Below are positions 1 through 64,000 of a stretch of 64,000 nt of DNA, piece after piece. This stretch comes from Cheilinus undulatus. Its lineage: Eukaryota; Chordata; Actinopteri; Labriformes; Labridae. The translations under genes and the position numbers were made by a program. The notes below the pieces were generated by a model that ran no database searches, had not been told where the DNA came from, and saw only the letters and a program-made list of their open reading frames with translations. The stretch is from assembly GCF_018320785.1 (NCBI RefSeq), contig NC_054867.1:32305855-32369854 (forward strand), written 5' to 3'. Position 1 is the first letter of the stretch; every line of letters starts with the position of its first letter.

Positions 1-1174
1 GTGGACTCTGACTCCTGCTGCTGAGCGGCAGCCTAAAGGGTTTTACACCAAAAATACTCCATTATAATTCATGTTCTTATTCATGTCACACTTCTGCAGA
101 ACTTAACATGGTGTTCCTTGAGGTTAATCAATAGTTAAACATTTCACTTACAGCTTTGACAGTCAGGACGAGGCTTCCATATGTGAAGAAAATGATGAAC
201 ACTGGGAGGAAGAAGTGCACCACAAACATGTAAATGACATATGATTCATTGTTGAAGCCTGGAGCCAGAGTGTAGTAGTCGGGTCCACAGGAGCACTGCA
301 TTCCCTCAGGGAGGTACCTGTGTTGAGGGATAAGACACTTAAGTATTTACAAAGTGCTTCACTGCTACACTATAACTTCCATAAAGCTTTAGAGTTTAAG
401 AGATACACTGAAAGATATTGCGAGTAATCATGAATGAAAGTCACCTGGACCAGCCGAACAATGGGGGTCCAGCACATGAGAAGGCCATGATCCAAGTGAC
501 AAGAACTCCAGCCCCTGCATGAGCACCAGTGAACTTGAAGCTTCCCATGGGTTTGCAGACGACGATGTATCTCTCAACAGCCAGGACCACCAAGGACCAG
601 AGAGCGACTTCACCTGCAGGGCAAACAAGGCAGTAAAAGACACAATTTAGATGTGTAAAAAAATTCAAATGAATGTCCAAGATATCTTTGTTGAGTCTGC
701 TCTTCCAAATGGTTTGTTCCTACTCTGTACTAAAGGTTAACGAAAAGAAAAAATTTAAACAAAATCCAGGACTGAAGTTGACTTGATACCTCCAAGTGTA
801 GCCATGAATCCCTCAATGGCACAAAAAGTTGGTCCAAGAATGAAGTAGCCATTGACTGCAGATGTGATGGTGATGGTGAATCCAAAGGCGCACATGATGA
901 GTCCAGCAATAGCCAGGTTGACCAGGATGTAGTTGAGAGGTTGCTGGAGCTTCTTGTGCTTGAAGGTTACAAACAATGTCAGACCGTTGATGGGGGTTCC
1001 AGTACAGATCAGGAAGAACATGTAGAAAGCCAGAAGTTTGTAGATCATTGGATCTACCATGTAATACTGCGGATATTCATAAGGACTTCTAACAATCCCA
1101 GTCCTGTTGGACATGGGGATGTAGAAATTCTTCCCTTCTGTGCCATTTGGTTCAATGCCTCCTTCCCACACCAT
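1..1174 (-). CDS. opn1mw: RH2 green-sensitive cone opsin, 5' part (exons 1-3 and start of exon 4), cut by the window edge
   Basis: Visual-pigment GPCR that binds 11-cis-retinal in cone outer segments and couples to transducin. Coding exons are 790-1174, 445-613, 152-317 and 1-32 (partial), of 385, 169, 166 and at least 32 nt; all introns are GT-AG and sizes and phases equal those of the plus-strand copy at 14.4 kb. The start at 1174 (MVWEGG) aligns with that copy, and the open frame further upstream is not used because the TATA box lies there. Visible marks (bovine number = residue minus 8): N-glycosylation sites N10 and N23, disulphide pair C118/C195, counterion E121, E130 (bovine 122, the green-type state), ERY at 142-144. 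The retinal lysine lies beyond the edge. It differs from the other opsin at 17 residues in exon 1 and 5 in exon 2, but at none in exon 3. RH2 identity is strong; the subtype (probably RH2A-like from E130) is inference. Confidence 0.95.
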
Positions 1175-1263
1175 CTTCTCTGCGCAGTTGTTATATTGAG
1201 CTTCTCCGTCCAAAGAATCCAATAGCGTTGGTTGACACGAAACCCTGATGCGAGCCTTGGGGC

Positions 1264-1270
1264 TTTTATA
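1264..1270 (-). promoter_or_regulatory. TATA box of the minus-strand RH2 opsin
   Basis: TATAAAA on the minus strand in the context GGGTATAAAAGCC, 90-96 bases upstream of the ATG at 1174. The plus-strand opsin has the matching GGGTATAAAAC. Position and shared context support a core promoter; the transcription start is not mapped. Confidence 0.7.
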
Positions 1271-1387
1271 CCCAACCTCCAGCCTTTTGGTCAAGTTGTC
1301 GAAATTGGATTACAGTTCTGTGAGGTTGCACAAAGTTAACTAAGGTGAACTATTAATCTCACCGGATAGAGGAGCCTGCACCCAAAG

Positions 1388-1910
1388 TCATTTGCTCCAC
1401 TTACCATGTCATAAGGATTAGAGATTAGGTAATGGGAATTACAGATTAAAGAATCTGAAGAAACTACACAACATTTTTTGGACTTCATTCATATTTTCCT
1501 ACTTCTGAACTACTGAACTATGGGCATTAATATGACTCCCACCCCCAGCTTCTGTTCAGCTCTAACAGCTGTGGTTAACCTTCTTCTAGGAAGGCTTTCT
1601 TCAAGGTTTAAGTGCCAAAGAGCATTTGTAAAATCAGATACTGTGGTCAGAAAACAAGATCTGGCTGCCAATTGCAACCTAATTCCTCTTAGAGGTGTTC
1701 AGCTGTAGTTAAAAGATGTGATTCTTCACAACAAACTCATCAAAACGTGCCATTTAAATCCATTTCAGTTCATTAGATCAGAGCTGAAAGAGCAAAAACT
1801 GATAAAAGGCAAAACTGGCAATATCATATATCACTTAGCTCATTACAACACATTCAAAACTTTGCATCTTCAGATATTTCATAACTATGTGCTCGATTTT
1901 ATGCAACTAG
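1388..1910. promoter_or_regulatory. Opsin-proximal block A, duplicated at 7131-7700, with CRX/OTX-type sites
   Basis: This block starts about 120 bases upstream of the minus-strand opsin TATA box and is clearly alignable in the same orientation with 7131-7700. Shared stretches include GTCATTTGC-CCACTT at the left end, GCTCTAACAGCTGTGG (an E-box) near 1560, and CTCATCAAAACGTGCCATT near 1738. On the minus strand it carries TAATCC (1415-1420) and two TAATCT (1422-1427, 1443-1448), the core bound by CRX/OTX homeodomains that drive photoreceptor genes. Duplication is seen directly; promoter or enhancer function is inferred from position and motifs. Confidence 0.6.
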
Positions 1911-3206
1911 TAGCAATTGTTTGGTTGAAATGCTTGAATTGTGTTATTATGAATCATGTCAATGAACTCTTCTTCTGTATAGATCCATGAAATAATGTAA
2001 AGGTTTAAGTGGATAGTGGCTTTAAAATGGTCAACCTCAAACTGAGGCATGTCATTGACTTGACAATGTCATGAGAAGGGGCTCTTCTCTGTCACTAATC
2101 AACTAAACAGATTTTTACTCAATTTAAACAATTTTAACTAAAGCCAAAATGGCTCCCTACTTTCTCTCATTTGATGCAAAAATAATCCAACATTTACTCA
2201 AATAATAATAATAAAAAAAAAAATTATAAAATTTAAACAGCAGTTGCCATGTGGTGGAAGTGAAGTTGTTATTATCCTGATTGGATTGACCTCAGTGTCT
2301 CGTCTTCCGTGACCTCGTGGTTTAGTATCAAAGGCTCAAGGCAACACAAGTCTATGTGGTTATGTCTGCTATAGACTCATCCAATTTTCTAAGCTTCGCT
2401 AATCCAAAGAAAGTAGCACCATCACTCATTAAGGAGCACAGTGTATAGCATAACACCTTTTACGTCAGTCGGGTTTGGTGGCATTAATGGTGCTAGTCAT
2501 TACATGAAATTCACTGCCAAATATGGATATTATTTTTGTTATCATAATCCATTATAATCATCATTAACAAGATGAGTGTTTAGAGACACCACCCTTTTGT
2601 AATCATTGTGAAGAAGCTGATTGTGAGACCTTAATTCAATTCACTGTATCAATCAATTAATCAAGCTTTATGTGTCAAGCGCCAGTTCATATAAAAGCTC
2701 AAGACACTACAGGAAGAGCAGGTCTAGACCATACTCTGTTATATTTTTTGCAAAGATCCAGCATCAATCATGACTATAGCACTAAGTGGCAAATAAAAAC
2801 TGCCTTAAACACATTCTTATGAGAGTAACACCCAGTGTTTGATTTCAGGATGTAGTTCATTCATGTGTAAGGTATTATCTAGTGTGCTCTGTCAAATTTA
2901 GTTTTAAAATTGTTTAGTATAGGCTCTGAATATTAAACTCATTTTTCAATCCTCCAGGATGCTCTTGATCCAAAACAGTAACACAAGATGACAAGCATCT
3001 TCAATTCTATCTTCCTGTTTTGAATTAAGGACTCTACTCAAGAAAATTGCACCGCATAAGATGTATTTACTGAACACTGAAACACCATTTTCATTTCTCA
3101 TGAATCTTAAACAATGAGGGAGAAAATCTGGTATAAGTGTCCTTTGTGGTTAACATTGCAAGCCTTCTGGGATTGTTCACAGAGTTAACCGGAGAGACTA
3201 CTTTTT

Positions 3207-3406
3207 AAAGGTTTTTTTTGCAGCTTTTTTGCCTTTATTGTGAAAGGACAGCTGGAGAGAGACACGAAATACAGGGAGAGAGAGTAAAGTGAGATATACA
3301 CCAAACAGCGCTGACACCATGAATTGATCCAGTGACCAGAGTGTTGAGGACTTATAGCCTCTGTATATGGGCATCTGCTCTATCCACTGAGCTACACTGG
3401 TGCCCA
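3207..3406 (-). repeat. tRNA-derived SINE, minus orientation
   Basis: Read on the minus strand, the element begins with a tRNA-like head: GTAGCTCAGTGGATAGAGCA resembles an A box and GGATCAATTC about 50 bases later a decayed B box. It ends in a tail with CTGTCCTTTCACAATAAAGG followed by an A-rich run. This structure (RNA polymerase III head, unrelated body, A-rich end) is that of a tRNA-derived SINE. It cannot be a working tRNA gene because no acceptor or anticodon stem pairing follows the A box. Confidence 0.65.
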
Positions 3407-3889
3407 GTAAGGCCACTTTTAGCAGCTTTTCTCCCTCATTACAAGAAATTTATCCATGACATCAAAACAACGGTTTACTGTTTACACCTTATGGAGTGCC
3501 ATTTTTTATGAAGTAAGTACAAGTAAGTAAGTAGCAGAGGTTAGCAATGCATCTGGTTTCTGCATGCATGGGCCATCACAAACAGCACATAACATGAATG
3601 AGACACAGCAACAGAACAGCAGCTTACATTTGCAGTTCCTGTATACATCATGATGTAGCATCCTTCTCCTTAGAAATAGACATAGAAAGTCTAGTAAAGA
3701 CTAGTTAAGGCTAGTCTTTAGTTCAATGGTTCAATGGTTCAATTTGACAATGGTGATGTGATCCGTATGCATGCTTCTTCTTCTGTGCTCTAGCTCTTAG
3801 ACTCTATGTATCACAGAGTTAAAAAGCCATGCTGGGTGAAATCCCCTCATGTTTATGTAGCCTAGTAGTTTTCAGCCTTGTTTTTCCAT

Positions 3890-4222
3890 GTTCATGTTCA
3901 TGGTGGTTTTCTTAAGAGGTTCAGAGGGTTTTTCCAAACTGGGTTAAGGAGAATTAACTTATTTTACTCCATGGACCTGGAATAACTTGCAGAGCAATCT
4001 ACATCTGAAAAAAAGTTTCACTGGTTGATATTAAAACCATGCTAAAAGGCCATTTAACTGAAAAATATGAGTGCTTCTTTTAAATGGTTTTGTCCTTTTA
4101 TTTGTCCCTCTTGTTTGTTGTATTTTGTTGTTCCTCTTATTAGAACTGGTTTGCTGTCTTGAACTCAAAAAAGCAATCTTAATCTCAAGGGACTACCTGT
4201 TTAAATAAAGGTTAATAAATAA
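3890..4222 (+). repeat. 3' end fragment of a non-LTR retrotransposon (LINE)
   Basis: The sequence around 3963-4060 translates into a decayed end of a reverse-transcriptase ORF (PWTWNNLQSNLHL-like, with stops). The 3' end reads CTCAAGGGACTACCTG, then TTAAATAAAGGTTAATAAAT, the sort of terminus seen on common fish LINEs of the L2 type. It is 5' truncated. The exact family is not determined. Confidence 0.5.
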
Positions 4223-5559
4223 AAATCCATCAAGTTGTGTCTGTGATAGCAGCTTAGTCAGTGAGTTACAAGAAATGTCCCAGTACAGCAATAAAAATGA
4301 AGGAATACTCTGGCTTTGAAAACTGTAATGTAATGTAATTACTCCATAAAGTAGGTATAATATAAGTAGCTTTTATTTAATTGACAGACATTCCTTTAAA
4401 AATTCAGACCTTTTAATATGAACAAGAGATTGGAGTAGATAGGAAAAAAATAATTTGTAAGGGGAAATTGAAACTCAGTTGTATAATTGTACTAACCCAG
4501 TTGTAATTAAACACATAACCTGACCTCACAGGACACCAAAACAACAACAACAGAAGGTAATTCCCTTCGATCTTAAGTATCTCAGTGGCATCCTCTTTAA
4601 TCACCCAAGCAAATTAAGTGTACTAATTCTTAGTTAATGTCATTAACAAATAAATACTTACCACAAACAAGCCTGAAAGCTAATATCACTAATTTGAGGC
4701 TTTTCACAGAACTTGAGCTTAGGAACTTTCACAAACAACTGTTATCCCCTTATATGATGTGGTTGAGAGGAACCAGACTCATTCATAGCAACTTTATGTG
4801 TTAGTAACCACACATGATTTAGTGCAGATCTTTGCCCGTTTCCTCCTGATAACCACTGGAGATTCCACCTGTGACCTTACATCGTTCTTCAGCTAACTCA
4901 ACCTTGGTCGCATGAACTGCAAGGATTCAGCATCACCTATGCCACCTGTGCTCTGCAGGCATCCCCAGCCACACATGAAGGTAAAGTGCAAAACTGAGGG
5001 GATAAAATACTACAGAGATCAGTGTCATGCCTGGATACGTTTTTGTCTATCTGTATCTTTACCTTCATTATGTATTTGCCACTTTTCTGTCTTGATGTGA
5101 GATTCTTACTTTTTCTCAATAATCTTTTGAATGCTTTGACATAGCTGTGATAAGGAAATGTAATAGATAAAGACTGATTGATCATTTACTAAGACTGAAC
5201 CAAGTAATGATGACTGTTAAGAGATGGTTGGTTTTACACAAAACTTGAATTTTTTTTTTCTTTTAAATTTTTCTTTTGATTTTCGCTATGAAGTAAACCA
5301 CAACAAAAAAAGGGGCAAAAATCTGACTTAAATAAATCAGCCTGGTGGCATAACCAGAAGTTAGACAGCCTATAAGTGCACAGCTGTATAAGATTACAGA
5401 TGGAGTACTACCTGAAATCAATTTTCACTCAGAAGTTTTTTATGATTTCATAAACATAACAAAGATTAAGCTCCTCAATGTGCAAATTTCCAACTCTGCG
5501 TTTATATATCGGCCTATTTATTGCTATTGAATGAAAATTACAGGCACTGACAGCCTTTT

Positions 5560-5745
5560 GGTTTTGCCCATACGTCACTCATAGAGGTCTGATGTCCTTC
5601 AGTGGGGAGCCTGGGGTTAAACCCAGCCTGTGTCCCCTTTTCCACATGCCTATCACAACTCAAACGTCCAGCTCTATTCACTTTCCTGTCTAAATGAAGG
5701 CATTAAAGTTCCAAAGTAATCTTTAAAAAAAAAACAAAAATACCA
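5560..5745 (+). repeat. tRNA-derived SINE, plus orientation, decayed head
   Basis: A B-box-like GGGGTTAAACCCAGCC (5612-5627) is followed by a body and the tail CTTTCCTGTCTAAATGAAGG, then ATTAAAG and a poly-A run near 5726-5736. The order is the same as in the SINE at 3207-3406 and the tail is related, so both probably belong to one family. The A box is no longer clear. Confidence 0.45.
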
Positions 5746-6149
5746 GGAGTTTATGGTCTTTAGGGATTGGCTGTATTATTGGCATAATATCTAACTTGGT
5801 AGTTTAAAAAGTTAATCATTGTATCAGCAGATATGAACATTTCTGTGAGCAAGAGAGTGATTAGCTGAGATTAATGGTAGAAAGTAAGCTAAACCAAAAC
5901 ACACTGCAACAGAAAACTGAATTTTCATCGCCCTTTAACAAGAAATAGTTACACCAATAGGACATTGCACAGACCGTAAAAGAGAGAAAGTAATATATTA
6001 TAATATAAATGATTATTATAATATGAATGATTAAGTGGCCTATTATATAATGCCCGTCTACACGTGCAGCTGTATAAAGTGTCTTGAAATAATCCGGTTA
6101 TGAATTGGCACTATCAATGATATATATTTCTGACTGAAATTACTTACAC

Positions 6150-6646
6150 CAGTGGTTCTCAACTGGTCCAGCCTCAGGACCCTCCAGTTTATCTTACAAC
6201 AGATCGTGATCCAGGTTTCCAAAAAATTTCAACCATGATGTTTAGCTAATTTAATATGTTGCATATTGGAGCATGGTTGAACAAAAACACCTGGTTTAAA
6301 AAAGCAAAAGGGACAAAACTGACAAATTTTATTCCCTCTTTCCCATCATTATTTGTCAATTTTTGCCCATGTTCCAGAGAGCTTGTAAAATCACTTAATT
6401 ATCATGGGAAAAGTAGCCATTTATTGCATGAAGAGGAGATAAATTAGTTAAAATAATGATCAAACATCATTATTAAATTTACCCAACTTCATAGTGAAAC
6501 AGGGTAAAACAAAAGGTATCGAAGCATGTCAATTAAGGACTTCAGGACTTTTGCCACCATTTTTTTTTAATACACCTAGTCATGACCCACTGAAAACTGC
6601 TCTGTGACCCACTCTTGGGTCCCGACCCACCAGCTGAAAACCACTG
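6150..6646. mobile_element. Non-autonomous hAT-type element
   Basis: The 497 bp element starts CAGTGGTTCTCAAC and ends with the complementary end ...GCTGAAAACCACTG. It is flanked by an 8 bp target-site duplication, ACTTACAC (6142-6149) and ACTTAGAC (6647-6654), with one mismatch. Terminal inverted repeats of CAGTGGTTC type plus an 8 bp duplication indicate the hAT superfamily. It holds no transposase frame. Confidence 0.75.
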
Positions 6647-7130
6647 ACTTAGACCACACAATATAAAAGTCTTTGAAATGAATTCAGAAGAGAGTTTTCC
6701 TCTTTGTTAAGTCTTTGCATGCTGTTTTGAGCTTGCAGCACCTTAGCAACATGCTTACTTTCTTCCCAGTTGTCTAAAATCCACACAGGTCAGACCTTTA
6801 AGATTTAGGAGGCTGTTATCTCTGCCCTGACAGTGGAAAAACCAGACCGTTTAATGCTGTTAGATCCATGTTGTTGAATAACTAGCAGCTTCCATCACTA
6901 GATTTTTTTCCCTGTGTAAAGCCAGTGTTGCTAAATGAGCTCAGTATGCTTTTTATTTGTTAATTATCGCTACTTAGTCTGATTAAAATGTCTTCACTTC
7001 AAAGTAAAACAATGTCTGTCATTTTTAGGCACAAAAAAATAAGAAAATCCAAGATTTGTGAGTAACTGAAATATGTAACTATACATCTGCCTTCTTGTAA
7101 TATCTAAGATTGTGAAGTTTATACTTTTAT

Positions 7131-7700
7131 GTCATTTGCCCCACTTATCATGCCATAAGGATTAAGGCTTAGATAACAGGAATTAAAGATTGAATAATGT
7201 GAAGGAATTTCAGAAACTTTTTCCGGAGCTTCAGTTGTTTCCCTTATTCTGAACAACCAAACCATGTGCAGTTCGACTTACACAGCCTCCATGCAGCTCT
7301 AACAGCTGTGGCTAACACTTTTCCAGGAAAGCTTTCTTCAAGACTTGAGAGGCAATAAGCTTTTGTGAGATCAGGTACTGATGTCAGCTAATAAGTCCTG
7401 GCTGCTAACTGCCATCTTAATTCCTCTGAGAGGTGTTTAGTTGTGGTTTAAGCTTAAGCACTCTCCAGGCCAACTGAGTTTGTTACATCAAACTCATCAA
7501 AACGTGCCATTCAAATCCTCCTCGGTTCAACAAGACAGATTTGGAAGTCCTAAAATGAAGAGGGGACTTGTCAGTGACAACACTGAGCCACTTTTAAAGT
7601 AAAGTAAAAGATACTTGTCTTTTAATGATCCCAATGCTAAAAGTGGGCTCTGAAAGCTTTGTATCTTTATCTAACACATATGCTTGATTTTATTCACACA
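7131..7700. repeat. Block B: second copy of the opsin-proximal block at 1388-1910
   Basis: Direct-orientation homologue of block A about 5.74 kb away. Alignable landmarks run in the same order: GTCATTTGCCCCACTTATC at the left, CATAAGGATTA with the TAATCC core on the minus strand (7159-7164), GCTCTAACAGCTGTGG near 7296, AATTCCTCTGAGAGGTGTT near 7420, CTCATCAAAACGTGCCATT near 7492, and TGCTTGATTTTATTCA near 7681. About 50 extra bases lie near 7560-7640. On the left side homology stops where block A approaches the opsin core promoter, and no opsin exon follows. It could be a duplicated enhancer or the surviving upstream part of a lost RH2 gene. Confidence 0.75.
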
Positions 7701-9539
7701 AAATAATGATAATTTGTATGGGAGAGACATACACTGACCTTCTTTTAATAATTTAATTTCTATGGTTGGGAAGTTTATCTTTTTTAAATGTCATCATTAT
7801 TTGTATAACTTTACATCAATGCTCAGTACAATGATTCTCCATCAGAGCACACTGCCACATGAGTAAAAACCTGGGTGTAAACTAATGACCTAATTTTAAC
7901 TGCATCTTTACAGTAAGGGTGTTCAGCTCTTTGGCTCTGGTGTTCTTATTTCAATCTGATTCTGTGTTATTTGGGGTAATATTTTATTGTTTACATGTAT
8001 ATGTTTTATAGTTTTAGAGAAAAATACATCTAGAAATTTGATTTGGATTTTTTGTGTTCAGTGTAACTTTGTAGGTAACATTTTCTCCTTGAGCCACACA
8101 GGCACGCATGACCCATTTCTATACAGATTAAAAAACAGTGTTTCCTGTGAGAAACCTTAAAGGCATTCCCTCTCTGTTTTGTTGGCTGCCACCATGGCCT
8201 AAAAAGTCAAGCCAAGCAACCACAAAGCCAAAGGATTAAACACAGGACTGTGAAACTGCAGCATCCAATTAAATGTGAGAGTGTTTTTGTAAATCTACAA
8301 CAGTCCTGGTCCAGTATGGACTTCTGACATTGTGCTGTCACTCAATACACCATGTTAATGTTCTTTTCATTCTGAAAAAAAAAAAAATAAATGAAATAAA
8401 AAATTATATTGACCATCTTTTTTGGTTTGTTTAAAAGTGTAAAAACGTACTGAAAAGTGTAAAGGGTGACGAATGGCACTGATTCAGAAAAACAAAAACA
8501 AAAACAGAAAAATGGAGATAGGAGGTTTTGGCTTGATACCAGCAGCATGGTCCTACAGTGCAACCAGTGTTAATGTTGATAGTGTAAGTACCTCTTCCAT
8601 TTACTTTGCGCACAGCTTACATAAATACGGATAATGTGACTATGTGAAAGATGATAGTGTAAATTTTTGCCATGTGTAAACTTCATGCAAGATGTAACAG
8701 TAGTTTAAATGTACCTCATTCACGTTCTGTCTCCTTTACATTTACACAGTGCTGAGTCACATGACTTTTTAAAATAACTTATGGAGAGACGCCAACAAGC
8801 TACTTCAGGCAGTCACACTCAAGAACACTGCTCTCACACCTGACCAGGGTTTTTCAGCGCACACGAGGTGGCTGCCTCCAGCTCTCACAGCTCTGATGTC
8901 ATGAATTTCCTGATAAGCATTGCACAGGATGGATGTCATTCTTAACAGAAATTTTGCAGCTGACACTGACAGCAAACAGACATGTTATTCTGCTATAATA
9001 AATGCTTCTGTCTATACTGCTCTCTATACTGAAGTTGAAGAAAAACAGACTGTTACCCTCCTTTCTTGCTGGGTTCCCTTCTCCAGACTCTTCTGGGGGT
9101 GATAATGGGGCTACAGGTTTATTCCACACAGGTCTTTATTTGACTCCAATAATCACCAAAACAGCAAAACAGTACAGCGTGGAGGTTCAAAGTATGTGCT
9201 AAAAGCTCCCTGAGTCACACTCACTCTGTCCCTACAGGGATACGTCCCTTCTGAATCTAAGAGGGGTAGGAACTAATGTTTACAACTATGGAGAGGGGAC
9301 ATATATAGTAACTTAAATATTACATAACATAGATAATATTTAGAGTACAGTGAATGCAAATAACATAATAGTTGTTAATAATTGTAAACTATATTCTTCA
9401 AACCTTTATAAAAAGGTAGAATCACTCCTGCAGTAATATACTAAATTCAATGCAGTGTACAAACTACTTTAATAACCACCATGAATTTTATAAACTCAAG
9501 TAATATTAATCAACTAAAAAATGTACTCTGTGTAGCAAT

Positions 9540-9830
9540 AATGGTAACAAGATTTTAGCTTTTTTATTAGCTTTACCTACAATGCCAAGCTCACATTTCT
9601 AAAGCTCACGCTGCTAAAGCTAACGATGCTAGCTTACGTTTTGCTAAAACAAACAAAGCTGAAGCAAACTAACTCTCACACAACTACTTCTGAAAGGGTT
9701 TATACATAATTTCTCACCTTTGTTCTGTTTCATTTATGAAACGTTGCCTAGTCTGTAATGTCAGCAACATGGTTATTTCATGAATGTAACTGCCAGACTT
9801 TACTAATAAAGTCGAATTTAAAAAAATGTA
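9540..9830 (-). repeat. GCTA-rich dispersed repeat, copy 1
   Basis: On the minus strand this matches the repeat at 47230-47700: both share GTCTGGCAGTT-CATTCATGAAATA, CATTACAGACTA, AAATTATG-ATA and a following stretch rich in GCTAGC, AGCTTTAG and GTGAGCTTTAG words. A third copy lies at 34200-34303 plus 35134-35400, split by an hAT insertion. The family is not recognised; its ends are not defined. Confidence 0.55.
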
Positions 9831-12138
9831 GAAAAGAACAAAGAAAAAGAACAAACAGATACGTGCAGATGCTCAAGGGTTTTTGCACCAAAATGTAAGG
9901 GGAAATATAGTTTCCAGTGATAATTTAATGAAAAAGTAGCTTTATTAAAGATAACTTAAATTGCAAAACAAATGCTTTATGTTACTTGTAACAACAGGTA
10001 ACGTGTAATTTATCTATATGAGTAACATGTTTATAGTTGTGTGTAATAAATAAGGACATCTGGTTTATCTATATACACTAATATACATCATAATATATAC
10101 AAGAACAGAGTATGACTCCTCCCATTTAACCCCTATTGTACTGGATAACCCTTTCTTCTTAACATCTTTGATATTCTTATAATTAAAGATCAACACATGA
10201 TTTATTGAGCTTTAATTATAAGCTGACCTCAGGTTTCCCTACCTCACCTGTACAAACTTGCTTATGTACTTTCTTTGTGAAAGTTTCACTAACATTAACT
10301 GTATTTTTAATGTGCAAACAAAAATATATATATAAACACAACAAAAACGTAAACAGAGTTTTCTGAAAGGTTAATGCATTTCCCCAAACGCTGCATTTAT
10401 AAAGGAATTGGACATAATGGTTGATAAAATCCAGAATATGTAAAATGAAGGACAACACATCCATATCCCAATGCTATCTCTGCCTCTTGTATTGAAATAT
10501 GACCTCTACTCATGGTATTGAGTGCATGCTGGTCTAGAACACTGGTTCACAGCTAAATCTAAGCCCCTCTAAGAAACAAGTAGGAGGACTTTAAGAATCA
10601 ATGTGTGAACCGCTGGTCAAGAAGGTGCAGGTATGGGACTGACATGCCACATCACAGTGAGTGAAGTTCTCTCTCTCTGCAGTTAAAAAAAAAAAAAAAA
10701 AAAAAAAAAAAGCCTAAGTTCAAAAAAATCCACAAAAATGCTTTATATTTACTCAGTGTTGATTAATGTTTTGCTTGCATTTTAACTCTAGGAAAACCAG
10801 TTTCTTGATGTGGACGAGGCTATTTGTTCATGATTTACAAATGAGGAAAATAAACCATCTCAACTGGCTTTTTGTAGTTAACCCAAATACCGTTTTGGAC
10901 CATTCTTAGTATTTTTTTCATGTATCTCTAGTTCTCCTAAATGATCACCAATTCATTTATCTCTACTAGTAGTTTGCCTCAAAAGGCTTGTTTTTACACT
11001 CACCCTAATGACGATAGCCCTTTTCTTCTCCCTCCTTCTGTGACGTTTTGTAAGCTCATGTTAACGGACATTTCTAGAGAAAAACTGTCTAAGTTATCTC
11101 AAGCTAAAGCCTAGGATAATAGATTGAGTTATTCGAAAAACAGATTTTTGAGGAACTCTGCAAATCCTCTTGATTTAAAGTTAATGTCACATTTTGAACG
11201 TCACACTACCCAGCTCATCACTCTCCTCTTTCTCACTCTCTAGAATGATACAATGAATAGACAATGGAGAGCATCCTCTGAAAGAGACCTGAGATATTCA
11301 TTAGAGAATGCAAGGTCAATTAAATGTTTACATTTCTACTCATTGTAAACCAAATCTTGAATAGCTCATATTATATTTGTTGGCATGAGCATAAAATCAG
11401 CTTTTTTTTTTAACCTTTTATACTATCACATTTTTTCATTATCTTTAATATGTAATTACTTAGAGACCAAGAAGGTGCAGTGTAGGTGAGATGTTTGTAA
11501 CTGCAGGAGATAATGCTCTACATGCTGTATTATCAAATCATGTGTCTAAATGTATCTGCTGACATGATTCCACTGGGAATGAAATGATTATGAACCTGAC
11601 TGACATCAGGTACAGAAATGTTAGATGCATGTCCTCATTATGGAAACATCAGTACTGATGCCGTTTAAGTGTAAACTAACTTTTATAGTTTTTCAGATTT
11701 ATTAACTTCTATGTGCACTTCCTTTGCTTCATGGTGTTTTATTAATTAATATATATTTTTTTAAATTCTGTACTTTTGATAAATGTATTCTATTCCCTTT
11801 GTTTGATTTCTTGTGAAGTATTTTGTAACTGAAGTGTTGAAAAGTACTATATAAATAAACATATTATTATTTATGAAAACATGTATGTGTGTCTTCTGCT
11901 GTCCTTTACTGTGTTGTTCTTATCTGGACCTTATAAACTTTGAATTTAACTGCATTGTACAGATATTTTCTTTTTTAATTAATTATTTTTATTTGTGCAA
12001 AAACATTACTAGAAAGTAGTGACACAAATAAGTGAACAAGAGACACAAAACATCAAAACAAGATAATGACATGCTACAGTAGTATATGGGTGAGGCAGAA
12101 TATCATGTTCATTTGGGAGATGTTTGATCAGGAGTTTT

Positions 12139-12178
12139 TGTGTGGGTGTGTGTGTGTGTGTGTGTGTCTGTGTGTGTC
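12139..12178. repeat. GT dinucleotide microsatellite
   Basis: Roughly 40 bases of GT repeat with a few interruptions; simple tandem repeat, likely length-polymorphic. Confidence 0.85.
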
Positions 12179-14189
12179 GGGGGGATAAATACATAAACAT
12201 ATATGTCTAAAAGAAAGTCTGAAACTGTGTTTGTATCAATAAGACAGAAAATAATAAATAATAATAATACTAATCAAAAAATACAAATAATACTAAATAA
12301 TGATAATAATAGTGACTTGTGATAATGATTAATAATAATTGTAAAATAGATAATACAATAAAATGTTAATGTAAATGTGATTATGTGGTTAAAAAAGCAG
12401 ATACAGATATTCCACACATTCTCTTTTACTGATACGTTCTTCTGGCACTGAAAGTGTGATTGATGCTTTTGACATTTGTGATCTTTAAATTCCAGAGTAT
12501 CATGTAAAGCTCTTCTTTTTTTCCACCTCATCATCAAAAAAACGATCCAAAAGCCATTAAAAAAGGATTCATTTACATTAAAGACAATGTTTCTTTTAAA
12601 AGGACTCAAAATAGCCAGCTCATCAAAATAATTTGGCGTTAAAGTTCTGTCTATCTCTTGACTTATTCAAAATTAAGCAGCAGCTCATGTACTACTTTGA
12701 AACTCACTGATTGAATTACATTTCCTTAATCTTTTTGTCATTTGCATAACTTCATATAATTCTATGATACCATAAGAAAATTGGATTTGTATTAGTGTTT
12801 TTGTGGGAGGTTGGCTACGGGTCTTTGTAGAAATATCTAATCAATGAGTTATCTCTCTCTAGGCTACTAGAAGAGTTAATACAGTACTGTATCATAAATA
12901 ATAAGTAATAAAAAAAACTACCCATAATTCTCTGGAGGGTCTATATGAATTTTAATATGAGGTATTTTAAACAGTACCTTTGCCGATGGGCATTTCTTCT
13001 CTCTTCCAGGTGAAGTTCCAGTAAAAAACAAACCTTCAGCCAGGGTTTTCTGAACTGTGATAAACACATGTCAGGCAGTGCAAAGGAAGAGTTTGGTTAA
13101 GCCAATGAAGGACAGCTGGCAGTGTTACAAGCGGAGATGAGGCGGCTCTAGTGAGGCTAAAAAAACTGTCAGTTGGATGACGTTTGACATTATATTTGGA
13201 GTTACATTTAAAATGCTGAGCTTTAACCCTCGATAGATCCTGGCATCTAAAGCGACTGTTGTATCGCCTTTAATTTAATGCCCCAGCTGCCTGTTCTCAA
13301 GTGAGATCAAATCAAGCTCAGTCATTAACTTTGACACTATCATTAACTGTTGCACACAGAGAAGTAAAAAAACAAAACAAAACTGGAGTAAATTAAACAC
13401 ACAGTGTGAACAACAGCCTTGATTGACTTCATCTGTACATAGAGCCATTACAGCTGGGAAGTGATGTGTCCTGAATTGGGATTTACCTGTCTCCGTCTTA
13501 GTCTCCCAGCTGTCATCTTAAGAGGCAGGCTGTCCAAAACAGATTAAAAAAAAGAAACACGTTTAATATTCAGAAAGTAACACTCTGAAAGAGGTGTCTG
13601 CTGGAAAAAGTGTAGTCCAAGCAGGAGATGGTCTGACACGTTTGTACTTGAAAGAGCAGTGTAAGGCTTCCCAGCAGGATGTGAGTGTGAGGGATTAATA
13701 CTTCCTCTGCACCACTTTATAGTGTGAATAAACAATACATTATAACTTCAAATAAATAAAACCATCTCTGTCCTTCTTTTCCACTGCAGGCTAAGATGAT
13801 TAGATCATTACCAATGATAGATATGATTAGTTTCAGATCATAGAAATAGGAGAGTATTAAATTCTTTGATCAGAGTTTTCATAAGTTATATGAAATAACT
13901 TATTAGACTGTAATAAGGATCTCAGTCAATTTTTTAAGTTAACTGTGTGTCAGAGTTGATCAGTTTTATCTAATATAATTCAAATAAATATGGAAAAAAA
14001 CACTAACAAATCAGTCATTCAAAGATAAGAGAAGGTAAAATTTGCCCTCCTAGTTTTTCCCCAAAGAAAATAAATTCATTAGGAAAAGTTAAGCATGTAT
14101 ACATATATACAGATATTGACACCCTTGGACAAAATCCCTCGCTCCCTTAAAGTAATTTATTAATCAAGCTTGAGCCTTCCTCTTCCTTT

Positions 14190-14205
14190 TAATCCTCTTT
14201 TAATC
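14190..14205 (+). promoter_or_regulatory. Pair of CRX/OTX-type sites upstream of the plus-strand RH2 opsin
   Basis: TAATCC (14190-14195) and TAATCT (from about 14200) lie 30-50 bases before the TATA box and about 170 before the ATG. TAATCC is the core recognised by CRX/OTX factors, which activate photoreceptor genes. The minus-strand opsin has an analogous TAATCT/TAATCC pair in block A. Function is inferred from motif and position. Confidence 0.45.
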
Positions 14206-14236
14206 TAACCTTACTGATTTGGGGTTTAAGGGAGGG

Positions 14237-14243
14237 TATAAAA
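14237..14243 (+). promoter_or_regulatory. TATA box of the plus-strand RH2 opsin
   Basis: TATAAAA in GGGAGGGTATAAAACAG, 129-135 bases upstream of the ATG at 14372. Context and spacing match the TATA box of the other opsin. Confidence 0.7.
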
Positions 14244-14371
14244 CAGCAGCAGCGACACCATAAGCTGTCTCTTCTTTCGGTTGGCTTACACAACTGTTGG
14301 CTCCCTCATAACTTCAGGAAGCAGGGTGCACCATCCATCCATCAAAGTCCCGGCAGAGAAGGCAACTCAAG

Positions 14372-15872
14372 ATGGCATGGGAAGGAGGATTCGAGCCTAA
14401 CGGCACAGAGGGAAAGAATTTTTACATCCCCATGTCCAACAGGACTGGGATTGTTAGAAGTCCTTTTGAATACCAGCAGTACTACTTGGCAGATCCTATC
14501 ATGTTCAAGCTTCTGGCTTTCTACATGTTCTTCCTGATCTGCACTGGGACCCCCATCAATGGTCTGACATTGGTGGTAACGGCTCAGAACAAAAAACTGC
14601 GGCAACCTTTGAACTATATCCTGGTCAACCTGGCTGTAGCTGGACTCATCATGTGCGCCTTTGGATTCACCATCACCATCACATCTGCGGTCAATGGCTA
14701 CTTCATTCTTGGAGCAAATTTTTGTGCCATTGAGGGATTCATGGCTACACTTGGAGGTAAGAAAGAGGAATTACTCCAGAGTGCTCAGACGAACAAAAAA
14801 AAACAAAAACAAAAACAAACAAAACACTTGGCTTAATGAAATTAATGACTGAATTTACCTCTCCTCTGCAGGTGAAGTCGCTCTCTGGTCCTTGGTGGTC
14901 CTGGCTGTTGAGAGATACATCGTTGTCTGCAAACCCATGGGAAGCTTCAAATTCACTGGAACCCATGCAGGAGCTGGAGTTCTTTTCACCTGGATCATGG
15001 CTATGGCCTGTGCTGCCCCCCCTCTTTTTGGCTGGTCAAGGTACTTTTATCTTTTTTATATTGGTTGAGAATGAATCCTACATTTCTAAACCACTTGAAA
15101 CCACCCTGTGTTCTTTTATTATAGACTGTTGGATAAAACATTTTCACATAACCTCAACACAGGTACCTTCCTGAGGGAATGCAGTGCTCCTGTGGACCCG
15201 ACTACTACACTCTGGCTCCAGGCTTCAACAATGAATCATATGTCATTTACATGTTTGTGGTGCACTTCTTCCTCCCAGTGTTCATCATTTTCTTCACATA
15301 TGGAAGCCTCGTCCTGACTGTCAAAGCTGTAAGTAAAGCTTGTTTTATCTCCAACTTAAATATAACAGGCTGATATTTCTAAATTATCCTAGAAAAAACT
15401 TGAGCTTTTTTCCATCATATCACACCCCTTTAGGCTGCCGCTCAGCAGCAGGAGTCAGAGTCCACCCAGAAAGCCGAGAGGGAAGTCACACGTATGTGCG
15501 TCCTGATGGTGTTTGGCTTCTTGACGGCATGGACACCGTACGCTACCTTTGCTGGCTGGATATTCATGAATAAGGGAGCTTCCTTCACAGCCTTGACAGC
15601 TGCTATTCCTGCCTTTTTCGCAAAGAGCTCAGCATTGTACAACCCTGTGATCTATGTGCTGATGAACAAACAGGTATGGTGAATCCTTTTTTCACTGTTA
15701 AAATGCATCATTCAGTCTTTATCCTTGTACTTGTGTCCTAATTTGCTCCTCTTGTGCTCTCTTTCAGTTCCGTAACTGCATGCTGAGCACTATTGGAATG
15801 GGTGGCATGGTGGACGATGAGACCTCAGTTTCAGCAAGCAAGACAGAAGTGTCCTCTGTATCTCAAGGTTAA
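14372..15872 (+). CDS. opn1mw: RH2 green-sensitive cone opsin, complete, 5 exons, 354 aa
   Basis: Seven-helix visual pigment of cone photoreceptors: 11-cis-retinal on a Schiff-base lysine, light-driven activation of cone transducin. Exons 14372-14756, 14872-15040, 15163-15328, 15434-15673 and 15768-15872 (385, 169, 166, 240, 105 nt); introns of 115, 122, 105 and 94 nt are GT-AG, and phases and lengths match the rhodopsin-family gene plan. Residues seen (bovine = minus 8): glycosylation N10 and N23, C118/C195 disulphide, counterion E121, G91, E130 (bovine 122), ERY 142-144, H219, W273, A277, A300, retinal lysine K304, NPVIY 310-314, and a Ser/Thr-rich tail for kinase phosphorylation. The paired palmitoyl cysteines of rod rhodopsin are absent, as is common in fish RH2. 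E at bovine 122 suggests a green rather than blue-shifted pigment (inference). Exon 3 is almost identical to that of the opposite-strand paralogue. Confidence 0.97.
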
Positions 15873-16226
15873 AAACTACAGACATCCTTCTTTCTGGACT
15901 TTTTCTGTACTCTTTGTTACCAGATTTTTAAAAAACATTCAGGAAAAAAACAAAGACTTTCTACAAATGGATTCATGGCTTTGATGAATGCACTTCGGAC
16001 CTAACGCACTGAGGAATTCTATCTCACCTGTAAATATGAATATGTAAAAAAAACAAATGTGTGTGGAAGAGAATATGAGTGTGTGAGAAAACAATGACCA
16101 ACTGTACAGCATCAGATGACCAACCCAGCTCAAAATGTGACAGCTTCTGCTTTTCTGAATGATTGTTTGCATATGTATTTCATGAATTTTACAAAAATGG
16201 AAAAAAAAATCTAGAGTAGAGATTAT

Positions 16227-16232
16227 AATAAA
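16227..16232 (+). terminator. opn1mw: Polyadenylation signal of the plus-strand RH2 opsin
   Basis: AATAAA 355 bases after the stop codon, followed by a T-rich stretch (TTTTGTCTCTTTATT, from 16256) that fits the downstream element. It predicts a 3' untranslated region of about 370-390 bases. Confidence 0.65.
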
Positions 16233-17713
16233 TGCATGCATAAAAAGAAAAAGCTGTTTTGTCTCTTTATTCTGAACTAAACAGGCTGGTTGAAATACAT
16301 TATGTCTAAAAGGTTGCAGTTGAAAGACTGGATAAAGTCAGAGGCTTTTATGAGTTAAATGAAATAAAGAATCCAGACAGTCTAAGTCAGCCATACTTCA
16401 CTTCAAAATGCTTTATATGTAACCAAGAACATCATGAATATGCAGACCATTATCTATCCCCACACAACAAATCTGAACTGTCTCCTGAAATGACATCAGT
16501 GTAGTTTGGCAGGTGTTCATGGAGTGAGAAATGCATCAGAATGTGTTATTGAGGTACACATGACCACCACGCAGAGAGTGCTCTGGGATGCATCTCATGA
16601 AGTCTATTACTAAATCAATCCTTCAGCTGTCATAGGGATGTTTATTTATTTGTTTGTTTAAAAGGGACAGAGCACATTGATGAACATAGCCCAAAAGACA
16701 AATGGCAAAAGTGCTAATTTACATCCATAGTCCCTGCAGGTAACACAAAGAGACAGAACAATACTTAGAGTGTGAAAACATGCTAGATCAATGAAAACTC
16801 TACTGAATAAGGTGTATGATTTAGAGTGCATGTTATTAGTAGTTTTTACATGTGTGTGTTGCAGACCCAGGGGAAGCTAAAAGCCATTGTAGCAGATTTA
16901 AAAAAATATATATATATTTTAGTCGACTCTGCCCACTCCTGCCCCTGGATCAGACCAAGACAGTGAGAAAATATGCCCCACACATGCATACAACAATATA
17001 CAGACAGAACAATAGCCACAGATATAGTTATAACATATAAAATATAGGGTGACTCAGGATTTAAAGGGCACCTTGTCAAGAAAGAGGTTGAGAAATGCTG
17101 GTTGAAGTTACCAACAAACTTTAAAATCTGCACAACAAGCTACATCCACTGTGCTCAGACTGCAGAGTTAGAGAAGAAAATACAAGGTTTTTGGGTAAAA
17201 TAGAACAATGCAGAAACTATAAGAATGGCAGTCTTTCATGCATAATCTAGAAATTTAATTTTTATATTAAGGGATCTCATTTCATTTTATTCTGTGTCAG
17301 TCATGATTAAATTAAGTGCAAAAAGCACTAAACTGATTTATTTCCAAACCTTCTAGCCTGACATTAATACTTCTGCTATAGCCCCTCTTCCAACTTCCAC
17401 AGGTGCTACTATGACAGTATGATTTATTTTCAATCAGTGTGGTACAGAAATTGTTACTGTTGGGTATAATATTCCTTGTGTCGTTTAAAGCCTGAAGATA
17501 CAGACATACCAAGAAGAAACAGTGCAGGACTTAGTGTTGAAACCAGTTTTATCTACTACTAAAGACTATAGCCTTTCAAGTGGCCCATAATTATGAGGTC
17601 ATTATGCAAATGGGGGGGGGGGGGGGGTTATGTTGTTCATGATCCCTGTTAAATACACGTATAAATGAAGCTAAGGTACAAGATGGCTGTAGCATTATTT
17701 TTATATTCTAGGG

Positions 17714-18010
17714 CAGGGGTTCCCAAAGTGGGTGTCAGGATGAGTCACGAGACACTAAGAGGGGTTATCATCAAGCACAAAGAGAAATTCAAAGTGATTT
17801 AAAGTGGTATATTTTACCCATTATTGTAAAAAATATCCTTAAAATGAGTCAAATTTAAAATAAAACCACTGCTATTAAGGGAGGTTTGTGCTTAAAACAA
17901 ACTCCTTAAAATGTACATTTCTACATGAACCACCATCAGGGGCAGTGGGGGTCCCTGGTCTCTGGTACTGTTATTTTGTGGCTCATGGGATGAAAAGTCT
18001 GTGAATGCTG
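17714..18010. mobile_element. Non-autonomous hAT-type element with perfect 8 bp target duplication
   Basis: The 297 bp element begins CAGGGGTTCCCAAAGTGGG and is flanked on both sides by TTCTAGGG (17706-17713 and 18011-18018), a perfect 8 bp target-site duplication as made by hAT transposases. The right end has decayed from the left. The inner part (AAAGTGGTATATTTTACCCA and following) recurs near 55718-55880, in a second, interrupted copy. Confidence 0.8.
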
Positions 18011-19744
18011 TTCTAGGGTATCAGCCATTAAAGAGGGGGAACATTTTCTAATTTGCCTTGCATCTGAATCCATAAACATTTTGCCCTAAACGTGCCCCTA
18101 CAGTCCCCCTGCTGCTGATGTTGATTGAAAATGTTCATGATAGAATTCCTCTTACAGGTCAGATACAATTTACTCCCACTGCACAGTTAAAGAAAACAGG
18201 TTATGGCTCCTGTGTAGTCTACATAGTCCAGAGACCTGATAAAACTGTTACCTGGTTTAATGCTCTCCCACCCCCTAGAGGCCAAAGTCATGCTACATCA
18301 ACCCTCAATGTTACAAATGTTTGCAGCATTCTAAGTAGTTTCAGATGCATCCATGTAAGTGTATTTATCAAAGATGAAAGTTAGAATTAATTTCTGCTTT
18401 ATTGAAAATAAATTTCAGCTTGTGTGTAAAGTAAAAAAAAAGCAAAAAAGGATGTTGAAGCTACCGGTCCTCTGTTGTAGAGCTGTCAGTGGATAAGACA
18501 GGCTGATGCCGCCCCCTGCAGGTTTTTACAAAGAAGTTTAAATGTCCCCCAGCTTCTACAGTGTTCCACTCTATTTCTAATACAGTCAAGACTGTTTCAG
18601 GTTCGGTTGGTAGGCAATAGAAGACATAACCACTGATCAGTGCTACACACTGAAGCTCAGAGGGCATTAATTATGCATAAGTACACCCTTCCTGAATACC
18701 AAAAAGGCCTTATATTTAATGATGTAACCCTTTATTTCCTGCCAACAGCGTGAACCTAATTGTCACGCTGTGGTCACAAGCACTGTAATTTTCTTTAAAG
18801 AGCATCCTCAGACACCTGCATGTGCTTGGTTTGTCTGTCAGGAGGACAGCTGAGGAAGCGTTGCTTTTCTTTGGTCTATTGAAATAGGAGGAGCTGCATG
18901 CAGAGGTCTTAATAACAAATTGGGGGATACTTTTGCAAGCTAAAGTTCACCGCGAGGAGAGGGCACTGGCTCTGCCAGCCAAAGCAAGCAAATGATAAAA
19001 TTCATAAAATAATATCTGATTTATATGATGATTCCTCTTTATGGCAGCTACAGTTATTTTCCAATAAAATGTGGAGAAAAACCCCCTCATCTTTCATATT
19101 GAATTTTCTCATTTATCAGTTTCCTGAGATTTGATGATTTCCTTTTCACATCTGTCAAAAAACAAAAAAAAGAATTTAAAATAAATATAAGACTTTTATC
19201 AGATTTCAGGAACACTTCTCTAATAATGGTGCACCCCTTTGCATTTGTAAAAACCAAACTCATCATTTCTCTACCAACTACCATTATTCACTAATTTATT
19301 TATGTAAGCAAAGCATTAGTGAAAGGGTATGGTTAGGGTTATAGCTACCAATGCTTTACTAATGCGTGAATAAGTATGCATAACCATTTTTTAATAAATG
19401 ACATATAAATGAATTTTTTTTAATGTAAAAAATGCTAATTTGCAACCCCTGTCCCTAGACAGGCTTTTATGAGAATAAAAAGATAGAACCACAGAATTTA
19501 AAAAGGTAAATAAATAAATAAATTAATAAAAAATTTAAGTTTCTAACAAGTTTCAGCTGATCGAGTGGAGAGTTCCTCAATTTGACTCCTTTTAAAGGAA
19601 AAGCAGTCTTGGCGAAAGATGTTCTGCAAAACTGTTTCCATTGAAGCTGCTGTGGCTGTTCTGCTTTAGCTCTGTAGTCTCCTAATGAATGCTAGAGCTC
19701 ATGCTTTCCTAATGCATCAATAAATAATTATAACTGTGCTTGTA

Positions 19745-20430
19745 AATGACCTAGGACTCATGACCTCCACCAAGGAGGTTGTGATCGGGTGGGTTTGTTA
19801 GTTTGTTAGCAACATAACTCAAAAAGTTGTAAATGAATTTTGATGAAATTTTCAGGAAATGTCAGAAATGGCATAAGGAAGAACTGATTCGATTTTGGGA
19901 GTGATCCGGATCACCGTCTGGATTCAGGATTTTTTTTTAAAAGGATTCTGTATTATTGGGAGATAGGGCTTTACACCAGGAGATGGCAGACATGAGTAAC
20001 TTCATTACCAGCAGCATTTTGGGTGTGTTTCTATTCAAAGTTTTGGAGTTTATAGAGTTTGAAAGATGCATGCCTGGTCGAGGAGACGAGTAGGAGTGTA
20101 ACAGAGAGAAAGACAGCAAATTGTAGTGAGAATACTCACAATGCTGGGAGGAATAGAGGAATATTCACCCTCTGCCATGACTTCCAGTCATCCAGTGAGA
20201 CCATGGGTGAGACTGTCAGTGCATCTGTTGGCACCAGCAGGCAATGCTTCCACCACAACATTCCACCTTTAGAGAAGCCAATGCCTTGCCTCGCCAAGTT
20301 TCCACCCCACGGAGGAGGGTGTAATTGGTGAATGATGTGATGGTGGGTACATGGGGACAGATCCAGGAGGTTTTTTTAAAGGATTCTTAATTACGGATTC
20401 TTAACGGCGGAGGTTTGCGCCCTGTGAGTG
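19745..20430 (+). repeat. Dispersed repeat with inserted sequence
   Basis: The left part (CCACCAAGGAGGTTGTGAT, then GATCCGGATCACCGTCTGGA with a T run) and the right end (GGCGGAGGTTTGCGCCCTG, GAGTGCT) look like the two ends of a repeat type widespread in animal genomes. The roughly 380 bases between about 19960 and 20340 do not fit that repeat and seem to be inserted or unrelated DNA. Family name not assigned. Confidence 0.45.
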
Positions 20431-23400
20431 CTTGTCCAATTAATAATGTTTTATAAATGATGAAAATAGTTTACTGATGCTTCATTAAGGGTGTCATGCT
20501 GTCTTGTCTCTCTTCATAACTATATTTGGACTTTTGATACATTATCTTTTTTTTTTTTTTAACTTTTCTACTTGTCTTATCAGTCAAAAAACTGGTTTGA
20601 AATGTCTATTCAATGTCAAAATTCAAAACATGACAATAAACTACTGTACTCATGAATGCGAAATCTGTCTATTTCATATTTGATTTTTTTTGTTGTTCTC
20701 CTTCTTTCTTTCTATTTGTTTTAATTGTAAACTTGAGATTAAATAAAGGTTGAATGAATGAATTTTAATCCACCAAATCAGAGCCTATGGATGTTAGGGT
20801 GTCAGTGGGGCTGGAGTAGGAGTGCAGTACTGTTGCAAAGCAGGGCATGCAACAGCAGAGCAAAAATCATGTTTTTTTAAATAGACAACCATTTGGGAGG
20901 ATGTTCGAAAGGTCATCTTTTCACGAATATTGCACAAGCTAACTGTAAAATCAGCACAGCCCAGATTGTCAGCCAGCTGACAGGCCTCACTGCATATAAA
21001 ACTAAAAGAAAATAAAATGTAGTTGTTAATATTGTAAAAAAGCTCAACTTTTACAGCCTGAATTTTAATAGTCCTTACATGTTTATTCCAGAATTTTGCA
21101 AAAAAGGACAAAAAAAATATCCCTCAGCAATCTCAGTTATCTCAGAAAAAGCAGATCTAAGAAAAATAAAGGCCAGATTTATTTTGCTTCTGAGATCCCA
21201 GACCATAAGACTTGTCATGTTTTTATGAATGAGACATACTGGGAAACAAAGAGGGAAATGTATTTGGGACAGACTGACATCATTTACATCCATTCAACGA
21301 TATCAAGTATTTTTCCTGTGTATTAAAAACATGAACATTAAAATGAATCAATGGCATCAGTAGTCCCCTTTAAGGCAGTTTTTAACAAATCAAAAATACT
21401 CTTTGTGTGACTTGTTTCACATTTATAAAAGTATTGATTAGTCTGAAATAATGAAATTCACAGCTGAGCTTCTATATATATATATATTTAAATTCACAAA
21501 TAAAATACAACTGCCTGAACCCTTACTGACTCACATTAGCCAACTCAACTGATTGTTAAAAACTCATGATGGCTGAGGCGATAAGAGGTTTTACGCATTA
21601 CTTGGTATTAGGTTAACAGGATGAAACAGACACCCGCAGGGATTATCCCCGTTAGCCTTTACAGCTGTGATAATCCTAAAACACAGACTGGAACAGTCTG
21701 TGCTGGTGTTTCTATCGCACTCAGTATTCAATTTTAACTCCCTGCAGTGGCATACAGAAATGATTCAGTCTGTCTTTCTCTAAGTCTCTTTTTTCAGCGT
21801 AAATAAAGAGACTGGTAACATGCACAGAGGATGAGGTTACTTTGAAGACACCAAGAACCGGAAAATGTCTGCAGCATTTTGGACACACTTCAAGTAAAAA
21901 GACTCAGTTTAATAACACCTGGACAAAAATAACATGATCACAGCTGAGTGAAGTTCAAATCAGACTTTACCTCCTTTCTGTAAATTTACTGTAAATGACA
22001 AACGTGTGTGATGTGGAGTATAGCAGTAGATGAAGAAGATAAAGGTGGATTACACAACATGAGCAGTACATCAAACATTTTCCATATTTATCTATTTTTT
22101 TTTACAACATAATGCTTCTGCATGACACTTTCACAGTGTTTTTTCTTTTGTAATGCCATATTCACACACAGCAAAAATCAACTTCACTTACTAACCTTTT
22201 TTAAATTAAACATCATTCATTGTACATTTCAAATGAAAAATTATTTATGATATTGAGAAATACTTTGATATCCATCTGAGAAGACAAAGATACAAACAAA
22301 CTATAAATATTGAAGGAAAGGACTTCAATCAGCTACAAAATGTGTAGCTTCATAACAAAGCTTCAGAAAAGCATGGCAAAGGCAGAAAAGAAAACTGTAA
22401 CGAACTAAGTAGAGGAATAAAATATCTAAAAAAGCTCAAACTAAAAGCAATGAAAATTTAGGTCATGACACCAAAATGAAACATTCATTAAGTTTCTCAT
22501 GTAATGACTGACATAAAGAAACAAATCCTAAACATGGACACAATGAACAAGAAATTCTCATAGGTACAAAGGTAAATACCACCAAACCCAGAGCTTTTTG
22601 AACTTACGCCAGCTTTAAAGTATTTACAATTATCAATTTAATGTACATCATGAATGAAATAGATCCTTTGTCAAATAATGAAAATCATAGGCTGTTATTG
22701 TCATTGTCTAGGGTATGCAATGTAAGGAGATTTGTTTGTTCCTGTTGTTTTTGGAGGAGTCATATCATGTAATGCAGAGGTTGCATTATTCATTGTTCAG
22801 TTAAAATGATAAAACCTAAAGCCTTGTAGGAATATTAATTCATTTAAATAATGATAATAAAAGTGTAAATGATAACACTAAAGCCCATGTACCAGAAAGA
22901 TATCAAGGTACAATTCACATCCATCAATAGTAATCTCAGAAGCTTTGATTTGCCAACCCCCCCCCCCAAAAAAACAAAGCTCATTATTGATAGGGAACTC
23001 ATATCATTGATGGATCTTCTTTTTTATGTTGAATTTTGTATCATATAAGAATCAATAAAAAGTGCCAACTAGCCAACATGACCTTCTTGAATGGATAAGT
23101 TAGCTAATGCATTCTGACTCAGTGGTTAATCTGGCTTGCTAACTGGCTTTTTTATGATTAAGAGTTAATTTATCAGCTTGAATCATGAAGCAAACTAATC
23201 CAGATTTATGCACAAACTCAAGTTACAGCAAGCTGGATATCCTTAGCTTGATAGCTCACTAAAGCACTTGTTGGGCTATATAACTTTGTTTAAATGTAAG
23301 CTGGCTTGCTTGCAAATTTACAACACAACATGAAATAAATGCCTGCCACTTGCCAAGTGTGGGTATTTTTTTTTAGCAATGTAAGGTGGATTTGCTAAAC

Positions 23401-23577
23401 TTACTGGATACTGGGGCAGGTAAATAAATGTAGCCTAATCTAACAGAGTGATTTTGTTACAGTAAACTGCATCAATCAAACCCCCTTTAAAATGAGCAGC
23501 AGTCTGGATCATTTATGCACCAACTTTTTCTCATTAAATAACCCACAGCTTGAAGATTATATGCCTTGATTATAAAA

Positions 23578-23888
23578 TTATACCTCATTTAATAATGATG
23601 CTTGTTAAAATAGAGTGGCTGGTAAAAAGTGCTCTTGGCTGGTAGATTTTTGAATACATCAGCTACAGTGGCAGGGAGACATTAAAGATAAATTCCACTC
23701 CTGCAACATTACCATAAATAATACATTTTGTGTCATTAAAAAATTGTCTATTATAGCTTGCAGCATGGTTGGAATTTAACTTTTTTATCTACCTGCCACT
23801 GTGGCTGGTGGAGTCAAACCTCTACCAGCCACAAACATTTTTTACCAGCCACTCTTTTTTATCAAGCAACATTATTTAATGAGGTATA
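23578..23888. repeat. Foldback element with about 100 bp inverted arms
   Basis: Left arm about 23578-23679 and right arm about 23792-23888 are imperfect reverse complements, sharing TATACCTCATT-AATAATG, AGAGTGGCTGGTAAAAA, TGGCTGGTAGA and CAGTGGCAGG; about 112 bases lie between them. No transposase frame. Most likely a foldback-type MITE; target duplication not identified. Confidence 0.6.
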
Positions 23889-24666
23889 GTATAAAAATAG
23901 GCTACCTATAGGCTATTTTATAAGAGTTTTTGTCCTGTACTTGGCCATGCAAATATGCAGGGGCAATGCAAATTCATGGGCTTTTTTCTGCATTATAAGT
24001 TTTAGACTTGCTAGAATCTAACATTTTGTGCGTGATTTTTGCAGTGTCAGACCAAAATTCATGCTTTGTTTTTTGTTAGATGTAGATCGAAACACTTTTA
24101 GCAGACAAGTTGCAGTGGAGAACTGCTCTCATGAGGTAAGATTTTTTGGATAGTGAGTGTTTATGTCTGCTCGGTTTTGCTTATAAAGTTAGAAGGAACA
24201 AGTAGAATAAAGGGGTTTAATTTATGCTGTTTACTCTAAAAATCCCTCAAAGTTTACGCTACTTTTGTTTAACCTGCTCCAGTGGCTTAGAAGTTGAGTG
24301 AATTTATCTGACACCGCTCAAAAAGTACCTGTATTTGGCTGGTGGAGGGTGCTCATTTCCCACCCTGGCCCAGGTGATAAAACGAAGTGTAAGTGTATTG
24401 CCAGCTTGAGACTATGCAGATACATTCAGCTGTATGTTAATCAAAACACAGGGTAATCACTTTTGAGGTGAAGTTTGGGCAACATAAAAATGGATGCACC
24501 TTATCTAACTGCAACTGGGGTCAATACATCATACAAACAACAAATAAGACAACACCCAAAGTTAATCATGGTACCTATAACTAAATAATGATACATTTCA
24601 TTATTCATTGTGTTTGTGTCTATAGCATGTGCCCATCTAGTTAACACTGTACATTAATATACAGTA

Positions 24667-31122
<6,456 letters not shown>

Positions 31123-31454
31123 TTAAAAATAATCACAGACGTCAAGTCCAACTCTGGTTCTGAAAGCTTTGTAGAAGGTTGAAATGCTTCTGATGTAGAG
31201 GGGACAAAGAGAGAGACTCTTTCTGCAGAGGGGAGGGTTGACAAGTTCCTGGGCGGAGTCAAAGATGTTCTGTTGTTAAGTACACATTTACTGATTCTAA
31301 CTGTTTATACTAAAATAAATGGGTAATGCATGCTTATATACCTTCCCATAAACTATATACACATTTGTGTCAATAAAGGAATAAATAAATAAATCATAAA
31401 ATAAATTATTAAATCAGAGAGAGTAAGAAACAGAGAGAGAGAGAGAGAGGGAGC

Positions 31455-31934
31455 GTGTGGGGTTCAAAGGATTCACCATGGGGCGGGAAGCAGAATCAAG
31501 CTCGATGCCATCGCTTTTGTCTGGGCCTTTTAGCCCCCCCGAGACCACTGACATCCTCGGGACATCCACAGCATGACCAGGGCCTCAAACCAACCCTACT
31601 AACTGCCCGGATGGCACTCTTGGTCGTGCTTACTCGCCACATCTACTCCTTACTCCACCCTAAAGGTGTGGATGGTTTTATTTCTTCTACAGATTATTTC
31701 CCATGTGCCTGGAATCATGCAAGGACATCTAGAGCACTACCAAGGGTGTGTCAATCCTCCTGTCCGCCTGATGGCTTCCTCGTGCAGGCTTGTGATCTCA
31801 GGGAGCTGCCTGGTGCCTGCCTAAACATTAAAGAAACTGCCGTTTCTGACACATCTACTTTGGTTTCATTTTGCACACATACTTGTCACACTGCTCATGC
31901 CTGCTTTATTACCAGTACATTTTTAGTTGAGTGA
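31455..31934 (+). other. 159-codon open frame of unknown nature, probably repeat-derived
   Basis: An ATG-initiated open frame of 159 codons lies on the strand opposite synpr, 333 bases from its exon 1, just after a GA microsatellite (about 31432-31450). It is more GC-rich than its surroundings. The predicted protein (MWGSKDSPWGGKQ...) shows no domain, signal peptide or family I recognise, and is rich in Cys, His, Ser and Thr without a regular pattern. The end of the segment (CCTAAACATTAAAGAAACTG and on) is reminiscent of the ends of fish LTRs, but no TG...CA ends or target duplication were established. Treat as non-coding unless transcripts show otherwise. Confidence 0.3.
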
Positions 31935-33659
31935 TTTAATTTGATGTATCAAATAATGTAGCTGAATGATTACATTTTACACTAACAGTGTGAAACTCAG
32001 AACTGTAGAGGATTAAAGACACAATTATAACTATTCCTTATAAATACATCAGCTCCATTAGTATGAAGAAACAACATGCTTCAGACTCATGGAGGCTCAG
32101 CCCTACGTTAGTCTGATATTTAATCAAAGTGAGATGTTTTAAGCTTTTCAAACTTTGCCTGTCAATCACAAGAGAATTTGTCTTATTCATTCATGATGAA
32201 AAACACCTGGTGATGCTTAGTATTTTACCATCAAACAATCCCCTGAAGGTTTTAACATAGAGTGTTGATTAACATAGAAGTCTGCTGACCTCTTCTGGTA
32301 GCAGATGTTAATTACATCTCTAGGTTTCAGCAATGATGACTTGTATTGACGGATCAAACGATGACATGCAGAACAAAGGTGCTTTTAGATAAAGGATGAG
32401 ATATAACTTGTAAAAGAAAACATTTTTTGCTTTTCTCAGTCTGTTGTACTTTAAAGGTATATGCATCTTGACTCTGTGTTAAGTATTAAACTTTTTTTCT
32501 TATAGATGAAATCCAGAACTAAACACATATGCCAGGCAAACTTCTGTCATCTCAGTTTAATAATGGATTCATTCCTTTCAAACATCAGCATTAGCGAAAT
32601 CTGTTAGCCTTTAAGATGTGACAGTTATATTCATGGTAACCACACGTGGTTAAATAAACTAGGACACAAGCAGAATTATAATATAATGCAGAAAATGTTA
32701 CAGTAAAAGGACATAAAAGTCCCATCACATAAATGCCAGTCAGTATATAAAGTAGTTTTTGACTGGTCTAATTATGATGTACAATTTGACAGCTTTTAAA
32801 GATGGCTGCTATTTCAGTATGTTATTCTCTCCTTTCAATCAGAAACTTATAAGAGTGAAAACATGTCTGAAGTCAAAAATCTTTAAAGGATTATTCGCCC
32901 ATCAAGCTGCTGTAGGTTTCTCAGCAGTAACCGGGCTGCTGCATACTTTAAAGTGATGCAACAAAAAGGCCAGCAGCCAAAATTAGGATGAAAAGGATGA
33001 TAACAATGACTTTAGAAAGTCATAAGAAGTGTGTCTGGGAAAGTTATTTAAAAATGACAAATAAATAAATAAAAAAAATAAGTGACTTGGATTGACTTCT
33101 CCCAGGCGAGCTTTTGACGTCAATGGCAAACAGACCGATCACGTTTTCAGCCTTGACAGAAACCAGCCAAAACAACTCTGTGCCAAAGGATCAGTGGCCG
33201 CTTTGTGGTTCACAAGGTGAGAGCACAAGAAAGGTAGCAAGATGCAAGCTTTTACACAGCATGAAGTAATCTCTAGTCCTGAAAGTCAGAGATATGCAGA
33301 GCTGCAAAGTAAAGACACAAGTCACGGAGAGTATTTTAAAACCCACTTTGTACACGCTGTAGGCTGACAGGGACATTAAACTGGGGTAAAAATAGACGAG
33401 GAAGCAGTAGTCTAGACGAGAACAGCATGAACATTCAAAGAGTGTAATTTGTTTAAAGATCAAAAGTGCTTCATTTTACTTTCTTTTATAAGCAGAAGAA
33501 GGAACCATATGAAGTTAGATCCTGTGGTACCAAGAACCGAACCTTCAGTTAGTTCTCAGCTGTTTGTCCCTTTTAGTTTATTAAATCGTCAAATGATGCC
33601 AGTGACCGTTAACTCATGAGCATGAGACTCACATCATTATCATCAATAATTCAAAACAA

Positions 33660-33865
33660 CATTTTTCATATTTTTGCCATTTATAACCCATTTATGCCCT
33701 TTTTTGCTACTTTAAACTATTTTTTGCCACTTTAAGCTGCTTTGAACCCATTTTGTACTGCTTTTCACCATTTTTACAGTACATTTTTGCCCCTGTAAGC
33801 CAACTGATGCCACTTTTAGCCTATTGTTGCCCTTTTTAACTAATTTCTGCCATTTTTTCCCCTTA
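33660..33865. repeat. Degenerate tandem repeat, unit about 20 bp
   Basis: A run of diverged units of the form TTTTTGCCACTTTAAACC: TTTTTGCCATTTATAACCC, TTTTTGCTACTTTAAAC, TTTTTGCCACTTTAAGC and others. It looks like an old minisatellite, possibly part of the adjoining dispersed repeat. Confidence 0.6.
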
Positions 33866-34199
33866 AAGGTATTTCAATTCCTTCTGCTTTATTCCCTGGT
33901 ATCCTGGCATTTGTGCACATCATGACTAAGCTATGAAGTCTCACATTAGATTTCACATGGTTTAGTTTAATGTGCCCATCCACAATGTTAACAATGCCAA
34001 AAAATGTTATTCTCTATCAACAAAATAGGTCAATATTTTGAAAATGGAAGATTATACTACAGCATAAATAAACAGAATTCATTTTGCATTGCTTTGATGA
34101 GATTGGTTATTATTCAGGTGAAAAAATGAGAGTTATCACAGATTAACACTTCAATGGACCATGATTTTGCTGACCTCCATGGGCCCTCAGTTTGGCTGG

Positions 34200-34303
34200 G
34201 CCCCAGAAAATCCCAGGATTGATTTATGTATAGATCCATTTCTTTTTAGAAGCAGTTACGCAAACAATGGCTCGCTTTAATTTAAGGAAGTAATACTAGC
34301 TAC
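34200..34303 (+). repeat. GCTA-rich dispersed repeat, copy 2 (continues at 35134-35400 after an hAT insertion)
   Basis: GGATTGATTTATGTATAGATCC, TTTTTAGAAGCAGTTACGCAA and GGCTCGCTTTAATTTA match in order the segment 47388-47456. After the hAT element at 34304-35125 the homology resumes with TAAGCCAATGTAGC-type and GCGAGCTTTTGCAAATGTAGC words as in 47506-47570. So one repeat copy was split by the insertion. Confidence 0.6.
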
Positions 34304-35125
34304 TAGGGGTTTGACGAGATCTCATGAGTCTCACGAGAGATTTCTCCTGGAGGTGAAAAATGTCCTGCAAGATTAAGATTCTTCATAAATAGCTCAAAAC
34401 AGGCTTCCATGAAGTGGTCAGATCTAAGTGAAAAGGCTCTGCTATTGCTCCTGATACTTTAAAATCATTTGTGTGGCAGGTGGTACAGAAACAGAACACA
34501 GCTAATCCTCCCTCACCTGAAACAGTGCTGACTCCTCTTCACCCTCTGCAGATATACATTCCTGCACATGATCAGCAGACTTAGTAAACTGAATCATCTG
34601 TAAATTAAATCTGCTGCTGCTGAATGTGTGTGCGCAGTCACAGTGAGGGTATAGAGTTTAATTAGTGCATAAATATGCATTGATTCTTGCACAGAGACCG
34701 CCTCCAGATCTATGATGTTTGTTACTTCCTGGTTTAACCCCTCTCCTTTTTTCCTGCCTTGACTTTCCCTGTTCATCTCACCATGTCTGTGTTATTTTGT
34801 TTTATTATCAAGCCGTGACACACTATTAACATGCATGAATATTTGATATGTAGTGCTGCTTAATGCATGTTTGAGTCATGACTAGACCTGGTATAAACTA
34901 CAGCAGTCTGCATGTTTGCAGTTATATTCAGTGCAAGTGGATTAATAGTTTAACTTCTCAAAATAGACCTGTACTTTTGCACTTTTTGTCTTTCACTTGA
35001 ATTAAAGATTTTTTTCTAGTCATAGATTCTGTTATGGATGTAATAAAAAGGGTAAAATCTTGTCTCTTCTTGTTCTCGTGAGCCCAAATCTCGTCTCATC
35101 AGATAAGAGTCTCGTCGCACCCCTA
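34304..35125. mobile_element. Non-autonomous hAT-type element with perfect 8 bp target duplication
   Basis: The ends are TAGGGGTTTGACGAGA on the left and, on the complement of the right end, TAGGGGTGCGACGAGA. A perfect 8 bp duplication CTAGCTAC flanks it (34296-34303 and 35126-35133). The 822 bp interior has no transposase. The target sequence itself is part of the GCTA-rich repeat. Confidence 0.85.
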
Positions 35126-35943
35126 CTAGCTACGAAGTTAATGCAATATAAGCCAATGTAGCTATGTTAGCTTTAGAAATGCGAGCTTTTGCAAATGTAG
35201 CTTAGTTTTCTAAATTGGTAATGTAGCTATGTAGCTTAGTTAGCTTGAGCAGATGTAGCATAAGATAGTATAGCTTCATTAGTTTAAGATACATAGCTAT
35301 TTTCCATGAATAAAATCTGGGATTATGAGATTTACAAAACTGTAAAACGCGTGCAGCCTTAGCTGCATTTGCTGCATTAGATTGTTTTCATGGAGGACAA
35401 GCTTGTTTTCCTGTAAGCAAACTGTTTAGTTGGCTTTTCTGAACGTTTTATAATCAGGTTTGCAGGTCAGGTTTTTGACTTTTAACTTCTGGTATCTTAA
35501 CCCTTATCCTAATGCTAACCAGTAGTTCATTCCAATTTTATTTTGAATGGTTTTTAGCATGCTTTTCTGTCCTGACAGAGATGCACAAACCACACAGTAA
35601 TGCTCCGCAAGAGGGGGCATCAGAGAGCTGCGGTCTTCAGCCTGACTGTGTTGGGGATTAAATTTGTCTGCTTTTCCTGTTGGACATTCAAACAGTAGAT
35701 TCTTGTTAGCATGGTCGACTGAAAGAGGGCATCATGCGCATGCTTCACATTTCACAAGACCAACATTGATTAAAAAGTTGATCATTATAAATGCCAAGCA
35801 CAGTGGAAGTTCGGTCCATTGTTATCTGTCGTCCAATATCAACATAAGCAAGCAGCACAGTGTGTACTGCAGTACCAACAGAAAAGCAGAGTATGTACAA
35901 GGCTGTCCACATTTTCACTTTTTGACAAACAACTGGTTAGCTG

Positions 35944-36471
35944 TAGGGATGCACTGATCCACCTTTTCTGGTCCTGATACCGATTCCGATTCCGATACCT
36001 GGGATTTGGGTATCGACTGATACCGATACTGATCCGATACCAGTGTTAAAAGAATAACCTGCATGCCCTACTGTAAGATAAGACTGGTAATTGTCTTGGG
36101 TAAAAGGCGACAAATGAGTACATATAGATTACTGAAGCTGATATTTATTTTGGTAAAAACAATGCTTCAGAACTCACAGAAATTAGGATTCAATTGTAAA
36201 CTTTTATACTCTGTACACTGGTAATGCAGCAAAAAACAAAGAAAGTGCATCAGAGATAACATTCCAGGACAAAACTGTATTACACAAGTGTTTTTAACCA
36301 CATACTGTAAAAAAAGTGACAATTCTGTGAGAAAATAGTGCAAACAACCTTGTAAAAAAAGACTTAGAGCTGGTTGCCTGGATCGACCCTTTCCCATCGA
36401 TCCCCGATCCAGCTTTGAGGGGCTGGATCGGGCCGATACCCGATACCAGGATCGGTATCGGTGCATCCCAA
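35944..36471. mobile_element. Non-autonomous hAT-type element with long inverted ends and perfect target duplication
   Basis: Left end TAGGGATGCACTGATCC; complement of the right end TTGGGATGCACCGATACC. Both ends continue into a subterminal region rich in CCGATACC words, giving long imperfect inverted arms. The duplication GTTAGCTG is perfect (35936-35943, 36472-36479). Length 528 bp, no transposase; the open frames inside are incidental. Confidence 0.88.
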
Positions 36472-36534
36472 GTTAGCTGCTCACTAACCTGTTTGCATGG
36501 TCAATCAAAAGCATAGCAGAAGATGGAATTTTTG

Positions 36535-36632
36535 ATATTTTCTACTTTACTGTAATGTGTTAGGCCTCAGATACGTTATACTTGTGAGGACAATGTGTTA
36601 GGCCTAACACATTACAGTAAAGTAGAAAATAT
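36535..36632. repeat. 33 bp perfect inverted repeat with 32-base spacer
   Basis: Arms 36535-36567 and 36600-36632 are exact reverse complements (left arm starts ATATTTTCTACTTTAC and ends TGTTAGGCCT). The 14-mer AATGTGTTAGGCCT also recurs directly at 36592-36605, so the right part is in addition a short palindrome of its own centred on AGGCCT. It lies 63 bases right of an hAT insertion but is not part of it. It could extrude as a hairpin, or be the product of a template-switch replication error. Confidence 0.8.
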
Positions 36633-37062
36633 TCATGATATATAAAATATACCTACAGTCAAAAATCAGTTCTGCTATGAGAGTTCAGTTCAGTTAAATT
36701 GCTGAACCTATAACTCAATGTTACTTTGCATGCTAACGTACTGATCTACACATAAGGACAAACTCATAAGAAAGATAAGAGGAAATACCGTGTCTACAGG
36801 GGGTGCCAGAGTCAACACAAAGCAAAAGTTCTTCACAGGAGCTTTCAGTTTGCAAAATATCACACTTTTGAGGAAAGGATTGGACACAAATTACAGCCTA
36901 GTCTCCAAGCTTCACATATAGAAAAGAAAATGGAGCAACAAAAACACTTTAATTATCAAAAAGCAACACAACTGCTTTAAGTGAGACTGTAATCTCAGAG
37001 ATGTTTTTCCAGGTTATATAAAGTCAACGAGGCTGTAGCAAAACTGTAGTGTGACTATAGAG

Positions 37063-37077
37063 CCAGCAGAGGGCAGT
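37063..37077 (+). promoter_or_regulatory. Candidate CTCF binding site
   Basis: CCAGCAGAGGGCAGT fits the known CTCF core consensus (CCASYAGRKGGCRSY) at every position. It lies in the intergenic region between the divergent synpr and cadps promoters, where an insulator would be plausible. A motif match only. Confidence 0.4.
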
Positions 37078-39147
37078 CCTGAGCTGTACTGATGGAGAGG
37101 ATAATCTGAAGCTGCAGTGATGAGCTCTTCTTACTTTCTCACTGCGTTTGATCTTTTACGTGTTCCTCAAATCCAGCCACAATCATCTCCCCTGTTTGTG
37201 CAATAAACATAATACATCTCTACAAATCTCTTTGAGCATGCACTGTTCTGATAAAGCATGGATTCCAGGTTTTGAGAGGACTGTTCTGCTCCAACAGCTG
37301 TAGTTTTTATTTCCATCATGTTAAAGTGGTGAGGCTCCAGCCTCTCGCTGCATTATTAATGAATCTTTTTCTGGCATCATCTCCCCTCTCTAAGAGACAA
37401 GCATAAATCTGGGGGTTTTCATGAAGCCTCCACAAATCCTGAGCAAACACTCATGCAGCGTATACTGTAGCACATATAGATTTAGTATTTTTTTGTGCAG
37501 TGAACAACCTTTCCCTTGGGGGTGGGGTGGGGTGGTACATTACAAAGAAACAAGAAAATAATTCTTAAGGTGTTGAATTTGCATGTGTTTGTTTAATTAA
37601 CTGATCACTGCAGTGTAATCAGAATAAATCAGGTATCCCTCTGAATGGCATTTGCTTGTTTTGCAGTTAAGATAAAATAGTGTGTAATTAAAGAAAATTG
37701 TGTACAAGAAGAAACAAAGCATCTCAAATTTATGACAGATAAAAAGTCCATTTGGACTTGCATAGCTGTCATCTCAAATCCATTTCTGTTCACAGTGAAG
37801 TGGCATGAAGCATTTTGAAATTCTACTAGTATAAATAAAACAGTGATTGTGCTATGTTCAGAACTTCTATGACTTGTATTCCTTTTCTTACTGACTTGCA
37901 TATTCCAAAAAGCTCAGTTCGTCCCTCCTAAGAATATCCCTTGCCCTGTAATGCATACATCCAGCCAAAAAAACCAAACATATGTTATGAGACATGTCGT
38001 ATTACGCCAGTAACCCAGGATGTCAGCACGTTCTTGGTGAAAATGTTAGGCGTCATCATACAGTGTTTGCTGGGTGTGAAGTCCTCTCTGAGATGGCTAT
38101 AGTAGCTTCGACGCTGACACTGACCCTATTCCATCAATCTCACATTAAAAACGCTTGCAGCATTTAAATATTTCAAAGAGCTTCCCGGCTAACTCCACAG
38201 CAGCTCTAAGCCTCTCACTCTCTTTCTCTTGCTGTGTGTGTCTGTGTGTGTGCTTCCCTTTCACTCTGTTTTAAACAGTCCATGAAAAGAAATGTCTGCT
38301 GACTTAACACTAAACTAATATTAAAAAAGGGGAAAATAGATCAGCAGGATAACAAACGAATGCAAAAATTAAATCTTTTTTACTAACTTCCCATAATTCT
38401 CACTTACTTACTGTCTGTCACTCTTGAAGTATATATTCTGATTAAAAAAACATGCTCTGCACATGCATTGGATGGCAGTATAGATTTATAAATAAGAACA
38501 GAGGGGAGGGGGTCATGAATATATCATCATGCAGTAATTCTGTGAAGCTGTCTAGCGTATTACTGTGTACTTTACATATTATGTCTGTTTAAAGGCTTAC
38601 ACAAGAGCAAGGAGAGCACATGCTGATGAACAATGTGTGTGTTTTTTTGTTTCGTCACATTTTAGCATGGCACTGCTGACAACTTTCTGGCTTTAATAAA
38701 TGTGGATAGAAGATGAGAAAAGGCTGGATTAAGGTGTGATGATAAAGTCAGTTGGCTCCCTGTGGACTGTGACTCTAATTAATAATGAATTTTTATGGCA
38801 GGGTCAAATGAAGTTCATTTGATTCATCTCTTTTTAGCTGATCCTTGTTGAATTTCTAGTGCATCATGAAAAGAAGTTGAGTCGGTCTCTCCAGGGTATC
38901 TGCTGGGAGTTTATACCATGACTGTGTTCCGGATCTATTTTAATGTGACAGATATTCTAGTTATTGTCAATTAAGCTTTAACTAAGGAACTTTAATTCAG
39001 ATGGTACTGTGAAGATGTATCACCCAAAAACTTTATTCGAAAGACTTGGATAATTATACTGTAATATTAAAACCAGATGGATTGTTACTGAGGAGTCTCT
39101 GCTGACAGGAACTGCTTGGTTTCAACTGGTGTGATCATTATTTTCTT

Positions 39148-39200
39148 CTAACATTGTTAATAACAGCTATTCTTTTCATAGCTGTTATTATCAATGTTAG
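39148..39200. repeat. Near-perfect hairpin, 23 bp arms, 7-base loop
   Basis: Left arm 39148-39170 (CTAACATTGTTAATAACAGC...), right arm 39178-39200; 22 of 23 positions pair and the loop is TCTTTTC. No transposon ends or target duplication around it. Possible explanations are a template-switch mutation, a structured non-coding RNA or a microRNA-like hairpin; the arms are shorter than usual for the last. Confidence 0.7.
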
Positions 39201-39346
39201 TCATTTTACTAGCATTATTTTGGCATAGCTGCGCTCACAATCAGTGAATTGTGGATGAGGGCCAGGACTGAATAAGTGTGAACTGCCTCACACTCCTTTT
39301 CATATGTGTAAGCCAAAGTAGTGCATTTGACACGGTGGGTGTTATG

Positions 39347-40100
39347 GCAGAGTGGCAAGATGGAAGCATCTCCTCAGTGCAAGATAAATGAAAGTTTGCA
39401 AAAAGAAGACTGAAAAAAAAACAAGATTCTCTGGTCTGATGAAACCAAGATTCATCTGTCTGGCCTCATTTCCGAACTTCATGTCTCGAGAAAACCAGAC
39501 ACTCATCACCTGCTCAATACCATCCCAACAGTGAAGCATGGTGGCAGCATCATGCTGTGGGGGTGTTTTTCAGCAGCAGGGACTGGGAGACTGGTCAGGG
39601 TTGAGGGACATATCCTCAATGAAAACCTGTTCCGCATCACTTAAGACCTCAGACTGGGCCCAAGGTTCACCTCCCAACACAACAACGACCCTAAGCACAT
39701 AGACAAGACAACACAGGAGTGGCTTAGGGACAACTCTGTTAATGTGCAAGAATGGCACAGCCAGAATCATGACAATGAACCCTATCGAACATCTTTGTAA
39801 AGACCTGAAATAGCTGTCCAACGCCGGTTCCCACCCAACCTGACTGAGCTTAAAAGGATTTGCAAAGAAAAATCCCCCAATGCAAGTGTGCAAAGCTTGT
39901 CGGGTCATATACAAAACAGCTCGAGGCTATTATGGCTGCCAAAGGTGCTCCAACTCAGTAGAGTAAAGGGTCTAAATACTGTTGTCAATGTCATGTTTCA
40001 GTTTTTTTATTTTTAAAATATTTTCAGAAAAAATATAGCATCAGGCTGCATCATAACAAAATTGTAAAAAAAGTAAAGGGGGTCTTTTCTGAATGCACTG
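39347..40100 (+). mobile_element. 5'-truncated Tc1-like transposon with broken transposase
   Basis: The 3' part of a Tc1-family element on the plus strand. Landmarks of the transposase reading, with stops and frameshifts between them: LWSDETKIHLSG near 39430, VKHGGSIMLWGCFSAAGTGR near 39530, then LNENLF and NNDPKH near 39620-39690. The 3' end finishes CTGAATGCACTG before TA (40101-40102), typical of this family. The 5' end with its inverted repeat is missing, so it cannot move. The open frames on the opposite strand here are shadows. Confidence 0.85.
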
Positions 40101-43100
40101 TAGCTGCTGAACAGCTGCATGTATTTTCTTTATGATTAGATGAAAACTGAACCAGGTGGAAAAGCAGAATTATTTTAGTGAGCACAAACATGACTTTATG
40201 AACATGTTGCGCCTGATTTACTGTCACTGTACCCAGGTAGTTGTTTTCTGATATGCCAGCCACAACATATTTCTATGGTGATCAAGTGGCCAAAACGAGT
40301 TCTTTTTTTTTTTTTTTTTAAGTAAAACCTTAGAGGAGGTAGCTGTTTGATTAGCATATAGAGCTATCAACACATCCTATCCTAAACTGTGATGGTGATA
40401 CTTTCGTGTTGTGAGAAAATCTTGAAAGAAAGCTGCAGTCAAAACCAAAATAGGTTATAAGAATTGAATACCTAATCACTTGTGGGCGCTGTGTTTTGGA
40501 CTGTAACCAGCAGAATTAATAGTCTTAGACTGGCTAGCGGATAAAATTTTAACTATGCCATTGTACCAAAATTAGAAAGCACTCCAGACTGCAGAATAAG
40601 TCAAATTTTCCAACAAATGAAACTCATACACATTATGAAGTTACTTGTCACTATTGCATGCAAAATGTGTGCTAGAAAACCCTTTAACATCTATTCTGTT
40701 CTGATTTCACAAGAACTTTAAGGATCATTCTCCCATCTAGGATTCAAAGTTACAATACAAAGGTCTTTCTTGACCTTGAAACAGCCCTTGAGCTGTTCAA
40801 ACTAATCCCATCTTCATCACAGCTGTGATAAGGATTAGTTAATCAGTTAAATTTGTATGATATGGACAATAAAGCTTCCAACCTGAAGTCAGACTAAAGT
40901 GATGCCCCTCCAAACAAAGGCATAATACTGCCTTTAAAGTGAATAAACAAAAACAAGCCAGTATTTATTTATGAAGAAAAAGGTGTTTTTTCCACACTGG
41001 CCTTTGTGTTGCACTCCTGTGGAGAGCATCAACATTTAATGTGTACACACTCTAGTTGAAGGGCAGAGAACATCAGTCAATTATTAATGTTTAAAAGGTT
41101 TGGAGAGCTTCGTTGCTGATGTTAGTGCTAGACCGAAGGACCTCAAGAGTGTGCAGTCGCCGTACGCCGAGTGGTGTCACTCCACCAGCTCTTTCAACCT
41201 TTAGAAACCAGCACATACACAAACTGAGACTGAATTCACAGAAACAAGAGATCCGCTAGAGCGAATCTTGAGATGAGTCCTTGAAAGTATTGTTGACAGC
41301 TAGGAATTTGCTGGTCAGACATGTACAGAACATCTGGAGTAGCAGCTACTCAGTCCAGCTGTCAGATTGAATTTAGTCTCAGGGGTGAAACAGGCAGGCG
41401 TGCTCATCCTCTGTGCATGCTGAGCTCACAGTATAAAGGCTGTCATGGGAGTGTTGGTACTGTAAGGACTGTGATGGTGGGGGGAGGTGGACACTGAGCA
41501 GGGGCCTGAGGAATGATGTAGCTGCTAAGAAAGGAAGAGAGGGAAAACAAACAAATCTAAAACTCACATGTTCTGATCTACAAGAAAGAACAACTCTACA
41601 GTCTGATAAATGGTGAGATTAGCAGATATCTTTGATACTGATAGTAAACATTCAACAGATTGCAGGAAATTCAGCTTTTGACTTTAAAAATTCCTGGAAG
41701 GAATCACTCTCTCACTACTGAAGCCATATTACACTGTGGGCTATTGTTGTGCACTAACAGCACATCAACCCAAGTGACCTCCTATTGTAACAAAGTATTT
41801 TAGAGTTTTTTTAAATTTTTAAAAATAATAAATCTTAGGAAAAAAATACCAAAGTTTATGTGTATATGTGTAACTTTTTTGATTTAGCATATGTTTGGAG
41901 GAAAAGCAACTTAGTAGACGTCAGAGAGGACTGCTTGTCCACAGGGAAAAAAGTTTTGTTTTAAAATGAAATAGAATCTCTCTTTTTATGCATTTTTAAA
42001 TTCCACTATTTTGCATTTAAAAGTGTTTTTGTTTCATTTTGATTTTGGAAAAAGTGAAATATTTGATAACACAAGGTGTAGACTACTTTTTTCCCACTCA
42101 GCTGTAAATGAGTTTTTTTTTTTTTTTTAATTAATAAAAATGAGATATTAGGGCATTAGTGTTATACTTCTACTACATCACTGTGGCTGCAGCAAGACAT
42201 AACAGTGGCTTAACCAAAGTGTGCTGAAAGGGACATCAAAATATGTAATTAAAACATTTATGCACTAATTAAGGGCCATAATTAAATGCAGCTGATGCAT
42301 GAATGCTGACAGCCCTAATGCAATTGTTAATGTTACCTGTGGAATTTGATGCCACACAGAACACAATAACTATGGAGTTACTGTAGCTGGGATTTAATTT
42401 TTTGACAACAACGCAAGTTAGTTGTTTGAGTGTGCACAAACTACTCAGTTAACAACTGAAAAAGCTTTACATTCTCACTGAGCTTCAGGTTAGCATAAAA
42501 GCTTACTTTTAAAGAACAAAAACTAAAACAAAACATATTCTTTTTACACTTTTTCACAGATGATAAACCTGATAAACTACCTGAAGCCACTAGGGAGGGG
42601 GAGTATGTGTTTGGGGAATAACAGGGTCAACAGGACAAATATTGAATGTCAATAATTAAGTGAAGTTGGCTTTTTAGGAGAGCAGCATATATTTCTTATA
42701 AGGACATATGAACTGCCAAACAAGTCAAGCTAAGCTAACTTGTTTAGCCATTTAAATGGTTGTTTATGTGTTAAATATCTCGCTTTGTGTCCAATCATTC
42801 CATATAAATGTTCACTAAAATGGTTAAATATCTCTGACATGGCTAAAACAATCTCACAGCAATCAACAGATAAGATAAAAAAATATATATATTTCATACT
42901 GAAGTGGTTAATATGACTGCGTTTTATATCATGCTGATAAATACGGTTCCTCATCAAATGTGCACGAGATACAAAGTACATTTACAATTCAGCCGGTCCA
43001 TAAATCTTTGCATGGAATTCCTTTTTACTAAGTCTTTGCCTTCAAATAACAATAAAATGTAAATGTGAAATATGCAATATTTTTTACCCTTAAAGTACAT

Positions 43101-43254
43101 CACCTGTATGTATCACATGTGCTGTTTGAGATGGCTAATGGAATGTAACACAAAGTAGCCTGCTCGCCAAATGTCACACAGAATCCCAAACAATTAAATT
43201 CAGCAGAGCCTAAAACACCATCTAGTTACAATTGCAATTAGTGATACAGTGATG

Positions 43255-43815
43255 TCTAACCATGGACTGTAGAAAGAATTTGGACAAACCCTGTGTGACG
43301 TCAGACGTCTGATTACCATAGACGGACTCAAAACAACTTTTGAAGCAAATCTGCCACGGCTTCCATATTAAAATTGTGGTCTCAGCCGAAATTTGGATCA
43401 ACTGAACGGCCCGCCAACTAAGGTCAACTTCCTGTCAGCTCTAGCTAGCTAGCATTCTGGTTGACAGAAACGTAGTTTCTGCCTGTTGCACTATCTGTCA
43501 ATCGAATGAGAGGCGCCAATCAGTCAGCAGTGAGATTTTTCCCTCAATATAAACTAAACCATTTTGGTACAAAAAAAATTCACCCTCCGTACAGTGAGAG
43601 TACATGAAGACATGAGCTAATGAGAAACATTTGATTTTTTGAACCAGGCAGTAAACCAGTTTATTTCTAGTATAAAAACCAGCCTTTTATCAGGTGTTCA
43701 GACAGGACTTCCAGTGTTCCTGCAGCCAGCCTCAAGTGGACACTTGCTGTATTGCAATTTTTTACACTTCTGCTTTGGCTTAATTTTTCAGGACTGGAGG
43801 TTGCCGCCTGTGTCT
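43255..43815 (+). repeat. Dispersed repeat (MITE-like), plus copy; inverted partner at 52190-52665
   Basis: Begins CCATGGACTGTAGAAAGAA and ends TTCAGGACTGGAGGTTGCC. The copy at 52190-52665 is its reverse complement, with CAACCTCTGGTCCTGAAAAA at one end and TTCTTTCTACAGTCTATGG at the other, and inner matches such as CTGTCAATC(G)AATGAGA and GGACTTCC(A/G)GTGTTCCTGC. No coding frame; family unassigned. About 80 bp longer than its partner. Confidence 0.65.
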
Positions 43816-44767
43816 AACAAGATGTCTATGTTTACTTACTGCTTTCTTCTTCTATTAAGCACAGATAACAGCGCAGACATTCTGGCAAATCTCCAGGTCG
43901 CCACGTGAGGTATAAACAGGAAGAAAGACCCTCACACGCTGGCGGAGTGGCCTTATTGTTACTCCAAACTGCCACCTAGTGGCCACCATCATTCTTGCCA
44001 TCATTTCTGTGACAGAACGACATCAGATACATAAGAAAACAACAATGAACATTGACATTTTCATTCATTAACAAAGTATAACCATAACATATTGAAGTTG
44101 ATAAAACGTATTATTTTACCACATGGTTACATTAGCAAGAGGGTGGCTGAATGATAACATTAGTTGTGTTCTAATCATTATTATTATTATCATCATAAAT
44201 TTGTAAACTATTTTAGTGTCAGTAAAGCTTGTAGAATTGGATTGTATTCTCTGACATTAATATGACCCCCATGGAAAGATAGTGTATTAGAAAGAGTTTT
44301 TTTGGGAGTCGGGAGTTAACGTTGAAGTTAGAATAAGTCTACAGGAGTAATGTAAATCAAATTTATGGAAAAGAGATGTGTGTGCTTGTTTGGTTGTGTC
44401 ACAGACTAAAGTGCCCTAAAAGAAAAAAACGAATGATGATCATTTTTCTGTATTGGACTTCACGGCCGAAAAAATGCAAAATTAAAACACACCTGCAGAC
44501 TAACAAGCAGACATGTGAGAACAGTTTTGACACCAGAAGCCATCTGAAGTTTTATAGTTATGTCCTATTTAATGATGCTATGTCCTGAAAAAGGACAAAA
44601 ATAAACACAGCAAATAAAACAAAACTAACAGCCAATACACTGGAGTGTTAGAGCATGTTAACACACTCTAAAAAACTAATCTCACCTGCATGTGTGACTG
44701 CAAGTTAATCCGTAAGCACATTGTGTGCTGACAACCAATAATAGAAAAATGATTACACAAGAACATA

Positions 44768-45763
44768 CACTATATGGACAAGGATATTTAATCACACATG
44801 TTGATTACTGAATTCAGGTGTTTCAATCAGAACTGTAACCACATATGTATAAAATCAAGCACCAAGCCATGCCACCTTTTGAATAAGATGGCTCATGAAA
44901 TTTCATCCCTGCTGGTTATTCCACAGTTAACTGTGAGTGATACTGTTAGAGAGTGGAAGCATTTAGGAACAACAGCAACTCGAAGCAGAAGACCACATAA
45001 AATCCAAGAGCAAGGTCAACGACTGCTAAGGCCCATGGTGTGTCACGATCTGCATTTTCCATAGCTGAAGAGTCCTGATCTTCCACTGGCATTAATGTCA
45101 GCACAAAAACTGTGTGGTGGGAGCTTCATGGATGTGTTACTATGACCACGCAGCTCCATGCAAGCCTTGTGTCACCAAGTCCAATGCCAAACTTTCGATG
45201 GAGTGGTGTAAAACACACAGACACTGGACTGTGAAGCATGCGGAAACTTGATTTGTGGAGTGACGAATCATGCTTCTTCTGTTTGGCACTCACATGGACA
45301 AGTCTAAACCAAGGCATTGTGGACAATGGTATGCTTCCAACTTTGTGGAAACAGAAGACCTTTTCTATTCCAACATGACTGTGCCTCAGTGCACAAGACA
45401 AGACATGGTTTGATGAGTTTGGTGTGGAAGAACTTGACTGGATCGCACATAGCCCTGACTTCAACCTCATCGAGCAGCTTTAGGATGAACTGAAGCAAAG
45501 ATTTTGAGCCAAGCTTTTTCGTCCAGCATCAGTGCCTGACCTCAAAAATGCTCTACAGAAAGAATGGGCCCAAATCCTCACAAAAAGTCACAAAATCTTG
45601 TCAAAAACCTTGTCTTCAGAGAAGAGTGGAAGAGTGGAAGAGTGGAAGCTGTTATAGCTGCAACAGGGGGTCAACTCCCAATTAAAATGCATGTATTTGA
45701 AACACAATGTCATGTCCCTGTTGTGTAATGAGCAGGTGACCAAATACTTTTGTTCATATACTG
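44768..45763 (+). mobile_element. Tc1-like transposon with both ends, transposase decayed
   Basis: The left end CACTATATGGACAAGGATAT and the complement of the right end CAGTATATGAACAAAAGTAT are inverted repeats, flanked by TA on both sides (44766-44767, 45764-45765). The interior reads as a Tc1-family transposase with a helix-turn-helix half (PQLTVSDTVREWKHLGTTAT near 44920) and a catalytic half (WSDES near 45255, then FGVEELDWIAHSPDFNLIE near 45420), broken by frameshifts and deletions; at about 1.0 kb it is shorter than an intact copy of this kind. It belongs to a different Tc1 subfamily from the element at 39347-40100. Confidence 0.88.
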
Positions 45764-47229
45764 TATTTCTACTATGCATGTTTTGTTTTTCTTCACTTTT
45801 ACTCAAAGATTTTAGCTCCTAAAATAAATTAAATGTGACATGACAATGCTGCATTTCATTTTGGACAGTCAATAAGCCAAAGATTTGATTATCACAACTT
45901 AAGAAAACAGAAGTAGCCTAGATCTGGGCCTCAGTAAAGATACATCAACTCACATGAAACTTTAAATACTCACACCAGCTACACAGCTCACACTGTAAAA
46001 AAAAAAAAAACCCATCAGCAGGGGGAGATATAAAATGCAAACACCCTTTTAAAGTGTGAAATATTAGTGTTTTTGAGGTGTTAGGGAGAGTTTGGGGGAT
46101 GTTATGAAGACATTTTAGCATATAACCCAAATGCTATAATAATCAACATGACTGAAATAGTGCCATATTTGTTCCTAAATCATGTGCTTCACATTTCCTT
46201 TTGCTTCTACCCTCATTAGTTTACTGTAATAAGGTCAACATGGCCCCTGGTTATATGGGTCATAGAGTAAGTGTGACCTACAACCACTGCAGTGTCCATA
46301 TGTCATATTATTTACATAAAAACTTACTGGGAAAGCACATAAAACTCTGTGAAGTCTTTGAATTTAGGCTGTTTTAATGAGTTATGTTTCTACCTTTATC
46401 TTCCATGTCACAAATGTCAACATGGGAAAATAGTTACATCAGGGTAAAATGTTTTTTAAGTGTTTGCTGAAGCCAAAGGTAAATGCCAATTAAATAATTA
46501 CAATTAAATATTTTGTCTTTTAATATTTTCAATCTTATTCAAAAATTGAACTATCTGTTCAAATAATAATAAAAAAACATGGCCTATTGAGGGGCCTAGT
46601 CTTTCACTGAAAGGAGAAGGGGATAACATCATATATGAAAAAATACCATACTAACACAAATATAATACAATACCAGAAATGCCATAGTTTCTATTAAACA
46701 AAAATGTTGGTTTATAACTTCAGCTCCCAACCTAGGGTCTGGGACCTGGTGTGCCAAAGATCTCAGGAGGGGAACAAGCCTTTGTCTTCTCTCAGGTTTA
46801 CAAGTACATATTAATAAAAACAAAGATAAAATACTTAATAAATCATTTAGAAAAAGTTGTTGGTCTATTTTCATAAGGTTTTATGAATGAAATAGTAAAA
46901 AAAAAAAATTGAATTTTGACATCAATGTATCCCTTCTTCATGTGGGTCCTGGAGGAACTCAGTTTTTTTTAGAAGAATTACAATGTAAAATCCAACAAAT
47001 TGAAAATATTTGAAAATTGTTCTTATGATAAATGTAAAAGTTTTTAAGCAGAGTATGACACAAGCTAAAATATATAATTAACATATTTCTCATCCACTTC
47101 AATTCTTTCCCCTATGTCTTTCATCTATTTTTGATTTTGAACAATCATTTCATGCAGGGTAAATAAATTTGATTAATTACAAATAACAAACACTAAAAGG
47201 TCCACTTTGACCAAGAAAGTGCTCTTCCA

Positions 47230-47700
47230 CAGATTTCAAGAGAGGTCTGGCTGCAGACCGTACATTTCTGATGGCCACTCTCACACACTGTTCGTCTGGC
47301 AGTTGCATTCATGAAATACCCTCATTTCAAACATTACAGACTACGAATTTCATTTCTAAAAAAGCAGATAAAAAGGTCAGAGGTCTAATCCGGGATTAAA
47401 TTATGCATAGGTCTATTTTAGAAGAAGTTACACAAATGGTGGCTCTCTTTACCTTTGTTAGCTAAAGCTAGCATAACTACGCTAGCTATGTAATTAATGT
47501 TGCTGCGTAAGCCAATGCAGCAAAATCAGCTTGAGTAACGTGAGCTTTAGCAAATGTAGCTAAAGCTATGTAACTTAAGCTAATGTAGTTACGTAGCAAA
47601 AACTAACTTAGCAATAAAAATAGCAATAACAGATATGTAGCTTATATGTAGCTGCTTTTTGAGCTTAGCTTGAGCTCATCTTTGCTATGTTGATGTTGAC
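47230..47700 (+). repeat. GCTA-rich dispersed repeat, copy 3 (uninterrupted)
   Basis: This copy carries GTCTGGCAGTTGCATTCATG, CATTACAGACTACG, GGATTAAATTATGCATAGG and then words such as GCTAGCATAACTACGCTAGC and GTGAGCTTTAGCAAATGTAGC. It provides the unbroken reference for copy 2 and matches copy 1 on the opposite strand. No coding capacity seen. Confidence 0.55.
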
Positions 47701-48489
47701 CCCACATGCAGGACTTCTCTAACTGAGGGAGTTCACTCATGGTACAAAAGTGTCTAATGACCAAATTTTGGATTTTTTAAGTTAACAGGAGGCTCAAGGG
47801 AAAAAGGTTGGAACCACTAGTTCATGTTATCATTCCTATTAAAGAACTTTGAATGGCGACTTACTAAAGCTTTTTAGCAGCTTTTCACGGTAAGAAATTA
47901 AGATGAAGGGTGCTCAGGTCGTTCTGTAACACCCAAAAAGAGACACATTAGGATGCAATGACATTTGCATTCCTTTTGTAACTCATCACATAATAAACTG
48001 TCACACATGTCCATAAAGGCAACTACTCTTTGAGACTCAAAAACACGAGAATGTCAAAGAATACACGACTGTGTGCGAGTTTTCTGTGGTATCCTGAATA
48101 ATCGAGAGTTGTATTCTGAAGTGTTGAACTCTTTGCAATATATCTCCCATCACACACTCAAATAAACCTGTAGTTAATGAAGAAATGCCATGTGTGTCTG
48201 CAGCTTAATGCCTTCCCCTGACATGAGACACCAGCACATGCTGCAACAATCAATTTCTCCACATAAGCTCACAGACAGAGCGCGTTGTGTTTCTGGCCAT
48301 GCCACCCTGCAACAACACGGCACAGGACGGCTGAGGAGCCACCTTGAACATATCCCACCCTGACAGCTCGTGCACAGCCCTTGATTTAAAAAAAATGGAA
48401 TAATGCTCCCCATTTCACTGACAATATCAAAGAAGTCTTGTGGCAGCCATCTTAGGTGTACCACTGCAGAACGTAACGACGGGATATGG

Positions 48490-48994
48490 GACGCGTAAAA
48501 GGCGCACCATTCATTCTCTGGTATGATTCTGTGTTCAGGACCACGGCCAGCTCCTCGCGTCTGCATGCGTCCGCCTGGCAGGCAGGGAGAGGCCATCGCC
48601 CGCTTTCGCCGAATCAAAAAAAAAAAAAAAAAGAAAAACGGCTCTCCAGCCCCTCATCTGTACGCTACACTCCCCTGCCCCTCCCCTCTGCTGCCTTCTC
48701 ACCTCCCCCTCTCACATCCGCAGCAGTGACTGGCCAATAAAGCAGAGAAAATACGTAAGCATCGACGAAGGCTCGGCGCAGGCGGAGAAAGCTCAGTGTG
48801 AAGCAGACTGAGCCTCTTCCAGCTCCACTCGCACTGCTGACATCTCCCAGCGAGTACAACCAGGGCCTAGATCTCTGTATTCTGCATGAAATTTACGCAC
48901 GGAGATAAGGAGAGAGTACTACTATAGTTTCAAGGAGATTTAAAAAGAGCCTCTCTTAGAAGGTTGGGTGTATCTGCATCTTCTCTAAAACAAG
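48490..48994 (+). promoter_or_regulatory. cadps: GC-rich promoter and 5' untranslated region of cadps
   Basis: The 500 bases before the cadps start codon are clearly richer in GC and CpG than the surrounding DNA. They contain a CCAAT box (48734-48738) about 260 bases upstream of the ATG, C-rich tracts (48670-48715) and an A run (about 48616-48632), but no clear TATA box. This fits a CpG-type neuronal promoter. The transcription start is not mapped. Confidence 0.55.
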
Positions 48995-49327
48995 ATGTTA
49001 GATCCGTCGTCCAGCGAGGAGGAATCTGATGGGATAGTGGAGGAGGAGACGAAAGAGGCGATGGCACCTCAGGCCGGATCCCGCATCTCTCCCAGCAGGA
49101 CTAGCGAGAGCTCTGGTGGTCTTGCGCCCAGCAGCAGCCGCAGCAGCGCCCGTCCGACCAGCCCGAGCCCTTCTGCAGCCAGCGAAGAGAAGGAGGACCT
49201 GGACAAACTGCAGAGAGATGAGGAGGAGCGCAAGAAGAAGCTGCAGTTGTATGTTTTTGTCATGCGATGCATCGCGTACCCATTCAATGCAAAACAGCCC
49301 ACAGATATGGCACGACGACAGCAGAAG
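48995..49327 (+). CDS. cadps: CAPS1 (calcium-dependent secretion activator 1), coding exon 1 only
   Basis: CAPS1 is a cytosolic, PIP2- and SNARE-binding factor that primes dense-core and synaptic vesicles for calcium-triggered exocytosis. The exon encodes 111 residues: an acidic start [18 protein letters not shown], a Ser/Pro-rich low-complexity part (about 25-67), a charged helical stretch [18 protein letters not shown], and the conserved [20 protein letters not shown] followed by TDMARRQQK. It ends at AAG before GTAAGG (intron from 49328), phase 0. The low-complexity part is shorter than the glycine-rich one in mammals. The start is the first ATG in frame and matches the conserved N-terminus. 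The C2, PH, MUN and later domains lie in exons beyond the right edge; no exon 2 was seen up to 64000. Divergent to synpr, as in human. Confidence 0.95.
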
Positions 49328-51019
49328 GTAAGGCCCCCTTCGGTGCATAAGGCAGCATTAATAACCACAAGCTGACGAAACGCCTCCTTTCATATCGCAG
49401 ATGTTGTCATTGATGACCTACATAAGGTAGAGCACAGAGGGGGGTTTTTGGCCACAAGGCCCTCCCGATAGCGCTCGGAGGCTGCACGGTCCCGCTGAAG
49501 AAAGACACTGTTTTGTTTTTTTGTTTTTTTTTTTCTTATTGACGCAAAATGTTGAAATCCTCAGAGCATGGCAGGAGCAAAAGCCCTTCAAAGCTACTGA
49601 TAGTGAAAGAAATGACACATGGTTTGGTGGTGCAGAGCTGCAGACTGAGTGCAGCCCATGTTCCTCCTCACACAATCGCTCACAAGTCAGATCAATCCCA
49701 GCAAGTCCATTAATTGAAAGGGCGTTCAGGGGATGGTGGATGGCGACTTAGAACGGGACGGCGTCTTTGTCTTTGTTGGCTTTTGACTGAAAAAAAAAGA
49801 CCTATTTTCCATCATATACATGGCACAATTTCCTGCCTTTCTGGCGGATACCCAATTCCAACCCGTTTGCGCCATCACTTATCCCGTCAATTTGGCCTCC
49901 CAAGGTGACTTTTAGGCTCAGACCTCCTGAGGAAGGTTGCCTAATAGCCTTCCTCCTCCTCTGCAGATGAGCTGGGCTCCTCTCGACAGGTTACAGTTAA
50001 TTAATTGCATTCAAAAAAAAATTCTGCACACACTCATTCATTTTTCATACTGTTTGCTACCGTAGGTTCAGGTTGTGATATTAATGCAGTTAGAGTAAGG
50101 GGACAAGGCCCACATCCTGGTTTCACGTTGCTGCTGTGATGCTCCATTCATGTTGGAGCCAGTTTTGGGTCATGGTGTCCTATACTGTCAAAGTCACACA
50201 GTCCAGGCCCTATTGTACCACAAGAATTGAATGGATACAGTTTATCTGTGCCCTAAAACACCAGCCACTCTATCTACACCAAGGTTGTGAGGAAAACTGT
50301 TTTTTATTTATTACTGATGATACTACAGCAATCAGATTCCTACATGTTTTGTGCAGGGTTTCCTTTGTACTGTGAAACATTGATTATCACATGGCTCATT
50401 GAGGCTGTAGTAGCAGTTCCTTGTAGCCCTCCTCACGAGGAAGAAGTTGCGTTCAGTGTGGTGGCGAGTGTACCTGACAGAGATTTATTCAGCTCGGTTA
50501 ATCTACAGCTGATCACTTGTCTCTCCTGTGAGGAAACACTGTAAACAATACAGTAGAAATAGCTCTCGTTAGTGTTGTTTTTTGTGTAACCTGCAGACAA
50601 TCCGTCTTCCTCCGGACACGCTTTAAGCCATATGGTCGAATTTTTTTTGCTGACTCATGCACAAGTGCATGTGGGAGGCTTTAAACCACAGTGTTTCCAT
50701 CTATTTGTTTGTTTGGAGTCCCATTTAGCGTAGGTTACTGATAGTCTAATGCATGCTTAGTGATGCACTTTTATATCTGGTGGCTTAGGTAGCCACAATT
50801 CTCTGCTGTGGGTGAGTGAGTGGACAAACAAGCCAGTGTTTCCTGTTAGATCACTGTGCCTGTCTGCTTACAGTCTGATTTCAGCTCCTTAATTTTGTCC
50901 AAAATGGCACTGTTAGTTTAACCAATGGCTTTGGAAAGCTGACAAAGTAAAATGTCTGAAACCTGTTTCCAGTTTGATATTAACAAAAGTGCAAGATAAT
51001 TAAAGAGTCACAGTAAATC

Positions 51020-51110
51020 AGTACTTTCACTTCTACTTAAGTATGTTTTAACCAGAGTAACTGTACTTCTACTTGAGTACAATTCTCTTGTACTTTTTCC
51101 ACCTCTGTTG
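51020..51110 (+). repeat. Dispersed repeat ending in CTTTTTCCACCTCTG, copy 1
   Basis: Shares ACCAGAGTAACTGTACTTCT, CTACTTGAGTAC and GTACTTTTTCCACCTCTGTT with 52672-52814 in the same orientation. This CT/GA-patterned repeat occurs commonly in teleost genomes; class not assigned. Confidence 0.55.
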
Positions 51111-51179
51111 ACTATTCTGTATGTCAAATCTGGGTAGATGTGTAGGCAGAGTTTCCCATCATACCCTTGGGCAGAGTGT

Positions 51180-51705
51180 TTAAAGCTCGAGTATGTAACT
51201 TCCGCTGAGAGCCGTGTAGAATCAACACTACTCCCCATCCCTTCCTGTTCTTCTCCATGCTTGAGCTCCGTAGCTCCGCCCCTCTTCTCACATACCTCCT
51301 CGCAAAAATGCATGTCCACTCCGCTTTTCCACTGAAAACAATGGCCGGATTACAGGCAAGAAAACACTTCATCTCAGCATGAACAAATTCTACATACGAC
51401 CGAACACTGCTGGTAACTCCGCCATTGTATCAACTTCTCAATGAGCTGAGAGGCGGAAGCGCACCTACTACATTGGCCAATAGGAACGCTCCCTCTGAAC
51501 TGAGCCGTGATTGGCTGTGAGTGCTAGCCTCCTCATTGGCTAGAGCATTGTCCCTTGCTGGTCTTCCTCAAGTGAGAGTGCAGCGTGAGGAAGCATTGCA
51601 GAAGTGTGTTATTCTGTTAGATGGCTTCAATAACAATACCCTGACGGGTTGTGTTGTTTTTGTAGGCATACGATACTAAAAATAAATCACTTACTACAGC
51701 TTTAA
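51180..51705. mobile_element. MITE-like element with TTAAAGCT ends
   Basis: Left end TTAAAGCTCGAGTATGTAAC and the complement of the right end TTAAAGCTGTAGTAAGTGAT form inverted repeats. The interior contains CATTGGCCAATAGGAACGC-type CCAAT words and no transposase. TTAA at both ends might be the target duplication (piggyBac style) or part of the ends; superfamily not settled. Confidence 0.55.
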
Positions 51706-52189
51706 TGTGTGTGTTCTACAGTGATCCCTGCTGTCTGTATTGTTGTTGTTTTTGTTGTTAGACACATTTGCACCATGAATGTGGTTATCCACAGATCTAG
51801 ACTGCTCCCAAAAGGATAAATAGTGCATATTCTTAATCGGTGTGAATTGCCTTGCTATGAGGTTGATTCTCTGCTTCGTTCTTGCCAGAGAAGACCCACT
51901 TTGCCACAGATTTTTAAAAGTTCCTATAGCTCTGTTTTACTGTAAAATATTTAACACTTTCAAAAGGTTAGTTTGACTACATGTAATGTGGACCAATATA
52001 GACACTTTAAAAGCATGAAATTTACCTCTATATGAGATAAATTAACACTGTCAATTTTGCTGTGTATTTTACTTTATTATAGAGGTGTGACTTTACCTGA
52101 ACCACCTGGTTGGAGATCTATCTTTTTGTTGCTCTTGCCAATAAGGAACTATCCTATTTTACTGTACAGCTCCTCAGTAGCTACCAAGT

Positions 52190-52665
52190 GGCAACCTCTG
52201 GTCCTGAAAAATGAAGCCAATGTGGAAGTGCAAAAAGTTGCTGTATGTTGAGTGTCCACTTGAGGCTGGCTGCAGGAACACCGGAAGTCCCGTCTGAACA
52301 CATGTTAAAAAGCCATTTTTTTACACTAGAAATAAACTGTTTTACAGCGTGGTTCAAAAACTAAATTTCAAAATTTAATTTCTTAGCGCACTCATTGGCG
52401 CATCTCATTTGATTGACAGATAGCTTGACAGTCAGACGCTTCCTCCAGAAGGATGGCTTTTGTGCTAGCTGAGCTGACAGGAAGTTGAGCTCAGTGGGCG
52501 GGCTCTGTCTGCCATTAGGTCGATCCAAAGTTCAGTTGAGACAGTGATTTCAATATGGAGCCGGCCACGGATTGGCTTCAAAAGCTGTTTGAGTCAGCCT
52601 ATTGTAAGCAGACGGCTGACGACACACAGGCTTTATCCAGTTCTTTCTACAGTCTATGGTAGCTA
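52190..52665 (-). repeat. Dispersed repeat (MITE-like), minus copy of the element at 43255-43815
   Basis: Reverse complement of 43255-43815; see there for shared words. It sits within cadps intron 1, directly before the repeat at 52672-52814. Confidence 0.65.
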
Positions 52666-52671
52666 CTCAGC

Positions 52672-52814
52672 ACTTAAAGTAAACTTTAAATCAAATATTT
52701 TTTCTTTGAGTAGATTTATAGACCAACACTTTTACTTTTATTTCAGTCAATTTTAACCAGATTAACTGTCCCTCTACTTGAGTACTGTAGTTGTGTACTT
52801 TTTCCACCTCTGTT
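52672..52814 (+). repeat. Dispersed repeat ending in CTTTTTCCACCTCTG, copy 2
   Basis: Same family and orientation as 51020-51110: AACCAGATTAACTGTCCCTC, CTACTTGAGTACTGTAG and GTACTTTTTCCACCTCTGTT, preceded by an ACTTTTACTTTTATTTCAGT stretch. Confidence 0.55.
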
Positions 52815-55104
52815 ATTAAGATAGCTTAAAGGTTTCTTACTTGATGGTTAATATTACAGACGTCACCTTTTCATTGCAATTTAAAGACACTTTCAGGCAT
52901 GTGTACCTGGCTATGAAGCAGACTGATATAATACCGATGTTTCTATGTAAGATTCATAGTCTAGATTACCCACAAGAGATACAACTACAAAACAGATTAT
53001 TATTTCTATACACTTGTTTCTTAATGTCCTAGACTGCTGTGGGGGTTAGGTGTCAGACTCTTGTTGCGCCATATAATTTACTGTGAAATGAAAGAAGGAT
53101 GAAATTTCAGGACTGCCTAAATAAAAATAAGGGCTGTCAGTATTAACACATTAATCACAGTAAGATTAAGGTATAAAATTAATGCATTCAAGTCTTTAAA
53201 AAACAGTGCTTGTGTGCTATTTTGTGCACTGCAGTTAAGCTACTGTAGTGAGGCAGCAGCTGGATGATATTCATCTTACAGTGACAGAAAATAAGGACAC
53301 TAATGCTGCTTCAAATGTCTCCTTTCAGCTTTAAAAAAAAAGCGTAATTGTGACACAAGGCTGTAAAATAACAAGGCAGAAGTATAATATGTATTGCAAA
53401 ACTCTCTTCTTAATTGTTAACCTTAACTGGATTACTTGCACAGAGAGAGCAGTTTAACTGGAACTCTCTAAAAGTGAAAATGATGTCACACCAATGAGCC
53501 ATTTCCTGTATCCTGTATATACTTAATGTATAGCAGTGCTTCACTGTGTTTGATATATTAAGCACTTTGAAGCTGTCTCCAGCCTCCAAGTCATGTTTTA
53601 AGATCACACTGATGTAGCAGTGTAGCACTCATTTAAATGATATAGTTTAAAGTCAGGTTCTTTTTGCATTCATTTCTTTCACAAAACAAGACAATGGTAA
53701 AAATTGCTGCATGGGGTCAATATAGACTTCAATTTAAAAAATGTAAAATATTTCAAAACTATGATTAAAATAGGTAATAATCTTGATTAGAATTCAGAGA
53801 TTAATTCTGATGTATTAGTGTAATCATTTGACAGGCCTACTACAAGGGTAAAACAGCAGACATACTGCTTTGTCCACACGCACCAACAAAATCCCCACAA
53901 ACTGAAAGTCCCTCACACAAGCTTTAATGTTTTTATCACCTGTATTGTTATAGAATTGTTTTAAGGACTATTCACACCAATCTAATCCCCTGATGTGTCC
54001 CCCTCACACCTTTGTAAACAGTAGGCCTGTTTTCTCACCACGCTGGCCACACAATCTAATATGTAGCCTGTTATGATTTTGGCTATTATAGATTAGTCAC
54101 AGCAAAGATAAAGCAATTTCTGTAATGAAAAGACTTCAAGAGCCTCAGTAAAACATGTGGAGCAGCTCCATGATAATCCACTATTAGAAGCTCTGGCACA
54201 CAAACAGCAATGATGGGCTATCACAGAGGAACAGGCCTGGGCTGCAAAGTCTTCATGCGAGCGTCTCTGCTGCTGCTTCAAATGTGCTGCTGTAACCTTG
54301 TGGAAAGGGTAACACAATAGGGAAGAAACAGGCAGTTGCTTCTCTTTGAAGCAGGGAGGAGGGAATTTTTTCAGTCTGAGAGATGTCTTCATGAGCAGGA
54401 GGATAGAGGAATGAATGTTGGTTGAGTGTAGGGCTGTATGCATGTTTAACTGGTGACTTGTGTGTTTGCAGAGCAGGGCTAATTGTCTTGGGACACTCTC
54501 ACACTAATGGCCCCACTCCTGAACATGGTGTAAGTGAATTACTGAGGTTATTGACACATGGAGATCGTATTGCTGTTATTTATGGAATTGTGGCATCATA
54601 AGGGTTGTTCTGTAGGATAAAGTCCTCATTTGTGTAACGACACTAGGCTGCCTAAACTGTGTATGAAGATTTTAAACATAAGGAAGCAAAGGTATGCTGG
54701 CAATAGACTGAAATGACAAAATAGCAGTTTTGCTGTAAGAGGTATTGGCCTTGTATCAGGGATGTTAAAATTTAAAAATATGATGTCTTTCTATTGATGG
54801 CCATGTCAGTCTGTTGGATGATCTTAACAATGATGTGATGGATTACTGTTAAGATATTGTACAGACATTTATGGCCCCCAAAGGATGCAGCCAATCGACT
54901 TTGGTCATCTTCTTACTGCTTTTAATGATACCAGCAGTTCAAAGTAACGGATAAAGCAAAATATTTCATAATGTTGTTGACGGATTGGCACAACATTTTT
55001 GATATTCATGGTTTCCACTTGAAGCATGTTGATCACTTTGGGCGCCTCTGGTTTTGTTTTACAACAATTTGTCAGATGGTTCCAGTTTTTGTGCATTTCT
55101 AAGC

Positions 55105-55248
55105 CAGGGGTTCTCAAACTTTCCAGCCTGCAACCCCCAAAATTAATGTGTTTAATGTGTCTTTGTTTTTTGGAAGGCATCTGGGGACCCCCCTCTCAGT
55201 GTCTTGTGACCCCCAGAGGGGTCCCGGCCACAATGTTGAGAACCACTG
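55105..55248. mobile_element. Short hAT-type MITE
   Basis: A 144 bp segment starting CAGGGGTTCTCAAACTTTCC and ending ...TGTTGAGAACCACTG, with CAACCCCC/GACCCCC words inside: the ends are complementary in the first dozen bases. No clear 8 bp duplication was found at the flanks. Confidence 0.6.
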
Positions 55249-55689
55249 GTTGGGTGGATTGCCATGAAACGTGATATAGACATTCATGTCCTAATTCATG
55301 ACATAACGCTGATGCCAAAATAGCTTAAATACTTTTATAACAAAGATTTTCAAAAATTTTGAGCAAAAACAGTAGCTGCCGATCATCCTCAGGGGTACTT
55401 TCTGTGCTGATTATCATCGTAAGCCATTTGACATCATCTATTGGTGATATTTTTCAAATCTAAGAACACCTTTAGTGTTAAAAGGTTTTCAGTGAATTGA
55501 TGATTGGAAAAAGAAGAACTCAATGTAGGTTCCTGTAACAGGTACTTTACCCTGCTACAGTTCTGTGAAGCAAACCACTGATCAGGGGAAAGAAATGCAG
55601 TGAGGCAGAAGAACACATAGGCTATTTGTTGTATCGTAAAATTGTGCCAAACACAGAGGCTTTCTGGAGGAAAAATAAACAGGTCACTC

Positions 55690-57151
55690 AAGGGAGGTCA
55701 CAGGAAGAGAAATTCAAACTGATTAAAGTGGTATATTTTATCCATTATTGTAAAGTATCCTCATAATTAGTTCAGTTTAAAATAAAACCATTGCCACCAA
55801 GTGAGATTTGTGCTTAAATTCAAATAAGGTGCACAAAAAAGTGTAAATTTGTACATGGTGCTTTGTGTAACATTGGACTCTGTAGACCAGGGGTGTCAAA
55901 CTCAATCACAGCAGGGGCGGGATTCTGGATTCAGGTCTAACCTGAGGGCCTAACAGGTCACCTTTTTAACCATAAACTATGAACCTCATTTCACCAGAAA
56001 TAAAATATGAAAAGAAACTTGGCACTAATGATAAATGATTTTGACATTTTAAAAGTTAAAAAGACAAGTTAAAAGGCTCACAATCTGAGAAAGGTAAATT
56101 TAATAGTTCAGAAAGGTCAAAATCTGAAATTGAAATAGAACAATAATGTTTTTTAAACCCATATATATTAGAAAGAAAATATAATGAGTTTAAAAGGTCA
56201 AAATATGAAGTAAAGTTTATAATCATGAAATTAAAAGTCAAAATATGGTTCAAAATATTAAAATTGGGAGTCTAAAGGGTCAAACTATGGGATTATGGAG
56301 TCAAGTTTGGATTAAAAAATGTTACATAAAATAGAAAATAATGTATTAAAAAGGTCAAAATATGACATAAAATTTAGAATTATGTCTCTTAAAGCTCAAA
56401 ATATTATATGAGAAGTCAAAATTATGAGTTGAAATGCTCAAAGTATAAAATAAAAAGTCAACATCCTAAGTTTGAGTCCTAATTGTGAGATGAAAAATTG
56501 AAAATAGGAAATTAAAAACACAAATTAATTTCTTTTTCCTCATTCCTAACTTCTTATCTAATTATTTTTACTTCTTACTTTTTCAGATTTTATGACTTAA
56601 CAAGGAAATCTTAACCCCTTAAAGCCTGTTGTATCATAATTGATACATACTCTTATGATACTCTTATCTAATCGATATGATCCTAAATGACTAAAAAAAA
56701 CTTCTGAATACAATCTGATAAATGATAAAAATGCCCTCAAGTGGATTATCAGTTACCAAAAACACCTAATGTATTAAATAAGATAAAAAAAATATATGTG
56801 TTAAATTTGATTAAAATTTAGATTTTTTTGGATTTCATTACAAAGTGAAATAAACATTTCAGTTCCCAAAAATTAGAATTTCCTGGCTATAATTTGTGTT
56901 TTCATGCTTTAAAGAGTTAAACCATCAAGGATAAGTTTACATTTTTATACTTGAGTAAATCCACAGACCTCATACTGATGGGCCAGTTATAACAGAAATA
57001 TGAGATAATTTTGCGGGCCGGATTTAACTGTTCCACGGGTCAGATTTGGCCCCCGGGCCTTGAGTTTGACACCCCTGCTTTAGACGATGTGGGTCCCCGG
57101 TCTTTGATGCTGTTCTTTTATGGGGTCACAGCCTGAAAATTTGGGAACCTC
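55690..57151. mobile_element. hAT-type element interrupted by a second hAT element (nested pair)
   Basis: The outer element is related to the one at 17714-18010: GAGAAATTCAAACTGATTAAAG, AAAGTGGTATATTTTATCCA and AAAATAAAACCATTGCC on the left, and after the inner element GGGTCCCCGGTCTTTGATGC and GAAAATTTGGGAACCTCTG at the right end. Its left terminus is lost. The inner element occupies 55888-57077. Confidence 0.65.
55888..57077. mobile_element. Inner hAT-type element with 8 bp target duplication
   Basis: Begins CAGGGGTGTCAAACTCAA; the complement of the right end is CAGGGGTGTCAAACTCAAGG. Flanks CTGTAGAC (55880-55887) and CTTTAGAC (57078-57085) match at 7 of 8. The interior 56040-56520 is a diverged array of AAAGGTCAAAATATGA-like units of some 35-45 bases. 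No transposase frame in 1190 bp. Confidence 0.8.
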
Positions 57152-59032
57152 TGACTTATAAAATTCAACTTCAACATCAAAATATCCCTTTAAGGAATTA
57201 CAAAAAACATGCTGTATATCAGCATGTAAGCCTTAGTATTGTTTTAATGGATACCTTCCCACAAGCAATTCCAAAGAAGAAAATGGAGCACACGAGTCAC
57301 TTCTATAAAATTTTATCAAGTGCAGGGTGCAGAGGACTAATGTTTTGATGTGCACTGCATCGTCATCAGAGTCTCTGATGGAGACACCTGATAAACTGTC
57401 ATAAGTGAGACGTATTTTTCAGCTTCTTCTTTGGTATTGCTGGGTGGGGATGTTAGTTTATTTATTTATTTGATCAGGATCCACATTAGTCTTCCTAGGG
57501 TCCTAATGAACATGTAAGCATGCTTATGCAAACATTAGTGTATAGCGCCACCGTTCCTTCTAACAATCTAACTAAGGATGCTGGTGCAGCTGACAGAGCA
57601 GCTGCAAGAATCAAATAAATGTTTAAAGAAGACTTAAAAAAGCTGATTGTTATTCGGTTCTGGATCATAAACTGGAGCTCTCATGCAGTCAAACAAAATC
57701 ACATATCAGCAGTCGACGCAAGACTGAAATGTAATTAATATAACAAATGTGTTTTTAACGATAACAATGAAAGTGTTTTTGAGAATTGAATAATCTCCTG
57801 GGCTTAGCATTTTTTCAATCACTGTAGAAAGTGTGATGCCCCAAAGATATTCCGACCCAATCAACCCATCTGCTAGCAGGCTAACTTAATAGAGTGCCTC
57901 TTGGCCCAGCATTTTAATACTTTACAGTATGCCATTGATACTTGGAGGAAAAGGATCTGAGAAATGTGCAGCAGGCTCTGTGATATGAATGTGAAGTAGC
58001 CTGAAATGCAAATCAGTGCTACTTGGATGAAGTTTGAATTTGCTGTGGTGCTAAGTGCTGAGTGGTTTTGAAGATTTTGGGTGTTCCATTCCGAACCACT
58101 TTCACATGGATTGGGTTTCCTGGCAGGTTTTTACAACCACTAAAATGTTATTGTGATGAAAGCAGATAGGGTTGTAATTAATGACAACTTCCATTTCAAA
58201 CAGACACGTCCGATGTTCAGGTGGTAAAGGCATCACCTTAAGAGAAAGAAAATCCTATATTTTAGCATACCTTATTCAGTTTTGCCACCCTTGCAACTAT
58301 GTATACAATGGTCAAGCTGCAGACCATGATTGCATGATACAAAATATGACTTATTAAGGTAATTGTGGCATTTTAGCTCACGAATGAAGGACTAGTAACA
58401 CAAGAAAAGGCAAAGTAGCTAAGAGAGGAAAATGAAACTGACATCATTGTAAGAAGCTTGAGTAAAATTAGAAACATTAAAAAATTAATAAGAATTCATT
58501 CTTACTGGTGCATGTGCAGCAAAGATTTTCATTAATATTAAAATCATTGTGCTTTATGGTTTTAAAAATGCTACTCTATTAGTATTATTCCTGTTTTTTA
58601 TTCTCCCTCTTTTTAGAAAAGCATGCTATTTGCCCAGGTTATATGACATATAAACACATAGGTAAATGAGGTAAAACTGCCTGAGCTCATTATGTTCACT
58701 CTACACACCACAGTGGCAGTAAATGGAGAGTGCAACTATGCCATTGAAATCATTTGCATCATTATGTAAGAGCTTTTAATTGTGTTTGGCCTGAAAAAGG
58801 CATCTTTAGACAATAAAAGAAGCTCCGCATTTGGTATGAAAGTCAAGCTTTGAGTTAACAATAACACATGCCAATCATTATTTGAACGCTGATGCTGAAG
58901 ATTGTCAGTCTCTGCTGTTTAGTAGCAGAAAATAAAGCATGTTTAAGAAATGTGAAAGAATAAAGGTGTTCATCAATGGTTTGGATATGAAAGTGGATTC
59001 CAAAGGGTTGACAGCTGAAAAGCAGCAGGAGA

Positions 59033-59057
59033 CCCCCCCACCCACCCACCCACCCAA
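59033..59057. repeat. CCCA tetranucleotide microsatellite
   Basis: A short C run followed by about five CCCA units within cadps intron 1. Confidence 0.8.
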
Positions 59058-61074
59058 CCTACAGTCTGCAGTCAAGTGTAACAAATCACAGCTCCACAAA
59101 TTAAACATCTCCTCAGTCTGCTTTTAACCTGGAAGGCTGAGAACTCCAGTAGAATAATAACACCATCTTTTTCTCAAAGCTTTGACTACTCTGAAGGCAG
59201 AAATCTCAGCCAGGATCAAAATAGCTCATATTTACATTGTGCATTTTAAATAATACAGTCTTGTGACCTGAGATATGTACACAGGGCAATCATGCAGACA
59301 GAAATAGCTCCAGAAATGTTATGCCAAAGATTGTAGAGATGTTGCAAGGTGGCATTGTGTGAGGGATTTTTTTCTTTCCATAGAAAGGCAAAGATGTAGC
59401 TAACTGGCTTGAATGCAGCATCTCCCATCCCTTCCATTCGACTGCTGTCTCTCAGAACACAGCATGTACTCATTAATTATAGTATAACCTATATATGCTC
59501 CCAGAGCCTATATAATCCTGTCCTTGGGCAGGCAAATGTTAACCATGTGCTAGTACAGCCTTAATCCTTGTGGGAGGACATTAAAAAGCCCTGTTTTTGC
59601 TCGGACTTAAAGCTGAATTGTCTATTTGAAAGAGTTAATGTGTCTTTAAAGTTTTTGTAGGGATTGAGAAAGATTAATCTGCAAGGCGCCTGTCCATCTG
59701 CTTTCCATTGCTGCAAAGATATAATCCCTTCTTCCATTACTGTGCAAGTCATACTTGTAAAAAAAAAAAAAAAAAAGAAAGAAAAAAAGAATGGAAAGTT
59801 AAAGCTGCTTTGTTGAAAATGGACATTACAAATTTGCAGCTTGTTTATGCAAATGGGAAACAAAGAAGATACAGCAGGCATGTCATGTTTTAGTTCGTCA
59901 CAGTAGTCACATTTCTTGGCATTTTTTCTTGAAAGTAACATAAACAGTCAGAAATATTTAAAATTGAAGTCACTTAAAGCTCCTTTGAGGAATTTCTAGT
60001 TGGGTATGGAACTAACTCACCCCCTAAAAAGTAAAAGCAGTCAGGCATATTATTTATGCCTGGAACAGCTGCCAAAGGACAGGTGGCAGCTGAAGTGATA
60101 AAAAGCTCGCTGTCTAAACAGCCCTTTTAGTTTTTGATGCAAACATTTTGGATGAGTTGAACAACTGCCTTTGAAAAAAGCATGATGTATTTTTTACACT
60201 AATACTACTCTGTAAAACCTGATAAGTTAGAACTCAAAATATTAGAGGAAACTCATTACCTACAAAAATAGGTAACAGAAAAAAATAGTATTTGTTAAGT
60301 TGCACTAAAGCCCTGAGCCTGTTAAGAAAATGAGATTTTCGTTGTTCTATGTAGCATCCTTTACTGTTGCCTGTCCTTTTTCACTTTATATGTTCACAAT
60401 TTTCCCCAGCCTCTTGCAGAACGATCTTCCTTCACTTCCAGAAAGTGATACAAACTTATAGTTCCTTATAGAAGCTTTTGTTTTTGTTGTCTTCATGTAG
60501 TTGTATTTCTTGTGTTTTTTCATGTTGACATGGGTCTTGTTTTAAGTATAAAGTACCCTCTGTTCTGTTTCTCTGTTTTTGTTGTGAGTTTCTATGAGAG
60601 TGAGCAACAGATGAGCGCTAATGAGCATCTGAAACAAACTATTACAATCAGTTTCAAGCGAAGGCACATCTCAAAGATGATTCTGTTATTTTATGGTTTT
60701 CTTTTAAGCAATAGAAACTCTTTTCTTTGGTTTGGAAAGGCTGTTGGTGATCTTTCAGTTGTGCTGCTGTGATAAAGCTCTGCTATTATGTGCCTAGAGC
60801 AGCTCTGAACCTATTTACCTCTGGGCCCTGTTTATGTACTCCCAAGAAAAGCCGAGGCCCACCAGGATTAATTGTTTTGTTTCTAAAATCTTAAAAGACA
60901 AAGCCTGTACACACTTGATACTAAACAATCTATGTATAAACTATACATTATGTGCCTAATCATGATTTTAGGAAAATGTATGCAAACTGGGAACCAATGC
61001 TCGAAAGCAGTGCTTCCCAAAGTATTAGCTGGTGCTGCAGGTAAGCTGTGAGAGGTCACTCACTAACTAAAAAT

Positions 61075-61619
61075 TAGGGGTGGGTAAAAATATCGATTAA
61101 TCAATGCATTGCAACCCAATTCAATATTGAGTCAGCAAATCCTCTGATTCACCTCCTGGCCAGTGGGGGTCGCTGTGAGTGTGATTCGTGTTGTATGGAC
61201 GGAGGCCACACTTGACCAAACAACTAACCATAACCATGTTATGTGAGGTTTATCACAATTTCCAAGAGGAAAGAAATATTAAGTTTACATGCACTTTACT
61301 TTTTCAGTGTTTACACAGAAGTGTCATGTTTTTTACTTTTGTACTCCATATGCACAGATAGGTTATTATTGTGCAATTTTTTTTATTTTCAGATGTTTCA
61401 TTACTCAAAAATATGAGGTGACCTACCACGTATGTTGATATTGGCATGATAATAATTATAAAAAAATTGTTAACAGGTTATTTGTGTATTTCTACTTCTT
61501 ACTGAATCAACATCGAAGCATTTAAATCAATATCGAATCAAATCGATATCGAATCGAATTGCAACCTAAAGAATCGAAATCGAATCGAATTGTGAGGTTC
61601 TAAACAATACCCAGCCCTA
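61075..61619. mobile_element. Non-autonomous hAT-type element with perfect 8 bp target duplication
   Basis: Left end TAGGGGTGGGTAAAAATATC and complement of the right end TAGGGCTGGGTATTGTTTAG, with ATCGAAT-rich subterminal repeats on the right. CTAAAAAT flanks both sides exactly (61067-61074, 61620-61627). Length 545 bp, no transposase. Confidence 0.85.
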
Positions 61620-64000
61620 CTAAAAATCCTAGAAATGTTTTAAAAATTATTATGAATTAAATCAAAGCATGTTTGAAATAAATCCATGTTATTATTTTAA
61701 GCTTAGAAGTAACAAAACAGAGCCAGAAGTTTAGCTCATGGCATCTTTTTATCATTTATTTTGGCTGATGTATGACAGGTGGTGTCATGATTTAAATAGT
61801 TTTGGATTAACTTGTGACACTCTGATAAACATTCCACAATGCCACTTGCTTCCCAATTTTAGGAATTTATCAGTGTCTTTGGAGGCATTAACTCTACTTT
61901 GCTTGTCCACAGTGCATGTTTGCAGAGATGAATATTAAAAAAAAATAAGAATTGTTTTGCAGATGCCTGATCAAAACAAGTTTTTGCATTGAAATGACCT
62001 GTTTATTAAACAAAAATATGCTAAATATAATGAAAATATTAGAGTCTTATTTTATGGTTGTACAAGAGTTTTGGTGGGCCCTGGAGGATTTAAGGTCTCA
62101 CAATGGGCTGTAGCATACTAAGAATTGGGAAAGGCTGCTCCAGAGCTCCCGTTTAAACACAGTGCTGACAAAAAACCCTGCAAGAGTATGACTTCAATAT
62201 ATTTCTGCTTGTTCATTGCTCACTTAAAGTTTCAGCTTGTAAAAATGCTGCTAGTTAATGAAGACCATTTTTCTACACAAACACGTTGGAATAACGAGGT
62301 TAATGCCACAGTAGTTGACATTTACCTTGTTTTAACACAAATTGATTCAAGTGTCAAAGTTTAGGCTAAAGTTTGAAAGGTAGGAAAAGGAGCACTAAGT
62401 GTTTAAGGTACATGACCAAAAAGCAACTTACAGGAAAATGGAACAGCCTACAGATAAGTCAGTAGATGTAGAAACTGGTGGATTAATCGATGAACTTCAA
62501 ATAGATCAAAACAAGCTTAATGTGTTTCTGTCTGCATACGGTGTCTGTACAGTCTGTAAAAACCATGGTTAAGTATCTAAATATATCTGTATCAAACTAA
62601 ACCATAACAGAAAGTTATGTCTTTCCAAACTATTTGAATCAAAACTTTTTCCTCACTCTGTAATTGTGACATTTTTTCATACGTGCCAAGTAGTTTCTCA
62701 AAATTACGAGATTCAAGGTCATAATCATGAGGGATGGGAGTAATAATCACTGTGCAAGAAAACGTGTTCAAATTTCCTTGATAAAAAATTAGCATCAGTA
62801 CATCACCACGCTCTTCCCAGATGAAGGCATGCAGCTGCTGGTGGTTGTTTTGGATGGAGAGAATTTTTTTATTTATTTATTTTTTGCAAAAGTACGTTCT
62901 TATATTAAGGCGCTTCTTCAAAGGGAAAATGACTGGAGCATGACTGGAATAAGACAGAGGAGAGAGGCAAAGAGGCAGATTAGTAGTGGTGATTTTCCAC
63001 ATTAAAGAAAGAAGATGGAGGTAAGAACATCAGCAGGCTCATTACTGCTGTCCTCTGCTGAACTTTCTCTGATTACTTGCACTCAGGGATTAATAAAAAC
63101 ACAAACAGCAGACTCAAGCCTGTAGGTCAGGTAGACACTCACACTTTCTCTCCTGTGTCATCCATCAAACCTGTCACATATCAACACGTTCTCACTTTCA
63201 GACTTGTGAAATATGACAGCTTGGTCTGTGGCCCCATAGCTTCAAAATATGATGATTGAGGTGTCACTCCTGCGTCAGTTTTGCCCCCATGATGCTCTGC
63301 AGTCAAAGCAGCAAACGTCAAGTCAAAGTTTGGTTATATGGCAGTCATTTAACTAATTATGAATGAATAACATCAAGTTTAAAATTCAAGACAAAGCTGG
63401 AAGATAATCAATATAGATTTTATTACTTTTGTATACCAACAATCATTAAAAATTACCTGAAGGTGTAACATGGCTGTCGAAGACTGTGGCCAAGCACCAA
63501 ATCTACTTGGTTAGCATCAAGAAAAGAGCATGGTTTGGCTTTGGATAGGTACTAACCTGCGTAGAACAGCTGTTCTTCACTTGGCACATGAGGTAGTAAC
63601 ATACAAAGATTGAAGCCAGCATTTAGATTTGACTCAGGGTCTTTCTTCTTACATTGCCTTGAGCTGCCACATTGAGCTAGCTGCTCTACTGCATCAAAAG
63701 GACTGAGAACTAGTGGCACATGTTTCTATGCTACATTTCTTGCTCTGGCAACGCTCATTATAAATATAAAACCAGTAAGGTACAAATTTGGAACAGTGCT
63801 GTGCTTGTCAATAAGTTATTTTCAATGACATGATCCATGGGGGGCAGGAAGTTGAGGATGGCCATTAGTAATAAATAGGAATGGAGGAAAGTTAGTACTT
63901 TACAGCTCTAAATGGACCAGTATGCTGCAATTTTCATCAGAAAATTTCTACACACATTAAGTCACTACACTTATCAAAAAAGTGACTTTTCCCACATCGA

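Follow-up and report, generated by a model that had tools for sequence, protein, structure and literature searches.

The stretch of Cheilinus undulatus DNA analysed here (hereafter the window: 64,000 nucleotides, C3:32305855-32369854, where C3 is contig NC_054867.1 of a genome assembly of 1,173,462,691 bases in 46 contigs) begins inside a cluster of opsin genes that continues past its left edge. We added 70 kb around this edge to the analysis, with an exact overlap with the window, and the left-extended sequence holds five RH2-type opsin genes in a row, each with five exons and an open frame. Genes A (C3:32271511-32276794), B (C3:32282119-32285220), C (C3:32293450-32295936) and E (C3:32320226-32321726, window 14372-15872) are on the plus strand, and gene D (C3:32305459-32307028, window 1174 to -395) is on the minus strand, with its 3′ part beyond the window. 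D and E lie head to head, their 5′ ends opposed and 13.2 kb apart.

Gene D runs on the minus strand from an ATG at window position 1174 through exon 1 (790..1174, ending at a GT splice donor), exon 2 (445..613), exon 3 (152..317) and exon 4 (32 to -207, i.e., to C3:32305647, its first 32 bases being window 1..32) to exon 5 (-395 to -297), which is wholly beyond the window; exons 1 and 2 are open in frame. The plus-strand exons of gene E occupy 14372..14756, 14872..15040, 15163..15328, 15434..15673 and, for exon 5 including the stop codon, 15768..15872, again in an open frame. Lys296 is present in all five genes, and site 122 carries Gln in A, B and C and Glu in D and E. A five-exon opsin gene, Lys296 together with Glu113 and an open frame were all found, which are the marks by which we take an RH2 cone opsin to be recognized. 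By the look of their sequences rather than from a tree of named opsins, A and B resemble what we take to be RH2B, and D and E what we take to be RH2A.

The surroundings of these genes hold several other features. Upstream of gene D lies a direct repeat of ~400 bases (window 1387-1772 and 7131-7529, 72% identical), and no opsin exon was found near its second copy. Window 2645-2770 is a dispersed repeat (30 of 46 among the matches listed, 71-87% identity, many chromosomes) and is probably a short interspersed element. Ten of the 28 open frames of at least 100 codons were scanned against Pfam, with one weak match, to MARVEL (window 24670-25368, minus strand; E 0.00018, 22 bits for a Pfam cut-off of 32.8); this frame is perhaps synaptoporin, which we assume to be a neighbor of fish RH2 arrays. 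Elsewhere in the genome, a cone-opsin-like array at C3:15948439-16078224 comprises at least three close SWS2-like copies and several LWS-like ones, and one LWS-like copy lies at C2:8978574-8982393, these type names being our presumption.

Divergence between D and E is very uneven from exon to exon. Exon 1 differs at 45 of 385 bases and 17 amino acids, and exon 2 at 20 of 169 bases, none of them in the first 52, with 5 amino-acid differences. Exon 3 differs at one base in 166 (at exon position 7, where the third base of a leucine codon changes silently) and at no amino acid. Exon 4 is identical over bases 1-38 and then differs at 33 of 202 bases, with 31 differences in bases 39-186 and 2 in 187-240 (33/240 in total; 7 amino-acid differences over the exon), and exon 5 differs at 5 of 96 bases, two E codons being missing from D. 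Of the third positions, 1 of 56 differs in exon 3 and 66 of 296 in the remainder of the coding sequence (Fisher P = 6e-5). No D-E difference was found at 17 sites taken as retinal-binding or spectral-tuning positions. The original prediction, made from the window alone, had given the same base counts for exons 2 and 3, the 17 amino-acid differences of exon 1 and identity over the 32 visible bases of exon 4, and all of these were reproduced. The leftward extension that it proposed as a check yielded both exons 4 and 5 of D, lengthening the exon 4 identity to base 38, and brought into view the break that follows, a third low-divergence stretch towards the 3′ end, and three more RH2-type genes to the left.

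Measured by codons, dS between D and E is 0.618 (codons 1-89), 0.024 (90-145), 0.702 (147-184), 0.023 (186-252), 1.141 (254-301) and 0.030 (303 to the end), with 0.029 for exon 3 alone; the segments were chosen after the differences were seen, and the contrast thus describes the mosaic and is no test of it. The first low-dS tract, T1, consists in D of exon 1 positions 268-385 (window 790..907, minus strand, 3 of 118 bases differing) and exon 2 positions 1-52 (window 562..613, 0 of 52 differing), and in E of window 14639..14756 and 14872..14923 on the plus strand, with a dS of 0.024 vs. 0.618 upstream. The second, T2, is mainly exon 3 of both genes and includes the first 38 bases of exon 4 (window 15434..15471, plus strand, in E), the next difference falling at exon 4:39. 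The third, T3, covers the end of exon 4 (window 15620..15673, plus strand, in E) and runs on into exon 5 (dS 0.030); with 6 non-synonymous differences (dN 0.054) it is the weakest of the three, and may in part reflect constraint. Since each low-dS segment holds one synonymous difference in 35-45 sites, the relative ages of these segments are indistinguishable.

A permutation test that uses no segments shows the mosaic to be beyond chance. The longest D-E run of concordant polymorphic columns is 56 (exon 3:7 to exon 4:39), which none of 5000 column permutations matched, and none did so for the longest run in third positions only (36 columns). A two-state Markov fit also beats a one-state fit (lnL -308.9 vs. 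-339.8), placing low-divergence tracts at exon 1:249 to exon 2:80, exon 3:1 to exon 4:85, and exon 4:172 to the end of exon 5; this fit was usable for D-E and B-C, while for C-D it fell into dozens of tiny pieces and was left out. It adds two short exon 1 segments (49-94, 1 of 46 bases differing, and 141-195, 3 of 55), so that the number of D-E tracts is uncertain. As the original prediction argued, a uniform age does not account for dS values of 0.02-0.03 and 0.6-1.1 inside one gene pair.

Gene C provides an unconverted comparison. In exon 3 it differs from D at 32 and from E at 33 of 166 bases (19-20%), and at third positions from D at 20 and from E at 21 of 56, against 1 of 56 between D and E. 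This bears on an account without conversion, in which a duplication of uniform age would have had its exon 3 preserved by strong protein- or RNA-level selection. Such selection would suit an exon 3 that encodes identical amino acids in D and E; however, the third positions of C have changed freely there, which indicates that the exon is free to change and that its D-E identity is not explained by constraint, and D-E dS moves in steps of 20-fold or more. We regard this account as scarcely credible, and gene C rules out its simple form, a uniform-age duplication under constraint.

Informative sites lead in the same direction: in exon 3, D groups with E at 32 sites (DE|C), C with D at 1 (CD|E) and C with E at 0 (CE|D), the corresponding counts being 14, 11 and 15 in exon 4:39-186, and 25, 15 and 15 in exon 1:1-267. 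From these patterns, C, D and E form a near-star outside the tracts, and D and E are as one in exon 3. The unconverted parts of D and E (dS 0.6-1.1) appear about as diverged from each other as either gene is from C. The pair combines abnormally low local divergence, beyond chance, within a diverged background with low divergence where a third paralogue diverges, both being signatures of ectopic conversion, and ectopic gene conversion between D and E is well supported by these sequence comparisons.

The introns do not share this similarity. When the cores of D-E introns 1-4 (each intron minus six donor and 20 acceptor bases) were globally aligned and compared with 100 shuffles each, none aligned better than shuffled sequence (z = 0.91, -0.86, -0.13 and -0.32), and the range for 12 non-corresponding D-E intron pairs (-2.19 to 1.01) encloses all four true pairs. 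Gapped alignments with 40 to 66 matched bases per core were rejected, as shuffles score equally. The earlier statement that intron 3 cannot be aligned hence holds, and extends to the other three introns; the roughly 11 matching bases that had been noted at the end of intron 2 were also recovered. Acceptor ends match over 6, 11, 8 and 7 bases in introns 1-4; in a control set of 150 non-corresponding pairs drawn from the introns of the cluster, matches of at least 6, 7, 8 and 11 bases occur in 13, 4, 2 and 0 pairs, respectively. Donor ends match over 3, 2, 6 and 2 bases, with 2 of 150 control pairs reaching 6: the intron 3 donor match (consensus GTAAGT) is at the upper edge of the controls, and nothing stands out at the other donors. 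On the acceptor side, the matches are suggestive of tracts extending a few bases upstream of the exons. They may be old instead: the last 20 bases of intron 4 agree at 19 positions between C and D, which no tract links there.

Two comparisons within this genome show how introns can behave. The three SWS2-like copies at C3:16.06-16.08 Mb are ~95-98% alike, introns included, over the first part of the alignment, which is the part inspected, with indels and one 257-base piece at 90% as the exceptions; recent similarity in this genome can thus extend to introns. Genes A and B are 93-94% alike in exon 2 (10 of 169 bases differing) and exon 3 (12 of 166), and only 52 bases of their intron 2 (1707 and 1499 bases) align, while intron 3 is 1897 bases long in A vs. 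144 in B. There seems to have been an insertion in A intron 3, the intron ends still matching B. From these two introns, introns of the RH2 cluster can also turn over fast by insertion, and A-B is a less clear-cut control than the SWS2-like copies.

Further pairs of genes in the cluster also show mosaic similarity. B and C differ at 7 of 240 bases in exon 4 and 3 of 96 in exon 5, vs. 31 of 166 in exon 3, the last exon 3 base being among the differences, and are 17-22% different across exons 1-3. Their similar stretch (C3:32284642-32285782 and C3:32295383-32296494) has its boundary at the start of exon 4 and spans exons 4-5: it reaches 22 bases into intron 4 (21 of 22 matching), fades, resumes before exon 5 (core z = 8.5), and continues ~560 bases into the 3′ flank beyond the stop codon. 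A and B agree across exon 1 and intron 1 (718 aligned bases, 94.7%). Of 5000 column permutations, none matched the longest agreement run of B-C or that of A-C, and 1 matched that of A-B. For C-D, which agree from exon 2:31 to 88, the run was reached in 309 of 5000 (all columns) and 15 of 5000 (third positions), and for C-E, which agree from exon 2:81 to 130 save one site, in 44 and 91 of 5000, respectively, these C-D and C-E counts being uncorrected for ten gene pairs. From these patterns, conversion is clearly indicated between B and C and between A and B, and weakly between C and D and between C and E. In both B-C and A-B, the similarity has the appearance of DNA conversion.

The interval between B and C also contains a degraded RH2 exon 5 together with its flanks (C3:32287556-32287982). 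Its identity to gene A (the end of intron 4, exon 5 and the 3′ flank) is 76% across 446 aligned bases, and gaps within its exon are not multiples of three. This relic may represent a sixth gene since lost, or else the former 3′ end of B, which a C-like one displaced.

The original prediction concentrated on one pair, and while the D-E mosaic that it described is confirmed, mosaics also occur in further gene pairs of the RH2 cluster. This also counts against the possibility that exon 3 was copied between the two loci through an artefact of assembly or polishing, as does the fact that the copies differ by one base and sit in unrelated flanks. No evidence in support of such an artefact was found in the one assembly examined, and we hold it to be very improbable.

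We consider it likely that DNA-templated ectopic conversion, limited to exons by heterology at the diverged introns, is the best reading of the D-E pair. D and E would be two old RH2A-type cone opsin genes, head to head, with introns and flanks that are no longer alignable, and short stretches would have been copied from one gene into the other by non-allelic conversion at the DNA level. Pairing homology would have been left in exons only, and each tract would have ended inside an exon or a few bases from an exon-intron border, at the loss of homology; tracts thus probably stop where the diverged introns abolish homology. The same process would have acted between other members of the five-gene cluster, and a B-C tract that starts at an intron border fits the expectation of a stop at heterology. 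Recent, exon-limited conversion as first proposed is upheld by the jumps in dS, the site patterns and introns that were not co-transferred, but exon 3 is not the sole tract.

Several separate events would be implied. If no tract crosses an intron, six exon pieces are needed (the end of exon 1, the start of exon 2, exon 3, the start and the end of exon 4, and exon 5), which weighs against conversion at the DNA level. The exons are 166-385 bases long, with D-E identity of 79-84% outside the tracts, and exons of such length and identity are short targets for homologous recombination. Conversion of exons and introns together, followed by decay of the introns through point changes, was rejected, an exon dS of ~0.025 leaving, we infer, too little time.

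One way to reduce the number of events would be a heteroduplex that bridged the introns, with the unrelated introns looped out and repaired to those of the recipient, in one or a few events with patchy repair. This would give joint-spanning tracts of similar divergence without any cDNA. However, it must bridge unrelated stretches of ~90-180 bases (the intron lengths), and the B-C tract halted at intron 3 instead of bridging it; we therefore think such a bridge unlikely.

Another would be a cDNA template, in which a spliced RH2 reverse transcript in the germ line overwrote exons while the introns of the recipient were kept. Mapped onto the spliced transcript, the six pieces merge into three tracts, which cross joints 1-2, 3-4 and 4-5, with unrelated introns in between, and their like dS (0.023-0.030) permits a single event with patchy repair. 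At C11:30441444 this genome also carries a single-open-frame opsin, presumably of the Rh1 type. Ray-finned fishes are stated to have an intronless Rh1 (PMC5686071), whose existence implies past germ-line reverse transcription of opsin transcripts. The D-E tracts were rejected as proof of such a template: three joints are spanned, but a rotation test, in which the D-E difference pattern was rotated along the coding sequence, was not significant. At the four joints, the D-E identity runs measure 90, 8, 197 and 23 bases, a sum of 318 that 166 of 1056 rotations reached, and differences within 10, 20, 30 and 40 bases of joints were equally few in 159, 226, 72 and 87 of 1056. The joint-crossing is suggestive at most. 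Moreover, the 2-3 joint is unspanned (exon 2:167 and exon 3:7 differ), neither D nor E has lost an intron, and the eleven bases of intron 2 beside exon 3 match. Among the 135 protein matches listed (115 of 527 candidates scored), the C11 opsin, at 61%, is the sole RH2-like one to lie in a single open frame, and to our knowledge opsin mRNA is not to be expected in germ cells. A cDNA template appears improbable on these grounds.

Ectopic DNA-level conversion of this kind has close parallels. In African cichlids, RH2A paralogues lie head to head in the RH2 array, and exchange has been suspected between RH2A-alpha and RH2A-beta (PMC3514295); the inverted arrangement, which the original prediction had singled out as of special interest, is not unusual for RH2A pairs in this account. 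Passages of the same source describe introns 1 and 4 of the Nile tilapia RH2A pair as highly similar and 2 and 3 as relatively divergent, whereas all four are unrelated in D-E. They also state that no conversion was detected in cichlid RH2a coding sequences, whereas D-E coding stretches are homogenised, and ascribe conversion to medaka RH2B/RH2C, in which introns 3 and 4 are similar (PMC3514295). Medaka LWSa and LWSb are likewise described as neighboring cone opsins with recent, repeated non-allelic conversion and a diverged 5′ part, but their introns 2-5 were co-converted (351 of 353 bases identical in O. latipes; PMC6389941), and those of D-E were not.

The premise that RH2 paralogues are known to convert in teleosts is borne out by Rh2 duplicates in tuna and other fishes (PMC5686071, citing Nakamura et al.), in a passage that gives no tract anatomy. 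In livebearing fishes, GENECONV-supported conversion is reported between inverted opsin duplicates, a likeness to D-E, but that pair is LWS, not RH2, and the account concerns a coding alignment only; its authors suggested that the inverted position helps LWS conversion (PMC2732921). Conversion is further described in LWS and SWS1 (PMC11291592, PMC11874681) and left open for cod RH2A (PMC4281148), and, across 164 teleost genes, a median of 7-8% of post-duplication codon substitutions is attributed to conversion (PMC10503786). Conversion among fish cone opsins is thus well established, and what is distinctive in D-E is the exon-only anatomy with four unrelated introns. In the open-licence literature, covered chiefly by titles and the starts of abstracts, we found no description of exon-limited RH2-RH2 conversion with unrelated introns.

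For the opsins themselves, the consequence is a protein left identical over exon 3, with 17, 5 and 7 amino-acid differences retained in exons 1, 2 and 4. Because the exons differ in history, inferring RH2 gene trees for the A-E cluster from complete coding sequences would give misleading results. D and E represent a clean natural case of how far conversion can reach once introns have lost detectable homology.
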